This document shows, piece by piece, positions 1 through 64,000 of a stretch of 64,000 bases of DNA. This DNA is from Streptomyces sp. HUAS MG91 (GTDB taxonomy: Bacteria > Actinomycetota > Actinomycetes > Streptomycetales > Streptomycetaceae), in NCBI RefSeq assembly GCF_040529335.1, contig NZ_CP159534.1:372001-436000 (forward strand). The letters are read 5' to 3'. A program made the translations under genes and the position numbers. Position 1 is the first letter of the stretch, and each line of letters opens with the position of its first letter. The notes beneath the pieces were generated by a model. That model was given only the letters and a program-made list of their open reading frames with translations, was not told the origin of the DNA and did not search any database.

Positions 1-873
1 CGGGCCCATCCGGGCCCGCTGCTGGGCGTCGGCATCGGCGTGCCCGGCATCGTCGCGCACACCGCCGAGGGCGCGGTCGTGCACGGGCAGACGGTCGGCT
101 GGGCCGCGGTGCCGCTGGAGTCGGTACTGCGCCGGGCCTGCCAACTCCCGCCCACGGTCGACTACTTCATCGACAACGGCGCCCGGACCCTCGGCCAGGC
201 GGAGATGTGGTTCGGCGCGGGCCGGGGCACGCAGAACGCGGTGGTGGTGCTCTTCGGCTCCGGTGTCGGCGCCTGCGTGGTGACGGGCGACGCGGCGCAG
301 GCCCGGGCCGTCGAGTGGGGCCATCTGACGGTACGGGTACGGGGGCGCCGCTGCCGGTGCGGCGCCCTGGGCTGCCTGGAGGCGTACGCGGGCGCCGAGG
401 CTCTCCTCGACCGGTGGCGGGAGGCGGGCGGGCGGCCGCCGGTGGGCGCGGACGAGGAGACGGCACTGGCCGCGATGATGGACGCCGCGCACCCGCGTGA
501 GCCGGGCCGGGTTCCCGAGCCGACGGCCCTGGCCATCATCGAGGAGACGGCCGAGTACCTCGGCGCGGGCCTGTCCGACCTGGTCAACCTCTTCCAGCCG
601 GACCGCGTGCTGGTCGGCGGCTGGGCCGGACTCCAGCTCGGCGAGCGGTTCCTGACCTCGGTGCGCCGCCATCTGCCGACGTACGCGCTCTCCTACCCCG
701 TGTCCCGGGTCAGCGTGGAGCTCGGACGGCTCGGCCCCGACGCGGTGACCGTGGGCGCGGCGACGCTCCCGCTGGCGGCGTTCTTCGCCCGCGGCGGCCG
801 TCCTCCCGAGGCGCCCCGGGAGGTCGAACCACCGGCCTGGCACGGGGCGTTGCGAGGTCGCGCGCTGCACTGA
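1..873 (+). CDS. ROK-family protein, 5' end outside the window
   Basis: The reading frame is open from the first base, so the N-terminus is missing; the internal ATG at 40 is not a credible start. ROK proteins are sugar kinases or, with an added N-terminal helix-turn-helix, sugar-responsive repressors. What is visible is the typical ROK core: the glycine-rich stretch VGIGVPGI, the EWGH motif and the zinc-binding motif CRCGALGCLE. The position that normally reads N-D (catalytic Asp of ROK kinases) reads IDNG here, so the catalytic aspartate appears to be glycine. That favours a regulator rather than an active kinase, but the decisive N-terminal region is off-window. It converges with the LacI gene, leaving 19 bp between the stops, and lies beside the beta-glucan genes. 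Confidence 0.85.
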   Translation, partial: RAHPGPLLGVGIGVPGIVAHTAEGAVVHGQTVGWAAVPLESVLRRACQLPPTVDYFIDNGARTLGQAEMWFGAGRGTQNAVVVLFGSGVGACVVTGDAAQARAVEWGHLTVRVRGRRCRCGALGCLEAYAGAEALLDRWREAGGRPPVGADEETALAAMMDAAHPREPGRVPEPTALAIIEETAEYLGAGLSDLVNLFQPDRVLVGGWAGLQLGERFLTSVRRHLPTYALSYPVSRVSVELGRLGPDAVTVGAATLPLAAFFARGGRPPEAPREVEPPAWHGALRGRALH

Positions 874-892
874 ACCGGCGCGCGGCAGAGTG

Positions 893-1933
893 TCACGCCG
901 ACTCCCGCACCACCAGTTCCGGGTCGAAGATCCGCGAGGTGGGCTCGGTGCGCTCCCCGAGGACGAACTCGTGGAGGAGTTCCGCCATGGCCGCGGCCAT
1001 GGCCTCCACCGGCTGCCTGACGGTGGTCAGGGGCGGCCGGCAGGCGAGAGCGGCGCTGGAGTCGTCGAACCCGACGACGGCCACGTCCTCGGGCACCCGT
1101 CTGCCCCGGTCGCGCAGGACGCGGCAGACGCCCTGCGCCATCAGGTCGTTGGCGGCGAACACGGAGTCGATGTCGGGGTGTTCGGCGAGCAGCCGCTCCA
1201 TCGCCGCGACGCCGCTGTCCAGGGTGAACCCGCCCTCGGCGATCGGGACGTACGGCACGCCGCCGCGCTCCATGCCGTCCCGGAACCCGGCGAGCCGCTC
1301 CTGCCCCGCGGGCAGGTCGAGCGGCCCGGAGACGGTGGCCGGCCGACGGCAGCCGCGGGCGAGCAGATGGCGGGCGGCGAGCAGGCCGCCGTCGCGGTGG
1401 GCGAGGTCGACGTAGCTGATCGGCGCGGCCACCGCGGGCCGTGCGAAGCACACCGCGGGCAGCCGTCCGGCGGCGAGCTGCGCGGGCAGCGGGTCCTCGG
1501 CGTGCGTGGAGACCACGAGCGCACCGTCGGCGCTGCCCTGCCGCAGATAGTCGACGACCTGGCGGCGCGCGTCGTCGGAGTCGGCGAACATGAGCACCGG
1601 GTGCATCGAGCGCGGCCGCAGGAAGCCGACGACCCCGGTGACCACCCGCCCGAAGAACGGGTCGGCGAACACCCGGGCGGTGAAGTCGCCCTGCCCGCCG
1701 TCGCGCTCGTCCCCGGCGCCGGACACCACGAGCGCGATGGTCTGCGCCCGCCGGGTGACCAGCGAGCGGGCCGCCTGGTTCGGCGTGTATCCCGTCCGCT
1801 CGACGGCCTGGCGGACCAGGTCCTGGATGCCCGGATCCACGTTCCGTACGCCGTTGATGACCCGGGAGACCGTGGCCCGGGAGACGCCGGCCTCCCGCGC
1901 CACGTCCTCCAAGGTCGGCACGCTTTTGCTCAT
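893..1933 (-). CDS. LacI-family repressor, probable regulator of the beta-1,3-glucan locus
   Basis: The 346-residue protein begins with a classical LacI helix-turn-helix (residues about 6-26, with SRATVSRVIN as the recognition helix), followed by a hinge and a periplasmic-binding-protein-like effector domain ending in the usual TTVRQPVEAM segment. Full length and intact. The DNA-binding part resembles CebR-type repressors of Streptomyces, whose known operator is TGGGAGCGCTCCCA. A matching palindrome sits 31 bp upstream of this start, which suggests autoregulation, and related palindromes precede other genes of the locus. The likely inducer is a beta-glucan oligosaccharide (inference). The gene follows the GH3 gene on the same strand after a 93-bp gap holding that operator. 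Confidence 0.9.
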   Translation of the reverse strand: MSKSVPTLEDVAREAGVSRATVSRVINGVRNVDPGIQDLVRQAVERTGYTPNQAARSLVTRRAQTIALVVSGAGDERDGGQGDFTARVFADPFFGRVVTGVVGFLRPRSMHPVLMFADSDDARRQVVDYLRQGSADGALVVSTHAEDPLPAQLAAGRLPAVCFARPAVAAPISYVDLAHRDGGLLAARHLLARGCRRPATVSGPLDLPAGQERLAGFRDGMERGGVPYVPIAEGGFTLDSGVAAMERLLAEHPDIDSVFAANDLMAQGVCRVLRDRGRRVPEDVAVVGFDDSSAALACRPPLTTVRQPVEAMAAAMAELLHEFVLGERTEPTSRIFDPELVVRESA

Positions 1934-1964
1934 GACCCCACCTTATCCGCCGCCCACGACTCTC

Positions 1965-1979
1965 GGGGAGCGCTCTCCC
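1965..1979. promoter_or_regulatory. CebR-like LacI operator upstream of the repressor
   Basis: The sequence GGGGAGCGCTCTCCC is a near-perfect palindrome with the core GAGCGCTC, 31 bp before the LacI start codon. The same core occurs at 7609-7622, 7794-7809, 14011-14022 and 14240-14253, always upstream of a gene. It fits the known CebR-type operator pattern; assignment to this repressor is inferred. Confidence 0.7.
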
Positions 1980-2026
1980 GAGGCGTTGGCCAGGTGGCGG
2001 GGTTGCGGTGGGGTTGCCGACCGGGT

Positions 2027-4471
2027 TCACGGGAGTGGCTTCTGAAGGGGCGTCACCTCGATCTCCGTCGTCAGTCTCAGATCCCCGGCCGAGCGGCCCG
2101 CGTGCACCCGGTAGGTGCCCGGCTCGGTGCGCCAGTCGCGGGCGTCGGGCGACCAGTGCCGCAGTGCCCGTGCGGGCACGTGCACCTCGACGTCCGCCCG
2201 GGCCCCGGCGGGTGCGGTCACGGCCGCGTACCCGGCGAGCAGGCGCTCCGGGCGGTCGACCGCCGACCCCGGCCGGGAGAGGTAGACCTGGACCACCTCC
2301 CGGCCCGTCCTGCTGCCGGTGTTGCGCACGGTGACGCGGACCGTGAAACCGTCGGGACCCGCCTGCGCGGGCGCCTCGATCGCCTCGTGGTGCCACGTGG
2401 TGTAGCCGAGCCCGTGGCCGAACCAGTAGGCGGGCTCCCGGCCCGACCGCAGCCAGGCCCGGTGGCCGATGTCCAGGCCCTCGGTGTACGCGAGCACGCC
2501 GTTGTCGGGGCGGGTCCGGGTGACGGGGGCGTCGGCGAGGCGGGCGGCCCAGGTGGTGGGGAGCCGGCCGCCCGGCTCGGACCGCCCGAACAGGACGTCC
2601 GCGAGTCCGGCGCCCGCCTCCTGCCCGGGGAACCACGTGAGCAGCAGGGCACCGACCTCGTCCCGCCAGGGCAGTTCGACCGGTCCGCCGGAGTTGACCA
2701 CGGCCACCGTGCGGGGCTGGGCGGCGGCGACGGCGGCCACCAGCGCGTCCTGGTCGCCGGGCAGGGCGAGCGTGACGCGGTCGTGGCCCTCGGACTCGCT
2801 GCCCTCGGTGGTGCCGACCACGACGACGGCGACGTCCGCGGCCCGGGCCGTCTCGACGGCGCGGGCCAGCGCCCGCGCCGGGTCCGGAGGTGGCGGTGCG
2901 GCGGTCAGCAGGGTGGCGCGGCCGGTGTCGGGGTCCAGGGTGCGCCGGGCCACCACCTCGACCGCGCGGCCCGGCCGGAGGACGGTCCGCCCGTGCCGGC
3001 AGGGCGGCCCGACGTGCACGACGGCCGGGTCGTCGGTGTCCTTCGGGTACTCCCCCGCCACCAACTGCTGCCCGTCGACCAACAGTTCGAGGTGGCCGAA
3101 GCCGCCGACGCCGAACGTCCACTCGCCGCCGACGGTGGGCCGCAGCAGCGCGCTCAGCTCCACCGTGTGCGCGCCGGGCACCAGCGTGGGCTCCAACAGA
3201 CGCCCGGAGAGCCGGTGTTCGGCGTACAGCTCGTGTCCCGCGCGGTCGAGGACGCGGAGCAGCAGTCCCGGTTCGCCGGTGCGCGGGTCGGCGCTCCGGT
3301 CCGCGTCGAGCGGCCAGGGCTGCTCGGCGAGGGCGGGGCCCGGGCTGTAGGTGACCTCGGCCGTGCCGCGCAGCGCCGCGCGGATGCCGTCGAGCGGGGT
3401 GACGGAGTGCCGGGGGAAGACGCCCGCGCTGCCGCCTCCCTGGAGCCGGGGACGCGCCGCGTGGGCGCCGATCACCGCGACGGTCCGCACGGCGTCGGCG
3501 GACCACGGCAGGACGTCGTGGTTCGTGAGCAGCACGGCGCTCGCGGCGACGGCCCGGCGCAGCAGGGCGCGCGTCCGGCGCGGGCCGCTGTGCGCCGGGC
3601 GCACCGGTTCCGGGTCGCCGAGGGCACCGACCCGTTCGGCGAGCCGCAGCAGACGGCGGACCTTGTCGTCGATGACCTGCTCGGGCACCTCACCGGCCCG
3701 CACGGCACGCAGCAGGGACGCACCCCACGGGCTCTGCGGTCCCGGCATGGCGAGGTCCTGGGCGGCGCGCGCCGACGCGACGGTGGAACGGACCGCCGCC
3801 CAGTCGGACACCACGACGCCGTCGAATCCCCAGCGTTCCTTCAGCGGGTCGGCGAGCAGCGGACTCTCCGACATCGTCGCGCCGCCGACGCCGTTGTAGC
3901 CGGACATGACGGCCCAGACGCCGGCGTCGACGGCCGCCTCGAAGGGTGCCAGGTAGACCTCGTGCAGGGCGCGCTCGGGGACGCGTACGTCGACGGTGAG
4001 CCGGTCGGTCTCGGAGTCGTTGGCGACGTAGTGCTTGGCGGTCGCGGCGACGCCGCCGGACTGGATGCCGCGGATCAGGGCGGCCCCGGTGCGGCCGGTG
4101 AGCTCCGGGTCCTCGGAGAAGCACTCGAAGTGCCGGCCCGCCAGCGGTGAGCGGTGCAGGTTGAGGGTCGGGCCGAGGACGACGTGGACGCCCTTGCCCC
4201 GGGCCTCCTGGGCGAGGAGCGCGCCGAGCCGTTCGGTCAGCTCCTCGTCCCACATCGCGGCGAGCGCCGTGGCCGCGGGCAGCAGCGCCGAGGTGCGGCG
4301 CTCGTCCCAGGACTCGCCGCGCACCCCGGTGGGCCCGTCCGACATCACCATCTCGCGCAGTCCGACCGCGGGTTGCGCGGCGGTGCGCCAGGTGGTGGCG
4401 CCGGTCAGCATCTCCACCTTCTGCGCGAGGCTCAACTTGTCGACGAGACGGCTGAGTTCGTCGTCCTCCAT
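2027..4471 (-). CDS. GH3 beta-glucosidase with PA14 insert, intracellular
   Basis: This 814-residue enzyme should release glucose from beta-linked glucooligosaccharides, here probably laminari-oligosaccharides. It has the GH3 (alpha/beta)8 domain with KHYVAND near residues 146-152 and the SDW nucleophile motif (Asp223). The second domain carries the acid/base region EGHDR and is interrupted by a PA14-like carbohydrate-binding segment; a fibronectin-III-like domain closes the protein. No signal peptide is seen, so it acts on imported sugars. The start chosen is the ATG preceded by GGGAGG; an upstream in-frame extension is low-complexity and lacks a ribosome site. It lies 67 bp after the secreted clan GH-A gene on the same strand, separated from it by a hairpin terminator. 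Confidence 0.92.
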   Translation of the reverse strand: MEDDELSRLVDKLSLAQKVEMLTGATTWRTAAQPAVGLREMVMSDGPTGVRGESWDERRTSALLPAATALAAMWDEELTERLGALLAQEARGKGVHVVLGPTLNLHRSPLAGRHFECFSEDPELTGRTGAALIRGIQSGGVAATAKHYVANDSETDRLTVDVRVPERALHEVYLAPFEAAVDAGVWAVMSGYNGVGGATMSESPLLADPLKERWGFDGVVVSDWAAVRSTVASARAAQDLAMPGPQSPWGASLLRAVRAGEVPEQVIDDKVRRLLRLAERVGALGDPEPVRPAHSGPRRTRALLRRAVAASAVLLTNHDVLPWSADAVRTVAVIGAHAARPRLQGGGSAGVFPRHSVTPLDGIRAALRGTAEVTYSPGPALAEQPWPLDADRSADPRTGEPGLLLRVLDRAGHELYAEHRLSGRLLEPTLVPGAHTVELSALLRPTVGGEWTFGVGGFGHLELLVDGQQLVAGEYPKDTDDPAVVHVGPPCRHGRTVLRPGRAVEVVARRTLDPDTGRATLLTAAPPPPDPARALARAVETARAADVAVVVVGTTEGSESEGHDRVTLALPGDQDALVAAVAAAQPRTVAVVNSGGPVELPWRDEVGALLLTWFPGQEAGAGLADVLFGRSEPGGRLPTTWAARLADAPVTRTRPDNGVLAYTEGLDIGHRAWLRSGREPAYWFGHGLGYTTWHHEAIEAPAQAGPDGFTVRVTVRNTGSRTGREVVQVYLSRPGSAVDRPERLLAGYAAVTAPAGARADVEVHVPARALRHWSPDARDWRTEPGTYRVHAGRSAGDLRLTTEIEVTPLQKPLP

Positions 4472-4495
4472 GCGGGTCCCTCCCCGGATGACGTG

Positions 4496-4534
4496 CCGGG
4501 CCCCCGCCGCGCGCCGCGGCCGGCGGGGGCCCGG
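4496..4534 (-). terminator. Hairpin terminator after the GH-A/discoidin gene
   Basis: A perfect 14-bp stem (arms 4496-4509 and 4521-4534) with an 11-nt loop lies just downstream of the stop codon at 4539 on the minus strand. There is no U-tract, as is usual for GC-rich actinobacteria. Some read-through into the GH3 gene is possible. Confidence 0.7.
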
Positions 4535-4538
4535 TGGA

Positions 4539-6290
4539 TCAGTTGTAGACGCCGAACTCGTAGAGCGAGTAGCCGTATCCGGTGCCGCGCGCGGTGCCGT
4601 TGACGCGGACGTAGCGGCCGGTGCCGGAGGCGTCGAAGTCGTCGACACCGCCGTTGCCGTCGGTCACCTCACGGACGGTCCGCCAGTTCTGGCCGTCGTC
4701 GGAGGTCTGGATCGTGTAGGCCTTCGCGTACGAGGTCTCCCAGTTGAGCTGGACGTGCCGGAAGGACTGGCGGGAGCCGAGGTCGACCTGGAGCCACTGG
4801 GGGTCGCTCCAGTCGCTGGCCCAGCGGGTGTCGTTCTTGCCGTCGACCGCGGACGACGCCAGGCACGGGCAGTCGCCGTAGTCGGACGTCTGCTGCGAGG
4901 AGGCGGTGGCGGGCTTGCCCTGGGCGATGTTCGTGCCGCTGACGGGCGGCGGCACGACGCGCACGGACCGGGTCTCGACGCCGACGTTGCCTCGGCCGTC
5001 GGTGGCCTTGACGTAGATCTTCCAGACGCCGGGCTTGTCCGGCGCGGTCACCTTCAGGCGTCCGGAGCCCAGGTCGGTGGCCTTGAGCGGGGTCAGCTCC
5101 TTGCTCTGGTCGATGTACATGCTGTTGGCGAGGACCTCGTACGAGATCCGGTCGCCTTCGGGATCGGTCACCTTCGTGGCGAGGGTGAGATCGCGGCCCG
5201 CCGCCACCTTGGACGCGTCGCCCTCGACGGTCATCGAGGAGAAGACCGGCGGGGTGTTGTCGCCGGACGTGTTCCCGCCGTACGCCTTCTTCACGGCGTA
5301 GTACGACAGCCGCTTCTCCCCGGCGGGCAGCAGGTTGAACCAGATGCCGCCGAAGTCGTACTCGGTGCCGTAGTGGAACATCGTGGCGCCCAGGGCCACT
5401 CCCTGGTGCCCGGTGATGCAGCCCCATGCCTTGCGGTAGCCATCGGCCTTGGCCTGGTCGGTGGGCTCGGCGGGCACGCCGTTGGCGTCGTCGGGCACCT
5501 CCCACTCCCCCGCCGGACCGGTCTCGGTCACGATGTACGGCTTGGTGTAACCACCCTGTTCCCAGGCCGACTTGACGTCACAGACGGCGTTGTAGGAGTT
5601 GACGGCGTACAGATCGAGGTCGGGAGCGTTCTTCTTGTAGTAGGGCCAGGCGCCGACCCAGGCGTCGGTGGAGGTGACGGGGTGGTTGGGGTCGACGGCG
5701 TGGATCTTCTTCGTCACGTCGTTGACGAACGTCGTGTAGGCGTCGCGCTGCTTCTCCAGCTCGTCGCCGCTGTAGCAGTTCTGGAGGCCGAGGACGGACT
5801 CGTTGCCCACGTTCCACATGAGGACGCCGGGGTTGTCCTTGTAGGTCTGCACCCACTTGGGGAACTCGGCGAGCATGTTGTTCTTGTACGTCGTGTCGGT
5901 GAGGTAGTTGACACAGCCGCCGCTGCCCGGACCGCCGCCGGGCTGCAGCCAGAATCCGGCGATGACCTTGATGCCGTTGGCGGCCGCCGTGTCGAACAGC
6001 GGCTTGCTGGAGGCGTCGGTGCCCCAGGTGCGGATCGTGTTGACGCCCATCGACTTGAGGTCGGGCATGTACTTCCCGGCGTCCGCGACGGAGGGGCCCC
6101 AGGTGAGGCCCTTCACCTGGTACGGGGATCCGTCGACGGTCAGCTGCCAGTGGCCCTGTGAGCCGGTCACCTTGACGACGCTGCCGGCGGCGTGGGCCTG
6201 CTGGCCGGGCAGCATCAGGGCGCAGGCCGCGAGGACTCCGGCGGTGACGGGCGCGGCGAGACGCCGTCCGGCGGAATGTGATCTGGGCAT
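4539..6290 (-). CDS. Secreted clan GH-A glycoside hydrolase with C-terminal discoidin domain
   Basis: A 583-residue secreted enzyme. Residues 1-35 form a signal peptide ending in QAHA. The catalytic TIM-barrel shows the clan GH-A acid/base WNVGNES (Glu164) and the nucleophile VTETG (Glu256), in the manner of GH2- or GH72-like glucan-active barrels. An immunoglobulin-like linker (about 360-440) leads to an F5/8-type-C (discoidin, CBM32-like) domain ending in YGYSLYEFGVYN. The start is the ATG preceded by GGAGA; the longer upstream frame is proline-rich noise. The context (GH3, GH16, GH55, DUF1996) suggests action on beta-1,3-glucan, possibly as an endoglucanase or transglycosylase. The exact family and linkage cannot be fixed by eye. 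Confidence 0.8.
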   Translation of the reverse strand: MPRSHSAGRRLAAPVTAGVLAACALMLPGQQAHAAGSVVKVTGSQGHWQLTVDGSPYQVKGLTWGPSVADAGKYMPDLKSMGVNTIRTWGTDASSKPLFDTAAANGIKVIAGFWLQPGGGPGSGGCVNYLTDTTYKNNMLAEFPKWVQTYKDNPGVLMWNVGNESVLGLQNCYSGDELEKQRDAYTTFVNDVTKKIHAVDPNHPVTSTDAWVGAWPYYKKNAPDLDLYAVNSYNAVCDVKSAWEQGGYTKPYIVTETGPAGEWEVPDDANGVPAEPTDQAKADGYRKAWGCITGHQGVALGATMFHYGTEYDFGGIWFNLLPAGEKRLSYYAVKKAYGGNTSGDNTPPVFSSMTVEGDASKVAAGRDLTLATKVTDPEGDRISYEVLANSMYIDQSKELTPLKATDLGSGRLKVTAPDKPGVWKIYVKATDGRGNVGVETRSVRVVPPPVSGTNIAQGKPATASSQQTSDYGDCPCLASSAVDGKNDTRWASDWSDPQWLQVDLGSRQSFRHVQLNWETSYAKAYTIQTSDDGQNWRTVREVTDGNGGVDDFDASGTGRYVRVNGTARGTGYGYSLYEFGVYN

Positions 6291-6358
6291 GTGTTTCTCC
6301 GGGGGGGAGGGTGCGGGGTGCGGGTGGGGGGGCGAGAGGGGGGGCGAGAGGGGCGCAC

Positions 6359-6390
6359 GGGTGGCCGGCGCCGGAAGGCGCCGGCCACCC
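6359..6390 (-). terminator. Hairpin terminator after the DUF1996 gene
   Basis: A perfect 14-bp inverted repeat (arms 6359-6372 and 6377-6390) with a GGAA tetraloop begins 6 nt after the DUF1996 stop codon. It should limit read-through into the GH-A gene that follows. Confidence 0.8.
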
Positions 6391-6396
6391 CTCACC

Positions 6397-7491
6397 TCAG
6401 GGGAGTTCGTAGCGGTCGTTGAGGACCGCGCCGTTCTCCGGGTGGCTCTGGTCGTAGCCGCGCGGGTCGCACTGCAGCCCGCCGACGACGCAGTGGTCCA
6501 CCATCGCCTTCAGCGTCCGGTCGTCCCAGGCGTTGAAGAAGTCGTAGTGGAAGGAGTAGCTGGGCCCGCTGGCCAGCCGGAGCTTCGACAGGTCCCCGTT
6601 GACCGGGAAGGCCATCTTGAACTCGATCATCGGCAGCGCGACCGGGTGATCGGCCGGGCAGACGTTGTTGTTCGTGCCGGGCTTCACCACCGGGTAGGAC
6701 ATGTGGCTCTTGTGGTCCGGCGTGTCCAGGTACTTCCCGTCCCAGCAACTGGGCGCCTGGAAGCGGATGTTGACCTGGGTCGACGGAGTGGTGGGGCAGT
6801 CCTTCGGGAAGTCCACGTTGAAGAAGCTGTCCCCGCACTCCCAGCCCTCGACGAACCCGGGGTGGTTGCGGAACTCCTGCGCGGTCTGCATCGGGCTGCC
6901 GACCACGAACCGCAGCCCCTTCGGGAAGGGCCGCACGCTGGTGTAGTCGGTGACACCGGCCTTGTAGTAGATCGTCTGCTCGCCCACCGGGAGCACCGGC
7001 TTGTCGCCGTTGAGCATGGTGGGCATCCAGTAGCCGGACTTGTCGCCCGGCGCGAGGCACGAGGTCGGGCCCTTGTCGAGCGAGGCGGTGGTGCTGTTCG
7101 CGTCGGTCGTGGTGTTGCCCATGAAGGTGTGGTCGTGGGACTTGCCCGGCTGGCCCGGGTAGACGATCGGGTCGTCCGGCTTGGTGTGGGTGACCGTGCA
7201 GTGGGCCTGGAACTCGTGGAAGTAGCGGTGCGGCGGCTCCTTGTCGGACGGCTGGACGCCGGTGACCGGCGGGTTCGCCGGGATGTAGCCGTCGCCGTCC
7301 GGGTCGTCGCCGGACGCCTTGGTCGATGCGGCCATCACGTGGCCCGTGTGCGCGGCGGGAGCGGGCGCCGGGGCGGCCGCGACGGTGTCCGCGCCCGCGC
7401 TGACGGCGGCGACGGCGCCCACCCCGAGCGAGGTGAGGAGCAGTGCGCCGGATATCAGGGCCCCCGAGAGGGTTCGTGCTCTTCGGGCCAT
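6397..7491 (-). CDS. Secreted DUF1996 protein
   Basis: The 364-residue protein starts at an ATG preceded by AGGAGG and has a signal peptide with a hydrophobic run (residues about 8-32). After a short Asp/Gly-rich linker comes a single DUF1996 domain with the family's typical FHEFQAHCTVTHTK-like start, the SHDHTFMGN histidine cluster, EGWECGDSFF, and paired cysteines (for example CPTTP and SCWDGKYLD). DUF1996 is common in fungal wall-associated proteins and in actinobacteria; its activity was not known to me. Here it is preceded by two palindromes of the locus repressor and sits among beta-1,3-glucanases, so a role in binding or cleaving glucan is a reasonable inference only. Confidence 0.85.
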   Translation of the reverse strand: MARRARTLSGALISGALLLTSLGVGAVAAVSAGADTVAAAPAPAPAAHTGHVMAASTKASGDDPDGDGYIPANPPVTGVQPSDKEPPHRYFHEFQAHCTVTHTKPDDPIVYPGQPGKSHDHTFMGNTTTDANSTTASLDKGPTSCLAPGDKSGYWMPTMLNGDKPVLPVGEQTIYYKAGVTDYTSVRPFPKGLRFVVGSPMQTAQEFRNHPGFVEGWECGDSFFNVDFPKDCPTTPSTQVNIRFQAPSCWDGKYLDTPDHKSHMSYPVVKPGTNNNVCPADHPVALPMIEFKMAFPVNGDLSKLRLASGPSYSFHYDFFNAWDDRTLKAMVDHCVVGGLQCDPRGYDQSHPENGAVLNDRYELP

Positions 7492-7608
7492 GGATGCCTC
7501 CTGCGATGCAGGGTCGTTGGGGGGATGAGGGGCGCGCCCCGGACCGGCCATGGGGAGGGGTCCGGGGAGCGCCGACGAGGGCGCACCCTCGTACGGTGGA
7601 GAAGCGTT

Positions 7609-7622
7609 GGAGAGCGCTCTCC
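7609..7622. promoter_or_regulatory. LacI operator upstream of the DUF1996 gene
   Basis: GGAGAGCGCTCTCC is a perfect 14-bp palindrome, 117 bp upstream of the DUF1996 start. It shares the GAGCGCTC core with the other operator candidates in the first 15 kb. Confidence 0.75.
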
Positions 7623-7793
7623 CACTTCCCGCAGTGTTCCGGCCGTGACGCGACCCCGTCAAGGCTCGGTGAACATCTCGTTAAACGGTGCGCCAACAAG
7701 CGCCCGGAGATGCGGAGTTGGTAGCGCAGGTCAGAGGTGTCGCACCGCCGATGCGACGCGTCGAAGACTTTGCACAGGATCCGCCACGCATGC

Positions 7794-7809
7794 CGGAGAG
7801 CGCTCTCCG
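7794..7809. promoter_or_regulatory. LacI operator upstream of the acetyltransferase/oxidoreductase pair
   Basis: CGGAGAGCGCTCTCCG is a perfect 16-bp palindrome, the best copy in the window, 79 bp before the chosen GTG start of the acetyltransferase gene. It may also act with the site at 7609 on the divergent DUF1996 promoter. Confidence 0.72.
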
Positions 7810-7888
7810 TCGACCGTGCTCGGATTGCGCCCGATCGGTGGATCACCGCCGTCGGGCGTGGTCTGATGACCGGGTGCAGGACGACGGC

Positions 7889-8422
7889 GTGAGGGACGCA
7901 CCCCGGGTGAGAGCACGCGACGAGGGCGATCTCGCCGCGTGCGTCGCCGTACTGCATGCCGTGCACCGCGCGGACGGCTATCCCGCCGTCTGGCCGGACG
8001 ACCCCGCGGCCTGGCTCGGGCCCGGCACCGGCGGCCGGGCCTGGGTCGCTGAGCGGGACGGCCGGATCGTCGGGCATGTCGCGCTGGTCCCGCCCGCCGC
8101 GGACGACGTCGCTCCCGCCCTGCTCCCCCACGGGCCCGCCGCCACGGACGTGGTCAGCCGGCTCTTCGTCGATCCCGCCGCCCGGGGTCTGCGTGTCGGC
8201 GCCCTTCTGCTGGCGCGGGCCGCCGGCGCGGCGCACGCGCGTGGAGCCCGTACCGTCCTGGACGTCGTCACCACCGACAAGGCCGCGATCGCCCTGTACG
8301 AGCGGCTCGGCTGGACGTTCCTCGGCACGGGCCGCCAGCGGTGGGCGCCGGGCACGTCGGTCACCGTACGCTGCTACGCGGCGCCCGCCGCGAGCCGATC
8401 ACTCCCGAGGGAGACTCCATGA
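7889..8422 (+). CDS. GNAT-family N-acetyltransferase
   Basis: A 177-residue acetyl-CoA-dependent acyltransferase. The fold is a single GNAT domain with the acetyl-CoA-binding stretch RGLRVGALLL and the C-terminal ALYERLGW motif typical of beta5-alpha4. The GTG at 7889 is chosen because AGGA lies 7 nt upstream; a GTG at 7874 is possible, and the longer frame from 7688 has no GNAT character. The stop overlaps the next gene's ATG by 4 bp (ATGA), so the two are translationally coupled. The substrate is unknown. A palindrome of the glucan repressor lies upstream, hinting at control by the same sugar signal. Confidence 0.8.
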   Translation: MRDAPRVRARDEGDLAACVAVLHAVHRADGYPAVWPDDPAAWLGPGTGGRAWVAERDGRIVGHVALVPPAADDVAPALLPHGPAATDVVSRLFVDPAARGLRVGALLLARAAGAAHARGARTVLDVVTTDKAAIALYERLGWTFLGTGRQRWAPGTSVTVRCYAAPAASRSLPRETP

Positions 8423-8886
8423 CCGAGGTCGCGCCCGCCCGTTCGGCGAAGCAGCGCAAGCAGGACACGCTGGCCCGCCTGGAACGGGACGTCGACGTGT
8501 GGGTGGCGACGGCCGATCCGCGGACGGGGACGCCCTACATGATGCCGCTGTCGTTCCTGTGGCACGACGGCACGCTGATCGTCTCGACCCGCGCGTCGAA
8601 CCCGGTGGCCCGCAACCTCGTGGCGACCGGGCGGGTGCATCTGGGGCTCGGGCGGACCCGGGACGTCGTGCACATCGAGGGCGCGACGGAGGTCCTCACC
8701 GACGACGAGCTGACGCCCGCGCTGGGCGACGCGTTCGCCGAGAAGACGGGTTTCGATCCCCGCACGCTGTCGGCGCCGTACCTGTACTTCCGCGTCCACC
8801 CGTCGCGCGTCCAGGCGTGGCGCGAGGTGAACGAGCTCGACGAGCGGGACCTGATGCGCGACGGCGTCTGGCTGATCGAGGACTGA
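8419..8886 (+). CDS. PPOX-class (pyridoxamine-phosphate-oxidase-fold) F420- or FMN-binding protein
   Basis: The 155-residue protein has the split-barrel flavin/F420-binding fold: an N-terminal helix, then WVATADPRTGTPYMMPLSF, WHDGTLIVSTR and an LGLGRTRDVVHIEG segment typical of the PPOX class. Family members bind FMN, F420 or heme and act as small oxidoreductases or cofactor-binding proteins; the specific reaction is not evident. The start is the ATG preceded by GAGGGAG and overlapping the acetyltransferase stop. It ends just before a strong bidirectional terminator shared with the convergent MFS gene. Confidence 0.8.
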   Translation: MTEVAPARSAKQRKQDTLARLERDVDVWVATADPRTGTPYMMPLSFLWHDGTLIVSTRASNPVARNLVATGRVHLGLGRTRDVVHIEGATEVLTDDELTPALGDAFAEKTGFDPRTLSAPYLYFRVHPSRVQAWREVNELDERDLMRDGVWLIED

Positions 8887-8892
8887 CGCACG

Positions 8893-8925
8893 TGTGCCCC
8901 TCACCGCGGGGCGGTGAGGGGCACA
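8893..8925. terminator. Bidirectional hairpin terminator
   Basis: A perfect 15-bp stem (arms 8893-8907 and 8911-8925) with a GGG loop lies between the convergent stops at 8886 and 8942, so it can serve both transcripts. Confidence 0.85.
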
Positions 8926-8941
8926 TCGGGCAGCGGGGGCG

Positions 8942-10552
8942 TCAGCCGACCGGCTGCGGCTCCTTGTCGGCCGGGGCCTCGGGACCGGCGTTCTCGGCGT
9001 GCCAGTCCGCGGTGTCGGCCAGCGGCTTCTCCTTCAGGACGAAGGCGAGCACCAGGCCGACGCCGAAGACGGGCAGCAGGTACAGGAAGATCGGGACGAG
9101 CGATTCCTGGTAGGCGTTGACGACGGTGTCGCGCAGCTCCGTCGGGAGCGACCTGACCAGCGCCGGCGTCAGCGAGTCACTGTCGCCGATCTTGGACGCG
9201 GCCTCGGCCGGGATGCTCGCGGCGAGCTTGTCGGTGAGGCGGCTGGCGAACACGGCGCCGACGACGGCGACGCCGAGGGTCGCGCCGATCTCCCGGAAGA
9301 AGTTGTTCGCGGAGGTGGCGGTGCCGACCTCGGCGGCCGGGAAGTCGTTCTGCACCGCGAGGACCAGCGTCTGCATCATGAGGCCGACGCCGGCGCCCGC
9401 GAGTCCGACGTAGAGGCAGACGACCCAGACCGGGTCGGAGACGTCGAGCGTCGACATCAGGTAGGCGACGACCATGATGATGACGGTGCCGGCGATCGGG
9501 TAGATCTTGTAGCGGCCCGTCTTGGACATGATGGCGCCGGACGGCAGCGCGGTGGCCATGATGCCGACGACCATCGGGATGAGCAGCAGACCGGACTCGG
9601 TCGCCGTCTTGCCGTAGACCATCTGCAGATACGTGGGCATGTAGCCGACGATCGCGAACATGCCGAGGCCGATCACGATCATGCCGAGCAGGGTGGCGAC
9701 GTTGAAGATCGGCGAGCGGAACAGGTGCAGCGGGATGACCGGCTCCTGGGCGCGCCGCTCGGCGACGAAGAACAGCACCCAGGCGACGATCGCGCCGATG
9801 CCGAGGCCGATGACCAGCGGGTCGCTCCACTCGTACTGCGTGCCGCCCCAGCTCGCGAACAGGACGGTGCAGGTGACGGCGGCGGCCATCAGCGCGGTGC
9901 CGAGGTAGTCGAGCGTGACGTCGACGGCCTTGCGCGGCAGCTTGATCGCGACGGCGGCGACGAAGAGGGCGAGCACGCCGAGCGGGAGGTTGACCCAGAA
10001 CGCCCAGCGCCAGGAGTGCGCGTCGGTGAACCAGCCGCCGAGCAGCGGTCCGACGACGGACGACAGGCCGAAGACCGCGCCCATCGGGGCCATGTACTTG
10101 GCGCGCTCACGCGGCGGCACCAGGTCGGCGATGATCGCCTGCGAGGTGATCATGAGGCCACCGCCGCCGAGTCCCTGGAGGGCGCGGCCGGCGATCAGCG
10201 TGCCCATGTTCTGGGCGAGTCCGCAGACCACCGAGCCCACCAGGAACAGGGCTATGCCCGCGAGGAAGATGTTCTTGCGGCCCATGAGGTCGCCGAGCTT
10301 GCCGTAGACCGGCATGCCGATGGTGGCGGCGAGGATGTAGGCGGTGGTGATCCACGCCATGTGCTCGATGCCGTTGAGTTCGCCGACGATGGTCGGCAGC
10401 GCCGTCGAGACGATGGTCTGGTCGAGCGCGCCGAGCAGCATGGTCAGCATCAGCGCGGCGAAGATCAGCCCGAAGTTGGCGGGCTTCACCGTGTTCTCGG
10501 CCGCCGGGTCGGGGCCGGTGTCCGTGCCCTCGGTTGCGGGGGCGTGCGTCAT
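8942..10552 (-). CDS. MFS drug:H+ antiporter, DHA2 (EmrB/QacA) type
   Basis: A 536-residue integral membrane exporter. It has the DHA2 signature near the first helix (GALDQTIVSTALP), motif A YGKLGDLMGRK in the first cytoplasmic loop and the motif RALQGLGGGGLM, with about 14 hydrophobic segments, as expected for 14-helix QacA-type pumps. The start is the ATG preceded by GGAGAAG; the longer upstream frame is not coding. It probably expels a toxic compound or an antibiotic. A TetR gene lies 163 bp upstream on the same strand and is the likely local repressor. Confidence 0.92.
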   Translation of the reverse strand: MTHAPATEGTDTGPDPAAENTVKPANFGLIFAALMLTMLLGALDQTIVSTALPTIVGELNGIEHMAWITTAYILAATIGMPVYGKLGDLMGRKNIFLAGIALFLVGSVVCGLAQNMGTLIAGRALQGLGGGGLMITSQAIIADLVPPRERAKYMAPMGAVFGLSSVVGPLLGGWFTDAHSWRWAFWVNLPLGVLALFVAAVAIKLPRKAVDVTLDYLGTALMAAAVTCTVLFASWGGTQYEWSDPLVIGLGIGAIVAWVLFFVAERRAQEPVIPLHLFRSPIFNVATLLGMIVIGLGMFAIVGYMPTYLQMVYGKTATESGLLLIPMVVGIMATALPSGAIMSKTGRYKIYPIAGTVIIMVVAYLMSTLDVSDPVWVVCLYVGLAGAGVGLMMQTLVLAVQNDFPAAEVGTATSANNFFREIGATLGVAVVGAVFASRLTDKLAASIPAEAASKIGDSDSLTPALVRSLPTELRDTVVNAYQESLVPIFLYLLPVFGVGLVLAFVLKEKPLADTADWHAENAGPEAPADKEPQPVG

Positions 10553-10715
10553 TGCGTGCTTCTCCGATGAGGTGGGTGCGAGTGGATCAGGTCTGACTGC
10601 GCGCGCGGCGGCGGGGAGAGCGGTTGCCGCGTGCGGGGGCCCGCGGTGCCGCGGGTTTCGGGGAGAGGTGCGTGGGTGACCGCGACGGGGGAGGCCGGTC
10701 ACACGGAGGGGGCGG

Positions 10716-11390
10716 CTACTTCACCGCGTCCGGTCCCGGCCGTACGGTGCCTGCCGCGAGCAGCGCCCGCAGGGTGGCGAAGGAGCCGCGGATGGAGGCG
10801 GCGGGGCCGTCGGCCCCGGCTCCATCGGTGGGGCCGCTCTCCTGCGACCACCGCTTGAGGCCGCTGCGTACGGTCGCCATGGCGATCCCGGCGAGCAGTT
10901 CGGCGTCCTCGCCGTCGGCCGGGGTGCCGGTGCGGCGCGCGACGGTGCCGGCGAGGTCCCGCTCCACCGCCTCGCACTGGGCGAGGAAGGTGGCCAGGAC
11001 CGAGGGCACGCCCTCGGCGATGCGCAGGGTGTCCTCCAGCTCCCGGGGGCCCGGGGCGGCCTCCTGGAGATGGTCGGCGAGGACGTCCCCGAGGTCGCGC
11101 AGCACGGCGTCGGTGTCCTGCCCGTCCCCCTCGGCGAAGCGGTCGGCGAGGGCGGGCGGCAGGGCGCCGGGCAGGGCGAAGAGCGCGGCTTCCTTGCTCG
11201 GGAAGTAGTTGAAGAAGGTACGGGGCGACACCCCGGCCTCCTTGCTGATCATCTCCACGGTGACGCGCGCGAAGCCGTGCTCGCGGGCGAGCCGCAGCGT
11301 CGTCGCGTGCAGTTCGGCGCGCGTCTCGCGCCGCCTGCGCGCGCGAAGGCCCTCGGCGGGGGCGTCCGGCTGCGGGTGGGAGGTGGTCAC
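10716..11390 (-). CDS. TetR-family repressor, likely regulator of the adjacent MFS pump
   Basis: A 224-residue TetR protein. The DNA-binding domain (residues about 24-70) shows the family pattern: FARVTVEMISKEAGVSPRTFFNYF followed by a conserved SKEAAL helix, here quoted in two pieces for length. The C-terminal ligand domain is unassigned. The start is a GTG with no evident Shine-Dalgarno sequence. A TTGCAC-ACC-GTGCAA palindrome lies 12 bp upstream, which suggests autoregulation. Order TetR then MFS on one strand is a common efflux arrangement. Confidence 0.88.
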   Translation of the reverse strand: MTTSHPQPDAPAEGLRARRRRETRAELHATTLRLAREHGFARVTVEMISKEAGVSPRTFFNYFPSKEAALFALPGALPPALADRFAEGDGQDTDAVLRDLGDVLADHLQEAAPGPRELEDTLRIAEGVPSVLATFLAQCEAVERDLAGTVARRTGTPADGEDAELLAGIAMATVRSGLKRWSQESGPTDGAGADGPAASIRGSFATLRALLAAGTVRPGPDAVK

Positions 11391-11401
11391 GAGCCGGATT
11401 C

Positions 11402-11416
11402 TTGCACACCGTGCAA
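11402..11416. promoter_or_regulatory. Probable TetR operator
   Basis: TTGCACACCGTGCAA is a perfect inverted repeat (6-bp arms, 3-bp centre) directly upstream of the TetR start. A further GTGCAA half-site occurs at 11479-11484 in front of the divergent DUF4232 gene. The protein partner is inferred from position. Confidence 0.65.
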
Positions 11417-11525
11417 ACTTGCGGTCACTGCACCCCCTCGCCCCTCGTGGTGTCCCAGATCACCCATTCGGTATAACGTGCAATGTACCCATTTCGACGT
11501 TTGCAACAGTTTGCGGGGATTCACG

Positions 11526-12059
11526 ATGCGCGCTCGTCACATCGCGGCCGCCGCCGCGGCGACCCTCACCCTGACCGTCCTCACCGCACCGGCCGCCGTG
11601 TCGGCCACCGCGCCCGCCGCGTGCGCCGAGAACGATCTGACCCTGCGGGCCGAGCCGTCCGACGACAGCGAAGGCGTCATCGGGCTCAGCGTCCGCAACG
11701 ACTCGGGCCGGGCCTGCACGGTCGACGTCGCGCCGACGGTGACGTACGGCGATCTGGACGGTGCGGCCCAGCCGCGTCCGGTGACCAAGAGCGGCACGTA
11801 CGAGCTCGCTCCGCACGCCACCGCGTACGCGGCCGTCCGCTCGCTGGCCGCCACGGACTCCGACGAGCAGCCGCCGACCGTGACGTCCCTGCGGGTGGCC
11901 GCGTCGCCGGACCAGAGCGGCCGGGGCTTCCAGGCGATCACGCTCGGCGCCCCGACCGGGATCCGGGTCTGGGAGCCGCTGACGACACCGTGGATGGCGT
12001 CACCGGCCCGGGCCGCGCAGGTCATCGAGGACCAGACGGCCGGCTGGTTCCAGGCCTAA
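11526..12059 (+). CDS. Secreted DUF4232 protein
   Basis: A 177-residue secreted protein with a signal peptide (residues 1-28, alanine-rich, ending near VSATA). The DUF4232 domain is recognised by CAENDL at its start, LSVRNDSGRACTV in the middle with the second conserved cysteine, and a hydrophobic, beta-rich remainder. DUF4232 proteins are abundant in Streptomyces as exported or lipid-anchored proteins of unknown function. The start is an ATG preceded by GGGGA. It is divergent from the TetR gene and convergent with the GH16 gene, leaving 21 bp. Confidence 0.82.
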   Translation: MRARHIAAAAAATLTLTVLTAPAAVSATAPAACAENDLTLRAEPSDDSEGVIGLSVRNDSGRACTVDVAPTVTYGDLDGAAQPRPVTKSGTYELAPHATAYAAVRSLAATDSDEQPPTVTSLRVAASPDQSGRGFQAITLGAPTGIRVWEPLTTPWMASPARAAQVIEDQTAGWFQA

Positions 12060-12080
12060 GGCGTGTGTCCGGGGCGCGCC

Positions 12081-13952
12081 TCACCCCTTCTGCTCGACCC
12101 GCACCCAGTCGATCTGTGCCTGGACGCCGCCGCGCGTGATCGCGTCGACGCTGGACTGCGGCAGGCCCCAGTACGGCTGGGTGACCTTGTTCCAGCCGGC
12201 CGGGTAGGCGCCGCCGAGGGCGAGGTTGAGGATCAGGTACTGGTTGCGGTCGAAGACCCACTGCCCGCGGGTGGACTCCAGCTTGGTCCGGGTGGTGCGC
12301 TGGACGACAGTGCCGTCGACGGTGAAGCGCATCTCGGTCGGCGTCCACTCCACGCCGTAGGTGTGCCACTGGTCGGCGGTGGAGCCGCCCGGGTAGTGCT
12401 GCTGCGCGCCGATGTTGCCGTCGGCGGAGTAGCCGGGGCCGTGCAGCGCCGAGCTGGTCCAGTCGCCGTAGCCGATGTTCTCCATGATGTCGGTCTCGCC
12501 GGACGCGGGCCAGGAGACCGACGGGTCGTCGACGTTGCTGCCCAGCAGCCAGAACGCGGGCCAGAACCCGTCCCCGACCGGCAGCTTCATCCGGGCGCTC
12601 ACCCTGCCGTAGGTGAAGTCGAGCTTGGTGTGGGTGTCGATGCGGCCGGAGGTGAAGTCGTAGGTGCCGCCGCCCGCCTTGGTGCAGCCCTTGCAGTACT
12701 TGGCGGCGAGGACCAGATTGCCGTTCTCGGTGCGGATGTTGTCCGTCGAGTCGACGTAGGCCTGGGACTCGCCGTTGACCGGGCCCATCTCCGTGCCGGT
12801 TCTGACCACCCGCCACTTGGCGCGGTCGAGGGCCGCTCCGGTGAAGTCGTCGAAGAACGTCGTGCGGTACGTGCCCGACTGCTCGCCGGGCAGGGCCGGG
12901 TAGGCGGCGTCGGCGCTGCCGCCGGTGCCCCAGACCTGGAACTCGTAGAGCGAGTAGCCGAATTGGGCGGTGGCGGGCGCCGGGTTGTAGAACGACCGGC
13001 GTTCCTTGCCGAGCATGCGGACGTAACGGCCGGTGGCCGGGGTGGGCAGCTGGACCGTGTCGTGCCGGCCCGTCGCGTCGCCCGGGGACTTGATGTCGGC
13101 GCGGCGGGCGGCGACCTCGGCGGCGCTCGGGCGGTAGACGGTGCGCCAGGTCCTGTTGTCGTCGGAGACCTGGAGCTCGTAGTCGACGGCGTACGCGGCC
13201 TCCCAGTAGAAGTCCACGCTGTTGATCGTGGAGGTCGCGCCCAGGTCGACGGAGACCCAGCGGTCGGCGTTCCAGTCGCTCGACCAGCGGGTCTGATCGG
13301 CCTTGAGGTCGGCGGGCCAGCCGCCGTCGGTCACGAACGCCGGTGAGTTGCCCGCGTGTTGGTAGTAGTTGCTGTAGGCCGGGTGGTGCAGGGCGAGATT
13401 GGTGCGGGCGGTGGAGGCGGGCGCCGGGGTGCCGCCGTAGACCTTGAACGAGTACAGGGAGTAGCCGTACGGGGTGGCGCGCTCGATGCCGCGCAGCCGG
13501 ACGTAGCGGCCCCGCACCTCCTGCGGATAGGTGTGGGCGGTGACGCTGCCGCCGGTGCCGGCGTCCTCGGTGTAGAAGGGCTGCCAGTCGGTGCCGTTCT
13601 TCGAGACCTCGAGGACGTAGCGCTTGCCGTAGGCGGCCTCCCAGTCGAGGGTCACGCGGTCGATCCGTACGGTCGCGCCGAGGTCGACGCGCAGCCACGC
13701 GGTGTCCGAGAAGTCGCTGGACCAGCGGGAGTTGGGGTCCGCGTCGACGGCCTTCGCGGGGGTGGTGCCGGCGTTCTCGCTGCCGGAGGCGGTGACGGAG
13801 GCGGGGTTCGCCGCGTAGGCGGCGGCCGCGAGATCGGTGGTCCAGTCGGCCGCCGCGACGGTGGCGGCGGGAGGTGCTGCGAGGGCCTGCGGTGCGAGGA
13901 CCAGGGCGGTCAGGGCCGTGGCGGCGCAGGCGAGCAGGAGGGGACGGCGCAT
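12081..13952 (-). CDS. GH16 endo-beta-1,3-glucanase (laminarinase) with two discoidin domains
   Basis: A 623-residue secreted endoglucanase. Signal peptide residues 1-26 (ends in ALA), two F5/8-type-C (discoidin/CBM32-like) domains at about 40-173 and 185-342, then a GH16 catalytic domain to the end. The catalytic motif is GETDIMEN: Glu486 nucleophile, Asp488, Glu491 acid/base, with the extra residue that marks beta-bulge laminarinases rather than kappa-carrageenase/lichenase types. It should cut beta-1,3-glucan internally, with the discoidin domains holding it on the polymer or the fungal wall. It is transcribed divergently from the GH55 gene, and both have an operator candidate in the shared spacer. 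Confidence 0.92.
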   Translation of the reverse strand: MRRPLLLACAATALTALVLAPQALAAPPAATVAAADWTTDLAAAAYAANPASVTASGSENAGTTPAKAVDADPNSRWSSDFSDTAWLRVDLGATVRIDRVTLDWEAAYGKRYVLEVSKNGTDWQPFYTEDAGTGGSVTAHTYPQEVRGRYVRLRGIERATPYGYSLYSFKVYGGTPAPASTARTNLALHHPAYSNYYQHAGNSPAFVTDGGWPADLKADQTRWSSDWNADRWVSVDLGATSTINSVDFYWEAAYAVDYELQVSDDNRTWRTVYRPSAAEVAARRADIKSPGDATGRHDTVQLPTPATGRYVRMLGKERRSFYNPAPATAQFGYSLYEFQVWGTGGSADAAYPALPGEQSGTYRTTFFDDFTGAALDRAKWRVVRTGTEMGPVNGESQAYVDSTDNIRTENGNLVLAAKYCKGCTKAGGGTYDFTSGRIDTHTKLDFTYGRVSARMKLPVGDGFWPAFWLLGSNVDDPSVSWPASGETDIMENIGYGDWTSSALHGPGYSADGNIGAQQHYPGGSTADQWHTYGVEWTPTEMRFTVDGTVVQRTTRTKLESTRGQWVFDRNQYLILNLALGGAYPAGWNKVTQPYWGLPQSSVDAITRGGVQAQIDWVRVEQKG

Positions 13953-14010
13953 GGCTCTCCTTCACGGGTTCACAGGTGTGGGGTGTGACGGAGCGTGCAC
14001 AGAGCCGGAA

Positions 14011-14022
14011 GGAGAGCGCTCC
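14011..14022. promoter_or_regulatory. LacI operator candidate upstream of GH16
   Basis: GGAGAGCGCTCC carries the GAGCGCTC core 59 bp before the GH16 start. One half is less symmetrical than in the copies at 7609 and 7794, so affinity may be lower. Confidence 0.6.
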
Positions 14023-14201
14023 GGGGCGGAACGTATGGGGTGCTCCTCCGTGTGTCAACGGGGGCGGCGGGGGCCACGGTGACACAAGGCGAAGTACAGC
14101 CTTTCTGACACTTCCTGAAGTCCAGTCGCACCTCAACTGCCCCTTGTGGGGCATTTGTTGAGTGTGCACCTCGGGAATCACGTGAAGTTCGGTCACAACT
14201 C

Positions 14202-14253
14202 TTGACGTCGGATTCACGCACCTGAAACATGCGTCGCCAGGAGAGCGCTCCCA
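14202..14253 (+). promoter_or_regulatory. Promoter/operator candidate of the GH55 gene
   Basis: A -35-like TTGACG (14202-14207) is followed after 17 bp by a weak -10-like AAACAT (14225-14230). The operator GGAGAGCGCTCCCA (14240-14253) would lie at about +3 to +17, where a bound LacI protein would block transcription. The -10 match is poor, so the operator is firmer than the promoter. Confidence 0.5.
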
Positions 14254-14292
14254 CACCCCCACTCGTTCACTTCATGAACCAGGAGAGCCGCT

Positions 14293-16071
14293 GTGCCCCA
14301 CTTCCCCACACCCCTGTCCCGCCGTACGGTGCTCGGCGCGGCCGCCGCGACGGCGGCGCTGCCCGCGCTCGGCACCGTCACGGCGTCCGCCGCCGGGGGC
14401 CGTCCGGCCGCGACGGCGAAGCAGCTCCAGGCCGGCGGCGACCTCGGCCCCAACGTCATCGTGTTCGACCCGTCCACCCCCGGCATCCCGGCCAAGCTGG
14501 ACGAGATCTTCGCGCAGCAGGAGTCGGCCCAGTTCGGCACCGGCCGCTACGCCCTGCTGTTCAAGCCGGGCACGTACAACGGGCTCAACGCGCAGCTCGG
14601 CTTCTACACCTCGATCGCCGGCCTCGGCCTCTCCCCCGACGACACCACGATCAACGGGGACGTGACGGTCGACGCGGGATGGTTCGACGGCAACGCCACG
14701 CAGAACTTCTGGCGCAGCGCCGAGAATCTGGCCCTCGTGCCGGTCAGCGGGACGAACCGGTGGGCGGTGGCCCAGGCGGCCCCGTTCCGCCGGATGCATG
14801 TGCGCGGCGGCCTGAATCTGGCGCCCGACGGCTACGGCTGGGCGAGCGGCGGGTACATCGCCGACAGCCGCGTCGACGGGAGCGTCGGCCCGTACTCGCA
14901 GCAGCAGTGGTACACGCGTGACTCGTCGGTGGGCGGCTGGCTCAACGCCGTCTGGAACATGGTGTTCTCGGGCGTCGAGGGCGCGCCCGCGCAGAGCTTC
15001 CCCGACCCTCCGTACACGACGCTCGACACGACGCCGGTCTCCCGCGAGAAGCCGTTCCTGTACCTGGACGGCGCCGACTACAAGGTGTTCCTGCCCGAGA
15101 AGCGGACGAACGCGCGGGGCACCACCTGGGGCAACGGCACGCCGCGCGGTACGTCGGTGCCGCTGACGCAGTTCTACGTGGCTCAGCCCGGGGACGGCGC
15201 TTCGACCCTGAACGCCGCTCTGGACCAGGGTCTCCACCTCCTGCTCACGCCCGGCATCTACCACCTCGACGCGCCGATCCAGGTGAAGCGGGCGGGCACC
15301 GTCGTGCTGGGCCTCGGCTACGCGACGCTCATCCCGGACGGCGGAGCCACGGCCGTACAGGTGGCCGACGTCAGCGGGGTGCGGCTCGCCGGATTCCTGG
15401 TGGACGCGGGGACGGTCAACTCCGACACGCTGCTGGAGATCGGGCCGTCGGGCGCCTCCGCCGACCACTCGGCCGATCCGATCACCGTGCAGGACGTGTT
15501 CGTGCGGATCGGCGGCGCGGGCGCCGGCAAGGCGACCACCAGCCTGGTGGTCAACGCCCGGCACACCATCGTCGACCACACCTGGATCTGGCGCGCCGAC
15601 CACGGCGACGGCGTCGGCTGGGACACCAACCGGGCCGACTACGGCGTCGTGGTCAACGGCGACGACGTGCTGATGACCGGTCTGTTCGTCGAGCACTTCA
15701 ACAAGTACGACGTGCAGTGGTCCGGCGAACGCGGCCGGACGATCTTCTTCCAGAACGAGAAGGCGTACGACGCCCCGAACCAGGCCGCGGTCCAGGACGG
15801 CTCGGTCAAGGGGTTCGCCGCCTACAAGGTCGCCGACTCGGTGACGGACCACGAGGGCTGGGGGCTCGGTTCGTACTGCTTCTACAACACGGACCCGACC
15901 ATCCGGCAGGACCACGGGTTCGCCGCGCCGGACAAGCCGGGGGTGAAGTTCCACGGCCTCTCCGTCGTGTCGCTCGGCGGCAAGGGCCAGTTCGAGCACG
16001 TCATCAACAGCACGGGCGGGGCCACCTCCGGCACCGACACGGTCCCCTCCACGGTCGTGTCATACCCCTGA
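14293..16071 (+). CDS. GH55 exo-beta-1,3-glucanase, Tat-exported
   Basis: A 592-residue enzyme that should release glucose or short sugars from the ends of beta-1,3-glucan. The N-terminus has a Tat signal (SRRTVLGAAAATAALPALG) followed by alanine-rich sequence. The mature part is a double right-handed beta-helix whose sequence resembles, from memory, the structurally known Streptomyces GH55 laminarinase SacteLam55A: for example NVIVFDPSTPGI, FGTGRYALLFKPGTYN and FVEHFNKYDVQWSGE. Such proteins were formerly mis-named adenylyl cyclases. The start is a GTG with AGGAG 7 nt upstream. Its last 12 bp overlap the convergent DUF5133 gene. Confidence 0.9.
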   Translation: MPHFPTPLSRRTVLGAAAATAALPALGTVTASAAGGRPAATAKQLQAGGDLGPNVIVFDPSTPGIPAKLDEIFAQQESAQFGTGRYALLFKPGTYNGLNAQLGFYTSIAGLGLSPDDTTINGDVTVDAGWFDGNATQNFWRSAENLALVPVSGTNRWAVAQAAPFRRMHVRGGLNLAPDGYGWASGGYIADSRVDGSVGPYSQQQWYTRDSSVGGWLNAVWNMVFSGVEGAPAQSFPDPPYTTLDTTPVSREKPFLYLDGADYKVFLPEKRTNARGTTWGNGTPRGTSVPLTQFYVAQPGDGASTLNAALDQGLHLLLTPGIYHLDAPIQVKRAGTVVLGLGYATLIPDGGATAVQVADVSGVRLAGFLVDAGTVNSDTLLEIGPSGASADHSADPITVQDVFVRIGGAGAGKATTSLVVNARHTIVDHTWIWRADHGDGVGWDTNRADYGVVVNGDDVLMTGLFVEHFNKYDVQWSGERGRTIFFQNEKAYDAPNQAAVQDGSVKGFAAYKVADSVTDHEGWGLGSYCFYNTDPTIRQDHGFAAPDKPGVKFHGLSVVSLGGKGQFEHVINSTGGATSGTDTVPSTVVSYP

Positions 16072-16311
16072 GGTGCGCGGCCGGGGCGCCCCGATGAGCG
16101 AGTCGTCGTGGACCCGGGCACCGGGCAGCCGGTACCGGGCCGCGACGAGCGCGGCGTCGACGTCCCGGGTGCCGGTGGCGACGCACAGGGAGTAGGAGAC
16201 GTCGTCCAGGCGGCGGCGTGCCTGGGGGCCGCCGCCCTCGGCGTCCAGCGCGTGCAGCGAGTCGTACTCGCGGACGAGATCGGCCAGCAGAGCCGGGTGG
16301 GCCAGCAGCAT
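16060..16311 (-). CDS. DUF5133 protein
   Basis: An 83-residue small protein typical of Streptomyces. The visible signature is MLLAHPALLADLV at the N-terminus, RRRLDDVSYSLCVATGTRDV in the middle and AARYRLPGAR near the end. Function is unknown. The start at 16311 is chosen because GAGGAG precedes it at good spacing; a longer frame upstream is arginine/serine-rich and not coding in character. It follows the SpoIIE-type phosphatase by 91 bp on the same strand and its end overlaps the GH55 stop. Confidence 0.8.
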   Translation of the reverse strand: MLLAHPALLADLVREYDSLHALDAEGGGPQARRRLDDVSYSLCVATGTRDVDAALVAARYRLPGARVHDDSLIGAPRPRTSGV

Positions 16312-16402
16312 CGGCAGGTGCTCCTCGGTTCGGGGTGAGCCGGACAGTTCGCCGAATGCCCGCGCCACCGCCTGCCAAACGGGCGGCGGAGTGCGGTCGT
16401 GA

Positions 16403-17122
16403 TCACGCCCGAAGGAGCGCGGGCGCCGCCTCCACGGCGAGCAGCGAGGCATCGTCCTGGAGGCTGCCCCGCGCGTGGTGCAGGAGATCGGCGGTGATCG
16501 CCGCGGTGAACGGCGCGAGCGGCAGCGCCGACAGTTCGGCGGCCCGCTCGGCGAGCGGATAGAAGACACCGTCGGCGTCGCGGGCCTCGGTGACCCCGTC
16601 GGTGTGCAGCAGCATCCGCTGCCAGGCGCAGGCGGGCACCGGCTGGGCGGCGCACCAGCCGTGGGCGAGGTCGAGGAGGCCGAGCGGGGGCGCCGGCGCG
16701 GGCATCGCGGCGGGCACGGCGCCGCCGTCGCGGATCAGCAGGGGCGGCGGATGACCGCAGCAGACGAGGTCGGCCGCACCGTCGGGGGCGATGGTGAGCA
16801 GGGCGGCGGTGACGAAGCGGTCGGGTTCGGCGGAGTGGGCGACCACGGAGTGCAGCCGCACCGCCAGTGCCTCCAACGAGCTTTCGTGCACGGCCAGTTG
16901 GCTCCACACCTCCAGTACCTTGCCGGCGGTGCGCGCGCCCTCGCGCCCCTTGCCCATCACGTCGCCGATCAGCAGCCGGGTGCCGAACGGGGTGTCGAGG
17001 ACGCCGTGCAGATCCCCGGCCGCCCCGTCCTCTCCCGTGCCCGCGGTCAGCCGCCGGGCGCTGACGCTGAGGGAGCCGACCGTGTCCGGGTGGGAGGTGC
17101 GCGACGGCGGGCGGACGGTCAT
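16403..17122 (-). CDS. SpoIIE-type PP2C serine/threonine phosphatase
   Basis: A 239-residue stand-alone phosphatase domain. Metal-binding positions are visible in GAAGDLHGVLDT and LLIGDVMGKGREG, in TDGVTEARD and in QDDASLLAV near the C-terminus. Such proteins in Streptomyces dephosphorylate anti-sigma-factor antagonists. There is no sensor domain. The ATG start is preceded by GGAAGG. It is divergent from the DosS-like kinase and upstream of DUF5133, possibly in one transcript. The partner protein is not encoded nearby. Confidence 0.85.
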   Translation of the reverse strand: MTVRPPSRTSHPDTVGSLSVSARRLTAGTGEDGAAGDLHGVLDTPFGTRLLIGDVMGKGREGARTAGKVLEVWSQLAVHESSLEALAVRLHSVVAHSAEPDRFVTAALLTIAPDGAADLVCCGHPPPLLIRDGGAVPAAMPAPAPPLGLLDLAHGWCAAQPVPACAWQRMLLHTDGVTEARDADGVFYPLAERAAELSALPLAPFTAAITADLLHHARGSLQDDASLLAVEAAPALLRA

Positions 17123-17450
17123 GGGGGCCTTCCGAAAGTACGGCCGGATGCCAGGTGGGGAGGGCGCGGCAGGCGGGACCCACGGAAGTGTAGTCACCCC
17201 GACGCGTTGTGTAACGGATTCTCCGAACTACTCGCGCACGTCGCGAAACAGGCGCGCGCCCGTGGCGCCGCGCTCCCCCCGGCCGAGCCGTCACCACCGG
17301 GCCCGGACTCCTCTCCTTCCTCACGGGCGCGCCCCGGCGGCACGGTCCGCGGCGTTTCGGGCGGCGGGCTGCGACGAAGCAGGTCGTCGGGGCGCGCCCA
17401 GCCGCTACCGTGAGAGGCGCAACGAAGCGTCTACGTCTGGCGGAGGCGGA
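17123..17450. other. Divergent spacer between phosphatase and sensor kinase
   Basis: This 328-bp region contains no convincing gene and no clear operator. It must carry the promoters of both flanking genes. I see no DosR-type box in it. Confidence 0.5.
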
Positions 17451-19181
17451 ATGGGCGTGGAGGAGGCACGGGGGCCCGGACCACTGCCCCGTCTGCGTCT
17501 CGATGAACTCCTTGAGGAACTCCAGGTCAGGATCGATGCTGTCCGGGGCACCAGAAATCGTCTGCAAGGCCTGCTCGAAGCCGTTCTGTCGGTGGGTCAG
17601 GAGCTGGATCTCTCCCAGGTGCTGCGGCGCATCGTGGAGGCGGCGATCGTGCTGGTCGACGCCGAGTACGGCGCCGTCGGGGTGATCGGTGAGGACCGGC
17701 GGGGGCTGTCGCAGTTCCTGCCGGTCGGTATCGACGACGAGCTGCGGGCGCGGATCGGTGAACTGCCCTCCGGCCACGGGCTGCTGGGCGAGCTGATCCG
17801 GCACCCGGAGCCGCTGCGGCTGCACGAACTGGCCGAGCACCCGGCCTCCTCGGGCTTCCCGCCGCACCACCCGCCGATGCACACGTTCGTGGGGGTGCCG
17901 ATCCGGGTGCGGGAGGCGGTGTTCGGCAATCTGTACCTGACCCAGAAGCGTGACGGCGGCGACTTCGACGACGAGGACGTGGCCGTGCTGCAGACCCTGG
18001 CCGCCGCGGCGGGCGTCGCCATCGAGAACGCCCGGCTGTACGAGGAGGTACGGCTGCGCGAGCGCTGGCTGCGGCTGAGCGCCGAGTTCTCCGGCAGCCT
18101 GCTGTCGGGCGCCGGGGAGACCCAGGTGCTGCGGCTGATGGTGGAGCGGGCGCGGGAGATCACCGGGGCCGACCTCGGCGTGATCGCGCTGGTCGTGCCG
18201 GGCCGCGAGGAGCTGCACGAGGTGCTGGCCCTGGGCCGCCAGGCCGGTGCGCACCACGACATCGTCCTGCCGCGCAGGGGCACGTTCGCCGGGACCGCGC
18301 TCACCGCGGGCGAGCTGGTCACCTCCGACGACATCCGCAAGGACCCCCGGATCACCTATCAGCCCGCGCGCTGGGACGGGCTCGGGCCCGCGGTGGCGAT
18401 GCCCCTCGGCACACCCGACCGGGAGCGCGGGGTGCTGATGCTGGCCCGCCACGCGGAGGAACAACCCTTCTCCGCGGCTGAGTTGACGCCCCTGGTGGGT
18501 TTCGCCGGGCAGGCGACGCTCGCCCTCGAACTGTCCGACCGGCGCCGCGACGCGGAACAGATGAGCCTGCTGGAGGACCGCGACCGGATCGCCCGCGATC
18601 TGCACGACCTGGCGATCCAGCGGCTGTTCGCGACCGGGATGACGCTGCAGAGCGCGCAGCGGTTCGTCCAGCACCCGGAGGCGGCGGAGCGGCTGATGCG
18701 GGCCGTGGACGACCTCGACACCACCATCAAGATCATCCGGTCGACCATCTTCGGGCTGCGGGAGCGCGACGCCCCGCCGACGGGCGCGGGTCTGCGGATC
18801 CGGGTGGTGCGGGCCGTGGAGGAGGCGGCCCGGGTGCTCGGCTTCACGCCCGCCCTGCGCATGGAGGGCCTGGTCGACGTGGACGTGCCGGGGCCGGTCG
18901 CCGACGACGTGCTGGCCGTGCTCGGCGAGGCGCTGACGAACGTCGCCCGGCACGCCCGGGCGTCGTCGGCCGAGGTCGCGCTGGTCGTCAGGGGCGGCGC
19001 CGTCACCCTGAGCGTCCTCGACGACGGCATCGGCATCACCACCGAGCCGGACGCCCATCGCAGCGGGCTCGCGAATCTGGCGGCGCGCGCCGCGCAGCGC
19101 GCCGGAACGCTGACGGCTGCCCCGCGCGAGGACGGCGGCACCCGGCTGGTGTGGACCGTTCCGCTCGGACAACAGGGCTGA
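17451..19181 (+). CDS. DosS/DevS-like heme sensor histidine kinase
   Basis: A 576-residue soluble kinase with GAF-A (about 50-200), GAF-B (about 215-365), a HisKA_3 dimerisation segment RIARDLHDLAIQRLF with phospho-acceptor His385, and a HATPase domain with GEALTNVARHA as N-box. In mycobacterial DosS the heme is held by a histidine in the sequence PPYHPPM; here the same place reads FPPHHPPM (His140), so gas or redox sensing by heme is likely. The GGAGG ribosome site right before the ATG fixes the start. The partner regulator is encoded convergently 7 bp downstream. In Streptomyces the comparable system is OsdKR/DevSR-like. Confidence 0.9.
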   Translation: MGVEEARGPGPLPRLRLDELLEELQVRIDAVRGTRNRLQGLLEAVLSVGQELDLSQVLRRIVEAAIVLVDAEYGAVGVIGEDRRGLSQFLPVGIDDELRARIGELPSGHGLLGELIRHPEPLRLHELAEHPASSGFPPHHPPMHTFVGVPIRVREAVFGNLYLTQKRDGGDFDDEDVAVLQTLAAAAGVAIENARLYEEVRLRERWLRLSAEFSGSLLSGAGETQVLRLMVERAREITGADLGVIALVVPGREELHEVLALGRQAGAHHDIVLPRRGTFAGTALTAGELVTSDDIRKDPRITYQPARWDGLGPAVAMPLGTPDRERGVLMLARHAEEQPFSAAELTPLVGFAGQATLALELSDRRRDAEQMSLLEDRDRIARDLHDLAIQRLFATGMTLQSAQRFVQHPEAAERLMRAVDDLDTTIKIIRSTIFGLRERDAPPTGAGLRIRVVRAVEEAARVLGFTPALRMEGLVDVDVPGPVADDVLAVLGEALTNVARHARASSAEVALVVRGGAVTLSVLDDGIGITTEPDAHRSGLANLAARAAQRAGTLTAAPREDGGTRLVWTVPLGQQG

Positions 19182-19188
19182 TCCTGCG

Positions 19189-19884
19189 TCATTTTCCTTT
19201 GGGCGGCAGTCGGGTGGCGAGCACGGCCGCCTGGATGCGCCGTTCGACGCCCAGTTTGGCCAGCAGCCGCGAGATGTTGTTCTTCACCGTCTTCTCGGAG
19301 AGGAAGAGGCGCTGCCCGATCTGCCGGTTGGTCAGGCCCTCCCCGACGAGTTCGAGGATGTCCCGCTCCCGCTCGGTGAGTTCGACGGCCTGGCCGTCGA
19401 GCGGTGAGCCGTTCTCCGCCGCGCGCTGCTCGGGTCCGCCCAGGCTGCGCATCAGCCGGGCGGTCGTCGCGGGGTCGAGCATCGACTCGCCGGAGGCGAC
19501 GGTGCGCACGGCGGAGATCAGGTCGGAGCCCTTGATCTGCTTCAGCACATAGCCGGAGGCGCCCGCCATGATGGCGTCCAGGAGCGCGTCGTCGTCGTCG
19601 AACGAGGTGAGCATCAGACAGCTCACCTCCGGCAGCAGAGTGCGCAGTTCGCGGCAGACGGTGATGCCGTCGCCGTCCGGGAGCCGCACGTCGAGCACGG
19701 CCACGTCGGGCCGCAGCGCAGGCCCTCTGGTGAGGGCCTGCGCCGCGGTGGCCGCTTCCCCCACGACCTCCAGGTCGGGCTCGGCGCCGAGGAGGTCGCG
19801 CAGCCCCCTGCGGACCACTTCGTGGTCGTCGAGGAGCAGGATGCGGACGGGATCGTCAGCGCTGAAGGTGCGTGGTGGCTGCAT
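19189..19884 (-). CDS. DosR/DevR-like NarL-family response regulator
   Basis: A 231-residue regulator. The receiver domain has the acidic pair DDHEVV and the phospho-acceptor in [11 protein letters not shown] (Asp65). The LuxR-type helix-turn-helix reads [20 protein letters not shown] and then [20 protein letters not shown], very close to mycobacterial DosR. It is convergent with the DosS-like kinase, an arrangement that still implies a pair. Upstream, at 19948-19961, is a palindrome of the DosR-box type, so the gene may be autoregulated. Confidence 0.92.
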
Positions 19885-19947
19885 GGCGGCCCCTCCCCTC
19901 GGATGGTCGTCCCCTAGATCCTGAGGGGCGCCGGGGGTGATCCGCCA

Positions 19948-19961
19948 GGGCCGAACGGCCC
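19948..19961. promoter_or_regulatory. DosR-type box upstream of the response regulator
   Basis: GGGCCGAACGGCCC is palindromic outside its central AA and fits the GGGnCnnnnGnCCC layout of the known mycobacterial DosR box (core GGGACTwwAGTCCC). It lies 63 bp before the regulator's start. Confidence 0.65.
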
Positions 19962-20008
19962 CGATCTCCCGTCCTACGGGACCGTCCTCCCGTCCTGGGC
20001 AACCGTCA

Positions 20009-20473
20009 TCAGGGCAGGGCCGCGCCGGATCCGTACGGCGCGTAGAGGTCGAGCAGCCTGGTGCGGGTGGTCGTGAGGCGGTGGGCGAGGACCTGGCCGA
20101 CCCACTGGGCGACGAACGAGCCGAGCCCGGGGTCGGAGGCGCACATCAGGCGGACCGTGAACGCGTCGAACTCGTGGGCGCGCACCGGCGTTTCGGCCTG
20201 GGCGCCGAACTGCCACGCGTACGGCGGGAACAGCCAGGACCAGCCGACGAGTTCACCGCGTCCCAAGGTCTCGACGACGGGTGCGCGGCGCCCGGGTACG
20301 TGCAGGTCGAGGACGACGCTGCCGCTGCTCACGATCCAGAAGCGGTCGGCGCGGCCCCCTTCCTCGAAGAGCCGGGTGCCTTGGGGGATCGCCACGTCAC
20401 GGGCGAGGCGCATCAGCCGGTCCCGGTAGGTCTCGGGCAGCGTCTGGCTCATGCGCGGGGCCGTGGTGGTCAT
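20009..20473 (-). CDS. Cyclic-nucleotide-binding-fold protein without DNA-binding domain
   Basis: A 154-residue protein consisting of one CRP-like beta-roll: [20 protein letters not shown], then [20 protein letters not shown]. It stops after the dimer helix and has no helix-turn-helix. The arginine that binds the cyclic-nucleotide phosphate in CRP (after GEL...) is not present, so it may bind another ligand or act as a sensor module. GGAAGGAGG precedes the ATG. The much longer open frame upstream is non-coding. It is divergent from the universal stress protein gene and shares a spacer with two DosR-type boxes. Confidence 0.82.
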
Positions 20474-20650
20474 GGGGCGGCCTCCTTCCGGGGCGTCGCG
20501 CGCAGGCCGGGAACGCTTCCCTCCGAGGGGGGCGGCGCGGGGCGGGGCCGGACGATCGGCGGCGCCCGGTCCTGCCGGCGGCGCTTCCCCACTCCGGACT
20601 GCCGTCGTGCGACAGGTCCAGCCTGCGGGGACGCCTCCCGCGCGGGCCAG

Positions 20651-20664
20651 GGGCCGAACGGCTC
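20651..20664. promoter_or_regulatory. DosR-type box (weaker copy)
   Basis: GGGCCGAACGGCTC differs from the perfect copy at 19948 by one base in the last triplet. It is 178 bp upstream of the cyclic-nucleotide-fold gene. Confidence 0.5.
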
Positions 20665-20720
20665 TGGACCGGGGCCCTGTCGGTTCCGGGTGCCGGGGGC
20701 GTCCGGTGGTCCGCGCGGCG

Positions 20721-20734
20721 GGGCCGAACGTCCC
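20721..20734. promoter_or_regulatory. DosR-type box in front of the universal stress gene
   Basis: GGGCCGAACGTCCC meets the full GGGnCnnnnGnCCC pattern and is the closest in sequence to the mycobacterial box. It is 187 bp before the universal stress gene start. Confidence 0.6.
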
Positions 20735-20920
20735 GGTGGCCAGGGCCGGTTCACCTCTCCCGGCGGCGGTGGTCCTCGTGGGAACGTCCCAGGAACGTGC
20801 GCCGTCGCGAGCCCCGGCCCGATCCGTGTCACTGCCGCGCCGCGCACACGACTGACCCCGCCCTCGCGTGGAACCCGCGCAGCAGGACATCGTCCGCCTC
20901 ATCGCCTTGGAGGTTCCGTC

Positions 20921-21781
20921 ATGACCAGCATTCGCGTCCTGAGCGTCGGGACCGACGGCTCGCGCGAGAGCATGGACGCCGCCGACTGGGCGGCCCGCGA
21001 GGCGCTGCGCCGCGGTCTGCCCCTGCGTCTGGTGCACGCCGGGACCGGCCGCAGGACCGCACCCCCGCCCCTGGACGTCGATCTGCCCCGGCGCGCCGTT
21101 CTCGACCGGACCGCGCTTCAACTCTCCTACACTCACCCGGCGTTGCAGATCCTGGCGCGCCGCAGGCCGCAGCCTCCGGTGGGCGCGCTGCTGGAGGCGG
21201 CGGCGAACTCCGAGGCGCTGGTGCTGGGTTCGCGGGGCTTCACGGGGTACGCCGGGTTCCTCGTCGGCCCCATCGCGCTCGCGGTGACGACCGATGCGCC
21301 GTGCCCCGTCGTGCTGGTGCGGGCCGGCGCGCTCCCCCAGGACGAGCGGACGGCCGAGGGGCGTTTCCGGCCGGTGGTCGTCGGCCTCGACGTGGCGTCC
21401 GCCACCGACGACGTCCTCGGTTACGCGTTCGAGGCCGCCGCCCTGCGCGAGGCGCCGCTGCACGCCCTGCACACCTGGGAGCTGCCGCCGCTCGACCCCC
21501 GTGCGCCCGGGGGCGCGCCGGCGGGTGACGCGGCCCACCGCGAGTCTTTGGGCCGCCAGGCACTGTCGGCCGCCCTTCAGGCGTGGCGGGCCAAGTACCC
21601 GGAGGTGGCGGTGTCGGAGCGGCTGCTGTACGGGCAGCCCGGCCACCATCTGCTGAAGGCGTCGACGGGAGCGAGCCTCACCGTGATCGGCCGGCGCGCC
21701 GACGCGCTCCGGCTGGGCGCGAGCGCCCACTCCGTGGTGCATCACGCGACGAGCCCGGTGGCGATCGTGCCGCACACCTGA
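20921..21781 (+). CDS. Tandem universal stress protein (USP)
   Basis: A 286-residue cytoplasmic protein with two UspA domains (about 1-140 and 150-286). The first has the ATP-loop-like GSRGFTGYAGFLVG, with GP where canonical loops have GS. The second, starting VVVGLDVASA and ending TVIGRRADALRLG, lacks the canonical glycine loop, so nucleotide binding may be partial. Family members act in dormancy and hypoxia survival and are classic DosR-regulon members in mycobacteria. The ATG is preceded by GGAGG. Neighbours are the DosRS-like pair and the cyclic-nucleotide-fold protein. Confidence 0.88.
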   Translation: MTSIRVLSVGTDGSRESMDAADWAAREALRRGLPLRLVHAGTGRRTAPPPLDVDLPRRAVLDRTALQLSYTHPALQILARRRPQPPVGALLEAAANSEALVLGSRGFTGYAGFLVGPIALAVTTDAPCPVVLVRAGALPQDERTAEGRFRPVVVGLDVASATDDVLGYAFEAAALREAPLHALHTWELPPLDPRAPGGAPAGDAAHRESLGRQALSAALQAWRAKYPEVAVSERLLYGQPGHHLLKASTGASLTVIGRRADALRLGASAHSVVHHATSPVAIVPHT

Positions 21782-21870
21782 TCGCCGACCGGCCGCCGGG
21801 CCCTCTACCCGGCCGCGCCCCACCCCTCGTACGCTCGACGTCCCCACCTCGCGAGGGAGTTGGCGTCCCC

Positions 21871-23490
21871 ATGCCCGACGCAGCGCCGTTCCGTCCCGCC
21901 CCGGCCTGGCTCGCCGGGGCCGTCTTCTACCAGATCTACCCGCAGTCGTTCGCCGACTCCGACGGGGACGGGATCGGCGACCTCGGCGGGATCGCCGATC
22001 GGCTCGACCACCTGGCGTGGCTCGGCGTGAACACGGTGTGGCTCAACCCGTGCTTCGCCTCGCCGTTCCGGGACGCGGGCTACGACGTCGCCGACTATCT
22101 CCGGATCGCGCCGCGCTACGGCACCGCGGACGATCTCGCCAAGCTGGTGGATCTCGCGGGCCGGCGCGGCATCCGGATCCTGCTCGACCTGGTCGCCGGG
22201 CACACCTCCGACGCGCATCCGTGGTTCCGCGCCGCCGCTGACGACCCTTCCGACCACCGGTACATCTGGAGCGCCGAGGACGTCCCCGCGGGTTTCGTCC
22301 CGTCGCCCGGCAGTCGTCCCGGCGGTTATCTGCCGAACTTCTTCGACTCGCAGCCCGCGCTCAACTTCGGCTACGCGCGCACGAGCGCGGACGAGCCGTG
22401 GCGGCAGCCCACCGACGCGGAGGGGCCGCGCGCCAACCGGGCGGCGCTGCGCGAGGTCATGGACCACTGGCTGCGGCTCGGGGTCTCCGGGTTCCGGGTC
22501 GACATGGCGGCGTCGCTGGTGAAGGACGATCCGGGCAGGCGGGCGACCGCGGCGCTCTGGACGGAGCTGCGGCACTGGCTCGACCGCGCGCACCCGCGGG
22601 CGGTGCTGCTCTCGGAGTGGGGCGACCCGGAGGTCTCGGTGCCGGCGGGTTTCCACGCCGACTTCTTCCTCCAGTTCGGCGGTCCGGCGAACGGTCTCGC
22701 GCTGCGTTCCCTGTGGAGCAACGGTACGGGGACCACGGACGCGGCCTGGGATCCGCTGGACTGCTTCTTCGACGCCTCCGGGAACGGCTCGCCCGGCCCG
22801 TTCGTCCACGCGTGGCGGCAGGCGGCGGCCGCGCTCGGCGACTCCGGTTTCATCGCGCTGCCCACCTCCAACCACGACTTCTCCCGCCTCAACTGCGGCC
22901 CGCGCACGGCCGAGCAGCTCCCGGCCGCGTTCGCCTTCCAGCTCACCTGGCCGACCCTGCCGGCGATCTACTACGGCGACGAGATCGGGATGCGGTACGT
23001 GCCCGATCTGCCGGAGAAGGAGGGCAGCGTCCTCGGCCCGCGCTACAACCGGGCCGGTTCCCGTACCCCCATGCAGTGGGAGGACGGCCCCGGCGCCGGT
23101 TTCTCGACCGCCGCCGAGGACCGCTTCTACCTGCCGCTCGACCCGTCGCCGGACCGCCCTTCGGTGGCCGCGCAGCGCGCGGACGAGACCTCACTGCTGC
23201 ATCTCGTGCGCCGCCTGATCGCCCTGCGCCGCTCCGCTCCGGCGCTCGGGCACGGGGCACCGGTCGAGGTGCTGCACGAGGGCCATCCGTTCGTGTACGT
23301 ACGCGGGGCCCGGTACCTCGTGATCGTCAACCCGAGCCGGAATGCGACGAGTTGGCCGACCGGTGTGCATGCGGGCCGGATCGCCGGGGCGCGGCCCGTC
23401 GAGGCACGCGGCGCACGGATCGCGGCGGACGGCACGGCGGTCGAGGCGGACGGATTCGGTTACGGAATCTTCGCATTGCCGGAACAGTGA
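21871..23490 (+). CDS. GH13 alpha-glucosidase/amylase-family enzyme
   Basis: A 539-residue cytoplasmic enzyme with no signal peptide. The GH13 (beta/alpha)8 barrel begins FYQIYPQSFADSDGDGIGDL. Catalytic residues are Asp211 in GFRVDMA (nucleophile), Glu249 in LLSEWGD (acid/base) and Asp336 in TSNHDF (stabiliser). Region I reads DLVAGHTS, where most relatives have NH before the conserved serine, so AGH is unusual. A C-terminal beta-domain follows. Trehalose-synthase or oligo-alpha-glucosidase relatives look like this; the substrate is not certain. The ATG is preceded by GAGGGAG. It stands alone, 89 bp after the universal stress gene, but in the neighbourhood of the alpha-glucan locus. Confidence 0.87.
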   Translation: MPDAAPFRPAPAWLAGAVFYQIYPQSFADSDGDGIGDLGGIADRLDHLAWLGVNTVWLNPCFASPFRDAGYDVADYLRIAPRYGTADDLAKLVDLAGRRGIRILLDLVAGHTSDAHPWFRAAADDPSDHRYIWSAEDVPAGFVPSPGSRPGGYLPNFFDSQPALNFGYARTSADEPWRQPTDAEGPRANRAALREVMDHWLRLGVSGFRVDMAASLVKDDPGRRATAALWTELRHWLDRAHPRAVLLSEWGDPEVSVPAGFHADFFLQFGGPANGLALRSLWSNGTGTTDAAWDPLDCFFDASGNGSPGPFVHAWRQAAAALGDSGFIALPTSNHDFSRLNCGPRTAEQLPAAFAFQLTWPTLPAIYYGDEIGMRYVPDLPEKEGSVLGPRYNRAGSRTPMQWEDGPGAGFSTAAEDRFYLPLDPSPDRPSVAAQRADETSLLHLVRRLIALRRSAPALGHGAPVEVLHEGHPFVYVRGARYLVIVNPSRNATSWPTGVHAGRIAGARPVEARGARIAADGTAVEADGFGYGIFALPEQ

Positions 23491-23571
23491 ACGAGACCAC
23501 CGGGCGTGACGTGGCCGGAAACGATCGCCCGGCCTCGACGGCGACCAGCAAGATCAACTTGACTGCCGGAC

Positions 23572-24471
23572 ATGCGATTCGGCGTCAACCTTCTCAACTT
23601 CGGCTCCGGCACCACCCCCGAGAGCCTTGTCCGTCAGGCCACGGACGCCCGTGACCTCGGCTTCTCGTTCGCGATGATCTCCGACCACGTCGCGGTCACC
23701 CCGGATGTCCACGCGGTCTATCCGGCACCGTTCTACGACCAGTTCGTCCTCGCCGCCCATCTCGCGGGCCGCGTACCGGGCCTCACCCTCGGCACGACGA
23801 TCACCGTCATCCCCTACCGGCATCCGCTCCAGACGGCGCGGCTCGCCGCGAACATCGACCGGCTGAACGACGCGGGGTTCATCCTGGGCGCCGGTGTCGG
23901 CTGGTCGGCCGCCGAGTACCGCACGCTGGGCGTCCCCTTCGAGCAGCGGGGCGCGATCACCGACGAGTACCTGGCGGCGATCCGGGCGGCCTGGACCCAG
24001 GACCCGTGCAGTTTCTCGGGCCGCTACGTGGAGTTCGAGGAGGTCCGCACCGGGCCCGCGCCGGCGAGCGCCCCGCACGTGCCGGTGTGGGTCGGCGGCG
24101 ACTCCCCCGCCGCGCTGCGGCGCGCCGCGCGGCTCGGCGAGGCCTGGCATCCGTATCTGCCGACGCTCGCCGGGCTGCGGGCGAAACTGCCGCGGCTCGC
24201 CGAGGAAGCCGACCGGGCGGGGCGGGCGGTGCCGGTGCTCGCGCCCCGGATCCAGCTCGCCCTGAGCGAGCGGCCCGTCCCCGACACCGCCGACCGGCCG
24301 CTCGGACACGGCAGCGCCGGGCAGATCCGGGCCGATGTGGAGACGCTGGCCGAACTCGGCGCCGGTCATGTCCTGTTCGACACGTATCCGGGCGATCCCG
24401 CGCGGCGCGGATCCGCCGACGAGGACCGGACGGTGCTCGAACTCGTGGCCGGTTTCCGCGTCACCAGCTGA
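23572..24471 (+). CDS. LLM-class F420-dependent oxidoreductase
   Basis: A 299-residue luciferase-like TIM-barrel protein. It begins MRFGVNLLNFGSG and contains the usual FAMISDHVAV, TLGTTITVIPYRHP, GAGVGWSAAEYRTLG and PVWVGGDSPAALRRAARLGE stretches. Members reduce or oxidise substrates with coenzyme F420 (sometimes FMN). The substrate is unknown. The start has only a weak ribosome site (CCGGAC). Its last 11 bp overlap the convergent P450 gene. Confidence 0.87.
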   Translation: MRFGVNLLNFGSGTTPESLVRQATDARDLGFSFAMISDHVAVTPDVHAVYPAPFYDQFVLAAHLAGRVPGLTLGTTITVIPYRHPLQTARLAANIDRLNDAGFILGAGVGWSAAEYRTLGVPFEQRGAITDEYLAAIRAAWTQDPCSFSGRYVEFEEVRTGPAPASAPHVPVWVGGDSPAALRRAARLGEAWHPYLPTLAGLRAKLPRLAEEADRAGRAVPVLAPRIQLALSERPVPDTADRPLGHGSAGQIRADVETLAELGAGHVLFDTYPGDPARRGSADEDRTVLELVAGFRVTS

Positions 24472-25708
24472 CGGGCAGAGCCTTCGGCCCCCGGATGAAC
24501 CCCTTGCTCTGCCACTCCACCTCGGCCGGGTCCACCGCGAGCCGCAGCCCGGGGAAGCGGGTCAGCAGGGCGCCGAGCATCACCTCGGACTCCATGCGGG
24601 CCAGCATCGCGCCGATGCAGTGGTGCGGTCCGTGCCCGAAGGAGAGGTGGGCCGTGCCGGTGCGGTCGAGGTCGAGCGCGTCGGGGTCGGCGAAGACCTC
24701 GGGGTCGCGGTTGGCCGTGAGGTAGGAGGCGTAGACGGCCTCGCCCGCGCGGATCAGCACGCCGCCGACCTCGATGTCCTCGGTGGCGATGCGGGGCAGG
24801 CCCACGCCGTTGCGGTGCGGGATGTGCCGCAGGAGTTCGTCGACCGCCCGCGGGAGGAGATCGGGCCGCGCGCGCAGCCGGTCGGCCAGCTCCGGCCGGG
24901 TCAGTAGCGTGTAGACCATGTTGGCGCTGTTGTTGCGGACGGCGTGGGCGCCGCTGACCAGGACGGCCGTGGCGAGGGAGACGGCCTCCGCCTCGGTGAT
25001 CCCGCCGTCGGCGCAGGCCCGCCCGAGCACGGAGGCCAGGTCGTCGGCGGGGCTCTCCCTTCGCTCGGTGAGCAGGTCGACGATGTACTGGCGCATCCGC
25101 TCCTTCGCGGCCTCGCTGGACTTCGGCCCGGGGCCCGCCGAGAGGATCACATCCGGCCAGTCGGCGAGCCGGTCCCGGTCCTCGACCGGCACGCCCAGCA
25201 GGTCGCTGACGACGGCCAGCGGGAACGGGCCGTGCAGATGTTCCACGAGGTCGGCGGGCGGGCCCGCCTCCTCCATCGCGGTCAGGAGCGCGGCGGCGGT
25301 GGCCTCGGCGCGCGGGCGCAGGCCCTTCATGGTGCGGCCGGTGAACGCCTTGATCATCACCTTGCGCAGTCGCGTGTGGTCGGGCGGATCCGCGTAGTTG
25401 AGGCCGACGGTGGCGGCGACGCGGTGCGCCATCATGCCGTTCACCTCACGGTCGACGAGCGCGGAGCGGCTGAAGCGCGGGTCGGAGGTCACCAGGCGCA
25501 CGTCCTGGTAGCGCGTGACGAGCCACGCCTCGCGCTCCTGTCCGAAGGGCATCCGCACCCGGGCCACCGGCTCCTCGCGGAGCAGCTCGGCCAGGAGCGG
25601 GTCGAAGGTGAGCGCGGGCAGGTCCGCCAGGGACCACTCGCGGGCGGACGAAGTGCCGCCCACCGGTTCCGGGGCCGCCGGGTCGTCGCGTACGGTCGTG
25701 TCGTTCAC
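24461..25708 (-). CDS. Cytochrome P450 with an atypical I-helix
   Basis: A 415-residue bacterial class I P450. The heme cysteine is Cys364 in FGHGPHHCIGA, and the ExxR pair is Glu291-Arg294 in ELLRH. The oxygen-activating I-helix, usually (A/G)Gx(D/E)T, reads VSGAHAVRNN (251-260), so the acid-alcohol pair is absent. Such P450s may use the substrate's own hydroxyl for proton delivery or catalyse other chemistry. The start is a GTG. No ferredoxin gene is adjacent. The gene overlaps the LLM oxidoreductase tail-to-tail, which hints at but does not prove a shared pathway. Confidence 0.9.
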   Translation of the reverse strand: MNDTTVRDDPAAPEPVGGTSSAREWSLADLPALTFDPLLAELLREEPVARVRMPFGQEREAWLVTRYQDVRLVTSDPRFSRSALVDREVNGMMAHRVAATVGLNYADPPDHTRLRKVMIKAFTGRTMKGLRPRAEATAAALLTAMEEAGPPADLVEHLHGPFPLAVVSDLLGVPVEDRDRLADWPDVILSAGPGPKSSEAAKERMRQYIVDLLTERRESPADDLASVLGRACADGGITEAEAVSLATAVLVSGAHAVRNNSANMVYTLLTRPELADRLRARPDLLPRAVDELLRHIPHRNGVGLPRIATEDIEVGGVLIRAGEAVYASYLTANRDPEVFADPDALDLDRTGTAHLSFGHGPHHCIGAMLARMESEVMLGALLTRFPGLRLAVDPAEVEWQSKGFIRGPKALPVSW

Positions 25709-25830
25709 GCGGGCATCTGTTCCCCGGGCGGGGGCCGCGGCACGCCACAGCCGCCGTCGCGCCGCCTGATCGGCGCAGGCGCCCCTGCGGGCCGGGCGTC
25801 CGGACGGATGCCCCGATCACGCAAACGGAC

Positions 25831-25858
25831 CGCAAGCGTTGCGCTAATCTTGCGTTCC
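25831..25858 (+). promoter_or_regulatory. LacI operator and leaderless promoter of the first MalR-like gene
   Basis: CGCAAGCGTTGCG (25831-25843) is a palindrome and GCTAATCTTGC (25843-25853) is the reverse complement of GCAAGATTAGC found before the paralogue. A -10-like TAATCT at 25845-25850 ends 8 nt before the ATG and no Shine-Dalgarno is present, which suggests a leaderless or near-leaderless mRNA with the operator over the -10. Confidence 0.55.
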
Positions 25859-26872
25859 ATGACGCGCAGACTTGCTCAGGTGGCGAAGAAGGTCGGGGTC
25901 AGCGAGGCCACGGTCAGCCGGGTGCTCAACAACAAGCCCGGTGTCTCGGAGGCGACGCGGCAGTCGGTGCTCACCGCACTCGACGTGCTCGGCTACGAAC
26001 GCCCCACCCAACTGCGCGGCGAGCGGGCCCGCCTGGTGGGCCTCGTCCTGCCGGAACTCCAGAACCCGATCTTCCCCGCGTTCGCGGAGGTGATCGGGGG
26101 CGCGCTCGCCCAGCAGGGCCTGACCCCCGTCCTGTGCACCCAGACCAAGGGCGGGGTCTCGGAGGCGGACTATGTGGAGCTGCTGCTCCAGCAGCAGGTG
26201 TCCGGAGTCGTCTTCGCGGGAGGTCTGTTCGCGCAGGCCGACGCGGAGCACGGGCACTACCAGCGGCTGGCCGAGCGCAATGTGCCGGTGGTACTGGTGA
26301 ACGCCGCCATCGAGCGGCTCGGGTTCCCGTGCGTGGCCTGTGACGACGCGGTCGCGATCGAGCAGGCCTGGCGGCATCTCGCCTCGCTCGGCCATGAGCG
26401 GATCGGGCTGGTGCTCGGTCCCGACGACCACATGCCGTCGCAGCGCAAGCTCGCGGCGGCGCGCGCCGCCGCGCAGGCGGCGGGCGGCCGGCTGGCCGAC
26501 GACGCGGTGGAGCGGGCGATGTTCTCCCTGGAGGGAGGGCACGCCGCGGCGGCCCGGCTGATCGGCCGGGGCATCACCGGCGTCATCTGCGCCAGCGATC
26601 CGCTGGCCCTCGGGGCGGTGCGCGCCGCGCGCCGGGCCGGGCGCTCGGTGCCCCGGGACATCTCGGTGGTCGGCTACGACGACTCGGCGTTCATGAACTG
26701 CACCGAGCCGCCGCTGACGACCGTACGGCAGCCCATCGAGGCGATGGGCCGGGCCGCCGTCGAGCTCCTCGTCGCGCAGATCCAGGGCGGTGCGGTACCG
26801 CCCGGTGAACTGCTCTTCGAGCCCGAGCTGGTGGTGCGCGGTTCGACGGCGCCGCCGCGGGCGGCCGACTGA
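25859..26872 (+). CDS. MalR-like LacI-family regulator, paralogue A
   Basis: A 337-residue LacI repressor whose sequence resembles Streptomyces MalR. The helix-turn-helix is RLAQVAKKVGVSEATVSRVLN (residues 4-24 region), and the effector domain runs from about 60. It ends 12 bp from the tail of a second, closely related LacI gene on the other strand. The DNA for residues 28-97 is almost identical between the two, whereas the rest has diverged; see the repeat entries. A conserved GCAAGATT-type operator precedes both, so cross-regulation is likely. The likely effector is an alpha-glucoside. Confidence 0.9.
   Translation: MTRRLAQVAKKVGVSEATVSRVLNNKPGVSEATRQSVLTALDVLGYERPTQLRGERARLVGLVLPELQNPIFPAFAEVIGGALAQQGLTPVLCTQTKGGVSEADYVELLLQQQVSGVVFAGGLFAQADAEHGHYQRLAERNVPVVLVNAAIERLGFPCVACDDAVAIEQAWRHLASLGHERIGLVLGPDDHMPSQRKLAAARAAAQAAGGRLADDAVERAMFSLEGGHAAAARLIGRGITGVICASDPLALGAVRAARRAGRSVPRDISVVGYDDSAFMNCTEPPLTTVRQPIEAMGRAAVELLVAQIQGGAVPPGELLFEPELVVRGSTAPPRAAD
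25940..26149 (+). repeat. 210-bp near-identical inverted tract, copy A
   Basis: Compared by eye with the reverse complement of 27608-27817, this tract differs at one base (CCTCGTC versus CCTGGTC). Both flanks diverge abruptly, with many silent differences. It encodes about residues 28-97 of the LacI paralogue. The pattern indicates recent gene conversion or very recent partial duplication. Confidence 0.9.
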
Positions 26873-26884
26873 CCTGCCGGCGCC

Positions 26885-27898
26885 CTACGCGGAGGCGGTC
26901 AGCTGGCCCGTGGAGCCGCGCACGACGAGCTCCGGTTCGAAGAGCAGCTCGCCGAGGTGCGTGCGCGAGCCCTGGAGCTGTGCCATGAGCAGTTCGACCG
27001 CCGCGCGCCCCATCGCCTCGATGGGCTGGCGCACCGTCGACAGGGGCGGTTCGGTGCAGGTCATGAACGCGGAGTCGTCGTAGCCGACGACCGACAGGTC
27101 CTCGGGGACGGAGAGCCCCCGCCGGCGGGCCGCCCTGATGGCGCCCAGGGCCAGCGGGTCGCTCGCGCAGATGATGCCGGTGGTTCCCTTGTCGAGCAGT
27201 CGTGAGGCGGCGGCCTGCCCTCCCTCCAGGGAGAACAGCGACCGCTCCACCAGCGCGTCGTCCAGGGTCATGCCCATCGCACGCGCGACGCCGCGGGCGG
27301 CCCGCAGCTTCCGGCGGGACGGCATGTGGTCCAGGGGGCCGAGCAGCAGACCGATCCGCTCGTGGCCGAGCGAGGCGAGGTGGCGCCACGCCTGCTCGAC
27401 CGCGACCGCGTCGTCGCAGGACACACAGGGGAAGTCGAGGCCCGTGATCGACGCGTTGATGAAGACGACCGGGATCTTGCGCTCGGCCAGCCGTCGGTAG
27501 TGCCCGTGGTCGGCGTCGGCCTGCGCGAAGTGCCCGCCCGCGAACACCACGCCCGAGACCTGCTGCTGGAGCAGCAGCTCCATGTAGTCGGCCTCGGAGA
27601 CGCCGTTCTTGGTCTGGGTGCACAGGACGGGGGTCAGGCCCTGCTGGGCGAGCGCGCCCCCGATCACCTCCGCGAACGCGGGGAAGATCGGGTTCTGGAG
27701 TTCCGGCAGGACCAGGCCCACCAGGCGGGCCCGCTCGCCGCGCAGTTGGGTGGGGCGTTCGTAGCCGAGCACGTCGAGTGCGGTGAGCACCGACTGCCGC
27801 GTCGCCTCCGAGACACCCGGCCTTTCATTGAGGACACGGCTCACCGTTGCCTCACTGACTCCCGCTTTCCTGGCAACTTGAGCAAGTCGTCGTGTCAT
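26885..27898 (-). CDS. MalR-like LacI-family regulator, paralogue B
   Basis: A 337-residue LacI repressor similar to paralogue A over its whole length. The recognition segment VSEATVSRVLN is identical, while effector residues differ at many places (for example FPCVSCDD versus FPCVACDD). The first 80 bp use more A/T at third positions than neighbours (for example ACA, CGA, GTT codons). Its position, 88 bp downstream of the alpha-glucosidase gene on the same strand, and the GCAAGATTAGC sequence just before its ATG suggest that it controls the ABC transporter operon and itself. No ribosome site is visible, so translation may be leaderless. Confidence 0.9.
   Translation of the reverse strand: MTRRLAQVARKAGVSEATVSRVLNERPGVSEATRQSVLTALDVLGYERPTQLRGERARLVGLVLPELQNPIFPAFAEVIGGALAQQGLTPVLCTQTKNGVSEADYMELLLQQQVSGVVFAGGHFAQADADHGHYRRLAERKIPVVFINASITGLDFPCVSCDDAVAVEQAWRHLASLGHERIGLLLGPLDHMPSRRKLRAARGVARAMGMTLDDALVERSLFSLEGGQAAASRLLDKGTTGIICASDPLALGAIRAARRRGLSVPEDLSVVGYDDSAFMTCTEPPLSTVRQPIEAMGRAAVELLMAQLQGSRTHLGELLFEPELVVRGSTGQLTASA
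27608..27817 (-). repeat. 210-bp near-identical inverted tract, copy B
   Basis: This is the reverse-complement partner of 25940-26149, inside paralogue B. The two copies are 1,458 bp apart in opposite orientation, close enough for pairing-based conversion or inversion of the segment between them. Confidence 0.9.
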
Positions 27899-27930
27899 AT
27901 CTGCAAGATTAGCTCATTGGCTTGCAAAGA
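27899..27930 (-). promoter_or_regulatory. LacI operator and leaderless promoter of paralogue B
   Basis: GCAAGATTAGC (27903-27913) followed by CTTGC (27921-27925) reproduces, with one base more of spacing, the arrangement before paralogue A. On the coding strand TAATCT lies 7 nt before the ATG, compatible with leaderless transcription. The -35 is not convincing. Confidence 0.55.
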
Positions 27931-27986
27931 ACTTACACTCTCTGGCATTTGATGTGCCTCCATCGGCCTCACCCTGCCCGGCGACG

Positions 27987-29591
27987 TCAGGTCCGCAGCC
28001 ATGCCGCGGTGTCGCTCGGCAGCCGTCCCTGGCCGTCGAGCGGACCGCTCGACAGGATCAGCCGGTCGTACGACGGCAGTTCGGCGGGCCGGTCGCGCAG
28101 ATTGACCACGCAGACCAGGCCGCCCGGCCGGGAGAAGGCGAGCACCCCGTCCTCCGCGGGCAGCCAGGACATCGGTCCGTCGCAGAACCCGGGGCCCGCA
28201 CGCCGGATCTCCAGCGCGGTGCGGTACAGCGTCAGCATCGAGTCCGGTGCCCCGGCCTGCCGGTCCACCGCGTAGTCCGCCCAGTACGCGGGCTGCGGCA
28301 GCCAGGGCTCGGCCCCGGAGCCGAAACCGCAGTGCGGGGCGTCGGCCACCCAGGGCAGCGGCACCCGGCAGCCGTCGCGGCCGGGGTCGGTGCCGCCGGA
28401 GCGGAAGTGCATGGGGTCCTCGATGCGGTCCAGCGGGATGTCCGCCTCGGGCAGCCCCAGTTCCTCGCCCTGGTAGAGGTAGACCGAGCCGGGCAGGGCC
28501 AGCGTGAGCAGGGCCGCGGCGCGGGCCCGGCGGGTGCCGAGGGCGAGGTCGACGGGGGTGCCGAACCGCTTGGTCGCGAAGTCGAAGCCGGTGTCCTCGC
28601 GGCCGTAGCGGGTGACGGTGCGGGTCACGTCGTGGTTGCACAGGACCCAGGTGGCCGGCGCGTGGACGGGGGCGTGCTCGGCGAGGGTGTCGTCGATCGT
28701 GCGGCGCAGCCGGTCCGCGTCCCACGGGCAGCTGAGGAAGTTGAAGTTAAAGGCGGTGTGCAGCTCGTCGGGGCGCAGATAGCGCGCGAAGCGCTCGGCG
28801 TCGGGCAGCCACACCTCACCGACGAAGACGCCGCCGTACTCGTCGGCGATGGTCCGCCAGGACCGGTAGATGTCGTGCAGTTCGTCCTGGTCGACGTACG
28901 GGTGCGGGCCGACGCCCTCCTCGTAGTCGGGCAGGTCGGGGTGTTTGGCGAGCAGCGCCGCGGAGTCGATGCGCACGCCCGCGACACCGCGCTCGAACCA
29001 GAAGCGCAGCACGTCCTCGTGCTCCCGGCGCACGTCCGGGTGGGACCAGTTGAGGTCGGGCTGCTCCGGGGTGAACAGGTGGAGGTACCACTCGCCGTCG
29101 GGGACCCGGGTCCAGGTGCCGCCCGCGAACTCGGACGGCCAGTTGTTCGGCGGGAGTTCGCCCTGCTCACCGCGGCCGGGCCGGAAGTGGAAGCGCTCCC
29201 GCTCGGGGCTGCCGGGGCCCGCGGCCAGCGCCGCCCGGAACCAGGCGTGCTGATCGGAGACGTGGTTCGGGACGATGTCGACGATGACCCGGATCCCGAG
29301 GTCGGCGGCCTCGGAGATCAGCTTCTCCGCCTCTTCGAGGGTGCCGAAGGCGGGGTCGATGGTGCGGTAGTCGGCCACGTCGTAGCCGCCGTCCACCAGC
29401 GGGGACTGGTACCAGGGCGTGAACCACACGGCGTCCACGCCGAGTTCGGCGAGATACGACAGGTGGGCGCGGACGCCCGCCAGGTCCCCGGCTCCGTCGC
29501 CGTCTCCGTCCGCGAAGCTCCGGGGGTACACCTGGTAGATGACGGCGTCGCGCCACCAGTCGTCGGTGCGGGACGAGGGAACAGCTGCCAC
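27987..29591 (-). CDS. GH13 alpha-glucosidase of the ABC transporter operon
   Basis: A 534-residue cytoplasmic GH13 enzyme that should hydrolyse imported alpha-glucosides to glucose. It begins VIYQVYPRSFADGDGDGAGD. Region I is VDIVPNHVSD, the nucleophile is Asp209 in GVRIDSA, the acid/base is Glu259 in FVGEVW and the stabilising Asp321 is in LCNHD. The start is a GTG preceded by GGACC. It follows the second permease by 121 bp, with a hairpin in the gap, and is the fourth gene of a binding-protein/permease/permease/glucosidase operon. The LacI paralogue B follows on the same strand. Confidence 0.92.
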   Translation of the reverse strand: MAAVPSSRTDDWWRDAVIYQVYPRSFADGDGDGAGDLAGVRAHLSYLAELGVDAVWFTPWYQSPLVDGGYDVADYRTIDPAFGTLEEAEKLISEAADLGIRVIVDIVPNHVSDQHAWFRAALAAGPGSPERERFHFRPGRGEQGELPPNNWPSEFAGGTWTRVPDGEWYLHLFTPEQPDLNWSHPDVRREHEDVLRFWFERGVAGVRIDSAALLAKHPDLPDYEEGVGPHPYVDQDELHDIYRSWRTIADEYGGVFVGEVWLPDAERFARYLRPDELHTAFNFNFLSCPWDADRLRRTIDDTLAEHAPVHAPATWVLCNHDVTRTVTRYGREDTGFDFATKRFGTPVDLALGTRRARAAALLTLALPGSVYLYQGEELGLPEADIPLDRIEDPMHFRSGGTDPGRDGCRVPLPWVADAPHCGFGSGAEPWLPQPAYWADYAVDRQAGAPDSMLTLYRTALEIRRAGPGFCDGPMSWLPAEDGVLAFSRPGGLVCVVNLRDRPAELPSYDRLILSSGPLDGQGRLPSDTAAWLRT

Positions 29592-29615
29592 GGGAGGTCC
29601 TTTCGGGCAGGTGGG

Positions 29616-29668
29616 ACTCCGCCGCCGGCCGGTGCGGGGGCATGGATGGATGAGGCCGGCGGCGGAGT
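29616..29668 (-). terminator. Intercistronic stem-loop between permease and glucosidase genes
   Basis: A perfect 15-bp stem (arms 29616-29630 and 29654-29668) with a 23-nt loop lies in the 121-bp gap. It could be a partial terminator or an mRNA-stabilising element that sets expression ratios within the operon. Confidence 0.6.
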
Positions 29669-29712
29669 GCTGAGGGGTGGTACTGGCTTCGGGCCCGGCG
29701 CGGTGCGCGCGG

Positions 29713-30699
29713 TCAGCCCTTGAGGCTTCCGGCGGTCAGGCCCGCCATGATGCTGCGCTGGAAGAAGAAGAACACGATGATCATCGGGATGCTGGCGATG
29801 ACGAGGCCGGCCATGATCTGGTTCTGCGTCACCGCGCCCGCGGTCTGCGACAGGCCCACGCTGATGGTCATCTTCTCGCTGTCGGGCAGGACGAGGAGCG
29901 GCCAGACGAAGTCCTTGAAGATCGCGACGACGGTGAAGATGGAGACCACGCCGAGGATGGGCCGGGAGATCGGCAGGATGATCGAGACCAGGATCCGCCA
30001 CGGGGGCACCCCGTCGATCTCGGCCGCCTCCAGGAGTTCGTTCGGGATCGAGTCGAAGAAGCGCTTCAGCAGGAAGATGTTGAACCCGTTGGCGGCCACC
30101 GGGAACCAGATCGCCCAGGGCGAGTTGAGCAGGTGCCAGCCGAAGATCGGCACGTCGGTCACGGTGATGTACGCCGGGATCATCACGACGATCGGCGGGA
30201 TCATCAGGGTGGCGAACATGCCGGCCAGGATGATGTTCCCGAACATCGGCCGGAGCTTGGACAGGGCGTAGGCGGCACAGACGTCGACCGCCAGCGCGAA
30301 GAGCCAGGCGCCGACGGCGTAGTACAGGGTGTTCTTCAGCAGGGTCCCGATGTCGAACAGCTTCCAGGCGTCGGCGAAGACGCCGAAGTCGGGATGCTTG
30401 GGGAAGAGGGTGGGCGGCATCTGGGCGATCTCCTCGCCCGACTTCATCGCCCCCGTCACCATCCAGTACAGGGGAAAGACGAACACCAGGGTGAACACGA
30501 GCAGGACGAACACGAGGAGCGTCCAGTAGATCTTGCGGCCCCAGCGGGACTTGAGCTCCAGCGGCGAGACGATGGTCCTGGTGTGGCCCTCGGCCCAGGC
30601 GCCGCGACGCCTGCTCGTGGTCCGTCCGGTGCGGCGGACGGTGGTCTTCTCGCCCGGGGTCTGCTCCGCCGCGTCCGGGCGGGCGGTGGTGTTGACCAT
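29713..30699 (-). CDS. Carbohydrate ABC transporter permease, MalG type
   Basis: A 328-residue inner-membrane permease with six predicted helices after a 60-residue basic N-terminal tail. The EAA loop that contacts the ATPase reads ELLEAAEIDGVPPWRILVSI. It pairs with the MalF-type permease, whose stop is 4 bp upstream, and with the lipoprotein binding protein encoded first. No ATPase gene is present, as is usual in Streptomyces, where a shared MsiK-type ATPase energises such systems. Confidence 0.93.
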   Translation of the reverse strand: MVNTTARPDAAEQTPGEKTTVRRTGRTTSRRRGAWAEGHTRTIVSPLELKSRWGRKIYWTLLVFVLLVFTLVFVFPLYWMVTGAMKSGEEIAQMPPTLFPKHPDFGVFADAWKLFDIGTLLKNTLYYAVGAWLFALAVDVCAAYALSKLRPMFGNIILAGMFATLMIPPIVVMIPAYITVTDVPIFGWHLLNSPWAIWFPVAANGFNIFLLKRFFDSIPNELLEAAEIDGVPPWRILVSIILPISRPILGVVSIFTVVAIFKDFVWPLLVLPDSEKMTISVGLSQTAGAVTQNQIMAGLVIASIPMIIVFFFFQRSIMAGLTAGSLKG

Positions 30700-30703
30700 G
30701 GAC

Positions 30704-31636
30704 CTACTTCTCCTCTCGGGTCAGCCGGAGCTGCACCGCGGCGACCGCCAGCAGGGCGACCATGAGCATCAGGCCGAGCGCGCTGCCAGCCCCGTAGTTG
30801 CCGCCGTAGACGAACGCGTACTGGTACATGAGGTAGGCGACGGTGACCGTCGCGTTCTCCGGGCCGCCGCCCGTGAGCATGTACGGCTCGATGAACACCT
30901 GCATCGTGGCGACGATCTGCAGCATCAACATCAGCAGCAGGATCAGCCGGGTCTGCGGGATGGTGACGTGCCAGATCCGCTTGAAGATGCCGGCGCCGTC
31001 GAGCTCGGCCGCTTCGTAGAGGTCGCCGGGGATGTTCTGCAGGGCCGCGAGATAGATCAGCACGCCGGAACCGAGGTTCATCCAGGTGGAGACGATCACC
31101 AGGGAGATCAGCGCCGTGCTGGTGGAGTCCAGCCAGGACAGGGTCGGCAGGCCGACGAAGTCGAGGATCTGGTTGAACAGACCGGGTCCGGGATCGTAGA
31201 ACCAGCGGAACAGCAGTACCGCCACGATCGGCGGCAGCATCACCGGGAGATAGACGACGAAGCGCAGGTACGCGCGGGCGTGCCGCAGCTCGTTGAGCAC
31301 GATGGCTACGGCGAACGGGATGATGTAACCGCACACCAGGGCCAGCAGGGTGAAGACCAGGGTGTTGCGCCACGCCTGGCCGAACGCCGGGTCGTGCACC
31401 ACCGTACGGAAGTTGTCCAGGCCCACCCAGGTGGGCGGGTCGACCAGGTTGGTCGACTGGAAGCTGAGCAGGACCTCCTTGACGATCGGCCACCACGCGA
31501 ACATGGCGAAACAGAAAAGCGCTGCGCACAGAAATCCGTAGGCGCTCAGGTTTCTGCGCGCGGCCCGGCCGCGTTTGGAGGGTGGCCGGCGCCGTGGCGC
31601 GGTCCGCCGCTGGGGCTCCACCGTGAGTGTTTCCAT
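30704..31636 (-). CDS. Carbohydrate ABC transporter permease, MalF type
   Basis: A 310-residue permease with an arginine-rich cytoplasmic N-terminus and six hydrophobic segments. The EAA-type loop is DLYEAAELDGAGIFKRIWHVTI. The start is the ATG preceded by GGGAGA; an upstream in-frame ATG gives a non-conserved extension. It is the second gene of the operon, 86 bp after the binding-protein gene, with a stem-loop in that gap. Together with the MalG-type permease it forms the channel for an alpha-glucoside. Confidence 0.93.
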   Translation of the reverse strand: METLTVEPQRRTAPRRRPPSKRGRAARRNLSAYGFLCAALFCFAMFAWWPIVKEVLLSFQSTNLVDPPTWVGLDNFRTVVHDPAFGQAWRNTLVFTLLALVCGYIIPFAVAIVLNELRHARAYLRFVVYLPVMLPPIVAVLLFRWFYDPGPGLFNQILDFVGLPTLSWLDSTSTALISLVIVSTWMNLGSGVLIYLAALQNIPGDLYEAAELDGAGIFKRIWHVTIPQTRLILLLMLMLQIVATMQVFIEPYMLTGGGPENATVTVAYLMYQYAFVYGGNYGAGSALGLMLMVALLAVAAVQLRLTREEK

Positions 31637-31679
31637 CGTGATCTCCCGTTCCCGGCTCCGACCCGGTGCGGTGCCGACT

Positions 31680-31709
31680 CGGGGTGCCGCCACGGTGGGC
31701 GGCACCCCG
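31680..31709 (-). terminator. Intercistronic stem-loop after the binding-protein gene
   Basis: A perfect 12-bp stem (arms 31680-31691 and 31698-31709) with a 6-nt loop begins 13 nt after the stop codon of the binding-protein gene. In sugar ABC operons such hairpins typically keep the binding protein more abundant than the permeases. Confidence 0.7.
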
Positions 31710-31722
31710 GGACCTTGTGCCG

Positions 31723-33057
31723 TCAGCTCTTGGCGAGGATCGAGTTCGCCTTGGACTCCGCGTCCTTGAGCAGCTGGTCGATGTCCGCGTTCTCCCGCGT
31801 GAGCACCGCCGACATGGCGACGTCGAGGACGGCGTACAGCTCCTGCGCCTTCTCCGGCTCCAGCTTCGGCTCGACCGAGGTCGAGGTCGCGACGTACGGC
31901 TCGTAGTACTCGACCGGGAGGCTCGCGTTGGCCTTGCGCTCCTCGGCGAGCTTCTTGCCGGTGGGCGAGTCACCCATGTAGTCGTTGTTCGGCACGCCCA
32001 CGGCCTCGCCGTTGGCCTTGCCGCGGGCGAAGTCGAAGCGGCCCTTGCCCGGCGTGTTGAACTGGAAGTCGATCCACTCCAGGCCGGCCTTGGTCTGCGC
32101 CGCGTTCGCCTTGGGGTTGATCATGTACGCCTCGCCACCGGTCAGCGACGCCTTGCCGTCGGGGATCCCGGTGATGCCGTAGTCGTCGACCTTGCCCTGG
32201 AACTTCTGGACGACGTCGGTGACGACGTCCGGGGCGCCGAGCATCATGCCCGTCTTCCCGGCCGCCATCAGCTGCATCAGCGACTCCCAGCCGATGTTGA
32301 CCTTGCTGCCGGTGCTGTTGTCCTTCCAGCGCATGTCGTGCAGCGTCTGCAGGACGGCCTTGCCCTCGGCGCTGTTGAAGGCCGCCTTGTGGTCCTGGAC
32401 CATCTCGCCGCCGCGGCTGTAGATGGCCTGCGCGAAGTGCCAGCCGCCGGTGTTGCCGCCGCCGTACTCGCCGTAGCCGACGTAGTCCTTGCCGAGCCCG
32501 GCGATCTTCTTCGCGGCGGCGCGGACCTCGTCCCACGTCTTCGGCGGGGAGTCGGGGTCCAGGCCGGCCTTCTTGAAGACGGCTCTGTTGTAGACGAGTC
32601 CGACGCTGTAGCTGACGTTCGGGATCCCGTAGACCTTGCCGTCCTTGGTGACCATGTCGCGCACGTTCTGCTTGATGTCACCGAAGTTCTTCACGTACTT
32701 GGTGTCGCCCGTGATGTCCTTCGCCTGCCGCTTGGAGATCACGTCCGCGTAGTTGGTGACGGGGACCATGAACACTGTCTCCATCTGCCCGCCGGCCAGC
32801 TTCGCCGCGAACGTCTTCGGGTCGAAGCACGGCTGCTGGTCCGTGCTCTTCACCTTCACATTCGGGTGCGCCTTCTCGAACGCGGCGACGTCGTCGTTCC
32901 ATGCCTGGCGCTGCTTCGGCGCGGTCTTCGCCGGCTGACAGGCCACGGTGATGTTGACCTTTCCACCGGCGCCGTCGTCCGACGAGTCACCGCCGCAGGC
33001 TGTGGCAGTGAGTGCCAGACCTGTGGTCAGAAGGATCGCGAGGTTACGGGGCTTCAT
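31723..33057 (-). CDS. Extracellular sugar-binding lipoprotein
   Basis: A 444-residue family 1 solute-binding protein. The signal peptide ends at a lipobox-like ALTATAC, so the protein is anchored on the outer face of the membrane. The mature part has the two-lobe sugar-binding pattern, including NYADVISKRQAKDIT and GKVYGIPNVSYSVGLVYN. The start is the ATG preceded by GGAGGAG; an upstream in-frame ATG is discarded because it precedes that site. It is the first gene of the operon. A promoter and two GCAAGATT operator copies lie upstream. The ligand is probably an alpha-glucan oligosaccharide released by the neighbouring beta-helix enzymes (inference). Confidence 0.92.
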   Translation of the reverse strand: MKPRNLAILLTTGLALTATACGGDSSDDGAGGKVNITVACQPAKTAPKQRQAWNDDVAAFEKAHPNVKVKSTDQQPCFDPKTFAAKLAGGQMETVFMVPVTNYADVISKRQAKDITGDTKYVKNFGDIKQNVRDMVTKDGKVYGIPNVSYSVGLVYNRAVFKKAGLDPDSPPKTWDEVRAAAKKIAGLGKDYVGYGEYGGGNTGGWHFAQAIYSRGGEMVQDHKAAFNSAEGKAVLQTLHDMRWKDNSTGSKVNIGWESLMQLMAAGKTGMMLGAPDVVTDVVQKFQGKVDDYGITGIPDGKASLTGGEAYMINPKANAAQTKAGLEWIDFQFNTPGKGRFDFARGKANGEAVGVPNNDYMGDSPTGKKLAEERKANASLPVEYYEPYVATSTSVEPKLEPEKAQELYAVLDVAMSAVLTRENADIDQLLKDAESKANSILAKS

Positions 33058-33519
33058 TACGGCTCCTCCAGGGGTCAAGCCCAAGCACTGCCCTTGATTC
33101 GAGACGTGACGATAGGACGGCGCACAGATGACCGCAAGATTTGGATCCAGAATTGCAAGATTACGACTGCATCACGACGGCTCCTCGGTGATGCGCCGTC
33201 AGCGCCGGACCGCACCAGGCCCGGGAAGCGTGCGGCATACAGGCAGCGAGCGGAGCCGGACCCTCCGGTGAGCGCCGGGCGCGGAGGTTCCGTTCGCCGG
33301 AGCCCCCGAAGGCTCCAACACCCTTGCCTGGTCAGTGATTGCGCAAGGCTGTCAATTATTTGCAGTCTTTGCCCAACATCTTGTGCTGTCTTGGTTGCGA
33401 TGCTTGAGTGAGCGCTGCCTGCGGCCGGGGCGCTCTGCGGCCCCCGGAAGGCATCTCTCTGCCATCGGCCCCACCTTCACCCCCACCTCCCCACCCCCAC
33501 CAGGAAGGCCCCACCGCAG
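33058..33519. other. Divergent control region of transporter operon and GH87-like genes
   Basis: This 462-bp spacer holds the operon promoter with its operators (33109-33162), a TTGCGCAA palindrome (33339-33346) and several TTTGC/TTGCAA-like half-sites further toward the secreted-enzyme genes. No gene is evident. Confidence 0.65.
33109..33162 (-). promoter_or_regulatory. Promoter and twin operator of the sugar transporter operon
   Basis: On the minus strand TTGCGG (-35, 33132-33137) and TATCGT (-10, 33109-33114) are 17 bp apart, a good vegetative promoter. GCAAGATT occurs twice (33134-33141 and 33155-33162), 21 bp or two helical turns apart; the first copy covers the -35. The same octamer precedes the two LacI paralogues. 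Confidence 0.7.
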
Positions 33520-35748
33520 ATGAACCCGCATGTCATGAACGCGCCATCAGTGACCGCGCGTCGCCTCTCCGTCCTCGCCCTCGCGGTCGCCCTGGTGAGC
33601 GCCGTGGTCGGAGCCGGCGATCCGGCGACGGCCCACGCGGCCCCGCAGCAGCGGGCCGCCGCCGCGGCCGCCGCGGGCGCCACGCTCCCCTTCGCCTCCT
33701 ACGAGGCGGAGTCCGCCGTCACCGGCGGCACGAAGATCGGGCCCGACTACACCCAGGGCACCGTCGCCTCGGAGGCCTCCGGCCGTCAGGCGGTCCGCCT
33801 GAACGCGGGCCAGAGCGTCGAGTTCACGCTGACCGGCGCGGCCAACGCCGTGAACGTCGCCTACAACGTGCCCGACGGACAGTCCGGCTCGCTCGCGGTC
33901 TACGTGAACGGCACCAAGCTCTCCTCGTCCCTGGCCGTCACGTCGAAGTACAGCTACGTCGACACCTCCTGGATCGCGGGCGCCAAGACGCACCACTTCT
34001 TCGACAACGCGCGCCTGCTGCTCGGCCGGAACCTCCAGGCGGGCGACAAGGTGAAGCTGGAGGCCGCCTCGACCCAGGTCACCGTTGACGTGGCCGACTT
34101 CGAGCAGGTCCCGGATGCCGCGACCAAGCCCGCGGGCGCCGTCTCGGTGGTCGACAAGGGCGCCGACGCGACCGGTCAGCAGGACTCGACCCAGGCGTTC
34201 CGCGACGCGATCAGCGCGGCGAAGGGCAGTGGCGGCACCGTCTGGATCCCGGCCGGCACCTTCAAGGTGGGCTCCGCGCTCAGCGGCGTGGAGAACGTCA
34301 CGCTCCTGGGCGCGGGCAGCTGGTACTCGGTCGTGCGCTCCTCGCACTTCATCGACCAGACGAGCTCCGCGGGCCGGGTCAATCTCAAGAACTTCGCGGT
34401 GATCGGCGAGGTCACCGAGCGCGTCGACAACAACCCGGACAACTTCGTGAACGGCTCGCTCGGCCCGAACTCCACCGTCTCCGGCATGTGGATCCAGCAC
34501 CTGAAGTGCGGTTTCTGGCTGACCGGGAACAACGACAACCTGATCGTCGAGAACAGCCGCGTGCTCGACACCACGGCCGACGGCCTCAACCTCAACGGCA
34601 ACGCGCACGGCGTCCAGGTCCGGAACAACTTCCTGCGCAACCAGGGCGACGACTCCCTCGCCATGTGGTCGCTGAACGGCGCGGACACCGGCTCCACGTT
34701 CTCCGGCAACACCATCTCGCAGCCCAACCTGGCCAACGGCATCGCGATCTACGGCGGCACCGACATCACCGTCAAGGACAACCTGGTCCAGGACACCAAC
34801 GCGCTGGGCAGCGGCATCGCGATCTCCAACCAGAAGTTCCTCGACCCGTTCTCCCCGCTCGCGGGCACCATCACGGTCTCCGGGAACACGCTCGTGCGCA
34901 CCGGGGCGATCAACCCCAACTGGGGCCATCCGATGGGCGCGCTGCGCGTCGACGCGTACGACAGCGCCATCGAGGCGACCGTGAACATCACCAACACCAC
35001 GATCAAGGACAGCCCTTACAGCGCCTACGAGTTCGTCTCGGGCAGCGGCACCGGCAAGGCCGTCAAGAACGTGACCGTCGACGGCTCGACCGTGGACAAG
35101 GTCGGTACGGTCGTGGTGCAGGCGGAGACGCCCGGCGCGGTGAAGATCAGCAACCTGAAGGCCACCGGGGTCGGCGCGGCCGGTGTCTACAACTGCCCCT
35201 ACCCGTCCGGATCGGGCACCTTCACGCTCACCGACGGCGGCGGCAACTCCGGCTGGTCGAGCACCTGGGCGAACTGCTCGGCGTGGCCGCAGCCCGGCGC
35301 CGGCAACCCGGACCCCGACCCGGCCCGCAACCTCGCCCAGGGCCGCCCGGCCACCGCGACCGGCTCGGTCGATGTGTACACGCCCGGCAAGGCGGTCGAC
35401 GGCGACGCGAACTCGTACTGGGAGTCGGCCAACAACGCCTTCCCGCAGGCGCTCACCGTCGACCTCGGCTCGGCGCAGGCCGTGCGGCGGGTCGTCCTCA
35501 AGCTGCCGCCGGCCACGGCGTGGGGCGCGCGCACCGAGACCCTCACGGTGCAGGGCAGCACCGACGGGTCGTCGTTCACCACGCTGGCCGCGTCGAAGGG
35601 CTACCGCTTCGACCCGGCCACCGGCAACACCGTGACCGTCGCCCTGCCCGACACCTCGCCCGCCACCCGCCATCTGCGCGTTCAGGTGACCGGCAACACG
35701 GGCTGGCCCGCCGCGCAGCTCAGCGAGGTCGAGGCGTACCTGAAGTGA
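33520..35748 (+). CDS. Secreted beta-helix glucanase, GH87-like, with N-terminal CBM6/35 and C-terminal discoidin domain
   Basis: A 742-residue secreted protein. After a signal peptide (to about residue 42) comes a CBM6/35-like domain starting FASYEAESAVTGG, then a right-handed beta-helix of about 400 residues with acidic motifs TADGLNLNG and QGDDSLAMW, and a discoidin domain at the end (starting NLAQGRPATATG). Bacterial alpha-1,3-glucanases and mycodextranases of GH87 combine the same module types, and their catalytic aspartates sit in such motifs. An adjacent alpha-glucoside transporter supports an alpha-glucan substrate. A different polysaccharide-active beta-helix family cannot be excluded. 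AGGAAGG precedes the ATG. Confidence 0.75.
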   Translation: MNPHVMNAPSVTARRLSVLALAVALVSAVVGAGDPATAHAAPQQRAAAAAAAGATLPFASYEAESAVTGGTKIGPDYTQGTVASEASGRQAVRLNAGQSVEFTLTGAANAVNVAYNVPDGQSGSLAVYVNGTKLSSSLAVTSKYSYVDTSWIAGAKTHHFFDNARLLLGRNLQAGDKVKLEAASTQVTVDVADFEQVPDAATKPAGAVSVVDKGADATGQQDSTQAFRDAISAAKGSGGTVWIPAGTFKVGSALSGVENVTLLGAGSWYSVVRSSHFIDQTSSAGRVNLKNFAVIGEVTERVDNNPDNFVNGSLGPNSTVSGMWIQHLKCGFWLTGNNDNLIVENSRVLDTTADGLNLNGNAHGVQVRNNFLRNQGDDSLAMWSLNGADTGSTFSGNTISQPNLANGIAIYGGTDITVKDNLVQDTNALGSGIAISNQKFLDPFSPLAGTITVSGNTLVRTGAINPNWGHPMGALRVDAYDSAIEATVNITNTTIKDSPYSAYEFVSGSGTGKAVKNVTVDGSTVDKVGTVVVQAETPGAVKISNLKATGVGAAGVYNCPYPSGSGTFTLTDGGGNSGWSSTWANCSAWPQPGAGNPDPDPARNLAQGRPATATGSVDVYTPGKAVDGDANSYWESANNAFPQALTVDLGSAQAVRRVVLKLPPATAWGARTETLTVQGSTDGSSFTTLAASKGYRFDPATGNTVTVALPDTSPATRHLRVQVTGNTGWPAAQLSEVEAYLK

Positions 35749-35812
35749 ACCGCCCCCGTATCCCCGGCATCCCCCGGAACTCCCGCATCCCCCGTACCGA
35801 GAGGACCACGTC

Positions 35813-38803
35813 GTGAGACACAGGCAGAGAGACAGGCAGAGAGGCAGACGGCTGACCGCCGTCCTGCTCGGCGCCGCACTGGGCACGCTCGGGCTGCTGC
35901 CCGTCACGGCCCAGCCGGCATCGGCGGCCGGTGCGAACCTGGCCCTGAACAAGCCGGTCGAGGCGTCGTCGACCATCCAGAACTACGTCGCGAAGAACGC
36001 CGTCGACGGCAGCACGGGCAGCTACTGGGAGGCGAGCGGCAGCCCGTCGACGCTCACGGTGAAGCTCGGCGCCGACGCCGACCTGGACTCGCTCGTCCTG
36101 AAGCTGAACCCGGACCCCGCCTGGGCCACGCGCACGCAGAGCATCGAGGTGCTCGGGCGTGCGGCGTCGGCGGGCGCGTTCAGCTCGGTCAAGGCGAAGG
36201 CCGACTACACGTTCAACCCGTCCGGCAACCAGAACACCGTGACGATCCCGGTGTCCGGGCGCTACTCCGACGTGCAGCTGAAGTTCTCCTCCAACACCGC
36301 CGGTTACGGTGGCCAGGTGGCCGAGTTCGAGGTGCACGGCACTCCGGCGCCGAACCCGGATCTGACGGTGTCGGGCCTGTCCTGGGATCCCGCGTCGCCC
36401 AGCGAGGCCGACACGATCAAGGTGAACACCACGGTGCGCAACACCGGTACGGCGGCCGCCGCGGCGACCACCGTGGACGTGAGCGTCGGCGGAACGGTCG
36501 CGGGCAGCGTGGCGGTCCCCGCGCTCGCCGCCGGGGCGTCGGCCACGGTGCCGGTGACCATCGGCAAGCGCGCCGAGGGCAGCTACACCGTGTCGGCGCT
36601 GGTCGACCCGACCAACGCGATCAACGAGCAGGACGAGACGAACAACAGCCGCACCGCCGACACCAAGCTGACCGTCGGCCAGACCCCGGGTCCCGACCTG
36701 GAGGTCACCGGTATCACGTCGAACCCGGCCAGCCCCGCGGTCGGCGCGAACGTCACGTTCTCGGTGAAGGTGCACAACCGCGGCACCAGCGCGGTACCGG
36801 CCGGTTCCGTGACCCGGCTGACGGTGGGCACCGCCACGCTGAACGGCACGACGCCCGCCCTCGCCGCGGGCGCCAGCGCCGACGTCGCCCTCTCCGGCAG
36901 CTGGACCGCGGTCAGCGGCGGCGCCACCCTCACCGCCACCGCGGACGCCACCAACACCGTCGCGGAGACGAACGAGAACAACAACGTCCTCGCGCGCTCG
37001 ATCGTGGTGGGCCGGGGCGCGGCCGTGCCCTACACCGAGTACGAGGCCGAGGACGGCACCTACACGGGCACGCTCCTCACGGCCGACGCCAAGCGCACCT
37101 TCGGCCACACGAACTACGCGTCCGAGTCCTCCGGCCGCAAGTCGGTGCGGCTCAACTCCACAGGCCAGTACGTGGAGTTCACCTCCACGAACGCGACGAA
37201 CTCCATCGTGGTCCGCAACTCCATCCCGGACGCGGCGGGCGGCGGCGGCCAGGAGAAGACCCTCAGCCTGTACGCGAACGGCACGTTCGTGCAGAAGCTG
37301 AACCTGTCCTCCAAGCACAGCTGGCTGTACGGGCACACGGACGACCCCGAGGGCCTGACCAACACCCCCGGCGGTGACGCGCGCCGCCTCTTCGACGAGA
37401 CGCACGCCCTGCTCGCGCAGACCTACCCCCAGGGCACGAAGTTCCGGCTGCAGCGCGACTCCGGTGACGACGCCGCGTACTACATCGTCGACCTCGTCGA
37501 CCTGGAGCAGGTGGCGCCGCCGGCGAGCAAGCCCGCCGAGTGCACCTCGATCACGGCGTACGGGGCGGTGCCGAACGACGGCAACGACGACACGGCGGCC
37601 ATCCAGAAGGCGGTGACCGCCGACCAGAACGGCGACATCGCCTGCGTGTGGATCCCTGCCGGGCAGTGGCGCCAGGAGCAGAAGATCCTCACGGACGACC
37701 CGCTGAACCGCGGCCAGTACAACCAGGTCGGCATCCGCGACGTCACCATCAAGGGCGCCGGCATGTGGCACTCGCAGCTCTACACGCTGACCGCGCCGCA
37801 GAACGCGGGCGGCATCAACCATCCGCACGAGGGCAACTTCGGCTTCGACATCGACGACAACACCAAGATCTCCGACATCGCGATCTTCGGCTCGGGCACC
37901 ATCCGCGGCGGTGACGGCAACGCCGAGGGCGGAGTCGGTCTCAACGGCCGCTTCGGCAAGAACACCAAGATCTCCAACGTCTGGATCGAGCACGCCAACG
38001 TCGGTGTGTGGGTGGGCCGCGACTACAGCAACATCCCGGAGCTGTGGGGCCCGGCCGACGGCCTGGAGTTCAGCGGCATGCGCATCCGTGACACGTACGC
38101 GGACGGCATCAACTTCTCCAACGGCACCCGCAATTCCAGCGTCTACAACTCGTCGTTCCGCACCACCGGCGACGACGCGCTGGCCGTGTGGGCCAACAAG
38201 TACGTCAAGGACACCTCGGTCGACGTCGGGCACGACAACGTCTTCCGCAACAACACGGTGCAGCTGCCGTGGCGGGCCAACGGCATCGCCGTGTACGGCG
38301 GTTACGGCAACAAGATCGAGAACAACCTCGTCTACGACACCGCGAACTACCCCGGCATCATGCTCGCGACCGACCACGACCCGCTGCCCTTCTCCGGGCA
38401 GACGCTGATCGCGAACAACGGTCTGTACCGCACGGGCGGGGCGTTCTGGAACGAGGACCAGGAGTTCGGTGCGATCACCCTGTTCGCGCAGGGGCAGAAC
38501 ATCCCGGGCGTCACCATCCGGGACACCGACATACAGGACTCGACGTACGACGGGATCCAGTTCAAGACAGGTGGCGGCGCCATGCCGGACGTGAAGATCA
38601 GCAATGTGTCGATCTCCAAGTCCGTCAACGGCTCGGGCATCCTCGCCATGAGCGGGGCCCGGGGCAACGCCACGCTCTCCGGTGTGACGATCAAGGACTC
38701 GCGCGACGGTGACGTGCTCATCGAGCCGGGTTCCCAGTTCGTCATCAACGGCAGTGCCACGGCGGCTTCCTCGTCCGCGCCGGGCACCCGGCTGGGGAGG
38801 TAA
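35813..38803 (+). CDS. Secreted multidomain GH87-like alpha-1,3-glucanase/mycodextranase
   Basis: A 996-residue secreted enzyme. Order: signal peptide (1-39), discoidin domain (about 40-175), two CARDB immunoglobulin-like modules (about 180-395), a CBM6/35 domain beginning YTEYEAEDGTYTG (about 405-560), and a C-terminal right-handed beta-helix with YADGINFSNG and TTGDDALAVW. The CatD-like end and the discoidin/CBM6 modules match the known architecture of GH87 alpha-1,3-glucanases. The start is a GTG preceded by GAGAGGA. It follows the other beta-helix gene by 64 bp and is probably co-transcribed; modules are shuffled between the two, so they likely attack the polymer in complementary ways. 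A strong terminator follows. Confidence 0.78.
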   Translation: MRHRQRDRQRGRRLTAVLLGAALGTLGLLPVTAQPASAAGANLALNKPVEASSTIQNYVAKNAVDGSTGSYWEASGSPSTLTVKLGADADLDSLVLKLNPDPAWATRTQSIEVLGRAASAGAFSSVKAKADYTFNPSGNQNTVTIPVSGRYSDVQLKFSSNTAGYGGQVAEFEVHGTPAPNPDLTVSGLSWDPASPSEADTIKVNTTVRNTGTAAAAATTVDVSVGGTVAGSVAVPALAAGASATVPVTIGKRAEGSYTVSALVDPTNAINEQDETNNSRTADTKLTVGQTPGPDLEVTGITSNPASPAVGANVTFSVKVHNRGTSAVPAGSVTRLTVGTATLNGTTPALAAGASADVALSGSWTAVSGGATLTATADATNTVAETNENNNVLARSIVVGRGAAVPYTEYEAEDGTYTGTLLTADAKRTFGHTNYASESSGRKSVRLNSTGQYVEFTSTNATNSIVVRNSIPDAAGGGGQEKTLSLYANGTFVQKLNLSSKHSWLYGHTDDPEGLTNTPGGDARRLFDETHALLAQTYPQGTKFRLQRDSGDDAAYYIVDLVDLEQVAPPASKPAECTSITAYGAVPNDGNDDTAAIQKAVTADQNGDIACVWIPAGQWRQEQKILTDDPLNRGQYNQVGIRDVTIKGAGMWHSQLYTLTAPQNAGGINHPHEGNFGFDIDDNTKISDIAIFGSGTIRGGDGNAEGGVGLNGRFGKNTKISNVWIEHANVGVWVGRDYSNIPELWGPADGLEFSGMRIRDTYADGINFSNGTRNSSVYNSSFRTTGDDALAVWANKYVKDTSVDVGHDNVFRNNTVQLPWRANGIAVYGGYGNKIENNLVYDTANYPGIMLATDHDPLPFSGQTLIANNGLYRTGGAFWNEDQEFGAITLFAQGQNIPGVTIRDTDIQDSTYDGIQFKTGGGAMPDVKISNVSISKSVNGSGILAMSGARGNATLSGVTIKDSRDGDVLIEPGSQFVINGSATAASSSAPGTRLGR

Positions 38804-39123
38804 CGGGGGCCGCGGCCCCGAAGGACACGTGCCGCCCCGGCCCCTCCCACGGGGGTCGGGGCGGCACGTCGTCCTGCGTAGGACGGCTACGTGTTTCCGC
38901 TCCCCGCGTCGCACGACCCGGACCGGCCCGAACTACGCCATTACCGGTCAGTCGTTCGAGCAAGACACCCTGGAGAACGATTCAAGAGGACAAGAGCATA
39001 TGCCAGAAGCACCACCGCATCGTGTATGGCCAAATCCCTTACGAGGCCAGGCGGCCTGTGCCAGAGTCTTCAGCGGTCCTTCCGTCCGCCTCGGCCGTCC
39101 CCGTGCCTGCATCGGAGTTCGTC
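38804..39123. other. Spacer with terminator and leader of the phosphatase gene
   Basis: The 320-bp region starts with the terminator at 38827-38869. The remainder is the leader of the PAS-phosphatase gene; a GTG at 39022 is a possible earlier start for it. An AAGAGGA sequence at about 38984-38990 precedes an ATG at 39000 whose frame is not coding. Confidence 0.5.
38827..38869 (+). terminator. Hairpin terminator after the GH87-like gene pair
   Basis: A perfect 13-bp stem (arms 38827-38839 and 38857-38869) extends inward through further C-G and G-T pairs to give a very stable hairpin 23 nt after the stop codon. Confidence 0.85.
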
Positions 39124-40548
39124 ATGCCGTCCCATGTCTTCGCGGACCGCCCCGCCGGCCAGCCGCCGGAGCGTGGCACCGTCGACGCACTGATCGACCA
39201 GACACGCCGGCTGCTGGGCGACGTGGACGCGGTGCGCCGCGACTCCGTCGACGCGGTCCCCGACGAGGCCGGCCCCGAGGCCCGCTGGCAGCGTGCCCTG
39301 TACGAGCTGGCGGTCCATCAACTCAGCGATCTGGACCGGCATTTGGCCCAGCTCCGGGACGGCCCGGCAGCGCGGAACGGTGTGCCGGCCCAGCGTCCGG
39401 CCGCCGACCTCCGCCCCGCCTCGGCCGCCACCCGCGTCGGCAGCGCGGACTGGAACCTGCTGACCGACGAGGCCATCTGGTCCGAGGAGCTGTACGAGAT
39501 CCTCGGCCGCGACCCCGCCTCCCCCGCCCTGACCCTCGACGAGCTGTCCGCCGTGGTGCACGCCGACGACCAGCCCAAGCTGACCGCGATGGTCACGGAC
39601 TGCCTGATCGACGGCAAACCCATCGACGGCGAGTTCCGCATCGTACGCCCGGACGACACCGTGCGCGCGGTGCACATGATGGGCGAGCCCGTGCTCGACG
39701 CGGACGGCTCGACCGCCTCCATGTGGGCGGTCGTGCGCGACGTCAGCGAACTGCGCCGCAGCCAGCGCGCGGTGAGCGAGACCCGTGACTCGCTCCAGCG
39801 CCAGCGGCACATCGCGCAGACCGAGCACCGGCTCGCGGTCGAGCTGCAGGAAGCCGTGCTGCCGCCGTGGCGTGGCTCCCTGCGGCTCCCGCACGGCGGC
39901 CCCGGCGGCCTCCATGTCGCGGCCCGCTACCTCCCCTCCTCCACCGGCACCCCGACCGGCGGCAACTGGTACGACGCGCTGGAGCTGCCCGACGGAAAGA
40001 CCCTGCTGACCGTCGGCGACCTCACCGGACAGGGCGTGGCCGTCACCTCCGGCATGGCGATGCTGCTCGGCGCCGTGCGCGGCATGGCCGTGTGCGACAC
40101 CCCGCCGGCCGATCTCCTCGGCCGCCTCGGCCACCTGCTCGACAACGCCGTACGGCCCGCCCTCGGCAGCGCCCTGTGCTGCCGGTACGACCCGGTCGAG
40201 CGCACCCTGGCGTGGGCGCAGGCGGGACACCCCGCCCCGCTGCTCTTCCGCGACGGGACGGGACGTGCGCTCACGCCGCCCCAGGGCGTGCTGCTCGGCG
40301 CCACCTCCGGTGCCCGGTACGAGCAGACCGAGGAGCGGCTGCGCGGCGGTGACGTGCTGCTGCTGCACACCGACGCACTGGTGCCACGACGCGGCGAGAA
40401 GGCGGCGGCCGGCCGACTGCTCGCCCTGGCTCCACGCCTGGCCCGGGCCCGCGACGCACAGGAGTGCGTGCGCGTGGTGACCGACGCGTTCGGCTCGGGT
40501 GAGCGCGAGGACGACGCCTGTGTGCTCATCGCCAGGATCGACTCCTGA
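39124..40548 (+). CDS. PAS-domain SpoIIE-type PP2C phosphatase
   Basis: A 474-residue signalling phosphatase: a helical N-terminus, a PAS fold (about 105-215, with SEELYEILGRD and DGEFRIVRPDDTVR), a short coiled linker, and a SpoIIE/PP2C domain from about 245 with TGGNWYDALELPDG, LTVGDLTGQGVAV, AQAGHPAPLLF and REDDACVLIAR. It is likely to dephosphorylate an anti-anti-sigma factor in response to a cue bound by the PAS domain. The ATG at 39124 is chosen because GGAG precedes it; GTG 39022 would add 34 residues. It converges with the NsdA-like gene, 63 bp away. Confidence 0.86.
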   Translation: MPSHVFADRPAGQPPERGTVDALIDQTRRLLGDVDAVRRDSVDAVPDEAGPEARWQRALYELAVHQLSDLDRHLAQLRDGPAARNGVPAQRPAADLRPASAATRVGSADWNLLTDEAIWSEELYEILGRDPASPALTLDELSAVVHADDQPKLTAMVTDCLIDGKPIDGEFRIVRPDDTVRAVHMMGEPVLDADGSTASMWAVVRDVSELRRSQRAVSETRDSLQRQRHIAQTEHRLAVELQEAVLPPWRGSLRLPHGGPGGLHVAARYLPSSTGTPTGGNWYDALELPDGKTLLTVGDLTGQGVAVTSGMAMLLGAVRGMAVCDTPPADLLGRLGHLLDNAVRPALGSALCCRYDPVERTLAWAQAGHPAPLLFRDGTGRALTPPQGVLLGATSGARYEQTEERLRGGDVLLLHTDALVPRRGEKAAAGRLLALAPRLARARDAQECVRVVTDAFGSGEREDDACVLIARIDS

Positions 40549-40611
40549 CGCCCTGCCGGACCCGCCGCGGGTGCGGCCGCCGGTGAACGATGTGTCGTAC
40601 GCGGACCGGGC

Positions 40612-42102
40612 TCAGGCCTGCATCCTCTTCCCCGTGCTCCTCGGCAGCGCCAGCTTGATCTCCTGTCGCAGGTCCTCGATCTTCGGGAAACCGGCGTACT
40701 GGCCGGTGAGCCGGTACATCTCGCGCAGCCGGTCCCAGGTGCGGTGCGAGGAGTTCGCCCCCATCGAGGACAGGGCGAGCCGCGCGTACCGGTCCGCCTG
40801 TTCGGGGTCGTCGGCGATGAAGCAGGCCGACGCCATCGACAGATGGTCGAAGATCTTCGACCGGTCCCGGCCGCCCGCCCGCAGCGCGAGCGCTTCCCTG
40901 GCGTGCTGCTGGGCGATGACGGCGGCGCCCGGCTCGTGCTCGGCGAGGGTGCGATAGGCGAGGGCCTGCATGCCGTGCAGGTCCGCCTCGTCGAACATCT
41001 GCATCCAGGTCGGCGGCTCGACATCACCCTTGTCGGAGACGAAGAGGTCCTCCGCCTGGCCGAGGGTGCGCCGCATCGCCTGCCCCTTGCCCATCGAGGC
41101 CTGTGCCCAGGCCTCGATGGTGTAGAGCATCGCCTTGGTGCGGGGCAGTACCTGATCGCCCGATCCGGACTGGGCGAGCTTCATCAGGTCGAGCGCCTCG
41201 TCGGGGGCGCCGAGATGGATCTTCTGGCGGGCGGCCCTGGACAGGGCCTCGCCGGCACGGGGCCGGTCGCCGCCCTCGCGCGCGGCGTGCGCGGCGATGA
41301 CGAAGTACTTCTGGGCCGTGGGCTCCAGGCCGACGTCGTGCGACATCCAGCCCGCGAGGACGGCGAGATTGGCGGCGACGCCCCACAGGCGCCGCTGGAG
41401 ATGGTCGGGATGGCGGTACGAGAGCATTCCGCCGACTTCGTTGAGCTGGCCCACGACCGCCTTGCGCTGCAACCCGCCGCCGCGGGAGGCGTCCCAGGCC
41501 CGGAACACCTCGACGGAGCGCTCCAGTTCCTCGATCTCCTGCGACCCGATGGGGGCGGCCTCGTAGCGGTCGAACCCAGCGGGGTCGGCGTGCAGGGGAT
41601 CGTGGTTCCTGGGAGCGTCGGCCGCGAGAGCCGGGTCGGTGTGCAGCCAGTCGTGCATGGCGCTGCTGAGTGCGGATCCTGCGGCGAGCGCGGCACCCGC
41701 GCCCACCAAGCCGCGTCGGTTGAGCATGAGGTCCATTCCCGTGAATTCGGTGAGGACCGCAGCTGTCCGCTCGGGCGCCCACGGCACTCCGTCGGGGCCC
41801 TGTTGTTCCAGGCCTCCGCCGCCCTGCCGTTTCCCCGTGCGCCCGTGCCGGACGAGACCGAGATCCTCGATGGTCACGACACGGCCGAGTCGCTCGGTGA
41901 ACAGCGCCGCCAGCACCCGCGGCACCGGATCGCGCGGGATCTCTCCCATGTCGATCCAACGCCGCACCCGCGAGGTGTCCGTCGCCAGCTGGGGGTGGCC
42001 CATGGCCGCCGCCTGCCGGTTGACGAGTCGCGCGAGCTCGCCCTTGGACCAGCCGGCCAGGCCGAACAGGTCGTTCAGACGGGTGTTGGGTTGTCCGCTC
42101 AC
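40612..42102 (-). CDS. nsdA: NsdA-like regulator of differentiation and antibiotic production
   Basis: A 496-residue protein that resembles NsdA of Streptomyces coelicolor, a negative regulator of sporulation and antibiotic production. The N-terminal 70 residues are the conserved part: [20 protein letters not shown] and then [20 protein letters not shown], a DNA-binding-like segment. The rest is helical, with tetratricopeptide-like repeats. The start is a GTG at the point where conservation begins; a longer frame upstream is non-coding. Upstream is the inverted repeat TGACAG/CTGTCA. The symbol rests on recognised sequence, not on a search. Confidence 0.75.
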
Positions 42103-42130
42103 TTCAAGCCCCCAGGTTCTCGGCTGAAGT

Positions 42131-42149
42131 TGACAGTAGCCCTCTGTCA
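42131..42149. promoter_or_regulatory. Inverted repeat upstream of the NsdA-like gene
   Basis: TGACAG (42131-42136) and CTGTCA (42144-42149) form a 6-bp inverted repeat with a 7-bp centre, 29 bp before the start codon. It looks like a dimer operator, but no candidate protein is encoded next to it. Confidence 0.45.
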
Positions 42150-42338
42150 GTTGCTGAGCGACTATTCGCCACGGTTCGCCAGGGTGCGCCAGCTGTTGTG
42201 CTCCTGTCCCTCGGGTGTCAGGTAGGAATGCGCCACCCCGACCCGGTCGTCGCAGGGCATTCCCCAGGGTGTTACCGAACTCGGCCGGGCCGGGAGGCGC
42301 ACGCAACTGATCGGCACACGAAGGGATCTGTATCTCCC

Positions 42339-43496
42339 ATGTACGCAGCATCGTCCTCCGTGTCCGCCCCGCCCCGGCCGCTGCGCTCCGCCCGCCCGGT
42401 GGCCGGCGGCGGCCCGTACCTCGACCCCGCACGACCGGGGTCCACGGCGCTCGGTGGCGTCGGCAGGACCCGGCGAGTCCCGGGGCTCGGCACGCAACCG
42501 CTCAGCGGGAGACTCGACTTGTCCGGCCCTCAGGGCGCCCAGCTGCGCACGGCCATCGCCGCGGTGCACCGGATCTGCCCGGAGTTCCATCCGGTGCAGG
42601 TGCTGCGCCGCAGCCCGCGGTCCGTGCTCCTCGTCGGTACGACAGGGCGCAGCACCGCCGTCGCGAAGTGTTTACTGGATCACTCCCCCGTGTGGGCGGA
42701 GCGGGTCCGGCACGAGATAGCCGCCTATCGCTCGTTCGTCCGGCACCGGCCCCCCGTGCGGGTGCCACGCCTGATCGCGGCGGACCCGGACAACGGGACG
42801 CTGGTGATCGAGCGGATGCCCGGCCGGGTGGCCGCCCTGCAGCGGCATCCGGCCGAGGCACCGCCCCGGGCGGACATCAGGGCGGCGCTCGGCGCCGTCT
42901 GCCGGCTCAACCAGTGGCGGCCTCCGGCGGGCACCTTCGACGCGCCGCTGGACTACGCGGAGCGGATCAACCGGTTCCATGATCTGGGTCTGCTGACCGA
43001 CCGTGACATGGGTGATCTGCAGAAGCTGCTGCACGGCATCGCGCACGCCTCGGGCCGCGGCTCGATGGGCCAGTTCTGTCACGGCGACGCCCTGCTGTCG
43101 AACATCCTGCTCTCCCCCGCGGGTCCGGTGCTCGTGGACTGGGAGCACGCCGGCTGGTACCTGCCGGGGTACGACCTGGCGACGCTGTGGGCGGTGCTCG
43201 GCGACGCGCCGGTGGCCCGCCGCCAGATCAGCCAGCTCGCGCAGTCCGGCGGCCCGGCCTCCCGCGACGCGTTCCTGGTCAATCTGATGCTCGTCCTGAC
43301 CCGTGAGATCCGTACCTACGAGACGGTCGTGCAGCGTTCGATGCACGACCAGGCCCCGCCGGCACCGGCCCAGTCCGCTCACCCGCAGCCCGGTGCCGTG
43401 CCGACCGGCGAGGAGCAGCGGCTGTTGCTGCGCCGTCTGCACGACGACTGCAACATGGCCCGCAAGGCGGTGCGTGCGGCCGTCGGCACTCGCTGA
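42339..43496 (+). CDS. Aminoglycoside-phosphotransferase-fold kinase with a TTA codon
   Basis: A 385-residue APH/choline-kinase-fold protein. The catalytic loop is [12 protein letters not shown] and the metal-binding aspartate is in VLVDWEHAG, so an active kinase is expected. The first 50 residues are Pro/Gly/Arg-rich and probably disordered. Codon 112 (42672-42674) is TTA, the leucine codon that in Streptomyces depends on the developmentally controlled bldA tRNA. The small-molecule substrate is unknown. The ATG follows AAGGGA at long spacing. The gene is divergent from nsdA and ends at a strong terminator. Confidence 0.82.
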
Positions 43497-43503
43497 CCCG
43501 GAC

Positions 43504-43551
43504 GAAGATCCGCGGTACGCCGGGGTGGAGGATGGCGTACCGCGGATCTTC
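43504..43551 (+). terminator. Long hairpin terminator after the phosphotransferase
   Basis: A perfect 18-bp stem (arms 43504-43521 and 43534-43551) with a 12-nt loop starts 8 nt after the stop codon. The 318-bp gap that contains it (43497-43814) shows no gene. Confidence 0.85.
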
Positions 43552-43814
43552 TCTGTGTCCGGGAGTCGGCCACCGTTCGACTCCCGGCCGTCGGGCTTTC
43601 GTTGCCGCACATTGGTCCACACCACTGACGCGCCGCAGGCGGCCGCACCGCCGCGCCGGAAACCCCCGCACACGCGCGCTGACATGGGAAATCCCGCGAA
43701 TCTCCGTTGCCCGTCCGATCATTGACGGATCGTCGGTGAGCCGATACCACTGACGACGATCGGCCCGCACGCACCGCGCACCATCCCGAGATTCGCCGGC
43801 CCCTGGAGGCACCG

Positions 43815-45806
43815 TTGCAACGAACCCCGCGTTCCCTCACTGGCAGAGGTCCCGGCAGCAGTACGCGCGCACGGGCCGTCGGCACCCTCGCGACGGGCGC
43901 CCTGCTCCTTCCCCTCCTCGGCGCGGCCCCGCCCCAGGACTCCGCGGCTCCGTCGGCCGCGCTCCAGGGCGCGTTCGCGTCCGCCGCGGCCGAGTACAAG
44001 GTGCCGCAGAGCGTGCTCCTCGGTGTGTCCTACCTGCAGTCGCGGTGGGACGCGCACGCCGGGGCGCCCAGCGTCAGCGGCGGCTACGGTCCGATGCACC
44101 TGACGGACGCGCGCACCGCGATCGCGAACACGGTGGCGCACGACCACGCCGAGGGCGACGCGCGCGGCGACGACTCGCGCGCCGCGCTGAAGGCCACTCC
44201 GGCATCGCGGAAGGTGCCCACCGCGTCGCAGCTCCCGGCCCGGCTCAAGACGCTGGTGCGCGCCGCGGACCTGACCGGCATCCCGGCCGCCGACCTGCGC
44301 ACCGACCCGGCGGCGAACGTGCGGGGCGGCGCGGCCCTGCTCGCCGCCGCCCAGAAGCACCTCGGCAAGCCGCTCAGTTCGGACCCGGCGGACTGGTACG
44401 GCGCGATCGCGGCGTTCTCCGGCGCGGACGACGCGTCGACCGCGGCGACGTACGCCAACGATGTCTTCGCGGTGATCCGCGACGGCGAGCAGCGCACCAC
44501 GGACGCCGGGCAGCGGGTGACGCTGGCGGCGGACCGGTCGGCGCAGCCGCAGGCCGCGCAGCTGCGGGCGATGGGCCTGAAGAAGACGGACACGTCCGGC
44601 ACCGAGTGCCCGAGGACGGTGTCGTGCGAGTGGATCCCGGCGCCGTACGAGGAGTTCGGCGACGGCGACTACGGCAACCACGACCTCGCGGACCGGCCGA
44701 ACGACCAGAGCATCGACTACATCGTCATCCACGACACCGAGGCGACGTGGGAGGAGACGCTCAAGCTGGTCCAGGACCCGACGTATCTGGCGTGGCACTA
44801 CTCGCTGCGTTCGACGGACGGCCACATCGTCCAGTCGATCAAGGCGAAGGACGTCGGCTGGCACGCGGGCAACTGGTACGTGAACGCGAAGTCGATCGGT
44901 CTGGAGCACGAGGGCTTCCTCGCGCAGCCGGACTCCTGGTACACGGAGGAGATGTACCGCTCGTCGGCGCGCCTGGTGTCGTACCTGGCGAAGAAGTACG
45001 ACATCCCGCTGGACCGGCAGCACATCCTCGGCCACGACACGGTGCCGGGGCCGACGACGTCCACCATCCCGTCGATGCACACGGACCCGGGTCCGTACTG
45101 GGACTGGGCGCACTACTTCCAGCTGATGGGCAAGCCGTTCCACCCGACGGCGGGCGCGCGCGGCGGTGTGGTGACGATCGACCCGCGGTTCGCGCGGAAC
45201 AAGCCGGTGTTCACGGGCTGCGAGAAGGCGGGCCAGCCGTGCGCGCCGCACGGTTCGAGCGCGGTGCGGCTGTACACGGCGCCGAGTGAGGACGCCCCGC
45301 TGGTCAAGGACATCGGGCTGCGTCCGGGCGGCCAGGACTCCACGATCGATGTGAACGACGTGGCGTCGCGGGTCTCGACGGGCCAGCAGTACGCGGTCGC
45401 GGGGCGCGAGGGCGACTGGACGGCGATCTGGTACCTGGGGCAGAAGGCCTGGTTCAAGAACCCGAAGAAGCAGCCGACGGCCGTGAACGCCAAGGGACTT
45501 GTCGTCGAGCCGAAGGACGGCGCGCAGTCGGTCCCGGTGTACGGGCGGGCCTACCCGGAGAAGGAGGCCTATCCGGCGGGCATGACCCCGCAGGCGGTCT
45601 CGCCGCTGTCGTACACGCTCCTCGCGGGCCAGCGCTATGTGGTCGGCGGGCGGACCACGGGCGAGTACTTCTACTCCCCCACCTTCGACACCACCTCCCA
45701 CAAGGTGGTCAAGGGCAAGGACGTGTACTACGAGATCCAGTTCGGCCACCGTGTCGCGTATGTGCGGGCGGCGGACGTGCGGGTGGTGCCGTCCACGGTG
45801 AAGTGA
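43815..45806 (+). CDS. Secreted N-acetylmuramoyl-L-alanine amidase (Amidase_2/PGRP)
   Basis: A 663-residue exported peptidoglycan amidase. Residues 1-45 form a long twin-charged signal peptide; an N-terminal helical domain (about 50-240) resembles lysozyme-like or spore-cortex modules. The Amidase_2 domain (about 295-445) shows YIVIHDTEATWEE with the first zinc histidine, WHYSLRSTDGHIVQ, GLEHEG and ILGHDTVPGP with the second. The last 200 residues contain an SH3-like segment. It should cut the bond between muramic acid and stem peptide. The start is a TTG, chosen because GGAGG lies 6 nt before it and no better start exists. Confidence 0.88.
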   Translation: MQRTPRSLTGRGPGSSTRARAVGTLATGALLLPLLGAAPPQDSAAPSAALQGAFASAAAEYKVPQSVLLGVSYLQSRWDAHAGAPSVSGGYGPMHLTDARTAIANTVAHDHAEGDARGDDSRAALKATPASRKVPTASQLPARLKTLVRAADLTGIPAADLRTDPAANVRGGAALLAAAQKHLGKPLSSDPADWYGAIAAFSGADDASTAATYANDVFAVIRDGEQRTTDAGQRVTLAADRSAQPQAAQLRAMGLKKTDTSGTECPRTVSCEWIPAPYEEFGDGDYGNHDLADRPNDQSIDYIVIHDTEATWEETLKLVQDPTYLAWHYSLRSTDGHIVQSIKAKDVGWHAGNWYVNAKSIGLEHEGFLAQPDSWYTEEMYRSSARLVSYLAKKYDIPLDRQHILGHDTVPGPTTSTIPSMHTDPGPYWDWAHYFQLMGKPFHPTAGARGGVVTIDPRFARNKPVFTGCEKAGQPCAPHGSSAVRLYTAPSEDAPLVKDIGLRPGGQDSTIDVNDVASRVSTGQQYAVAGREGDWTAIWYLGQKAWFKNPKKQPTAVNAKGLVVEPKDGAQSVPVYGRAYPEKEAYPAGMTPQAVSPLSYTLLAGQRYVVGGRTTGEYFYSPTFDTTSHKVVKGKDVYYEIQFGHRVAYVRAADVRVVPSTVK

Positions 45807-45829
45807 CGGCCGTGCGCGAGTGACAGGTG

Positions 45830-45861
45830 GGGCCCGGGTCCGCGTGAGCGGTCCCGGGCCC
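45830..45861. terminator. Bidirectional hairpin terminator
   Basis: A 14-bp stem with one mismatch (arms 45830-45843 and 45848-45861) and a GTGA loop lies between the convergent stops at 45806 and 45886. Confidence 0.75.
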
Positions 45862-45885
45862 TCGTCGTTCGCCGGTCGGGAGTGC

Positions 45886-46392
45886 TCAGCCCTGCTGGAA
45901 CAGCTCGGCGGGCAGCGGCTTCAGGAGCGCGTACAGGTCGTCGGTGATGGGGCGGTCCCAGGACGCGATGGTCACCAGGACGCCGTCGCTGCGGTCGAAC
46001 TGAACGCAGGAGATCCGGGTCTCGGACAGCTTGAGGCGGCGCACGATGAGGAGGTTGTCGCCCTGCATCACGGGGACGTCCTCGACGTCGGTGACCGTGA
46101 CCTCCTCGTCGTTCTCCAGCGCGATGAGCAGCTGGGCGACCTCGAAGGGGATCTCGCCCTCGGCGACCTCGCGGGCCGGGGAGCCCTCCGGCAGGTTGCC
46201 GATCACCATCGCGGGACCGCGGCCGCCGAACAGGTCGTAGCGCAGGAACACGCCCTGGCAGGTTCCGTCGGGGGCGGGCAGCAGGCCCGCGCCGAGGTTG
46301 CCCGGCCAGTCGCCCGGGTCCATGGCCAGGACGTCGAAGTCGGGGCCCGCGGGGGTCGCTGCTCGGCGGCGGAGGAAGGACATGCGGCCCAT
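45886..46392 (-). CDS. Conserved hypothetical protein
   Basis: A 168-residue soluble protein that I do not recognise beyond its resemblance to uncharacterised Streptomyces proteins. Visible features: a short basic N-terminus (SFLRRRA), then VLAMDPGDWPGNLGAGLLPA, an acidic middle (ENDEEVTVTDVEDVP) and a C-terminal half rich in beta-strands. No signal peptide, membrane segment or known motif. An alternative ATG three codons later is equally possible. No ribosome site is obvious. It lies downstream of the fold-back element and of the LuxR gene, on the same strand as both. Confidence 0.7.
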   Translation of the reverse strand: MGRMSFLRRRAATPAGPDFDVLAMDPGDWPGNLGAGLLPAPDGTCQGVFLRYDLFGGRGPAMVIGNLPEGSPAREVAEGEIPFEVAQLLIALENDEEVTVTDVEDVPVMQGDNLLIVRRLKLSETRISCVQFDRSDGVLVTIASWDRPITDDLYALLKPLPAELFQQG

Positions 46393-46453
46393 GGTACGTC
46401 GCCCCGGCGCCTTCTCCCCCTGCGGGGCTCCGGCGCCGGGGGCCGATGCGGGG

Positions 46454-46634
46454 CTAGGGCCTGTCTCTCAGATCCCTCCTGCCTCGCGACGCCTGGCACG
46501 CACTCTCGCCGCACCGGGTACAAGGCCGAGTACGTCCAGTACGAGGCCTCGCACCCGGCACGCCGAGAGCACGCACCAGACGCCGCGAGGCCCGCCCTCC
46601 GGGCGGACGGAGGGATCTGAGAGACAGGCCCTAG
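46454..46634 (-). repeat. 181-bp fold-back element (MITE-like or structured RNA)
   Basis: The ends are perfect 26-bp inverted repeats (46454-46479 and 46609-46634), each bounded by CTAG. Inside, 46481-46533 pairs with 46539-46591 around a 5-nt loop, and CCGCCC-TCC-GGGCGG (46592-46606) forms a side hairpin, giving a three-way junction. Of 53 inner positions 40 match, 10 differ by transitions and 3 otherwise. All 10 transitions are A or C on the left arm against G or T on the complement of the right arm, so they are G-U pairs only in a minus-strand transcript. The right CTAG supplies the TAG stop of the LuxR gene. It could be a miniature transposon, a 3'-UTR element or both. Confidence 0.85.
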
Positions 46635-49531
46635 GTGTGCAGCGCCGCGGCCAGTCCCGCCTGGTCCGTGCCGACCTTGCGGTACACCGCGGACAGCAGG
46701 CGCACCACGTCCGGCTCCGTCAGGTGCAGCTCGGCGGCCGCCTCCGCCGGGTGCAGGCCGCGTACGGCGCAGGCCGCGGCGGCCCGCTCGCGCGTGGTCA
46801 GGGCGTCGGTGGCCGCTCCGCGCAGTGGCCGGGGCCGCAGGCCGGCGGCGGCCAGTTCGTCCCTCGCGCGCTCGACCAGGCCGTCGGCGCCGCAGTCGGC
46901 CGCGGTCTCCAGGCCCCGGTACAGATGGTCGGCGGCGTCCTCGGCCCGTCCGCCGCGGCGGGCCTCGGCGCCGAGGGCCACCAGCGAGCAGGCCAGTTCG
47001 TAACCGGCCGGTGAGCGTTCCAGGTGGGCGACGGACTCCTCCAGGAGTTTCGCGCGCTCGGAGCGCGGCGAGACGTCGGCGGCGGCGCGCAGTGCCTGTC
47101 CGATCGCGGACGGTGCGCCGAAGTGGCGGGCCCGCTCGACGGCGTCGTGGGCGAGGGCGAGCGCCCGGTCGGGGGCGTCGTGCGCCTCGGCGCGGGCGAG
47201 GTGGAGCTGCCAGGGGCACCAGCCGGGGTTGCGCATGCCGCGCGGATCGAGGCGGCGCCCGGCCGCGCCCAGCTCCGCCGCCGCCTCCTTGGTACGGCCG
47301 AGCGCGAGCAGCAGCTCGCCGTACACGGTCTGCGCGTCGGGGAAGACGACGGCGGCGGGGAACGGCGGCCCGAAGCCGTGGGTGCGCGCGGCCTCCTCGG
47401 CCTCCGCGACGCGGCCGCGGGCGAGCAGGACCTCGATCAGGGTGCCGCTGGCGTACCAGTGGGCGGGGGTGCCGGGTCCGACGCGCCGGGCCAGGCGCAG
47501 CCCGGCGCGGACGAAGTCCTCGGCCTCGGCGAGCCGGCCGCGCCGGTGGCGGACGTACGCGAGCAGCGTGTAGGCGAAGGAGAGGTGGGCGCCGTGCCAG
47601 CCCGCGCGCTCGAAGTCGGCGATGCCGTCGACGAACAGCTCCTCGGTGCGGCCGGGCCGGTCGGCGTACATGAACGCCATGGCGACCAGGACGGGCACCT
47701 CGAAGCCGCGGTCCTCGTCGGCGGCCCAGCACAGGCCGCCTTCGAGGGCGCGCTCGGCGTGCCGCAGGACGACGTCGACGGGTTCGCCGCGCAGGGTGGC
47801 GTCCCAGGTGCGCAGGCCGATGATGTAGCGCTCGGTGAGGTCGCGTCCGGGGAGCCGGTCGGCGAGTCTGGCCAGGCGCCGGGAGCGGGCCGGTGAGTCG
47901 GGTTCGTCGGCGCGGAAGGCGTCCCACATGAACTGTTCGGCCTGCATGCGCAGGCGGACGCGGGCGTCGTCGGTGGTGCGGATCTCGCGGGCGAGGATCT
48001 CCGACGCCTCGGCGAGCCGGTCGCTGTGGGCGAGGACCTGGGAGAGGCGGTAGACGATGCCGTGGCGCAGCGCCGGGTCGGTGACCGTCTCCTCCAGGGC
48101 GGCGCGCAGGTGGTTGACGGTGGTGGCCGGTTCGGTGAGCAGGGAGGCGCTGCCGAGTTCGTAGAGGACGGCGGCGCGGTCCTCGAAGGGCGGGGGTTCG
48201 CGCAGGGCGCGCGCGAGGTAGCGGCGGGCGGCGTCGGGGGCTCCGGCGCGGATGGTCTCGCGGGCGGCGGCGCGCAGCTCCTTGACCACCCAGCCGTCGC
48301 CGTCGGGGTGGGTCTCCAGGAGGTGGCGGGCGGCCGCGGCCGGGCCGAGCCCGGCGTTGAGGACGGTCCAGGCGGCCTGTCCGTGCAGGGCGACGCGGAC
48401 GCCGCCGGGGATGGCGCGGTAGACGGCGGTGGCGATGAGCGGGTGGACGAATTCGAGGGTGCCCGCGGCGGTCACCTCGCCGGTGAGGATGCGGGCGGTG
48501 CGCAGCCGGTCGGCGGCGTCGGCCGCCTCCTCGGCGCCCAGACCGGCGACGCCCGCGGCCAGCTCGGGGGAGATCTCGGTACCGAGGACCGCGCAGGCCC
48601 AGGCGAAGCGGACGGTGGCGGGGCCGAGGCGTTCCAGGCGGGCGATGAGGCCGCTGCCCTTGACGGCGGCGGCGAGGTCGCGCAGCAGGTGGGCGCCGCT
48701 CTCGGTCGGGGCGAGGCCGCGGTCGTGCACCTTGGCGGTCAGCTCGACGGCCTCGAAGGGGTTGCCCGCGGTGACGGCCCAGCACTCGCGGCAGAACGCG
48801 TCGTCGGCGTGCGCGCCGAGGGCTTCGCGCACCAGGCGGGCGACGGCGGGCGCGCTGAGCGGTTCGAGGCCGAGGGGTCGCTGCCCGCTGCGGCCCGGCA
48901 GGCCGCGCAGCGCCTCGCCGTGCTCGGGCAGTTCCTCGGGGCGGTAGGCGACGACCATCAACAGGGGCAGTTCCTCCGCGCGCGGGGCGAAGGCGGCGAG
49001 CCAGCCGAGGGATTCCGGGTCGGCCCAGTGGGCGTCGTCCAGGACGAGGACCATGGGCGCGCTGCGCACGGCGAGGTGGGTGAGCACCCAGTCCAGGCCG
49101 TCGCGCAGGCCCTGCGGGTCGGGCGGCGCGCCGTCGGAGGCCGCGCACAGGCCGAGCGCGGGGCCCACGATGGCGTACCAGCTGCCCAGTCTGGCGCGCA
49201 GTTCGGGCTCGGGCAGTGCGGCGAGCCGGGGCTGGATCAGCTGGCGTGCGACGTGGAAGGCGACGCCCTGTTCCTGGTCGCCGCCACGGGCGTACAGGAC
49301 GGTGCAGCCGCGGGCCGCGGCGCGCTTGCGCACCTCGGCGAGCAGGGTCGTCTTGCCGAGTCCGGCGGGTGCGGCGACGGCGAGCAGTGCGCCGTGCGGC
49401 CGCTCGGGCGGGTCGCTGCCGTGCGGTATTCCGGTCAGCTCGCCGAGCGCCTCGTCGACCGCGGCGAGTTCGCTCTCGCGCTCGAACAAGGTCCCTCGTC
49501 CTGTCCCACCCCGGCCAGCACGCAGCGCCAT
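46631..49531 (-). CDS. Large ATPase-type LuxR-family regulator (LAL) with degenerate DNA-binding end
   Basis: A 966-residue regulator of the MalT/LAL type. Walker A is APAGLGKTTLL (residues 55-64), Walker B is VLVLDDAHWAD (about 158-168), and a long helical-repeat region fills residues 380-890. The C-terminus should be a LuxR helix-turn-helix; it begins well with LTTRERAAAACAVRG but the recognition helix, usually TVExHL, reads EPDVVRLLSAVYRKVG, so DNA binding may be altered. The ATG is preceded by GGGAGGGGG. Its TAG stop lies in the inverted repeat of the downstream fold-back element. The target genes are unknown. Confidence 0.88.
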   Translation of the reverse strand: MALRAGRGGTGRGTLFERESELAAVDEALGELTGIPHGSDPPERPHGALLAVAAPAGLGKTTLLAEVRKRAAARGCTVLYARGGDQEQGVAFHVARQLIQPRLAALPEPELRARLGSWYAIVGPALGLCAASDGAPPDPQGLRDGLDWVLTHLAVRSAPMVLVLDDAHWADPESLGWLAAFAPRAEELPLLMVVAYRPEELPEHGEALRGLPGRSGQRPLGLEPLSAPAVARLVREALGAHADDAFCRECWAVTAGNPFEAVELTAKVHDRGLAPTESGAHLLRDLAAAVKGSGLIARLERLGPATVRFAWACAVLGTEISPELAAGVAGLGAEEAADAADRLRTARILTGEVTAAGTLEFVHPLIATAVYRAIPGGVRVALHGQAAWTVLNAGLGPAAAARHLLETHPDGDGWVVKELRAAARETIRAGAPDAARRYLARALREPPPFEDRAAVLYELGSASLLTEPATTVNHLRAALEETVTDPALRHGIVYRLSQVLAHSDRLAEASEILAREIRTTDDARVRLRMQAEQFMWDAFRADEPDSPARSRRLARLADRLPGRDLTERYIIGLRTWDATLRGEPVDVVLRHAERALEGGLCWAADEDRGFEVPVLVAMAFMYADRPGRTEELFVDGIADFERAGWHGAHLSFAYTLLAYVRHRRGRLAEAEDFVRAGLRLARRVGPGTPAHWYASGTLIEVLLARGRVAEAEEAARTHGFGPPFPAAVVFPDAQTVYGELLLALGRTKEAAAELGAAGRRLDPRGMRNPGWCPWQLHLARAEAHDAPDRALALAHDAVERARHFGAPSAIGQALRAAADVSPRSERAKLLEESVAHLERSPAGYELACSLVALGAEARRGGRAEDAADHLYRGLETAADCGADGLVERARDELAAAGLRPRPLRGAATDALTTRERAAAACAVRGLHPAEAAAELHLTEPDVVRLLSAVYRKVGTDQAGLAAALHT

Positions 49532-49721
49532 GACGCACCCCCTCCCGCGGTGGTGGTCCGGCGCGGGGAGCCGGTACGCGCCGCGGGTTCCAGGGACCTC
49601 AGCGTACGCCGACGCGGCCCGGCGGGGGCCGTTCTCAGGGGACTCGCCGGGGACATCCCGACGATCGCTGTCGGGGCCGGCGGTTAGGATGCCCGATCAT
49701 CGTCGCGGCAGTGGAGGGCCC

Positions 49722-50513
49722 ATGGACGATCCGCGCCAACTGCCGGGCGGACCAGCGGTGTTCGCGGGTGCGCCGCCCGGGGCCGTGCCGCGCGTCGACG
49801 GCACTCTCGACTATTGGCGCGCGGGTCTGGACGACGTGCCCGAGGAGGTGTGGACGCGTCCCGGACCCGAGGTGCTGCTGCTGTGCGACAACCGGCTGAC
49901 ATCGGTTCCGGCCCGGATCGGCACGCTGACCACGCTGCACACCCTGGACCTCGGTCACAACCGACTCGGCTCGGTCCCTCCGGAGATCGGCGCCCTCACG
50001 GGCCTGACCCGGTACCTGTATCTGCACGACAATCTGCTGACGGACCTGCCCGACAGTCTCGGCGCGCTGACCCGGCTCGCGTACCTCAACGTCGGGGAGA
50101 ACCGGCTGACCGCGCTGCCGGAGACGCTCGGCGCGATGACCGGGCTGGTGGAACTGCGGGCGCAGGACAACCGGCTGACCCGGCTGCCCGCCGGTCTGGG
50201 CCGGCTCACCGCGCTGCGCGAGCTGTGGCTGCGCGGCAACGGCCTGACCGATCTGCCCGACTCCGTACGGGATCTGCGCGACTTGCGCGAACTGGAGTTG
50301 CGGGACAACGCGCTGGAGACGGTCCCGGAGTCGCTGCGGGGTCTGCCCCGGATGCGCCGTCTCGATCTGCGCGGCAACCGGCTGTCGGAGCTGCCGCGCT
50401 GGGTGGCCGGGCTGCCGTCGCTGGAGAAGCTCGACCTCCGCTGGAACGACGTACGCGTACCGCCCGGCCTGCTCGACGAGCTGACCGGGCGGGGCTGCGT
50501 GACCCTTCTGTAG
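49722..50513 (+). CDS. Leucine-rich repeat protein
   Basis: A 263-residue protein with a 50-residue Pro/Gly-rich head and about eight 23-residue leucine-rich repeats of the form LTxLPxxLGxLTxLxxLxLxxNR, from about residue 65 to 250. This bacterial LRR type forms a curved protein-binding solenoid. No signal peptide, membrane helix or catalytic domain, so it is probably an intracellular adaptor. The ATG at 49722 is chosen because GGAGGG precedes it; an ATG at 49689 would add 11 residues. It is divergent from the LuxR gene and converges on the second universal stress gene, only 4 bp between stops. Confidence 0.85.
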   Translation: MDDPRQLPGGPAVFAGAPPGAVPRVDGTLDYWRAGLDDVPEEVWTRPGPEVLLLCDNRLTSVPARIGTLTTLHTLDLGHNRLGSVPPEIGALTGLTRYLYLHDNLLTDLPDSLGALTRLAYLNVGENRLTALPETLGAMTGLVELRAQDNRLTRLPAGLGRLTALRELWLRGNGLTDLPDSVRDLRDLRELELRDNALETVPESLRGLPRMRRLDLRGNRLSELPRWVAGLPSLEKLDLRWNDVRVPPGLLDELTGRGCVTLL

Positions 50514-50517
50514 AGCC

Positions 50518-51405
50518 TTACTCCTGGGGGGCGGGCGGGACCACGGCGACCGGGCTCTTCGCGTGCAGCAGCACGGCGTGCGTCACCGAGCCGAGCATCG
50601 GCGCGGGCCGGGTGAAGCGGCGGCGGTGCCGGCCGACGACGACGAGGGCGGCGCCCTCGGAATGGTCGACGAGCTGTCCGGCCGCGTCGCCCGGAACGAC
50701 CAGAATCTCAACCTCGACCTTAGGGTGAGAGTCGAGCAGTGGTGCGACGGCCCGACGGGTCAGCTCCAGCGTCTCCTTCTCGATCGTCTCCTGCTCCTGA
50801 GCGATCAGGGCGAAGTCGCCGTACGCGGTCCAGGCGACCACCGGCCAGGGGTACGCGGTGACGACGCGCACCGGCGCTCCCGCCCGCGCGGCGTGGTCGA
50901 GCGCGAAGGCGAGCGTGGTCTCGTCGGGGTCGTCCGGTTGCAGGCCCACCACGACCCGCTCCGCCGCATCCTCCTGGGCGCGCACCACCACGACGGGGCA
51001 GGCGGCGTCGCGGGCGACGGCCACTCCGTTCGACCCGAGCAGCAGGCTGGCGAAGCCGCCCCGGCCGCGCGAGCCGAGCACCATGAGCTGGGCCTCGCCG
51101 CCCAGCTCCGGCAGCACCCCGGCCGGTACGCCCTCCAGGCAGACGAACTCCACCGGCGGCAGCCCCGAACGCCCTTCGAGGTCCTTGCGCACCTCCGCGA
51201 TGACGGGGTCGTCGGCCGGTTCCTCCGGCCCGGCCGTCAGGACGGCGGGCTGCAGCATGGGCGCGTACTGGCGGACGTGCACGACGCGCAGGGTGGTGCC
51301 GCGCCGGGTCGTATCGGCGAGCGCCCACTCCAGGGCCGCGCGGCTGTCGTCGGACCCGTCGACCGCGACGAGGACGGGCAGGTTCTGCGACTCGGGCGTG
51401 CTCAT
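50518..51405 (-). CDS. Tandem universal stress protein (USP)
   Basis: A 295-residue protein with two UspA domains. The first has a complete ATP loop, GSRGRGGFASLLLGS, matching G-2x-G-9x-G(S/T). The second (from about 155) ends VVVGRHRRRFTRP and lacks the second glycine. It is likely to bind ATP and act in stress survival or dormancy. A DosR-type box lies 102 bp upstream of its start, so it may belong to the same regulon as the first universal stress gene, 30 kb away. Confidence 0.9.
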   Translation of the reverse strand: MSTPESQNLPVLVAVDGSDDSRAALEWALADTTRRGTTLRVVHVRQYAPMLQPAVLTAGPEEPADDPVIAEVRKDLEGRSGLPPVEFVCLEGVPAGVLPELGGEAQLMVLGSRGRGGFASLLLGSNGVAVARDAACPVVVVRAQEDAAERVVVGLQPDDPDETTLAFALDHAARAGAPVRVVTAYPWPVVAWTAYGDFALIAQEQETIEKETLELTRRAVAPLLDSHPKVEVEILVVPGDAAGQLVDHSEGAALVVVGRHRRRFTRPAPMLGSVTHAVLLHAKSPVAVVPPAPQE

Positions 51406-51506
51406 GGGTCATTGCCTCCGACACCGGGCACGCTGGCCGTGCCCTCGTTGACCGGCTGTTCCTGTGTTCTCGTGCCCAGCTTCGCGCGCACAAGAGCCAC
51501 AGGACA

Positions 51507-51520
51507 GGGCCGAAAGTCAC
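51507..51520. promoter_or_regulatory. DosR-type box upstream of the second universal stress gene
   Basis: GGGCCGAAAGTCAC matches GGGnCnnnnGnCnC, with one mismatch in the final triplet, and shares GGGCCGAA with the boxes at 19948, 20651 and 20721. Confidence 0.5.
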
Positions 51521-51554
51521 GTGTTGGAGGCGCCGCTTCCCCTCCGGGAAGGGG

Positions 51555-51797
51555 CTATGTCAGATCGAACTCGCCCTCGCGGGCCCCGAGCACGAACGCG
51601 CCCCACTCGGCGGGTGTGAAGATCAGCGACGGGCTGTGCGGGCTGCCGCCGTTGCGCATCGCGATGAAGCCCTCGATGAAGGCGATCTGGACATCGCCCA
51701 GCCCCCTGCTGCTGGAGCGCCAGTCCGCTTTGCTCAGATCCAGGTCCGGCTTCTCCCATCCCGCGAGCGGGTGCTGGTCGATGGTGCTCTCGGCCAC
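51555..51797 (-). CDS. DUF397 protein, apparently without its usual partner
   Basis: An 80-residue protein. The DUF397 signature is DWRSSSRGLGDVQIAF at the start of the domain and LIFTPAEWGAFVLGAREGEF at the end. DUF397 proteins are usually encoded next to an XRE-type DNA-binding protein and form regulator/antiregulator pairs; no such gene is adjacent here. The GTG start is chosen because GGGAGGAG precedes it; the longer frame has no family similarity. A GGGCCGAAGGTCAG sequence at 51872 lies upstream, overlapping the end of the next gene. Confidence 0.8.
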   Translation of the reverse strand: MAESTIDQHPLAGWEKPDLDLSKADWRSSSRGLGDVQIAFIEGFIAMRNGGSPHSPSLIFTPAEWGAFVLGAREGEFDLT

Positions 51798-51881
51798 GTC
51801 CGTGCTCCTCCCGGTTCGTCGTCCGTGCGTCAGCCTAGCGATCGGCCGGTGCCGCGCACAGGCCACGAAAGGGGCCGAAGG

Positions 51882-53051
51882 TCAGTGGGTGGGCGGCTCG
51901 GCGCCGACCAGCCACATGGAGAAGAACTGCGAGCCGCCGCCGTAGGCGTGGCCGAGCACCTTCCGCGCCCCTTCCACCTGGTGTTCTCCCGCCTGCCCCC
52001 GGACCTGGAGGGCGGCTTCGGCGAACCGGATCATCCCGGAGGCACCGATCGGATTCGTGGACAGGACTCCGCCCGACATGTTGACGGGGAGGTCCCCGTC
52101 GAGTTCCGTGACGCCGGATTCGGTGAGCTTCCAGCCCTCGCCCTCGGCGGCGAATCCCAGGTTCTCCAGCCACATCGGCTCGTACCAGGAGAACGGCACG
52201 TACATCTCGACGGCGTCGATCTCGCGGCGCGGGTCGGCGATCCCGGCCTGCCGGTACACGTCGGCGGCGCAGTCCTTTCCGGCCTGCGGGGACACGAAGT
52301 CCTTGCCCGCGAAGAGCGTCGGCTCGCTGCGCATGGCTCCGCCGAGCATCCACGCGGGGGGCCTGGGCGAGCGGGCCGCGCCCGCCCGGTCGGTGAGGAC
52401 CATCGCGCAGGCGCCGTCGGACGACGGGCAGGTCTCGGAGTAGCGGACGGGGTCCCAGAGCATGGGTGAGGCCTGGACCTTCTCCAGGGTGATGTCGTGC
52501 TCGTGGAGATGGGCGTACGGGTTCTTCAGGGCGTTGCGGCGGTCCTTGTACGCGACGAGCGAGCCGACGTGGTCGGGTGCTCCGGTGCGCCGCATGTAGG
52601 CGCGCACGTGCGGCGCGAAGAAGCCGCCGGCTCCGGCGAGCAGCGGCTGCTGGAACGGGACGGGCAGCGAAAGACCCCACATCGCGTTGGATTCCGACTG
52701 CTTTTCGAAGGCGAGGGTGAGGACGGTGCCGTGGACGCGGCCCGCGACGAGGTTGGAGGCGACGAGGGCCGTGGAGCCGCCGACCGAGCCGGCGGTGTGC
52801 ACGCGCAGCATGGGTTTGCCGACGGCGCCGAGCGCGTCGGCGAGGTACAGCTCCGGCATCATGACGCCCTCGAAGAAGTCGGGCGCCTTGCCGATGACGA
52901 CGGCGTCGATGTCGGCCCAGGTCAACTCGGCGTCGGCGAGGGCGGCTCGGGCGGCCTCGCGGACGAGTCCGGCGATGGACACGTCGCGGCGGGCGGCGAC
53001 GTGCTTGGTCTGGCCGATGCCGACGACCGCCACCGGTTCCTTGTTGGTCAT
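51882..53051 (-). CDS. Ltp-type thiolase-fold protein, large partner, no catalytic Cys
   Basis: A 389-residue SCPx/lipid-transfer-type thiolase homologue. Where thiolases carry the nucleophilic cysteine in a CASG-like motif it reads HTAGSVGGSTA, and the later motifs read STNPIGASG and GHAYGGGSQF instead of the His and second Cys motifs. Thus it cannot do normal thiolysis, and fits the Ltp2-type retro-aldolases of steroid side-chain degradation or related lyases. Its start overlaps the stop of the second Ltp gene by 4 bp (ATGA), and the DUF35 gene is next. The three probably form a heteromeric enzyme. The CoA substrate is unknown. Confidence 0.85.
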   Translation of the reverse strand: MTNKEPVAVVGIGQTKHVAARRDVSIAGLVREAARAALADAELTWADIDAVVIGKAPDFFEGVMMPELYLADALGAVGKPMLRVHTAGSVGGSTALVASNLVAGRVHGTVLTLAFEKQSESNAMWGLSLPVPFQQPLLAGAGGFFAPHVRAYMRRTGAPDHVGSLVAYKDRRNALKNPYAHLHEHDITLEKVQASPMLWDPVRYSETCPSSDGACAMVLTDRAGAARSPRPPAWMLGGAMRSEPTLFAGKDFVSPQAGKDCAADVYRQAGIADPRREIDAVEMYVPFSWYEPMWLENLGFAAEGEGWKLTESGVTELDGDLPVNMSGGVLSTNPIGASGMIRFAEAALQVRGQAGEHQVEGARKVLGHAYGGGSQFFSMWLVGAEPPTH

Positions 53052-54130
53052 CGGTTCTCCCCTTCGGACGCTTCTTCGGACGCTTCGAGGACGGCGACGA
53101 GGTTCTGCTGGAGGCAGGGCCCGGAGGTGGCGTGGCCGAGCGCGCGGCGGGACTCGCCGCGGTGGATGCGGGCGGCGGCCTCGCCGATGCGGATGAGGCC
53201 CGCGGCCATCATCGGGTTGGCGGCTAGGGCCCCGCCGGACGGGTTGACCGTGACGTCCTCGCCGAGCCGCAGGGCCTTCCTGAGGACGACCTCCTGCGAG
53301 GTGAAGGGGGCGTGCAGTTCGGCGGTGTCGACGGGCCGTTCGAAGACGCCCGCGCGCTCGGCGGCGAGCCGGGTCGAGGGCGAGTCGGTCAGGTCGCGCA
53401 CGCCGAGGCTGTGGGCCTCGATGCGGTGGTCGATGCCCCGGATCCAGGCGGGCCGCTCGCACAGCTCGCGGGCCCGGTCCCCGGCGGCGAGGATCACGGC
53501 GGCGGCTCCGTCGCCGATCGGCGGGCAGTCTCCGGTGCGCAGCGGGTTGACGACGTAATCGCCGTGCGGGACGTCGGCGCCGCGCAGTTGGGCGTGCGGG
53601 TTGTCCGCGGCAGCCGCGCGGCTGCGGGCGGCGACCCCGGCGAGGGCGCTCTCGTCGGTCTCCCCCGCATCGATGAGGGACTGGGCCTGGAGCGCGGCGA
53701 GGGCGACGGCGTCGGGCCAGAGAGGGGCGACGTAGTACGGGTCGAGCTGGCGGGTGAGCACGTCGCGGACGCTGCCGGGGGACGACTTGCCGTACGAGTA
53801 GACGAGCGCGGTGTCGGCCTCGCCGGTCAGGAGTTTCGTCCACGCCTCGTACAGCGCCCACGCGCCGTCCATCTCCACGTGCGACTCGGAGATCGGCGGC
53901 CAGGCGCCGACGCCGTCGAGCGCCATGGTGAAGGAGAAGGCGCGGCCGGCGAGGTAGTCGGAGGAGCCGGAGCAGGTGAAGCCGATGTCGGCGGTCTTCA
54001 GGCCGGTGGCGGCGAGCACCTCGTGCAGGACGGGCATCAGCATCTCCACCTCCGACATCTCGTCGGTGGTGCGCAGATGGTCGCTCTGGGCGAAGGCGAC
54101 GACGGCGATGTCCCGGATCGGCGGCCGCAT
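53048..54130 (-). CDS. Ltp-type thiolase-fold protein, second partner
   Basis: A 360-residue thiolase-fold protein. The expected cysteine position lies in SHVEMDGAWALYEA, with no cysteine, and the C-terminal motifs read TVNPSGGALAANP and GHATSGPC. It is paired by a 4-bp overlap with the other Ltp gene and its ATG directly follows the TAG of the DUF35 gene with no spacing, so translation of all three is coupled. Non-identical Ltp partners with a DUF35 protein are typical of aldol-cleavage complexes acting on CoA thioesters. The active-site residues of this copy are not obvious. Confidence 0.83.
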   Translation of the reverse strand: MRPPIRDIAVVAFAQSDHLRTTDEMSEVEMLMPVLHEVLAATGLKTADIGFTCSGSSDYLAGRAFSFTMALDGVGAWPPISESHVEMDGAWALYEAWTKLLTGEADTALVYSYGKSSPGSVRDVLTRQLDPYYVAPLWPDAVALAALQAQSLIDAGETDESALAGVAARSRAAAADNPHAQLRGADVPHGDYVVNPLRTGDCPPIGDGAAAVILAAGDRARELCERPAWIRGIDHRIEAHSLGVRDLTDSPSTRLAAERAGVFERPVDTAELHAPFTSQEVVLRKALRLGEDVTVNPSGGALAANPMMAAGLIRIGEAAARIHRGESRRALGHATSGPCLQQNLVAVLEASEEASEGENR

Positions 54131-55096
54131 CTAGATCAGCTCCTTGTACGTGTCGTAGTCGGCGTCGGGTTCGCCGGTCGGCCGGTAGTGGTCCGGGTAG
54201 CGGCCGCCCTCGGTCCAGACGGGTTCGACGCGCAGGCCCATGCGGACCTGGTCGTAGGGGATGCCCGCGATGCGGCCGTGCAGGGCGAGGTCGGCGCCGT
54301 CGAGCGCGATGTGCGCGTAGACGTAGGGCAGTTCGATGTCGAGGTTCTTGGCCTTGACGTTGACGATGCAGTACGTGGTGACGGTGCCGGCCGGGCCGAC
54401 CTCGACCTGGTCGGTGGTGGCGACGCCGCAGGTGGGACAGGCGCCGCGGGGCGGGACGTACACCTTGTGGCAGGAGGGGCAGCGTTCGCCGACGGTGCGG
54501 TTGTCGGCGAGGGCGTTGATGTAGCGGCTCTGGGCGCCGCCCGGGCTGTAGGTGTAGTCGAGCCGGGCCTCGGCGACGATGCCGGTGACCGGGTCCTCGT
54601 CGAACGTGCCGGTGTGCGGGGCGGGCGAGGTCTGTCCGGGACCGCCGTCGTACGGTTCGAAGCAGGCGATGTCGGTGATGGCGCCCGTGCGTTCGCCCGC
54701 CCAGCGGACGCGGACCCGCATGCCGGTGTGCACGGCGTCCGGGCCCGGGGCGGCGAGGGCGTGCAGCAGGGCCGTGTCGGCGCCGTCGAGCTTGACCAGG
54801 ATCCAGGCGAACGGGGTGTCGAGGGGCTGGCCGCGGCGGGGTTCGGGGTTCCAGGCCCAGGTGGTGACGGTGCCGGTGTCCGCGACTTCCACCAGGTCGC
54901 GGAGTTCGTCGGCGGTGACGGGGTCGTACTCGACGGGCGGGACGAGGGTCTTGCCGTCGGTGGTGCGGACGCCGAGTACGGTGCGGTGGCGCAGGCCGGT
55001 GAGGAAGGCGCTCTGGACGGGGCCCAGGGAGCGGGTGAAGGGGAACTCCACGACCAAGGGTGCGCGGAGTACCTCCGGTTGGGGCGCGGTTGTCAT
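54131..55096 (-). CDS. Double DUF35 OB-fold protein with zinc ribbon
   Basis: A 321-residue protein made of two tandem OB-fold (DUF35) domains. Only the second is preceded by the rubredoxin-like zinc ribbon CPSCHKVYVPPRGACPTC. DUF35 proteins bind thiolase-like Ltp proteins and acyl-CoA; in actinobacterial sterol degradation the ChsH2 C-terminus does so with Ltp2. The ATG is preceded by GAGGAGC; a longer upstream frame derives from the dispersed repeat at 55169. The tandem arrangement could serve two different Ltp partners, which are encoded directly downstream. Confidence 0.85.
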   Translation of the reverse strand: MTTAPQPEVLRAPLVVEFPFTRSLGPVQSAFLTGLRHRTVLGVRTTDGKTLVPPVEYDPVTADELRDLVEVADTGTVTTWAWNPEPRRGQPLDTPFAWILVKLDGADTALLHALAAPGPDAVHTGMRVRVRWAGERTGAITDIACFEPYDGGPGQTSPAPHTGTFDEDPVTGIVAEARLDYTYSPGGAQSRYINALADNRTVGERCPSCHKVYVPPRGACPTCGVATTDQVEVGPAGTVTTYCIVNVKAKNLDIELPYVYAHIALDGADLALHGRIAGIPYDQVRMGLRVEPVWTEGGRYPDHYRPTGEPDADYDTYKELI

Positions 55097-55168
55097 CGGG
55101 GCTCCTCTTCGGTGCGGGTCGTCTTTTTCGGGTGGGGGCTGTTTCGTCGCCGGGTGCCTCTTGCGTCG

Positions 55169-55274
55169 TGGCTGGTCGCGCAGTTCACCGCGCCCCTGAG
55201 GCATGCGCTGCGCGCAGCCTCCTCTGAGCGAGTGGAGCTCGTTTCAGGGGCGCGGGGAACTGTGCGACCAGCCA
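55169..55274. repeat. Dispersed Streptomyces-type intergenic inverted repeat
   Basis: Arms 55169-55199 and 55244-55274 (31 bp, two mismatches) flank a 44-bp centre. The wording TGGCTGGTCGC...CAGGGGCGCGGGGAACTGT is, from my memory of Streptomyces genomes, a frequent intergenic hairpin. It separates the hydratase gene from the DUF35 gene and may act as a terminator. Confidence 0.75.
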
Positions 55275-55302
55275 CAGACCACCCGCACCCGGCGACGAAG
55301 CA

Positions 55303-56103
55303 CTACTCCCGGCGGAACTGCGGGGCGCGCTTCTCCGCGAAGGCCCGGGCACCCTCCTTCGCGTCGGCGGTGTCGAAGATCGGCCAGCCGCGCTTCAACT
55401 CGGCGGCGAGACCGTCCGATTCGGTCATCTCGACGGTCTCGTACACGGACGCCTTGACGGCCTCGACAGCCAGCGGCCCGCACGCGTTGATCTGCTCGGC
55501 GATCCCGAGCGCGGCATCGAGCGCCGTGCCGTCGGGCACGACCCGCCCGACGAGCCCGATCGCGGCGGCCTCGGGGGCCGGGTAGGCGCGCCCGGTGAGC
55601 AGCATCTCCAGGGCATGGGTGCGAGCCACCTGACGCGGCAGCCGCACGGTCGAGCCCCCGATGGGGAACAGGCCGCGCTTGACCTCGAAGAGCCCGAACG
55701 TCGCGGACTCGCCCGCGACCCTGATGTCCGTGCCCTGGAGGATCTCGGTGCCGCCCGCCACGCAGTACCCCTCGACGGCCGCGATCACCGGTTTGCGCGG
55801 CCGGTGATGGCGCAGCATCGCCTTCCAGTGCAGATCGGGATCGGCCTTGAGTCGGTCGCGGTACTGCTCACCCGCCATGCCCTTGCCCGCGAGGGCCTTG
55901 AGGTCCATGCCGGCGCAGAACGAGCCGCCCGCGCCGGTGAGCACGACCGAGCGGACGGTGTCGTCGGCGTCGGCCTCCAGCCAGCCGTCGTAGAGGCCGA
56001 CGAGCATCGGCAGGGAGAGCGCGTTCTTGGCCTCGGGCCGGTTGAGCGTGAGGACGAGCGTCGCGCCTTCGCGCCGCACGTCGAGATGTTCGGTCCCACC
56101 CAT
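55303..56103 (-). CDS. Enoyl-CoA hydratase/crotonase-family protein
   Basis: A 266-residue crotonase. The first oxyanion-hole segment is GSFCAGMDLKALAG and the second is YCVAGGTEILQG; the two family glutamates appear in TEILQG and FEVKRGLFPIGG. It is therefore likely to hydrate or isomerise an enoyl-CoA intermediate. The start is the ATG preceded by GGAGGA; an upstream ATG at 56169 overlaps the operator and is rejected. The gene is divergent from an acyl-CoA synthetase, with a palindrome between them, and probably works with the Ltp/DUF35 set downstream. Confidence 0.9.
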   Translation of the reverse strand: MGGTEHLDVRREGATLVLTLNRPEAKNALSLPMLVGLYDGWLEADADDTVRSVVLTGAGGSFCAGMDLKALAGKGMAGEQYRDRLKADPDLHWKAMLRHHRPRKPVIAAVEGYCVAGGTEILQGTDIRVAGESATFGLFEVKRGLFPIGGSTVRLPRQVARTHALEMLLTGRAYPAPEAAAIGLVGRVVPDGTALDAALGIAEQINACGPLAVEAVKASVYETVEMTESDGLAAELKRGWPIFDTADAKEGARAFAEKRAPQFRRE

Positions 56104-56175
56104 GGGTGTCCTCCAGTCGGCCGGAGCTCGGACCTGGAACAGGTTGCAGGAGGGGACCGGCCAGTTCAAGAGTTT

Positions 56176-56192
56176 TCTGACAGTCAGTCAGA
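56176..56192. promoter_or_regulatory. Palindromic operator between hydratase and synthetase genes
   Basis: TCTGAC-AGTCA-GTCAGA is a perfect 6-bp inverted repeat with a 5-bp centre in the divergent promoter region. It has the look of a TetR-family operator controlling acyl-CoA genes, but no TetR gene lies nearby. Confidence 0.6.
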
Positions 56193-56277
56193 TTTCTTGT
56201 GCGGGGCCCCTTCCCCCTTACATCCCCGTCTGCTCTGATGACGGCCACACGAGATGCGGCCTGGGTCAGGAGGAGCG

Positions 56278-57909
56278 GTGGAGTACAACCTTGCCGACCT
56301 GTTCGAGTCGGTCGTCGACGTGGTCCCGGACCGCGAGGCGCTCGTCTATGTCGACCATCCCGGTACGGGTGCGGAACGCAGGCTGACCTACGCGGAGCTG
56401 GACGCGGCGGCCAACCGCGTCGCCCACCACCTGATCGACAGCGGGATCCGGCCGGGCGAACATCTGGGCCTGCACCTCTACAACGGCATCGAGTACCTCC
56501 AGACGGTCCTCGGCTGCCTCAAGGCGCGGGTCGTCCCCGTCAACGTCAACTACCGCTATGTCGAAGAAGAGTTGGTGTATCTCTACCGCGACGCCGATCT
56601 GGCGGCGCTGGTCTTCGACGCGGAGTTCACCGAGCGGGTGGCGGCCGCGCTGCCCCGCACGGAGAAGCTGCGGCATCTGGTGCGGGTGGGAACCCCGCCC
56701 GCGGGCGCGCCGCCGCTCAAGGCCGTCGGCTTCGCGGAGGCGGAGGCCGCGGCGTCGCCGGAGCGCGGGTTCGCGGCGCGCTCGGCGGACGACCAGTTCA
56801 TCATCTACACCGGTGGCACGACGGGCATGCCCAAGGGTGTGATGTGGCGTCAGGAGGACCTGTTCTTCGCCGGTCTGGGCGGCGGGGCGCCGACCGGTGA
56901 GGCGGTGACGCGTCCCGAGGAGCTGGCCGAGCGGGTGGCGGCGGGCGGTGACGGCATCACCTTCTTCCCCACTCCCCCGCTGATGCACGGCACCTCGACG
57001 CTGACGGCCTTCATCGGCTTCAACTTCGGCCAGCGCATCGTCATCCACCGCAAGTTCGTGCCCGAGGAGGTGCTGCGCACCATCGCGAAGGAGAGAGTGA
57101 CGAGCGTGTCGCTGGTGGGCGACGCGATGCTGCGCCCGCTCATCGACGCGCTCGACGGTCCGCTCAAGGGCACGGACTGCTCGGCCCTGTTCAGCGTCTC
57201 CTCGTCCGGCGCGATCATGTCGGACACGGTGCGCGCCCAGTTCCAGGCGCTGGTGCCGAACGCGATGCTGCTCAACAACTTCGGCTCGTCCGAGTCCGGC
57301 TTCAACGGCACGGCGACCGACGGCTCGGGCGCGGGCCAGGGGTTCCGGCTGCGCGTCAACGCCCGTACGCAGGTGGTGGATCCGGCGACGTACGCGCCGG
57401 TGGCGGTCGGCGAGATCGGCCGGCTCGCGCAGCGCGGGAACGTCCCGCTCGGCTACTACAACGACCCGAAGAAGACGGCCGAGACCTTCTTCCAGACCGG
57501 TGACGAGCGGTGGGTGCTGCTCGGCGACATGGCGACGGTCGACGACGAGGGCATCGTGACGGTCCTCGGCCGCGGCTCACAGTGCATCAACACGGGCGGC
57601 GAGAAGGTCTACCCGGAAGAGGTCGAGCAGGCCCTCAAGTCCCACCCGGACATCTACGACGCACTGGTCGCCGGAGTACCGGACCCGAAGTGGGGCAACC
57701 ACGTGGCGGCGGTCGTCCAGCTCAGGGACGGCGCGCCGGCCCTGGACCTGGACGCGGTCCAGTCCCACTGCCGCACTCATCTCGCCGGCTACAAGATCCC
57801 GCGCCAGCTGGTGGTGACGGACAGCATCCAGCGCTCCCCCAGCGGCAAGGCGGACTACCGGTGGGCGCGGAGCGTGGCGGCGGAGTCGGCCGCCGACGCC
57901 GCGCACTGA
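56278..57909 (+). CDS. AMP-forming acyl-CoA synthetase (FadD type)
   Basis: A 543-residue adenylate-forming ligase. Nucleotide motif IIYTGGTTGMPKGV, then NNFGSSESGF, DMATVDDEG, GGEKVYPEEVE and the catalytic lysine in SPSGKADYRW. It activates a carboxylic acid to its CoA ester; the hydratase and Ltp genes across the divergent promoter suggest a branched or cyclic acid degraded by beta-oxidation-like steps. The GTG start has an AGGAGG site. The substrate cannot be deduced from sequence. Confidence 0.9.
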   Translation: MEYNLADLFESVVDVVPDREALVYVDHPGTGAERRLTYAELDAAANRVAHHLIDSGIRPGEHLGLHLYNGIEYLQTVLGCLKARVVPVNVNYRYVEEELVYLYRDADLAALVFDAEFTERVAAALPRTEKLRHLVRVGTPPAGAPPLKAVGFAEAEAAASPERGFAARSADDQFIIYTGGTTGMPKGVMWRQEDLFFAGLGGGAPTGEAVTRPEELAERVAAGGDGITFFPTPPLMHGTSTLTAFIGFNFGQRIVIHRKFVPEEVLRTIAKERVTSVSLVGDAMLRPLIDALDGPLKGTDCSALFSVSSSGAIMSDTVRAQFQALVPNAMLLNNFGSSESGFNGTATDGSGAGQGFRLRVNARTQVVDPATYAPVAVGEIGRLAQRGNVPLGYYNDPKKTAETFFQTGDERWVLLGDMATVDDEGIVTVLGRGSQCINTGGEKVYPEEVEQALKSHPDIYDALVAGVPDPKWGNHVAAVVQLRDGAPALDLDAVQSHCRTHLAGYKIPRQLVVTDSIQRSPSGKADYRWARSVAAESAADAAH

Positions 57910-58017
57910 CACGCCGGGCCGCGCCGTCGAGCCCTCCGCCGGGGCGCACGGAGGGCGTCGGCACGGGCGCACCGTAATCCGGTTGCCGCCGCATCGCGCC
58001 GGTGCTGGAGTGACCGG

Positions 58018-58806
58018 ATGGATCACGAAAAAGTACGGGCCCTGTTCGACCGGCAGATACGGCTCGGGGCGCGGCCCGACGAACCGGCGGCGCGGGTCGA
58101 GCGGGTCGGGGGCGTCGTGCGGCATCTCAGCCCGCCCGGCGGCTGGCACGGGGTGCTCTGGTCGGACCTCGACGAGGACACCGCGGACGCCGCCATCGCC
58201 GAGCAGGTGCGGCTCTTCCGGGAGCTGGGCGGCGAGGCCGAGTGGAAGACGTACTCCCACGACCGGCCGGCCGATCTGCCCGCGCGGCTGGTCGCCGCCG
58301 GGTTCGTCGCCGAGGAGCCGGAGACGCTGCTCGTCGCCGAGACGGCCGTGCTGCCGCTGGACAGCCCGCTGCCCGAGGGGATCCGGCTCATGCCGGTCAC
58401 CGAGGAGGCGCACATCGCGCTCGTCGAGGCCGTGCACGCGCGGGCCTTCGACAACGAGACGTCGGTCATCGGCCACCAGATCCGCCAGCAGCTCGCGAAC
58501 GACCCGGACACCGTGCCCGCCGTGCTCGCGCTGCACGGCGACGAGCCGGTCAGCGCCGCCCGGCTGGAGCTGAACCCGGGCACGGACTTCGCCGGCCTGT
58601 GGGGCGGCGGCACGGTGCCCGAGTGGCGCGGGCGCGGCATCTACCGCGCCCTGGTCGCCTACCGGGTGCGGATCGCGGCCGAGCGCGGCTACACGTACAT
58701 GCAGGTCGACGCGACCGAGTACAGCCGCCCGATCCTGGAGCGGCTCGGGTTCGAGGCGCTGGGGACGACCACGCCGTACCTGCTGCCGGCGGACCCGGCC
58801 GTGTAA
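58018..58806 (+). CDS. GNAT-family N-acetyltransferase
   Basis: A 262-residue protein with a GNAT domain in its C-terminal half: acetyl-CoA loop EWRGRGIYRALVAYRVR and the ending PILERLGFEALGTTTP. The N-terminal half (WHGVLWSDLDEDTADA, EWKTYSHDRP) looks like a degenerate second GNAT repeat. The substrate is unknown. The ATG is preceded by GGAG. It is in the same direction as the flanking synthetase and PaaK genes but 108 and 112 bp away, so co-transcription is uncertain. Confidence 0.84.
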   Translation: MDHEKVRALFDRQIRLGARPDEPAARVERVGGVVRHLSPPGGWHGVLWSDLDEDTADAAIAEQVRLFRELGGEAEWKTYSHDRPADLPARLVAAGFVAEEPETLLVAETAVLPLDSPLPEGIRLMPVTEEAHIALVEAVHARAFDNETSVIGHQIRQQLANDPDTVPAVLALHGDEPVSAARLELNPGTDFAGLWGGGTVPEWRGRGIYRALVAYRVRIAAERGYTYMQVDATEYSRPILERLGFEALGTTTPYLLPADPAV

Positions 58807-58869
58807 GGGGCACATCGATCCCGCGTGTCCCATCCCTTGACGCAGAGCCCCCGGCCTTGAATTACTGAC

Positions 58870-58896
58870 GACCAACAGGTCAACCGAATGATCGGT
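58870..58896 (+). promoter_or_regulatory. Two palindromes upstream of the phenylacetate-CoA ligase gene
   Basis: GACCAACAGGTC (58870-58881) and ACCGAATGATCGGT (58883-58896) are adjacent inverted repeats, the second 22 bp before the chosen start. The second resembles sites of TetR-type regulators of aromatic-acid genes. No regulator gene is nearby. Confidence 0.5.
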
Positions 58897-58918
58897 CGGG
58901 AGTTCGGGAGTGCGGTCG

Positions 58919-60229
58919 ATGGCGACAGAGGCATCCATGGCGGACTGGTGGGACGCGGGTGAGCGGCTGGGCAGGGCGGAGTTGCGAGCGCTCCAGCTGG
59001 AGCGGCTGCGCGCGACGCTCGGCCGGGTGTACGAGCGGGTGCCGTTCTACCGGGAGGCGTTCGACAAGGCGGGCGTGCGTCCCGAGGACTGCCGCTCGCT
59101 CGCCGATCTGGCCCGGTTCCCGCTCACGACCAAGGCCGATCTGCGGGACAACTACCCGTTCGGGATGTTCGCCGTCGACCAGGCGGACCTGCGGCGGCTG
59201 CACGCGTCGAGCGGGACGACGGGGACGCCCACGGTCGTCGGGTACACCGAGGCGGACCTGTCGATGTGGGCGGACATGGTGGCGCGGGCGATCCGCGCGG
59301 CGGGCGGCCGGCCGGGGCACAAAGTGCACGTGGCGTACGGCTACGGCCTGTTCACCGGCGGGCTCGGCGCGCACTACGGCGCGGAGCGGCTCGGCTGCAC
59401 GGTGATCCCGGCGTCCGGCGGGATGACCGCGCGCCAGGTGCGGCTGATCCAGGACCTGCGGCCCGAGATCATCATGGTGACGCCGTCGTACATGCTGACG
59501 CTGCTCGACGAGTTCGAGCGGCAGGGCGTGGATCCGCGTACGACGTCCCTGAAGGTCGGCATCTTCGGTGCCGAGCCGTGGACCGAGGAGATGCGCCGGG
59601 AGATCGAGGAGCGGTGCGCGATCGACGCGGTCGACATCTACGGTCTGTCGGAGGTCGTCGGGCCCGGGGTGGCGTCGGAGTGCGTGGAGACAAAGGACGG
59701 TCTGCACGTCTGGGAGGACCACTTCTATCCCGAGGTCGTCGATCCCCTCACGGGTGAGGTGCTGCCGGACGGTGAGCTGGGGGAGCTGGTCTTCACCTCG
59801 CTCACCAAGCAGGCCATGCCCGTGATCCGCTACCGCACCCGGGACCTGACGCGGCTGCTGCCGGGGACGGCCCGGCCGGGGTTCCGGCGGATGGAGAAGA
59901 TCACGGGGCGCAGCGACGACATGGTGATCCTGCGCGGGGTGAACCTGTTCCCCACCCAGGTCGAGGAGATCGTGCTGCGCACGCCCGGGGTGGCGCCGCA
60001 CTTCCAGTTGCGGCTGACCCGCGAGGGCCGGATGGACGCGCTGACGGTACGGGCCGAGGCCCGGCCGGACGCCACACCGGACGAGCGGGCCGAGGCGGCC
60101 CGCTCCATCGCGGCGGGGATGAAGGACGGGGTCGGGGTGACGGTCGGCGTCGAGATCGTCGAGCCCGAGTCCCTGGAGCGGTCGGTGGGGAAGATCAAGC
60201 GGATCGTGGACCTGCGACACACGCCTTAG
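58919..60229 (+). CDS. Phenylacetate-CoA ligase (PaaK-type)
   Basis: A 436-residue adenylate-forming enzyme of the PaaK group. Motifs: RVYERVPFYREAFDKAGV near the N-terminus, nucleotide loop ASSGTTGTPTV, DIYGLSEVVGPGV and the C-terminal TGRSDDMVILRGVNLFPTQVE. It should activate an aromatic acid such as phenylacetate; no paaABC oxygenase genes are in the window, so the real substrate may differ. Starts at 58919 (GGGAG upstream) or 58937 (AGAGG upstream) are both reasonable; the GTG at 58910 is less so. Its stop overlaps the convergent esterase gene by 4 bp. Confidence 0.88.
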   Translation: MATEASMADWWDAGERLGRAELRALQLERLRATLGRVYERVPFYREAFDKAGVRPEDCRSLADLARFPLTTKADLRDNYPFGMFAVDQADLRRLHASSGTTGTPTVVGYTEADLSMWADMVARAIRAAGGRPGHKVHVAYGYGLFTGGLGAHYGAERLGCTVIPASGGMTARQVRLIQDLRPEIIMVTPSYMLTLLDEFERQGVDPRTTSLKVGIFGAEPWTEEMRREIEERCAIDAVDIYGLSEVVGPGVASECVETKDGLHVWEDHFYPEVVDPLTGEVLPDGELGELVFTSLTKQAMPVIRYRTRDLTRLLPGTARPGFRRMEKITGRSDDMVILRGVNLFPTQVEEIVLRTPGVAPHFQLRLTREGRMDALTVRAEARPDATPDERAEAARSIAAGMKDGVGVTVGVEIVEPESLERSVGKIKRIVDLRHTP

Positions 60230-61173
60230 GCGTGCTTCGGCAGCGGGTGCGCGGCGAAGAACTTACTGATGATCGGTGTCGCGTCGATGGTCGTCGGCGT
60301 CGCCGAGTCCTCGTTCGGGGCCGTCGAGGGCCAGACGTGACCGCCGTCCGTGATCCGGTAGTGCTCCAGCGCGGAGCCGCCGTCGCAGGAGCGCCAGCGC
60401 TGGAGCACGACGTTGTCCTCGACCCGGGTCTCGCGCGGGCGTGCGGCGCATCCGTCGCGCTCGGCCCAGCCCGCCAGCCAGTCGGGCAGCGCGGGCAGCC
60501 CCTTGGCGGGGTTGCCGGCGTAGGGGATGGTCTCGTCGGCCTGCCCGTGGAAGTCGAGGACGGGCACCGGCCGTCGCGGTTCGCAGGCGCCGCTCTGCGG
60601 GTAGAAGGCGCCGGAGACGATCGCGGTCGCGGCGATCCGGTCGGCGAGGCGGCAGGCGACGACGGCCGCGAAGCCGCCGCCGTTGGACTTGCCGGAGGCG
60701 AAGACGCGGCGCGTGTTCACGCACAGATCCTCCTCGGCGCGGTCGATCAGCGCCTTCGTGAACGCGATGTCGTCGACGTCCGCCGAGTAGGGGGCGCCCT
60801 CCCAGGCGCTCTTGCCGTCCGTGCCGGTGACCCCTTGCGGGTAGACGACGACGGCGTCGAGCGCGTTCATGCCCGTGAGGCGTTCCTGGTAGTCGGAGGT
60901 GCGGCCGTGTCCGTGGAAGGACAGGACGAGCGGGGTGGGCCGGTCCGCGTCGTAGGAGGCGGGCAGGTGCACCAGGTAGTCGCGCCGCACGCCGTCCACG
61001 GTGAGCGAGCGCGTGGTGGAGGCGCCCGGGGCGAGATCGGTGGGCACACCGCAGCCGGCCGACCCGGCGGCCCGGTGCGGCTGGGCGGCGGCCGGCCCCG
61101 GTGTCAGGACGGCGGCGGCGAGCAGGGCCCCGACGACGGAGGCGGCCAGGCGGGCGGGGTGCGAGCGGCTCAT
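60226..61173 (-). CDS. Secreted PHB-depolymerase-like esterase
   Basis: A 315-residue secreted alpha/beta hydrolase. Signal peptide 1-30 (ends PAAAQ), then HLPASYDADRPTPLVLSFHG with the oxyanion-hole histidine, nucleophile Ser in FASGKSNGGG, Asp in LDFHGQADE and His in TDGGHVWPS. The family includes polyhydroxybutyrate depolymerases, feruloyl esterases and LpqC-like esterases. Four cysteines could form two disulfides. The ATG is preceded by GGGAA. Confidence 0.87.
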   Translation of the reverse strand: MSRSHPARLAASVVGALLAAAVLTPGPAAAQPHRAAGSAGCGVPTDLAPGASTTRSLTVDGVRRDYLVHLPASYDADRPTPLVLSFHGHGRTSDYQERLTGMNALDAVVVYPQGVTGTDGKSAWEGAPYSADVDDIAFTKALIDRAEEDLCVNTRRVFASGKSNGGGFAAVVACRLADRIAATAIVSGAFYPQSGACEPRRPVPVLDFHGQADETIPYAGNPAKGLPALPDWLAGWAERDGCAARPRETRVEDNVVLQRWRSCDGGSALEHYRITDGGHVWPSTAPNEDSATPTTIDATPIISKFFAAHPLPKHA

Positions 61174-61385
61174 GGAGTTCCCTTCGGGCGGTGCGGCCGG
61201 TCCCGCGCCGCCGCTGGGCGGGCGTGCGGGACCGGCTCACGTACGGGGGCGTGGACGGTCGGCGCGGCGACCGCGGGCCGTCCGCGGCCGGGCCGACGGC
61301 CGGGACACTAACGCCCGCGCACGGCCCGGCAATACGCCCTGTTCAGGGAACTCAATGAACGTAAAGAGGGAGGCACTCCCCCGGG

Positions 61386-62915
61386 TCAGTCGCCGAAGCG
61401 GTCGCGCAGCTCCCGCTTGAGGATCTTGCCGCTCGCGTTGCGCGGCAGCTCGTCGACGAACACGATCCGCTTGGGTGCCTTGAAGTGGGCGAGCTTCTGG
61501 CGTGCGTGGGCGAGGAGTTCGGCCTCGGTCACCTCCGCCGAGCGGACCACGACGGCGGTCACCGCCTCGATCCAGCGCTCGTCGGGCAGCCCGACGACGG
61601 CGGTCTCGGCCACCGCGGGGTGGGTGTACAGGGCGTCCTCGACCTGCCGGGACGCGACCAGGACGCCGCCGGAGTTGATGACGTCCTTCACCCGGTCGAC
61701 GACGGTGAAGTAGCCCTCGCCGTCGCGCACGGCGAGGTCGCCCGACCGGAACCAGCCGTCCCGGAAGGCCTCTTCGCTCTCCTGCGGCTTGTCCCAGTAG
61801 CCGTCGCACAGCTGGGGTGAGCGGTAGACGACTTCACCCGGGGTGCCGTCGGGCACGTCCTTGCCGTCCTCGTCGACGACCTTCGCCTCGACGAACAGCA
61901 CCGGCCGGCCGCAGGAGTCCATCCGGCCCTCGTGCTCGTCGGGGCCGAGGACGCAGGCGAGCGGGCCGATCTCGCTCTGCCCGAAGCAGTTGTAGAAGGC
62001 GAGCCCGGGCAGGCGCGCGCGCAGCCGCTCCAGGACGGGCACGGGCATGATCGACGCGCCGTAGTAGGCCTTGCGCAGGCCGCTCAGCTCGCGGGTCGCG
62101 AACTCCGGGTGCTGGGACAGGCCGATCCACACGGTCGGCGGCGCGAACAGGCTGTCCGCCTCGCCCGCCTCCACCAGGTCGAGGATCCGGTCGGCGGCGG
62201 GCGCGTCCAGGAGCGTGTTGGTGGCGCCGACCGCGAGGTAGGGCAGCAGGAAGACGTGCATCTGCGCCGAGTGGTAGAGCGGCAGCGCGTGCACCGGGCG
62301 GTCCGTCTCCGCCAGGTGCAGCGCGTGGACGGCGCTGACGTACTCGTGGACCAGGGCGCGGTGGGACATCATCGCGCCCTTGGGCAGGGCCGTCGTCCCG
62401 GACGTGTAGAGGAGCTGGACGAGGTCGTCCGCGTCGGGCGGGTCGCCGTCGTAGGGAACGGCGGCGGGCAGCCGGTCCAGCAGCGAGCCGTCCGCGTCGC
62501 GCAGCAGCAGGGTGCCGACGCCGTCCGGGAGGTGCCCGGCGAGATCCGGCTCGGTGAGCACCAGCGCGCTCCCCGACTGGCGCACGATGTAGGCGAGGTC
62601 GTCACCGGTGAGGTTCTGGTTGACGGGGACGTGCACGAGGCCGGCCCGGGAGCAGGCGAGGAATCCGATCAGGTACGCGTCGGAGTTGTGCCCGTAGGCG
62701 CCGACCCGGTCGCCGGGCGCGAGACCGAGGCCACGCAGGATCCCGGCCGCGCGGGAGACGGCGTCGTCGAGCTCCGCGTACGTCCATGAGCGCGTCCCGT
62801 AGCGCAGCGCGACGCGTGCGGGGGTGCGGCGGGCGCTGCGCCGCAGCACCCCGTCGACGGTGCTGACGGCCGCCGCCGCGGCCGGTGTCCTCTGTGCCTG
62901 TGCTGGCCTCGTCAT
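61386..62915 (-). CDS. AMP-forming acyl-CoA synthetase
   Basis: A 509-residue ligase. Motifs: LLYTSGTTALPKGAMM (nucleotide loop), YNCFGQSEIGPL, GWFRSGDLAVRDGEGY, DRVKDVINSGG and the catalytic lysine in RNASGKILKREL. The acyl substrate is unknown. The ATG has no strong ribosome site. The 212-bp gap to the esterase gene holds no gene. Confidence 0.9.
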   Translation of the reverse strand: MTRPAQAQRTPAAAAAVSTVDGVLRRSARRTPARVALRYGTRSWTYAELDDAVSRAAGILRGLGLAPGDRVGAYGHNSDAYLIGFLACSRAGLVHVPVNQNLTGDDLAYIVRQSGSALVLTEPDLAGHLPDGVGTLLLRDADGSLLDRLPAAVPYDGDPPDADDLVQLLYTSGTTALPKGAMMSHRALVHEYVSAVHALHLAETDRPVHALPLYHSAQMHVFLLPYLAVGATNTLLDAPAADRILDLVEAGEADSLFAPPTVWIGLSQHPEFATRELSGLRKAYYGASIMPVPVLERLRARLPGLAFYNCFGQSEIGPLACVLGPDEHEGRMDSCGRPVLFVEAKVVDEDGKDVPDGTPGEVVYRSPQLCDGYWDKPQESEEAFRDGWFRSGDLAVRDGEGYFTVVDRVKDVINSGGVLVASRQVEDALYTHPAVAETAVVGLPDERWIEAVTAVVVRSAEVTEAELLAHARQKLAHFKAPKRIVFVDELPRNASGKILKRELRDRFGD

Positions 62916-63032
62916 GGCGTGATCCTGCGGGGTGGCCGACGCCAGGTCAAGACACGTGCCACCACCCCTCGGCAGCCGACATACCCGCTGGTACGCTCAA
63001 CCGCCCTTGCCCTCACGACAGTTGGGAGCACG

Positions 63033-64000
63033 ATGCACATCCGCCCGAGACAACGGCGCCTCGCGGCAGTCGGCACGGCCCTGTTGACCGTCCTCACGGC
63101 GGCGGCATCGCTGCCGTCGGCGGCGGCCGACCGCCCGGAGCGCCCGCACGGCGGCGGCCTGTCCGCCACGATCCGCTACACCGAGTACGGCATTCCGCAC
63201 ATCGAGGCCAAGGACTACACGAACCTCGGCTTCGGCACCGGATGGGCGCAGGCCGCCGATCAGGTGTGCACGCTCGCCGACGGGTTCGTGACGCTGCGCG
63301 GTGAGCGCTCGCGCTGGTTCGGCGCGGACGCGGCACCGGACGGCTCGCTCTCCTCTGCGGCCGGGAACCTCTCCAGCGACCTGTACTTCAAGGGCGTCCG
63401 GCAGTCCCGGACGGTGGAGAAGCTGCTCGCCACGCCCGCGCCGGCCGGCCCCAGCAAGGACGTGAAGGACACGATGCGGGGCTGGGCCGCGGGGTACAAC
63501 GCGTGGCTGCAGCAGAACCGCGTCACCGATCCCGCGTGCAAGGGCGCGGACTGGGTGCGGCCGGTGACCGAACTCGACGTCGCCGCGCGCGGGTTCGCGA
63601 TCTCGGTGCTCGGCGGGCAGGGCCGGGGCATCGACGGCATCACGGCCGCGCAGCCGCCGTCGTCGACGGCCCCGGAGCACGGCACCGCGACCGTGGACAC
63701 GAGGAAACTCGCCCGTGCGGCGAGCGAGTTGTTCAGCCAGGAAGACTCCGACATGGGGTCGAACGCGGTGGCCTTCAGCGGGAGGACCACGGCGAACGGG
63801 CGCGGCCTGCTCCTCGGCAATCCGCACTATCCGTGGCAGGGCGGCCGGCGCTTCTGGCAGTCGCAGCAGACGATCCCCGGTGAACTGAACGTCATGGGCG
63901 GCTCGTTGCTCGGCACCACGACGATCTCGATTGGCCACAACGCGCACGTGGCCTGGAGCCACACGGTCGCGACCGGTGTCACCCTCAATCTGCACCAGCT
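63033..64000 (+). CDS. Penicillin-acylase-family Ntn hydrolase, 3' end outside the window
   Basis: At least 322 residues are visible and the frame stays open to the end. A signal peptide (1-32, ends SAAA) is followed by an alpha-chain beginning ATIRYTEYGIPHIEAKDYTN, and a linker ending in DSDMGSNAVAFSG. In this family the chain is cut before the Ser in GSN, which becomes the N-terminal nucleophile of the beta-chain; it is intact here. Streptomyces relatives act on aculeacin, cyclic lipopeptides or acyl-homoserine lactones. GGGAG precedes the ATG. The remaining active-site residues are beyond the window. Confidence 0.88.
   Translation, partial: MHIRPRQRRLAAVGTALLTVLTAAASLPSAAADRPERPHGGGLSATIRYTEYGIPHIEAKDYTNLGFGTGWAQAADQVCTLADGFVTLRGERSRWFGADAAPDGSLSSAAGNLSSDLYFKGVRQSRTVEKLLATPAPAGPSKDVKDTMRGWAAGYNAWLQQNRVTDPACKGADWVRPVTELDVAARGFAISVLGGQGRGIDGITAAQPPSSTAPEHGTATVDTRKLARAASELFSQEDSDMGSNAVAFSGRTTANGRGLLLGNPHYPWQGGRRFWQSQQTIPGELNVMGGSLLGTTTISIGHNAHVAWSHTVATGVTLNLHQ

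Follow-up and report, generated by a model that had tools for sequence, protein, structure and literature searches.

A 181-base fold-back element at positions 46454-46634 of the window (the whole 64,000-nucleotide stretch of Streptomyces sp. HUAS MG91 DNA that was analysed) belongs to a family of small mobile DNAs that is very common in Streptomyces and its relatives. Judged by its build it is a non-autonomous transposon (MITE) and, as comparison of its copies shows, covariation and wobble pairs fixed in one direction mark its inner part as having been under selection as a folded strand. The explanation that we favour, and consider rather probable, is that it is an IS5-mobilised fold-back MITE whose own folded minus strand, most likely as RNA, serves its propagation.

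Results

Architecture of the element

The element carries CTAG at either end. Its AGG...CCT limits fall at 46456-46632, where the family RNA model R1 (see below) matches the minus strand with 181.5 bits, and its extent is further supported by the empty-site and flank evidence. The outer arms at 46454-46479 and 46609-46634, which form the 3' and 5' ends, respectively, of the minus-strand RNA, are terminal inverted repeats that include the CTAG and have relatives on IS5-family elements; direct comparison confirmed the claim of the original prediction that these arms are complementary without mismatch over 26 bp. The inner-stem arms (46539-46591, the RNA 5' arm, and 46481-46533, the RNA 3' arm, both read on the minus strand) are 53 nt each with 10 differences, again as predicted; the stem of 53 bp, however, amounts to 50 pairs when the minus-strand RNA is folded. 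It is capped by the apical loop UGGAC (46534-46538, minus strand), in which both G residues are invariant in 169/169 aligned copies. Exactly 10 pairs of the minus-strand RNA are G-U, all of them in the inner stem and none in the outer arms or the side hairpin, and the plus strand has A-C at the same 10 sites, just as had been claimed. Folding also returned the proposed three-way junction with its 6-bp side hairpin (46592-46606, minus strand, loop GGA).

For the window copy, the minus strand folds with -171.8 kcal/mol (z -16.8) and the plus strand with -136.7 kcal/mol (z -13.0), which is 35 kcal/mol weaker. The one-sidedness of this single copy (10/10) is modest evidence; once relatives are counted, the evidence for a strand bias is overwhelming.

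Two minus-strand genes from the ORF list flank the element, a hypothetical gene of 168 aa (45886-46392) and a gene of 966 aa (46631-49531) that is LuxR-like by its earlier label and by its look. It can be seen that the TAG stop codon of the latter (46631-46633, minus strand) lies inside the terminal CTAG and straddles the element end, as the original prediction had noted. A neighbour's TAG stop is placed in this way in 99/183 copies, and the stops of both neighbours in 9/183. Mechanically listed reading frames run through or into 46454-46634, and from its length and fold the element is presumably non-coding. Scans with Rfam 15 of window positions 46200-46900, and of L001 with eight divergent relatives, gave nothing near the gathering score; a mir-2072 match in L359, which scored 33.4 bits where the cut-off is 100, was taken as chance. 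A scan of 46300-46800 for an intrinsic terminator (a stem followed by a T run) found none.

Size and distribution of the family

BLAST found 39 matching pieces in the 8.6-Mb genome of the strain itself (40 scored of 86 candidates), which we take to represent about 20 separate, nearly complete copies and a number of fragments. In the same kind of search, with two candidates scored per genome, 322/392 genomes of the genus had a match, the strain's own included. The RNA model R1, built from 70 copies picked for diversity among 116 distinct ones, matched 109/150 genomes and 13/17 genera of the family, and 24/246 genomes of the class, five of these belonging to two other families. Among the 80 of 117 matches listed from a named collection, the hosts were Streptomyces, Kitasatospora and one unplaced actinobacterium. 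Plasmid matches came from Streptomyces (33), Embleya (2) and, weak and partial, Gemmatirosa (1), and the one phage match was also weak and partial.

Outside this bacterial family, copies of 162 bp with the same layout occur in three genomes, G566, G583 and G543 (L368, L369, L372, L373, L392 and L393); internal-loop words like GCAAGGCGGAGG and CGACAACGC recur in these and in many copies from within the family. Three copies in the strain's own genome (L009, L012 and L013) have other short hairpin repeats inserted inside the stem, of which GGGGTCTCCCCTGCTCGAGCGAAGTTCGAGAGC, present in L009 and L013, is an example.

Pairing favours the minus strand throughout the family

Reverse-strand self-hits and loci from end patterns were set aside, and 130 of the remaining 133 loci matched. 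Exclusion, before folding, of 9 that were interrupted or truncated gave 121 extracted copies, 116 of them distinct. The minus-strand RNA was the more stable in all 116 of these full-length BLAST-found copies, by a median of 36 kcal/mol. Addition of the second collection, from which 64 of 117 matches were kept (43 were not extracted and 10 lay at edges) and 11 proved to be duplicates, enlarged the set to 169 distinct copies, and the minus strand was again more stable in 169/169. The same strand was favoured in 39/39 divergent copies (38 distinct) found with the RNA model, which itself represents the minus strand and so leans to it; these were 39 of 40 fetched stretches, L394 giving no match, and they had 4-22 G-U pairs on the minus strand against 0-5 on the plus strand (22 against 1 in L391). 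Five copies with a very different distal half (L014, L015, L016, L019 and L022) had 8-9 G-U pairs, also on this strand.

Over 80 pairs in the 169 copies, 11018 cells were Watson-Crick, 1744 G-U, 95 A-C and 441 other. When 70 copies were aligned, 97.3% of cells were paired, compared with 88.2% after shuffling and at most 48.0% after sliding, and both sides had changed at 36/80 pairs (420 cells). The one-sided wobble extends to the end stems, where column 4 has G-C in 41 copies, C-G in 10, U-G in 10, U-A in 7 and others in 2 (n = 70), and C-A is absent from it in 116 copies. Unpaired columns were conserved like the paired ones, with entropies of 0.48 and 0.50. This covariation, and the excess of G-U over A-C changes described below, support the earlier suggestion of selection on a minus-strand hairpin.

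Selection might act solely to remove perfect palindromes from DNA, where they are unstable, and would then leave arm differences of any kind. Such selection would fit the scatter of the 10 inner-arm differences along the stem of the window copy, by which a long perfect DNA repeat near the loop is avoided. It predicts no strand bias, yet 169/169 copies lean one way, and as a sole cause it is refuted and given very little credence here; as one factor alongside selection for the fold it may contribute. That strand bias might be a general trait of GC-rich fold-back repeats was ruled out with a second family, which resembles the element in being high-copy and GC-rich. In the element the direction of the bias is fixed, whereas this second repeat, in 30 of its 40 scored own-genome places, gave 15/30, with no fixed direction.

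The second repeat is itself present in the window at 55143-55299 (minus strand) and is of the GGCTGGTCGC...GCGACCAGCC type; its 40 places were scored from 438 own-genome candidates, and within one copy the wobble often falls on one strand, though this can be either of the two.

Changes on the tree are strand-specific

Changes were counted by parsimony over the 180-base element on a tree of 162 of the 169 copies. One-step transitions from Watson-Crick pairs led to G-U 74 times and to A-C 14 times on inner branches, and 103 and 40 times, respectively, on end branches; sorted by length of the end branch, the counts of G-U to A-C were 7:1 for short ones, of which there are few (P 0.07), 33:10 for middle and 63:29 for long ones. 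In 34 independent pairs of copies that are at least 97% alike there were 29 G-U/Watson-Crick differences against 6 A-C/Watson-Crick differences, part of this excess being expected because existing G-U pairs can revert. Variants private to one copy (G-U 11, A-C 14) would, taken alone, indicate no bias in the newest changes. This count disagrees with those from the tree and the pairs, and we judge it to be skewed because a new G-U in a column that already holds G-U is not private. Relaxed selection in resident copies, as the private variants might suggest, is thus unsupported by the tree and pair counts.

A mutational strand asymmetry without selection, for example C to T change on a transcribed element, would account for the preponderance of C>T over G>A (54 against 9) among one-step transitions from Watson-Crick pairs on inner branches, but A>G and T>C (20 against 5) are likewise skewed. 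The 54 one-step events from Watson-Crick to A-C on inner and end branches together are G>A and T>C transitions. The one-step forms of change from G-U to Watson-Crick need these same transitions, and such changes are frequent (151, of which 64 on inner and 87 on end branches) even though G-U cells are far fewer, so the G-U excess is no mutation bias. Both-side changes at 36 pairs also stand against mutational asymmetry, which is contradicted by the counts and to which we attach next to no weight.

Insertion at CTAG

Genome G059, that of the nearest relative found, lacks the element at the corresponding place, which includes the end of the LuxR gene, and has a single CTAG there between collinear flanks. 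This empty site, at one locus, and the short length with terminal inverted repeats are traits of a MITE, and together with IS5-family partners that have similar ends they lend support to the suggestion that the element was born from one. The flanks read CT|element|AG in 104/143 copies with AGG...CCT ends and CC|GG in 8/143; CTAG at both ends is compatible with duplication of TA, and the CC|GG flanks with insertion without duplication. In seven copies (L002, L004, L005, L007, L015, L135 and L141) the neighbours are convergent pairs whose stops both derive from one CTAG, and the element rebuilds both.

Flanks were compared between 208 copies, more than 150 bases of flank being available on the left for 205 of them and on the right for 204. 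None were shared among the first 162 copies, and in the whole set only one pair (L381 and L382, 100% alike, from two genomes) had both flanks in common. We conclude that insertion sites are seldom kept between the sampled species. As the sampled copies are, but for this pair, at different sites, nearly all of the changes counted above arose in lineages that were also spreading.

Candidate IS5-family partners and element ends

End searches in plasmids, followed up for CTAG-flanked elements with ends of the element's type, led to a series of candidate partners. The Streptomyces anulatus element L317 (CTAGGGCGTGTTGCGAAAGT) encodes an annotated IS5 transposase that matches NF033580 over cut-off, PF13340 and PF01609, and the S. 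cyaneofuscatus element L318 (CTAGGGCCTGTCTGACAATT) also has an annotated IS5 transposase, with NF033580 over cut-off on one open ORF. Three further elements are flanked by CTAG: L321 from Arthrobacter (CTAGGGCGTGTCTGACAATT, 947 bp), one ORF of which narrowly exceeds the NF033580 cut-off; L320 from Rhodococcus, which is over the cut-off for PF01609 and under it for NF033580; and L323 from Kocuria (947 bp; ORFs by reading only). In the strain's own genome, L427, found on contig C1 at 1.7 kb from its start, shows 55% likeness to part of the L317 transposase. The ends of L427 are CTAGGG(A/G)CTGTTTCTCGGATC, near the CTAGGGCCTGTCTCTCAGATC of the window element, with about 3/21 positions different. 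Identity at one end extends to 20 bases between the TGTTGCGAAAGT class of copies and L317 (hit H57) and to 22 bases between the TGTCTGACAATT class and L318; the window copy's own end class is similar, but not identical, to IS5-family ends (L427). From these ends and the CTAG flanks, we infer that movement is brought about by IS5-family (DUF4096 / DDE_Tnp_1) transposases.

In the same genome, copies about 89-91% like that of the window carry two or more end types different from its own (L004/L007 and L005/L006), and the two ends of L013 are unlike each other, which suggests that ends have been exchanged between copies. Several end types on one core raise the question of how both ends of a MITE come to be changed at once.

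An IS630/Tc1 partner was rejected, since PF13358 had no match in the strain's own genome and 30 IS630 loci had no paired related ends (a single related end occurred in L310). Aeromonas L324, which has one such end and lacks the second, was not counted as a partner. When R1 was run over the window and eight loci (six of partner type, L322 and L092), the full hairpin was absent from the six partner-type loci, and L092 and L322 were found to hold short end-only versions. Such mini-versions, in which the inner stem is missing and the end repeats enclose just a small hairpin, are found in L092 (about 2599-2669), L025 (about 1475-1545) and L322 (3001-3078), and that of L092 adjoins an ORF that by its look resembles an IS5-type transposase. 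Two of the IS5-type elements apparently carry an extra gene between their ends, annotated as a membrane-associated oxidoreductase in L317 (3001-5558) and a SAM methyltransferase gene in L318 (3001-4669).

The fold is independent of the neighbouring host genes

The original prediction saw in the element a possible structured 3'-UTR on the strand of the LuxR gene. A host function in cis, with the hairpin ending, shielding or cleaving the neighbour's mRNA in the manner of CREE/NEMIS, would agree with the 99/183 copies found at a TAG stop codon and with the window copy, whose hairpin strand is that of the LuxR gene it follows. Orientation was counted for 183 of the 208 copies, using gene calls from a simple GC3 finder and excluding 9 copies whose flanks were short, 9 that lay within a predicted ORF and 7 lacking a gene on one side. 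Where the flanking genes were in tandem, the hairpin strand ran with them in 47 cases and against them in 49 (P 0.92), and stop codons at the element end were divided 61 and 47 by hairpin strand (P 0.21). Pairing was compared in 157 copies: those lying sense only (44) had a mean of 2.25 unpaired cells and those lying antisense only (35) a mean of 2.60 (P 0.58), with 3.67 where both neighbours run in (33) and 2.53 where neither does (45). Apparently random orientation and equal pairing in sense and antisense copies indicate that the selected fold seems not to serve the neighbour's mRNA. The single shared insertion site among 208 copies and the empty site in G059 also tell against such a role, and we consider it improbable; a 3'-UTR function on the LuxR strand is unsupported by the orientation, pairing and shared-site tests.

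The folded strand might alternatively be single-stranded DNA, arising in replication, conjugation or excision, in which G-T would be tolerated better than A-C. DNA energy rules likewise favour the minus strand of the window copy (-93.1 against -75.8), and an orientation independent of host transcription also fits. A G-T pair in DNA still costs energy, and Watson-Crick pairs should then be preferred, yet several inner pairs are almost always G-U (columns 58-137 and 59-136, in 69/70 copies each). Furthermore, the partners found are DDE transposases, which act on double-stranded DNA. We regard single-stranded DNA as unlikely, though clearly worth keeping in mind, and the fixation of G-U in nearly all copies points to RNA as the form in which the strand probably folds.

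Discussion

As far as comparison of sequences can establish, the family is characterised by the build of a MITE, a CTAG site, IS5-type ends, covarying pairing on one strand and independence of host-gene direction. The mechanism that we favour is that a fold-back MITE is mobilised in trans by IS5-family (DUF4096 / DDE_Tnp_1) transposases into CTAG targets. CTAG is often the end of a gene, so that insertion there would remake the TAG stop codon and do little harm. The minus strand, most likely as RNA from copies that chance to be transcribed in that direction, would fold into a structured hairpin that contains a three-way junction and whose loops are conserved; lineages that keep the fold would spread, and those that break it would fail to. 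The step served would then be the element's own propagation and not control of a neighbouring host gene, and some protein presumably reads the folded strand. A further version, which we put forward tentatively as a fair possibility that may well prove wrong, is a selfish structured RNA, in which no protein is encoded, a transcript of one strand (its three-way junction fixed, with side hairpin and GG apical loop) is needed for spread and the DNA ends are borrowed and swapped from several IS5-family transposons. A literature search over titles and the starts of abstracts found no RNA-dependent MITE.

The CREE/NEMIS of Neisseria are, in the part of the source available, described as small protein-less mobile repeats with inverted-repeat ends, a conserved core and many copies, which form a stem-loop when transcribed, may have outward promoters and in some cases an IHF site, and lie in mRNA on which RNase III acts (PMC2649163). 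As far as that partial account goes, the element is like them in being small, mobile and presumably protein-less, with inverted-repeat ends, a conserved core, many copies and a stem-loop if transcribed. It is unlike them in its IS5-like ends with a CTAG site, its strand-specific G-U fold and its random direction to host genes, and in that a consensus scan of 46300-46800, which covered sigma-70 promoters, found none. The portions of PMC1590033 and PMC1525189 that were available each contain a single mention of Streptomyces, one relating to a reference and the other to IS117.

IS5-like ends and CTAG flanks are shared with IS5-family MITEs. Plain MITEs are usually considered to require no more than their ends, whereas in this family the interior folds on one strand, is conserved and covaries, and similar cores are combined with several different ends. 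REP/BIME sequences, which go with RAYT, are short palindromic intergenic repeats with a tetranucleotide site, and in all of these respects the element resembles them; it differs in its long terminal repeats, its empty CTAG site and a partner that is of the DDE type, not a Y1/HUH enzyme.

The family is missing from the RNA library searched (Rfam 15), although 322/392 genomes of the genus have a match, and no description of it was found among the titles and abstract starts searched, a body of literature largely outside the subscription journals. Rebuilding of the TAG stop may account for the tolerance of so many copies in dense genomes. The family presents a case of a MITE interior that appears to be under selection as a folded strand, independently of the adjoining host gene, and if the fold is RNA, a DNA transposon may depend on its own transcript.
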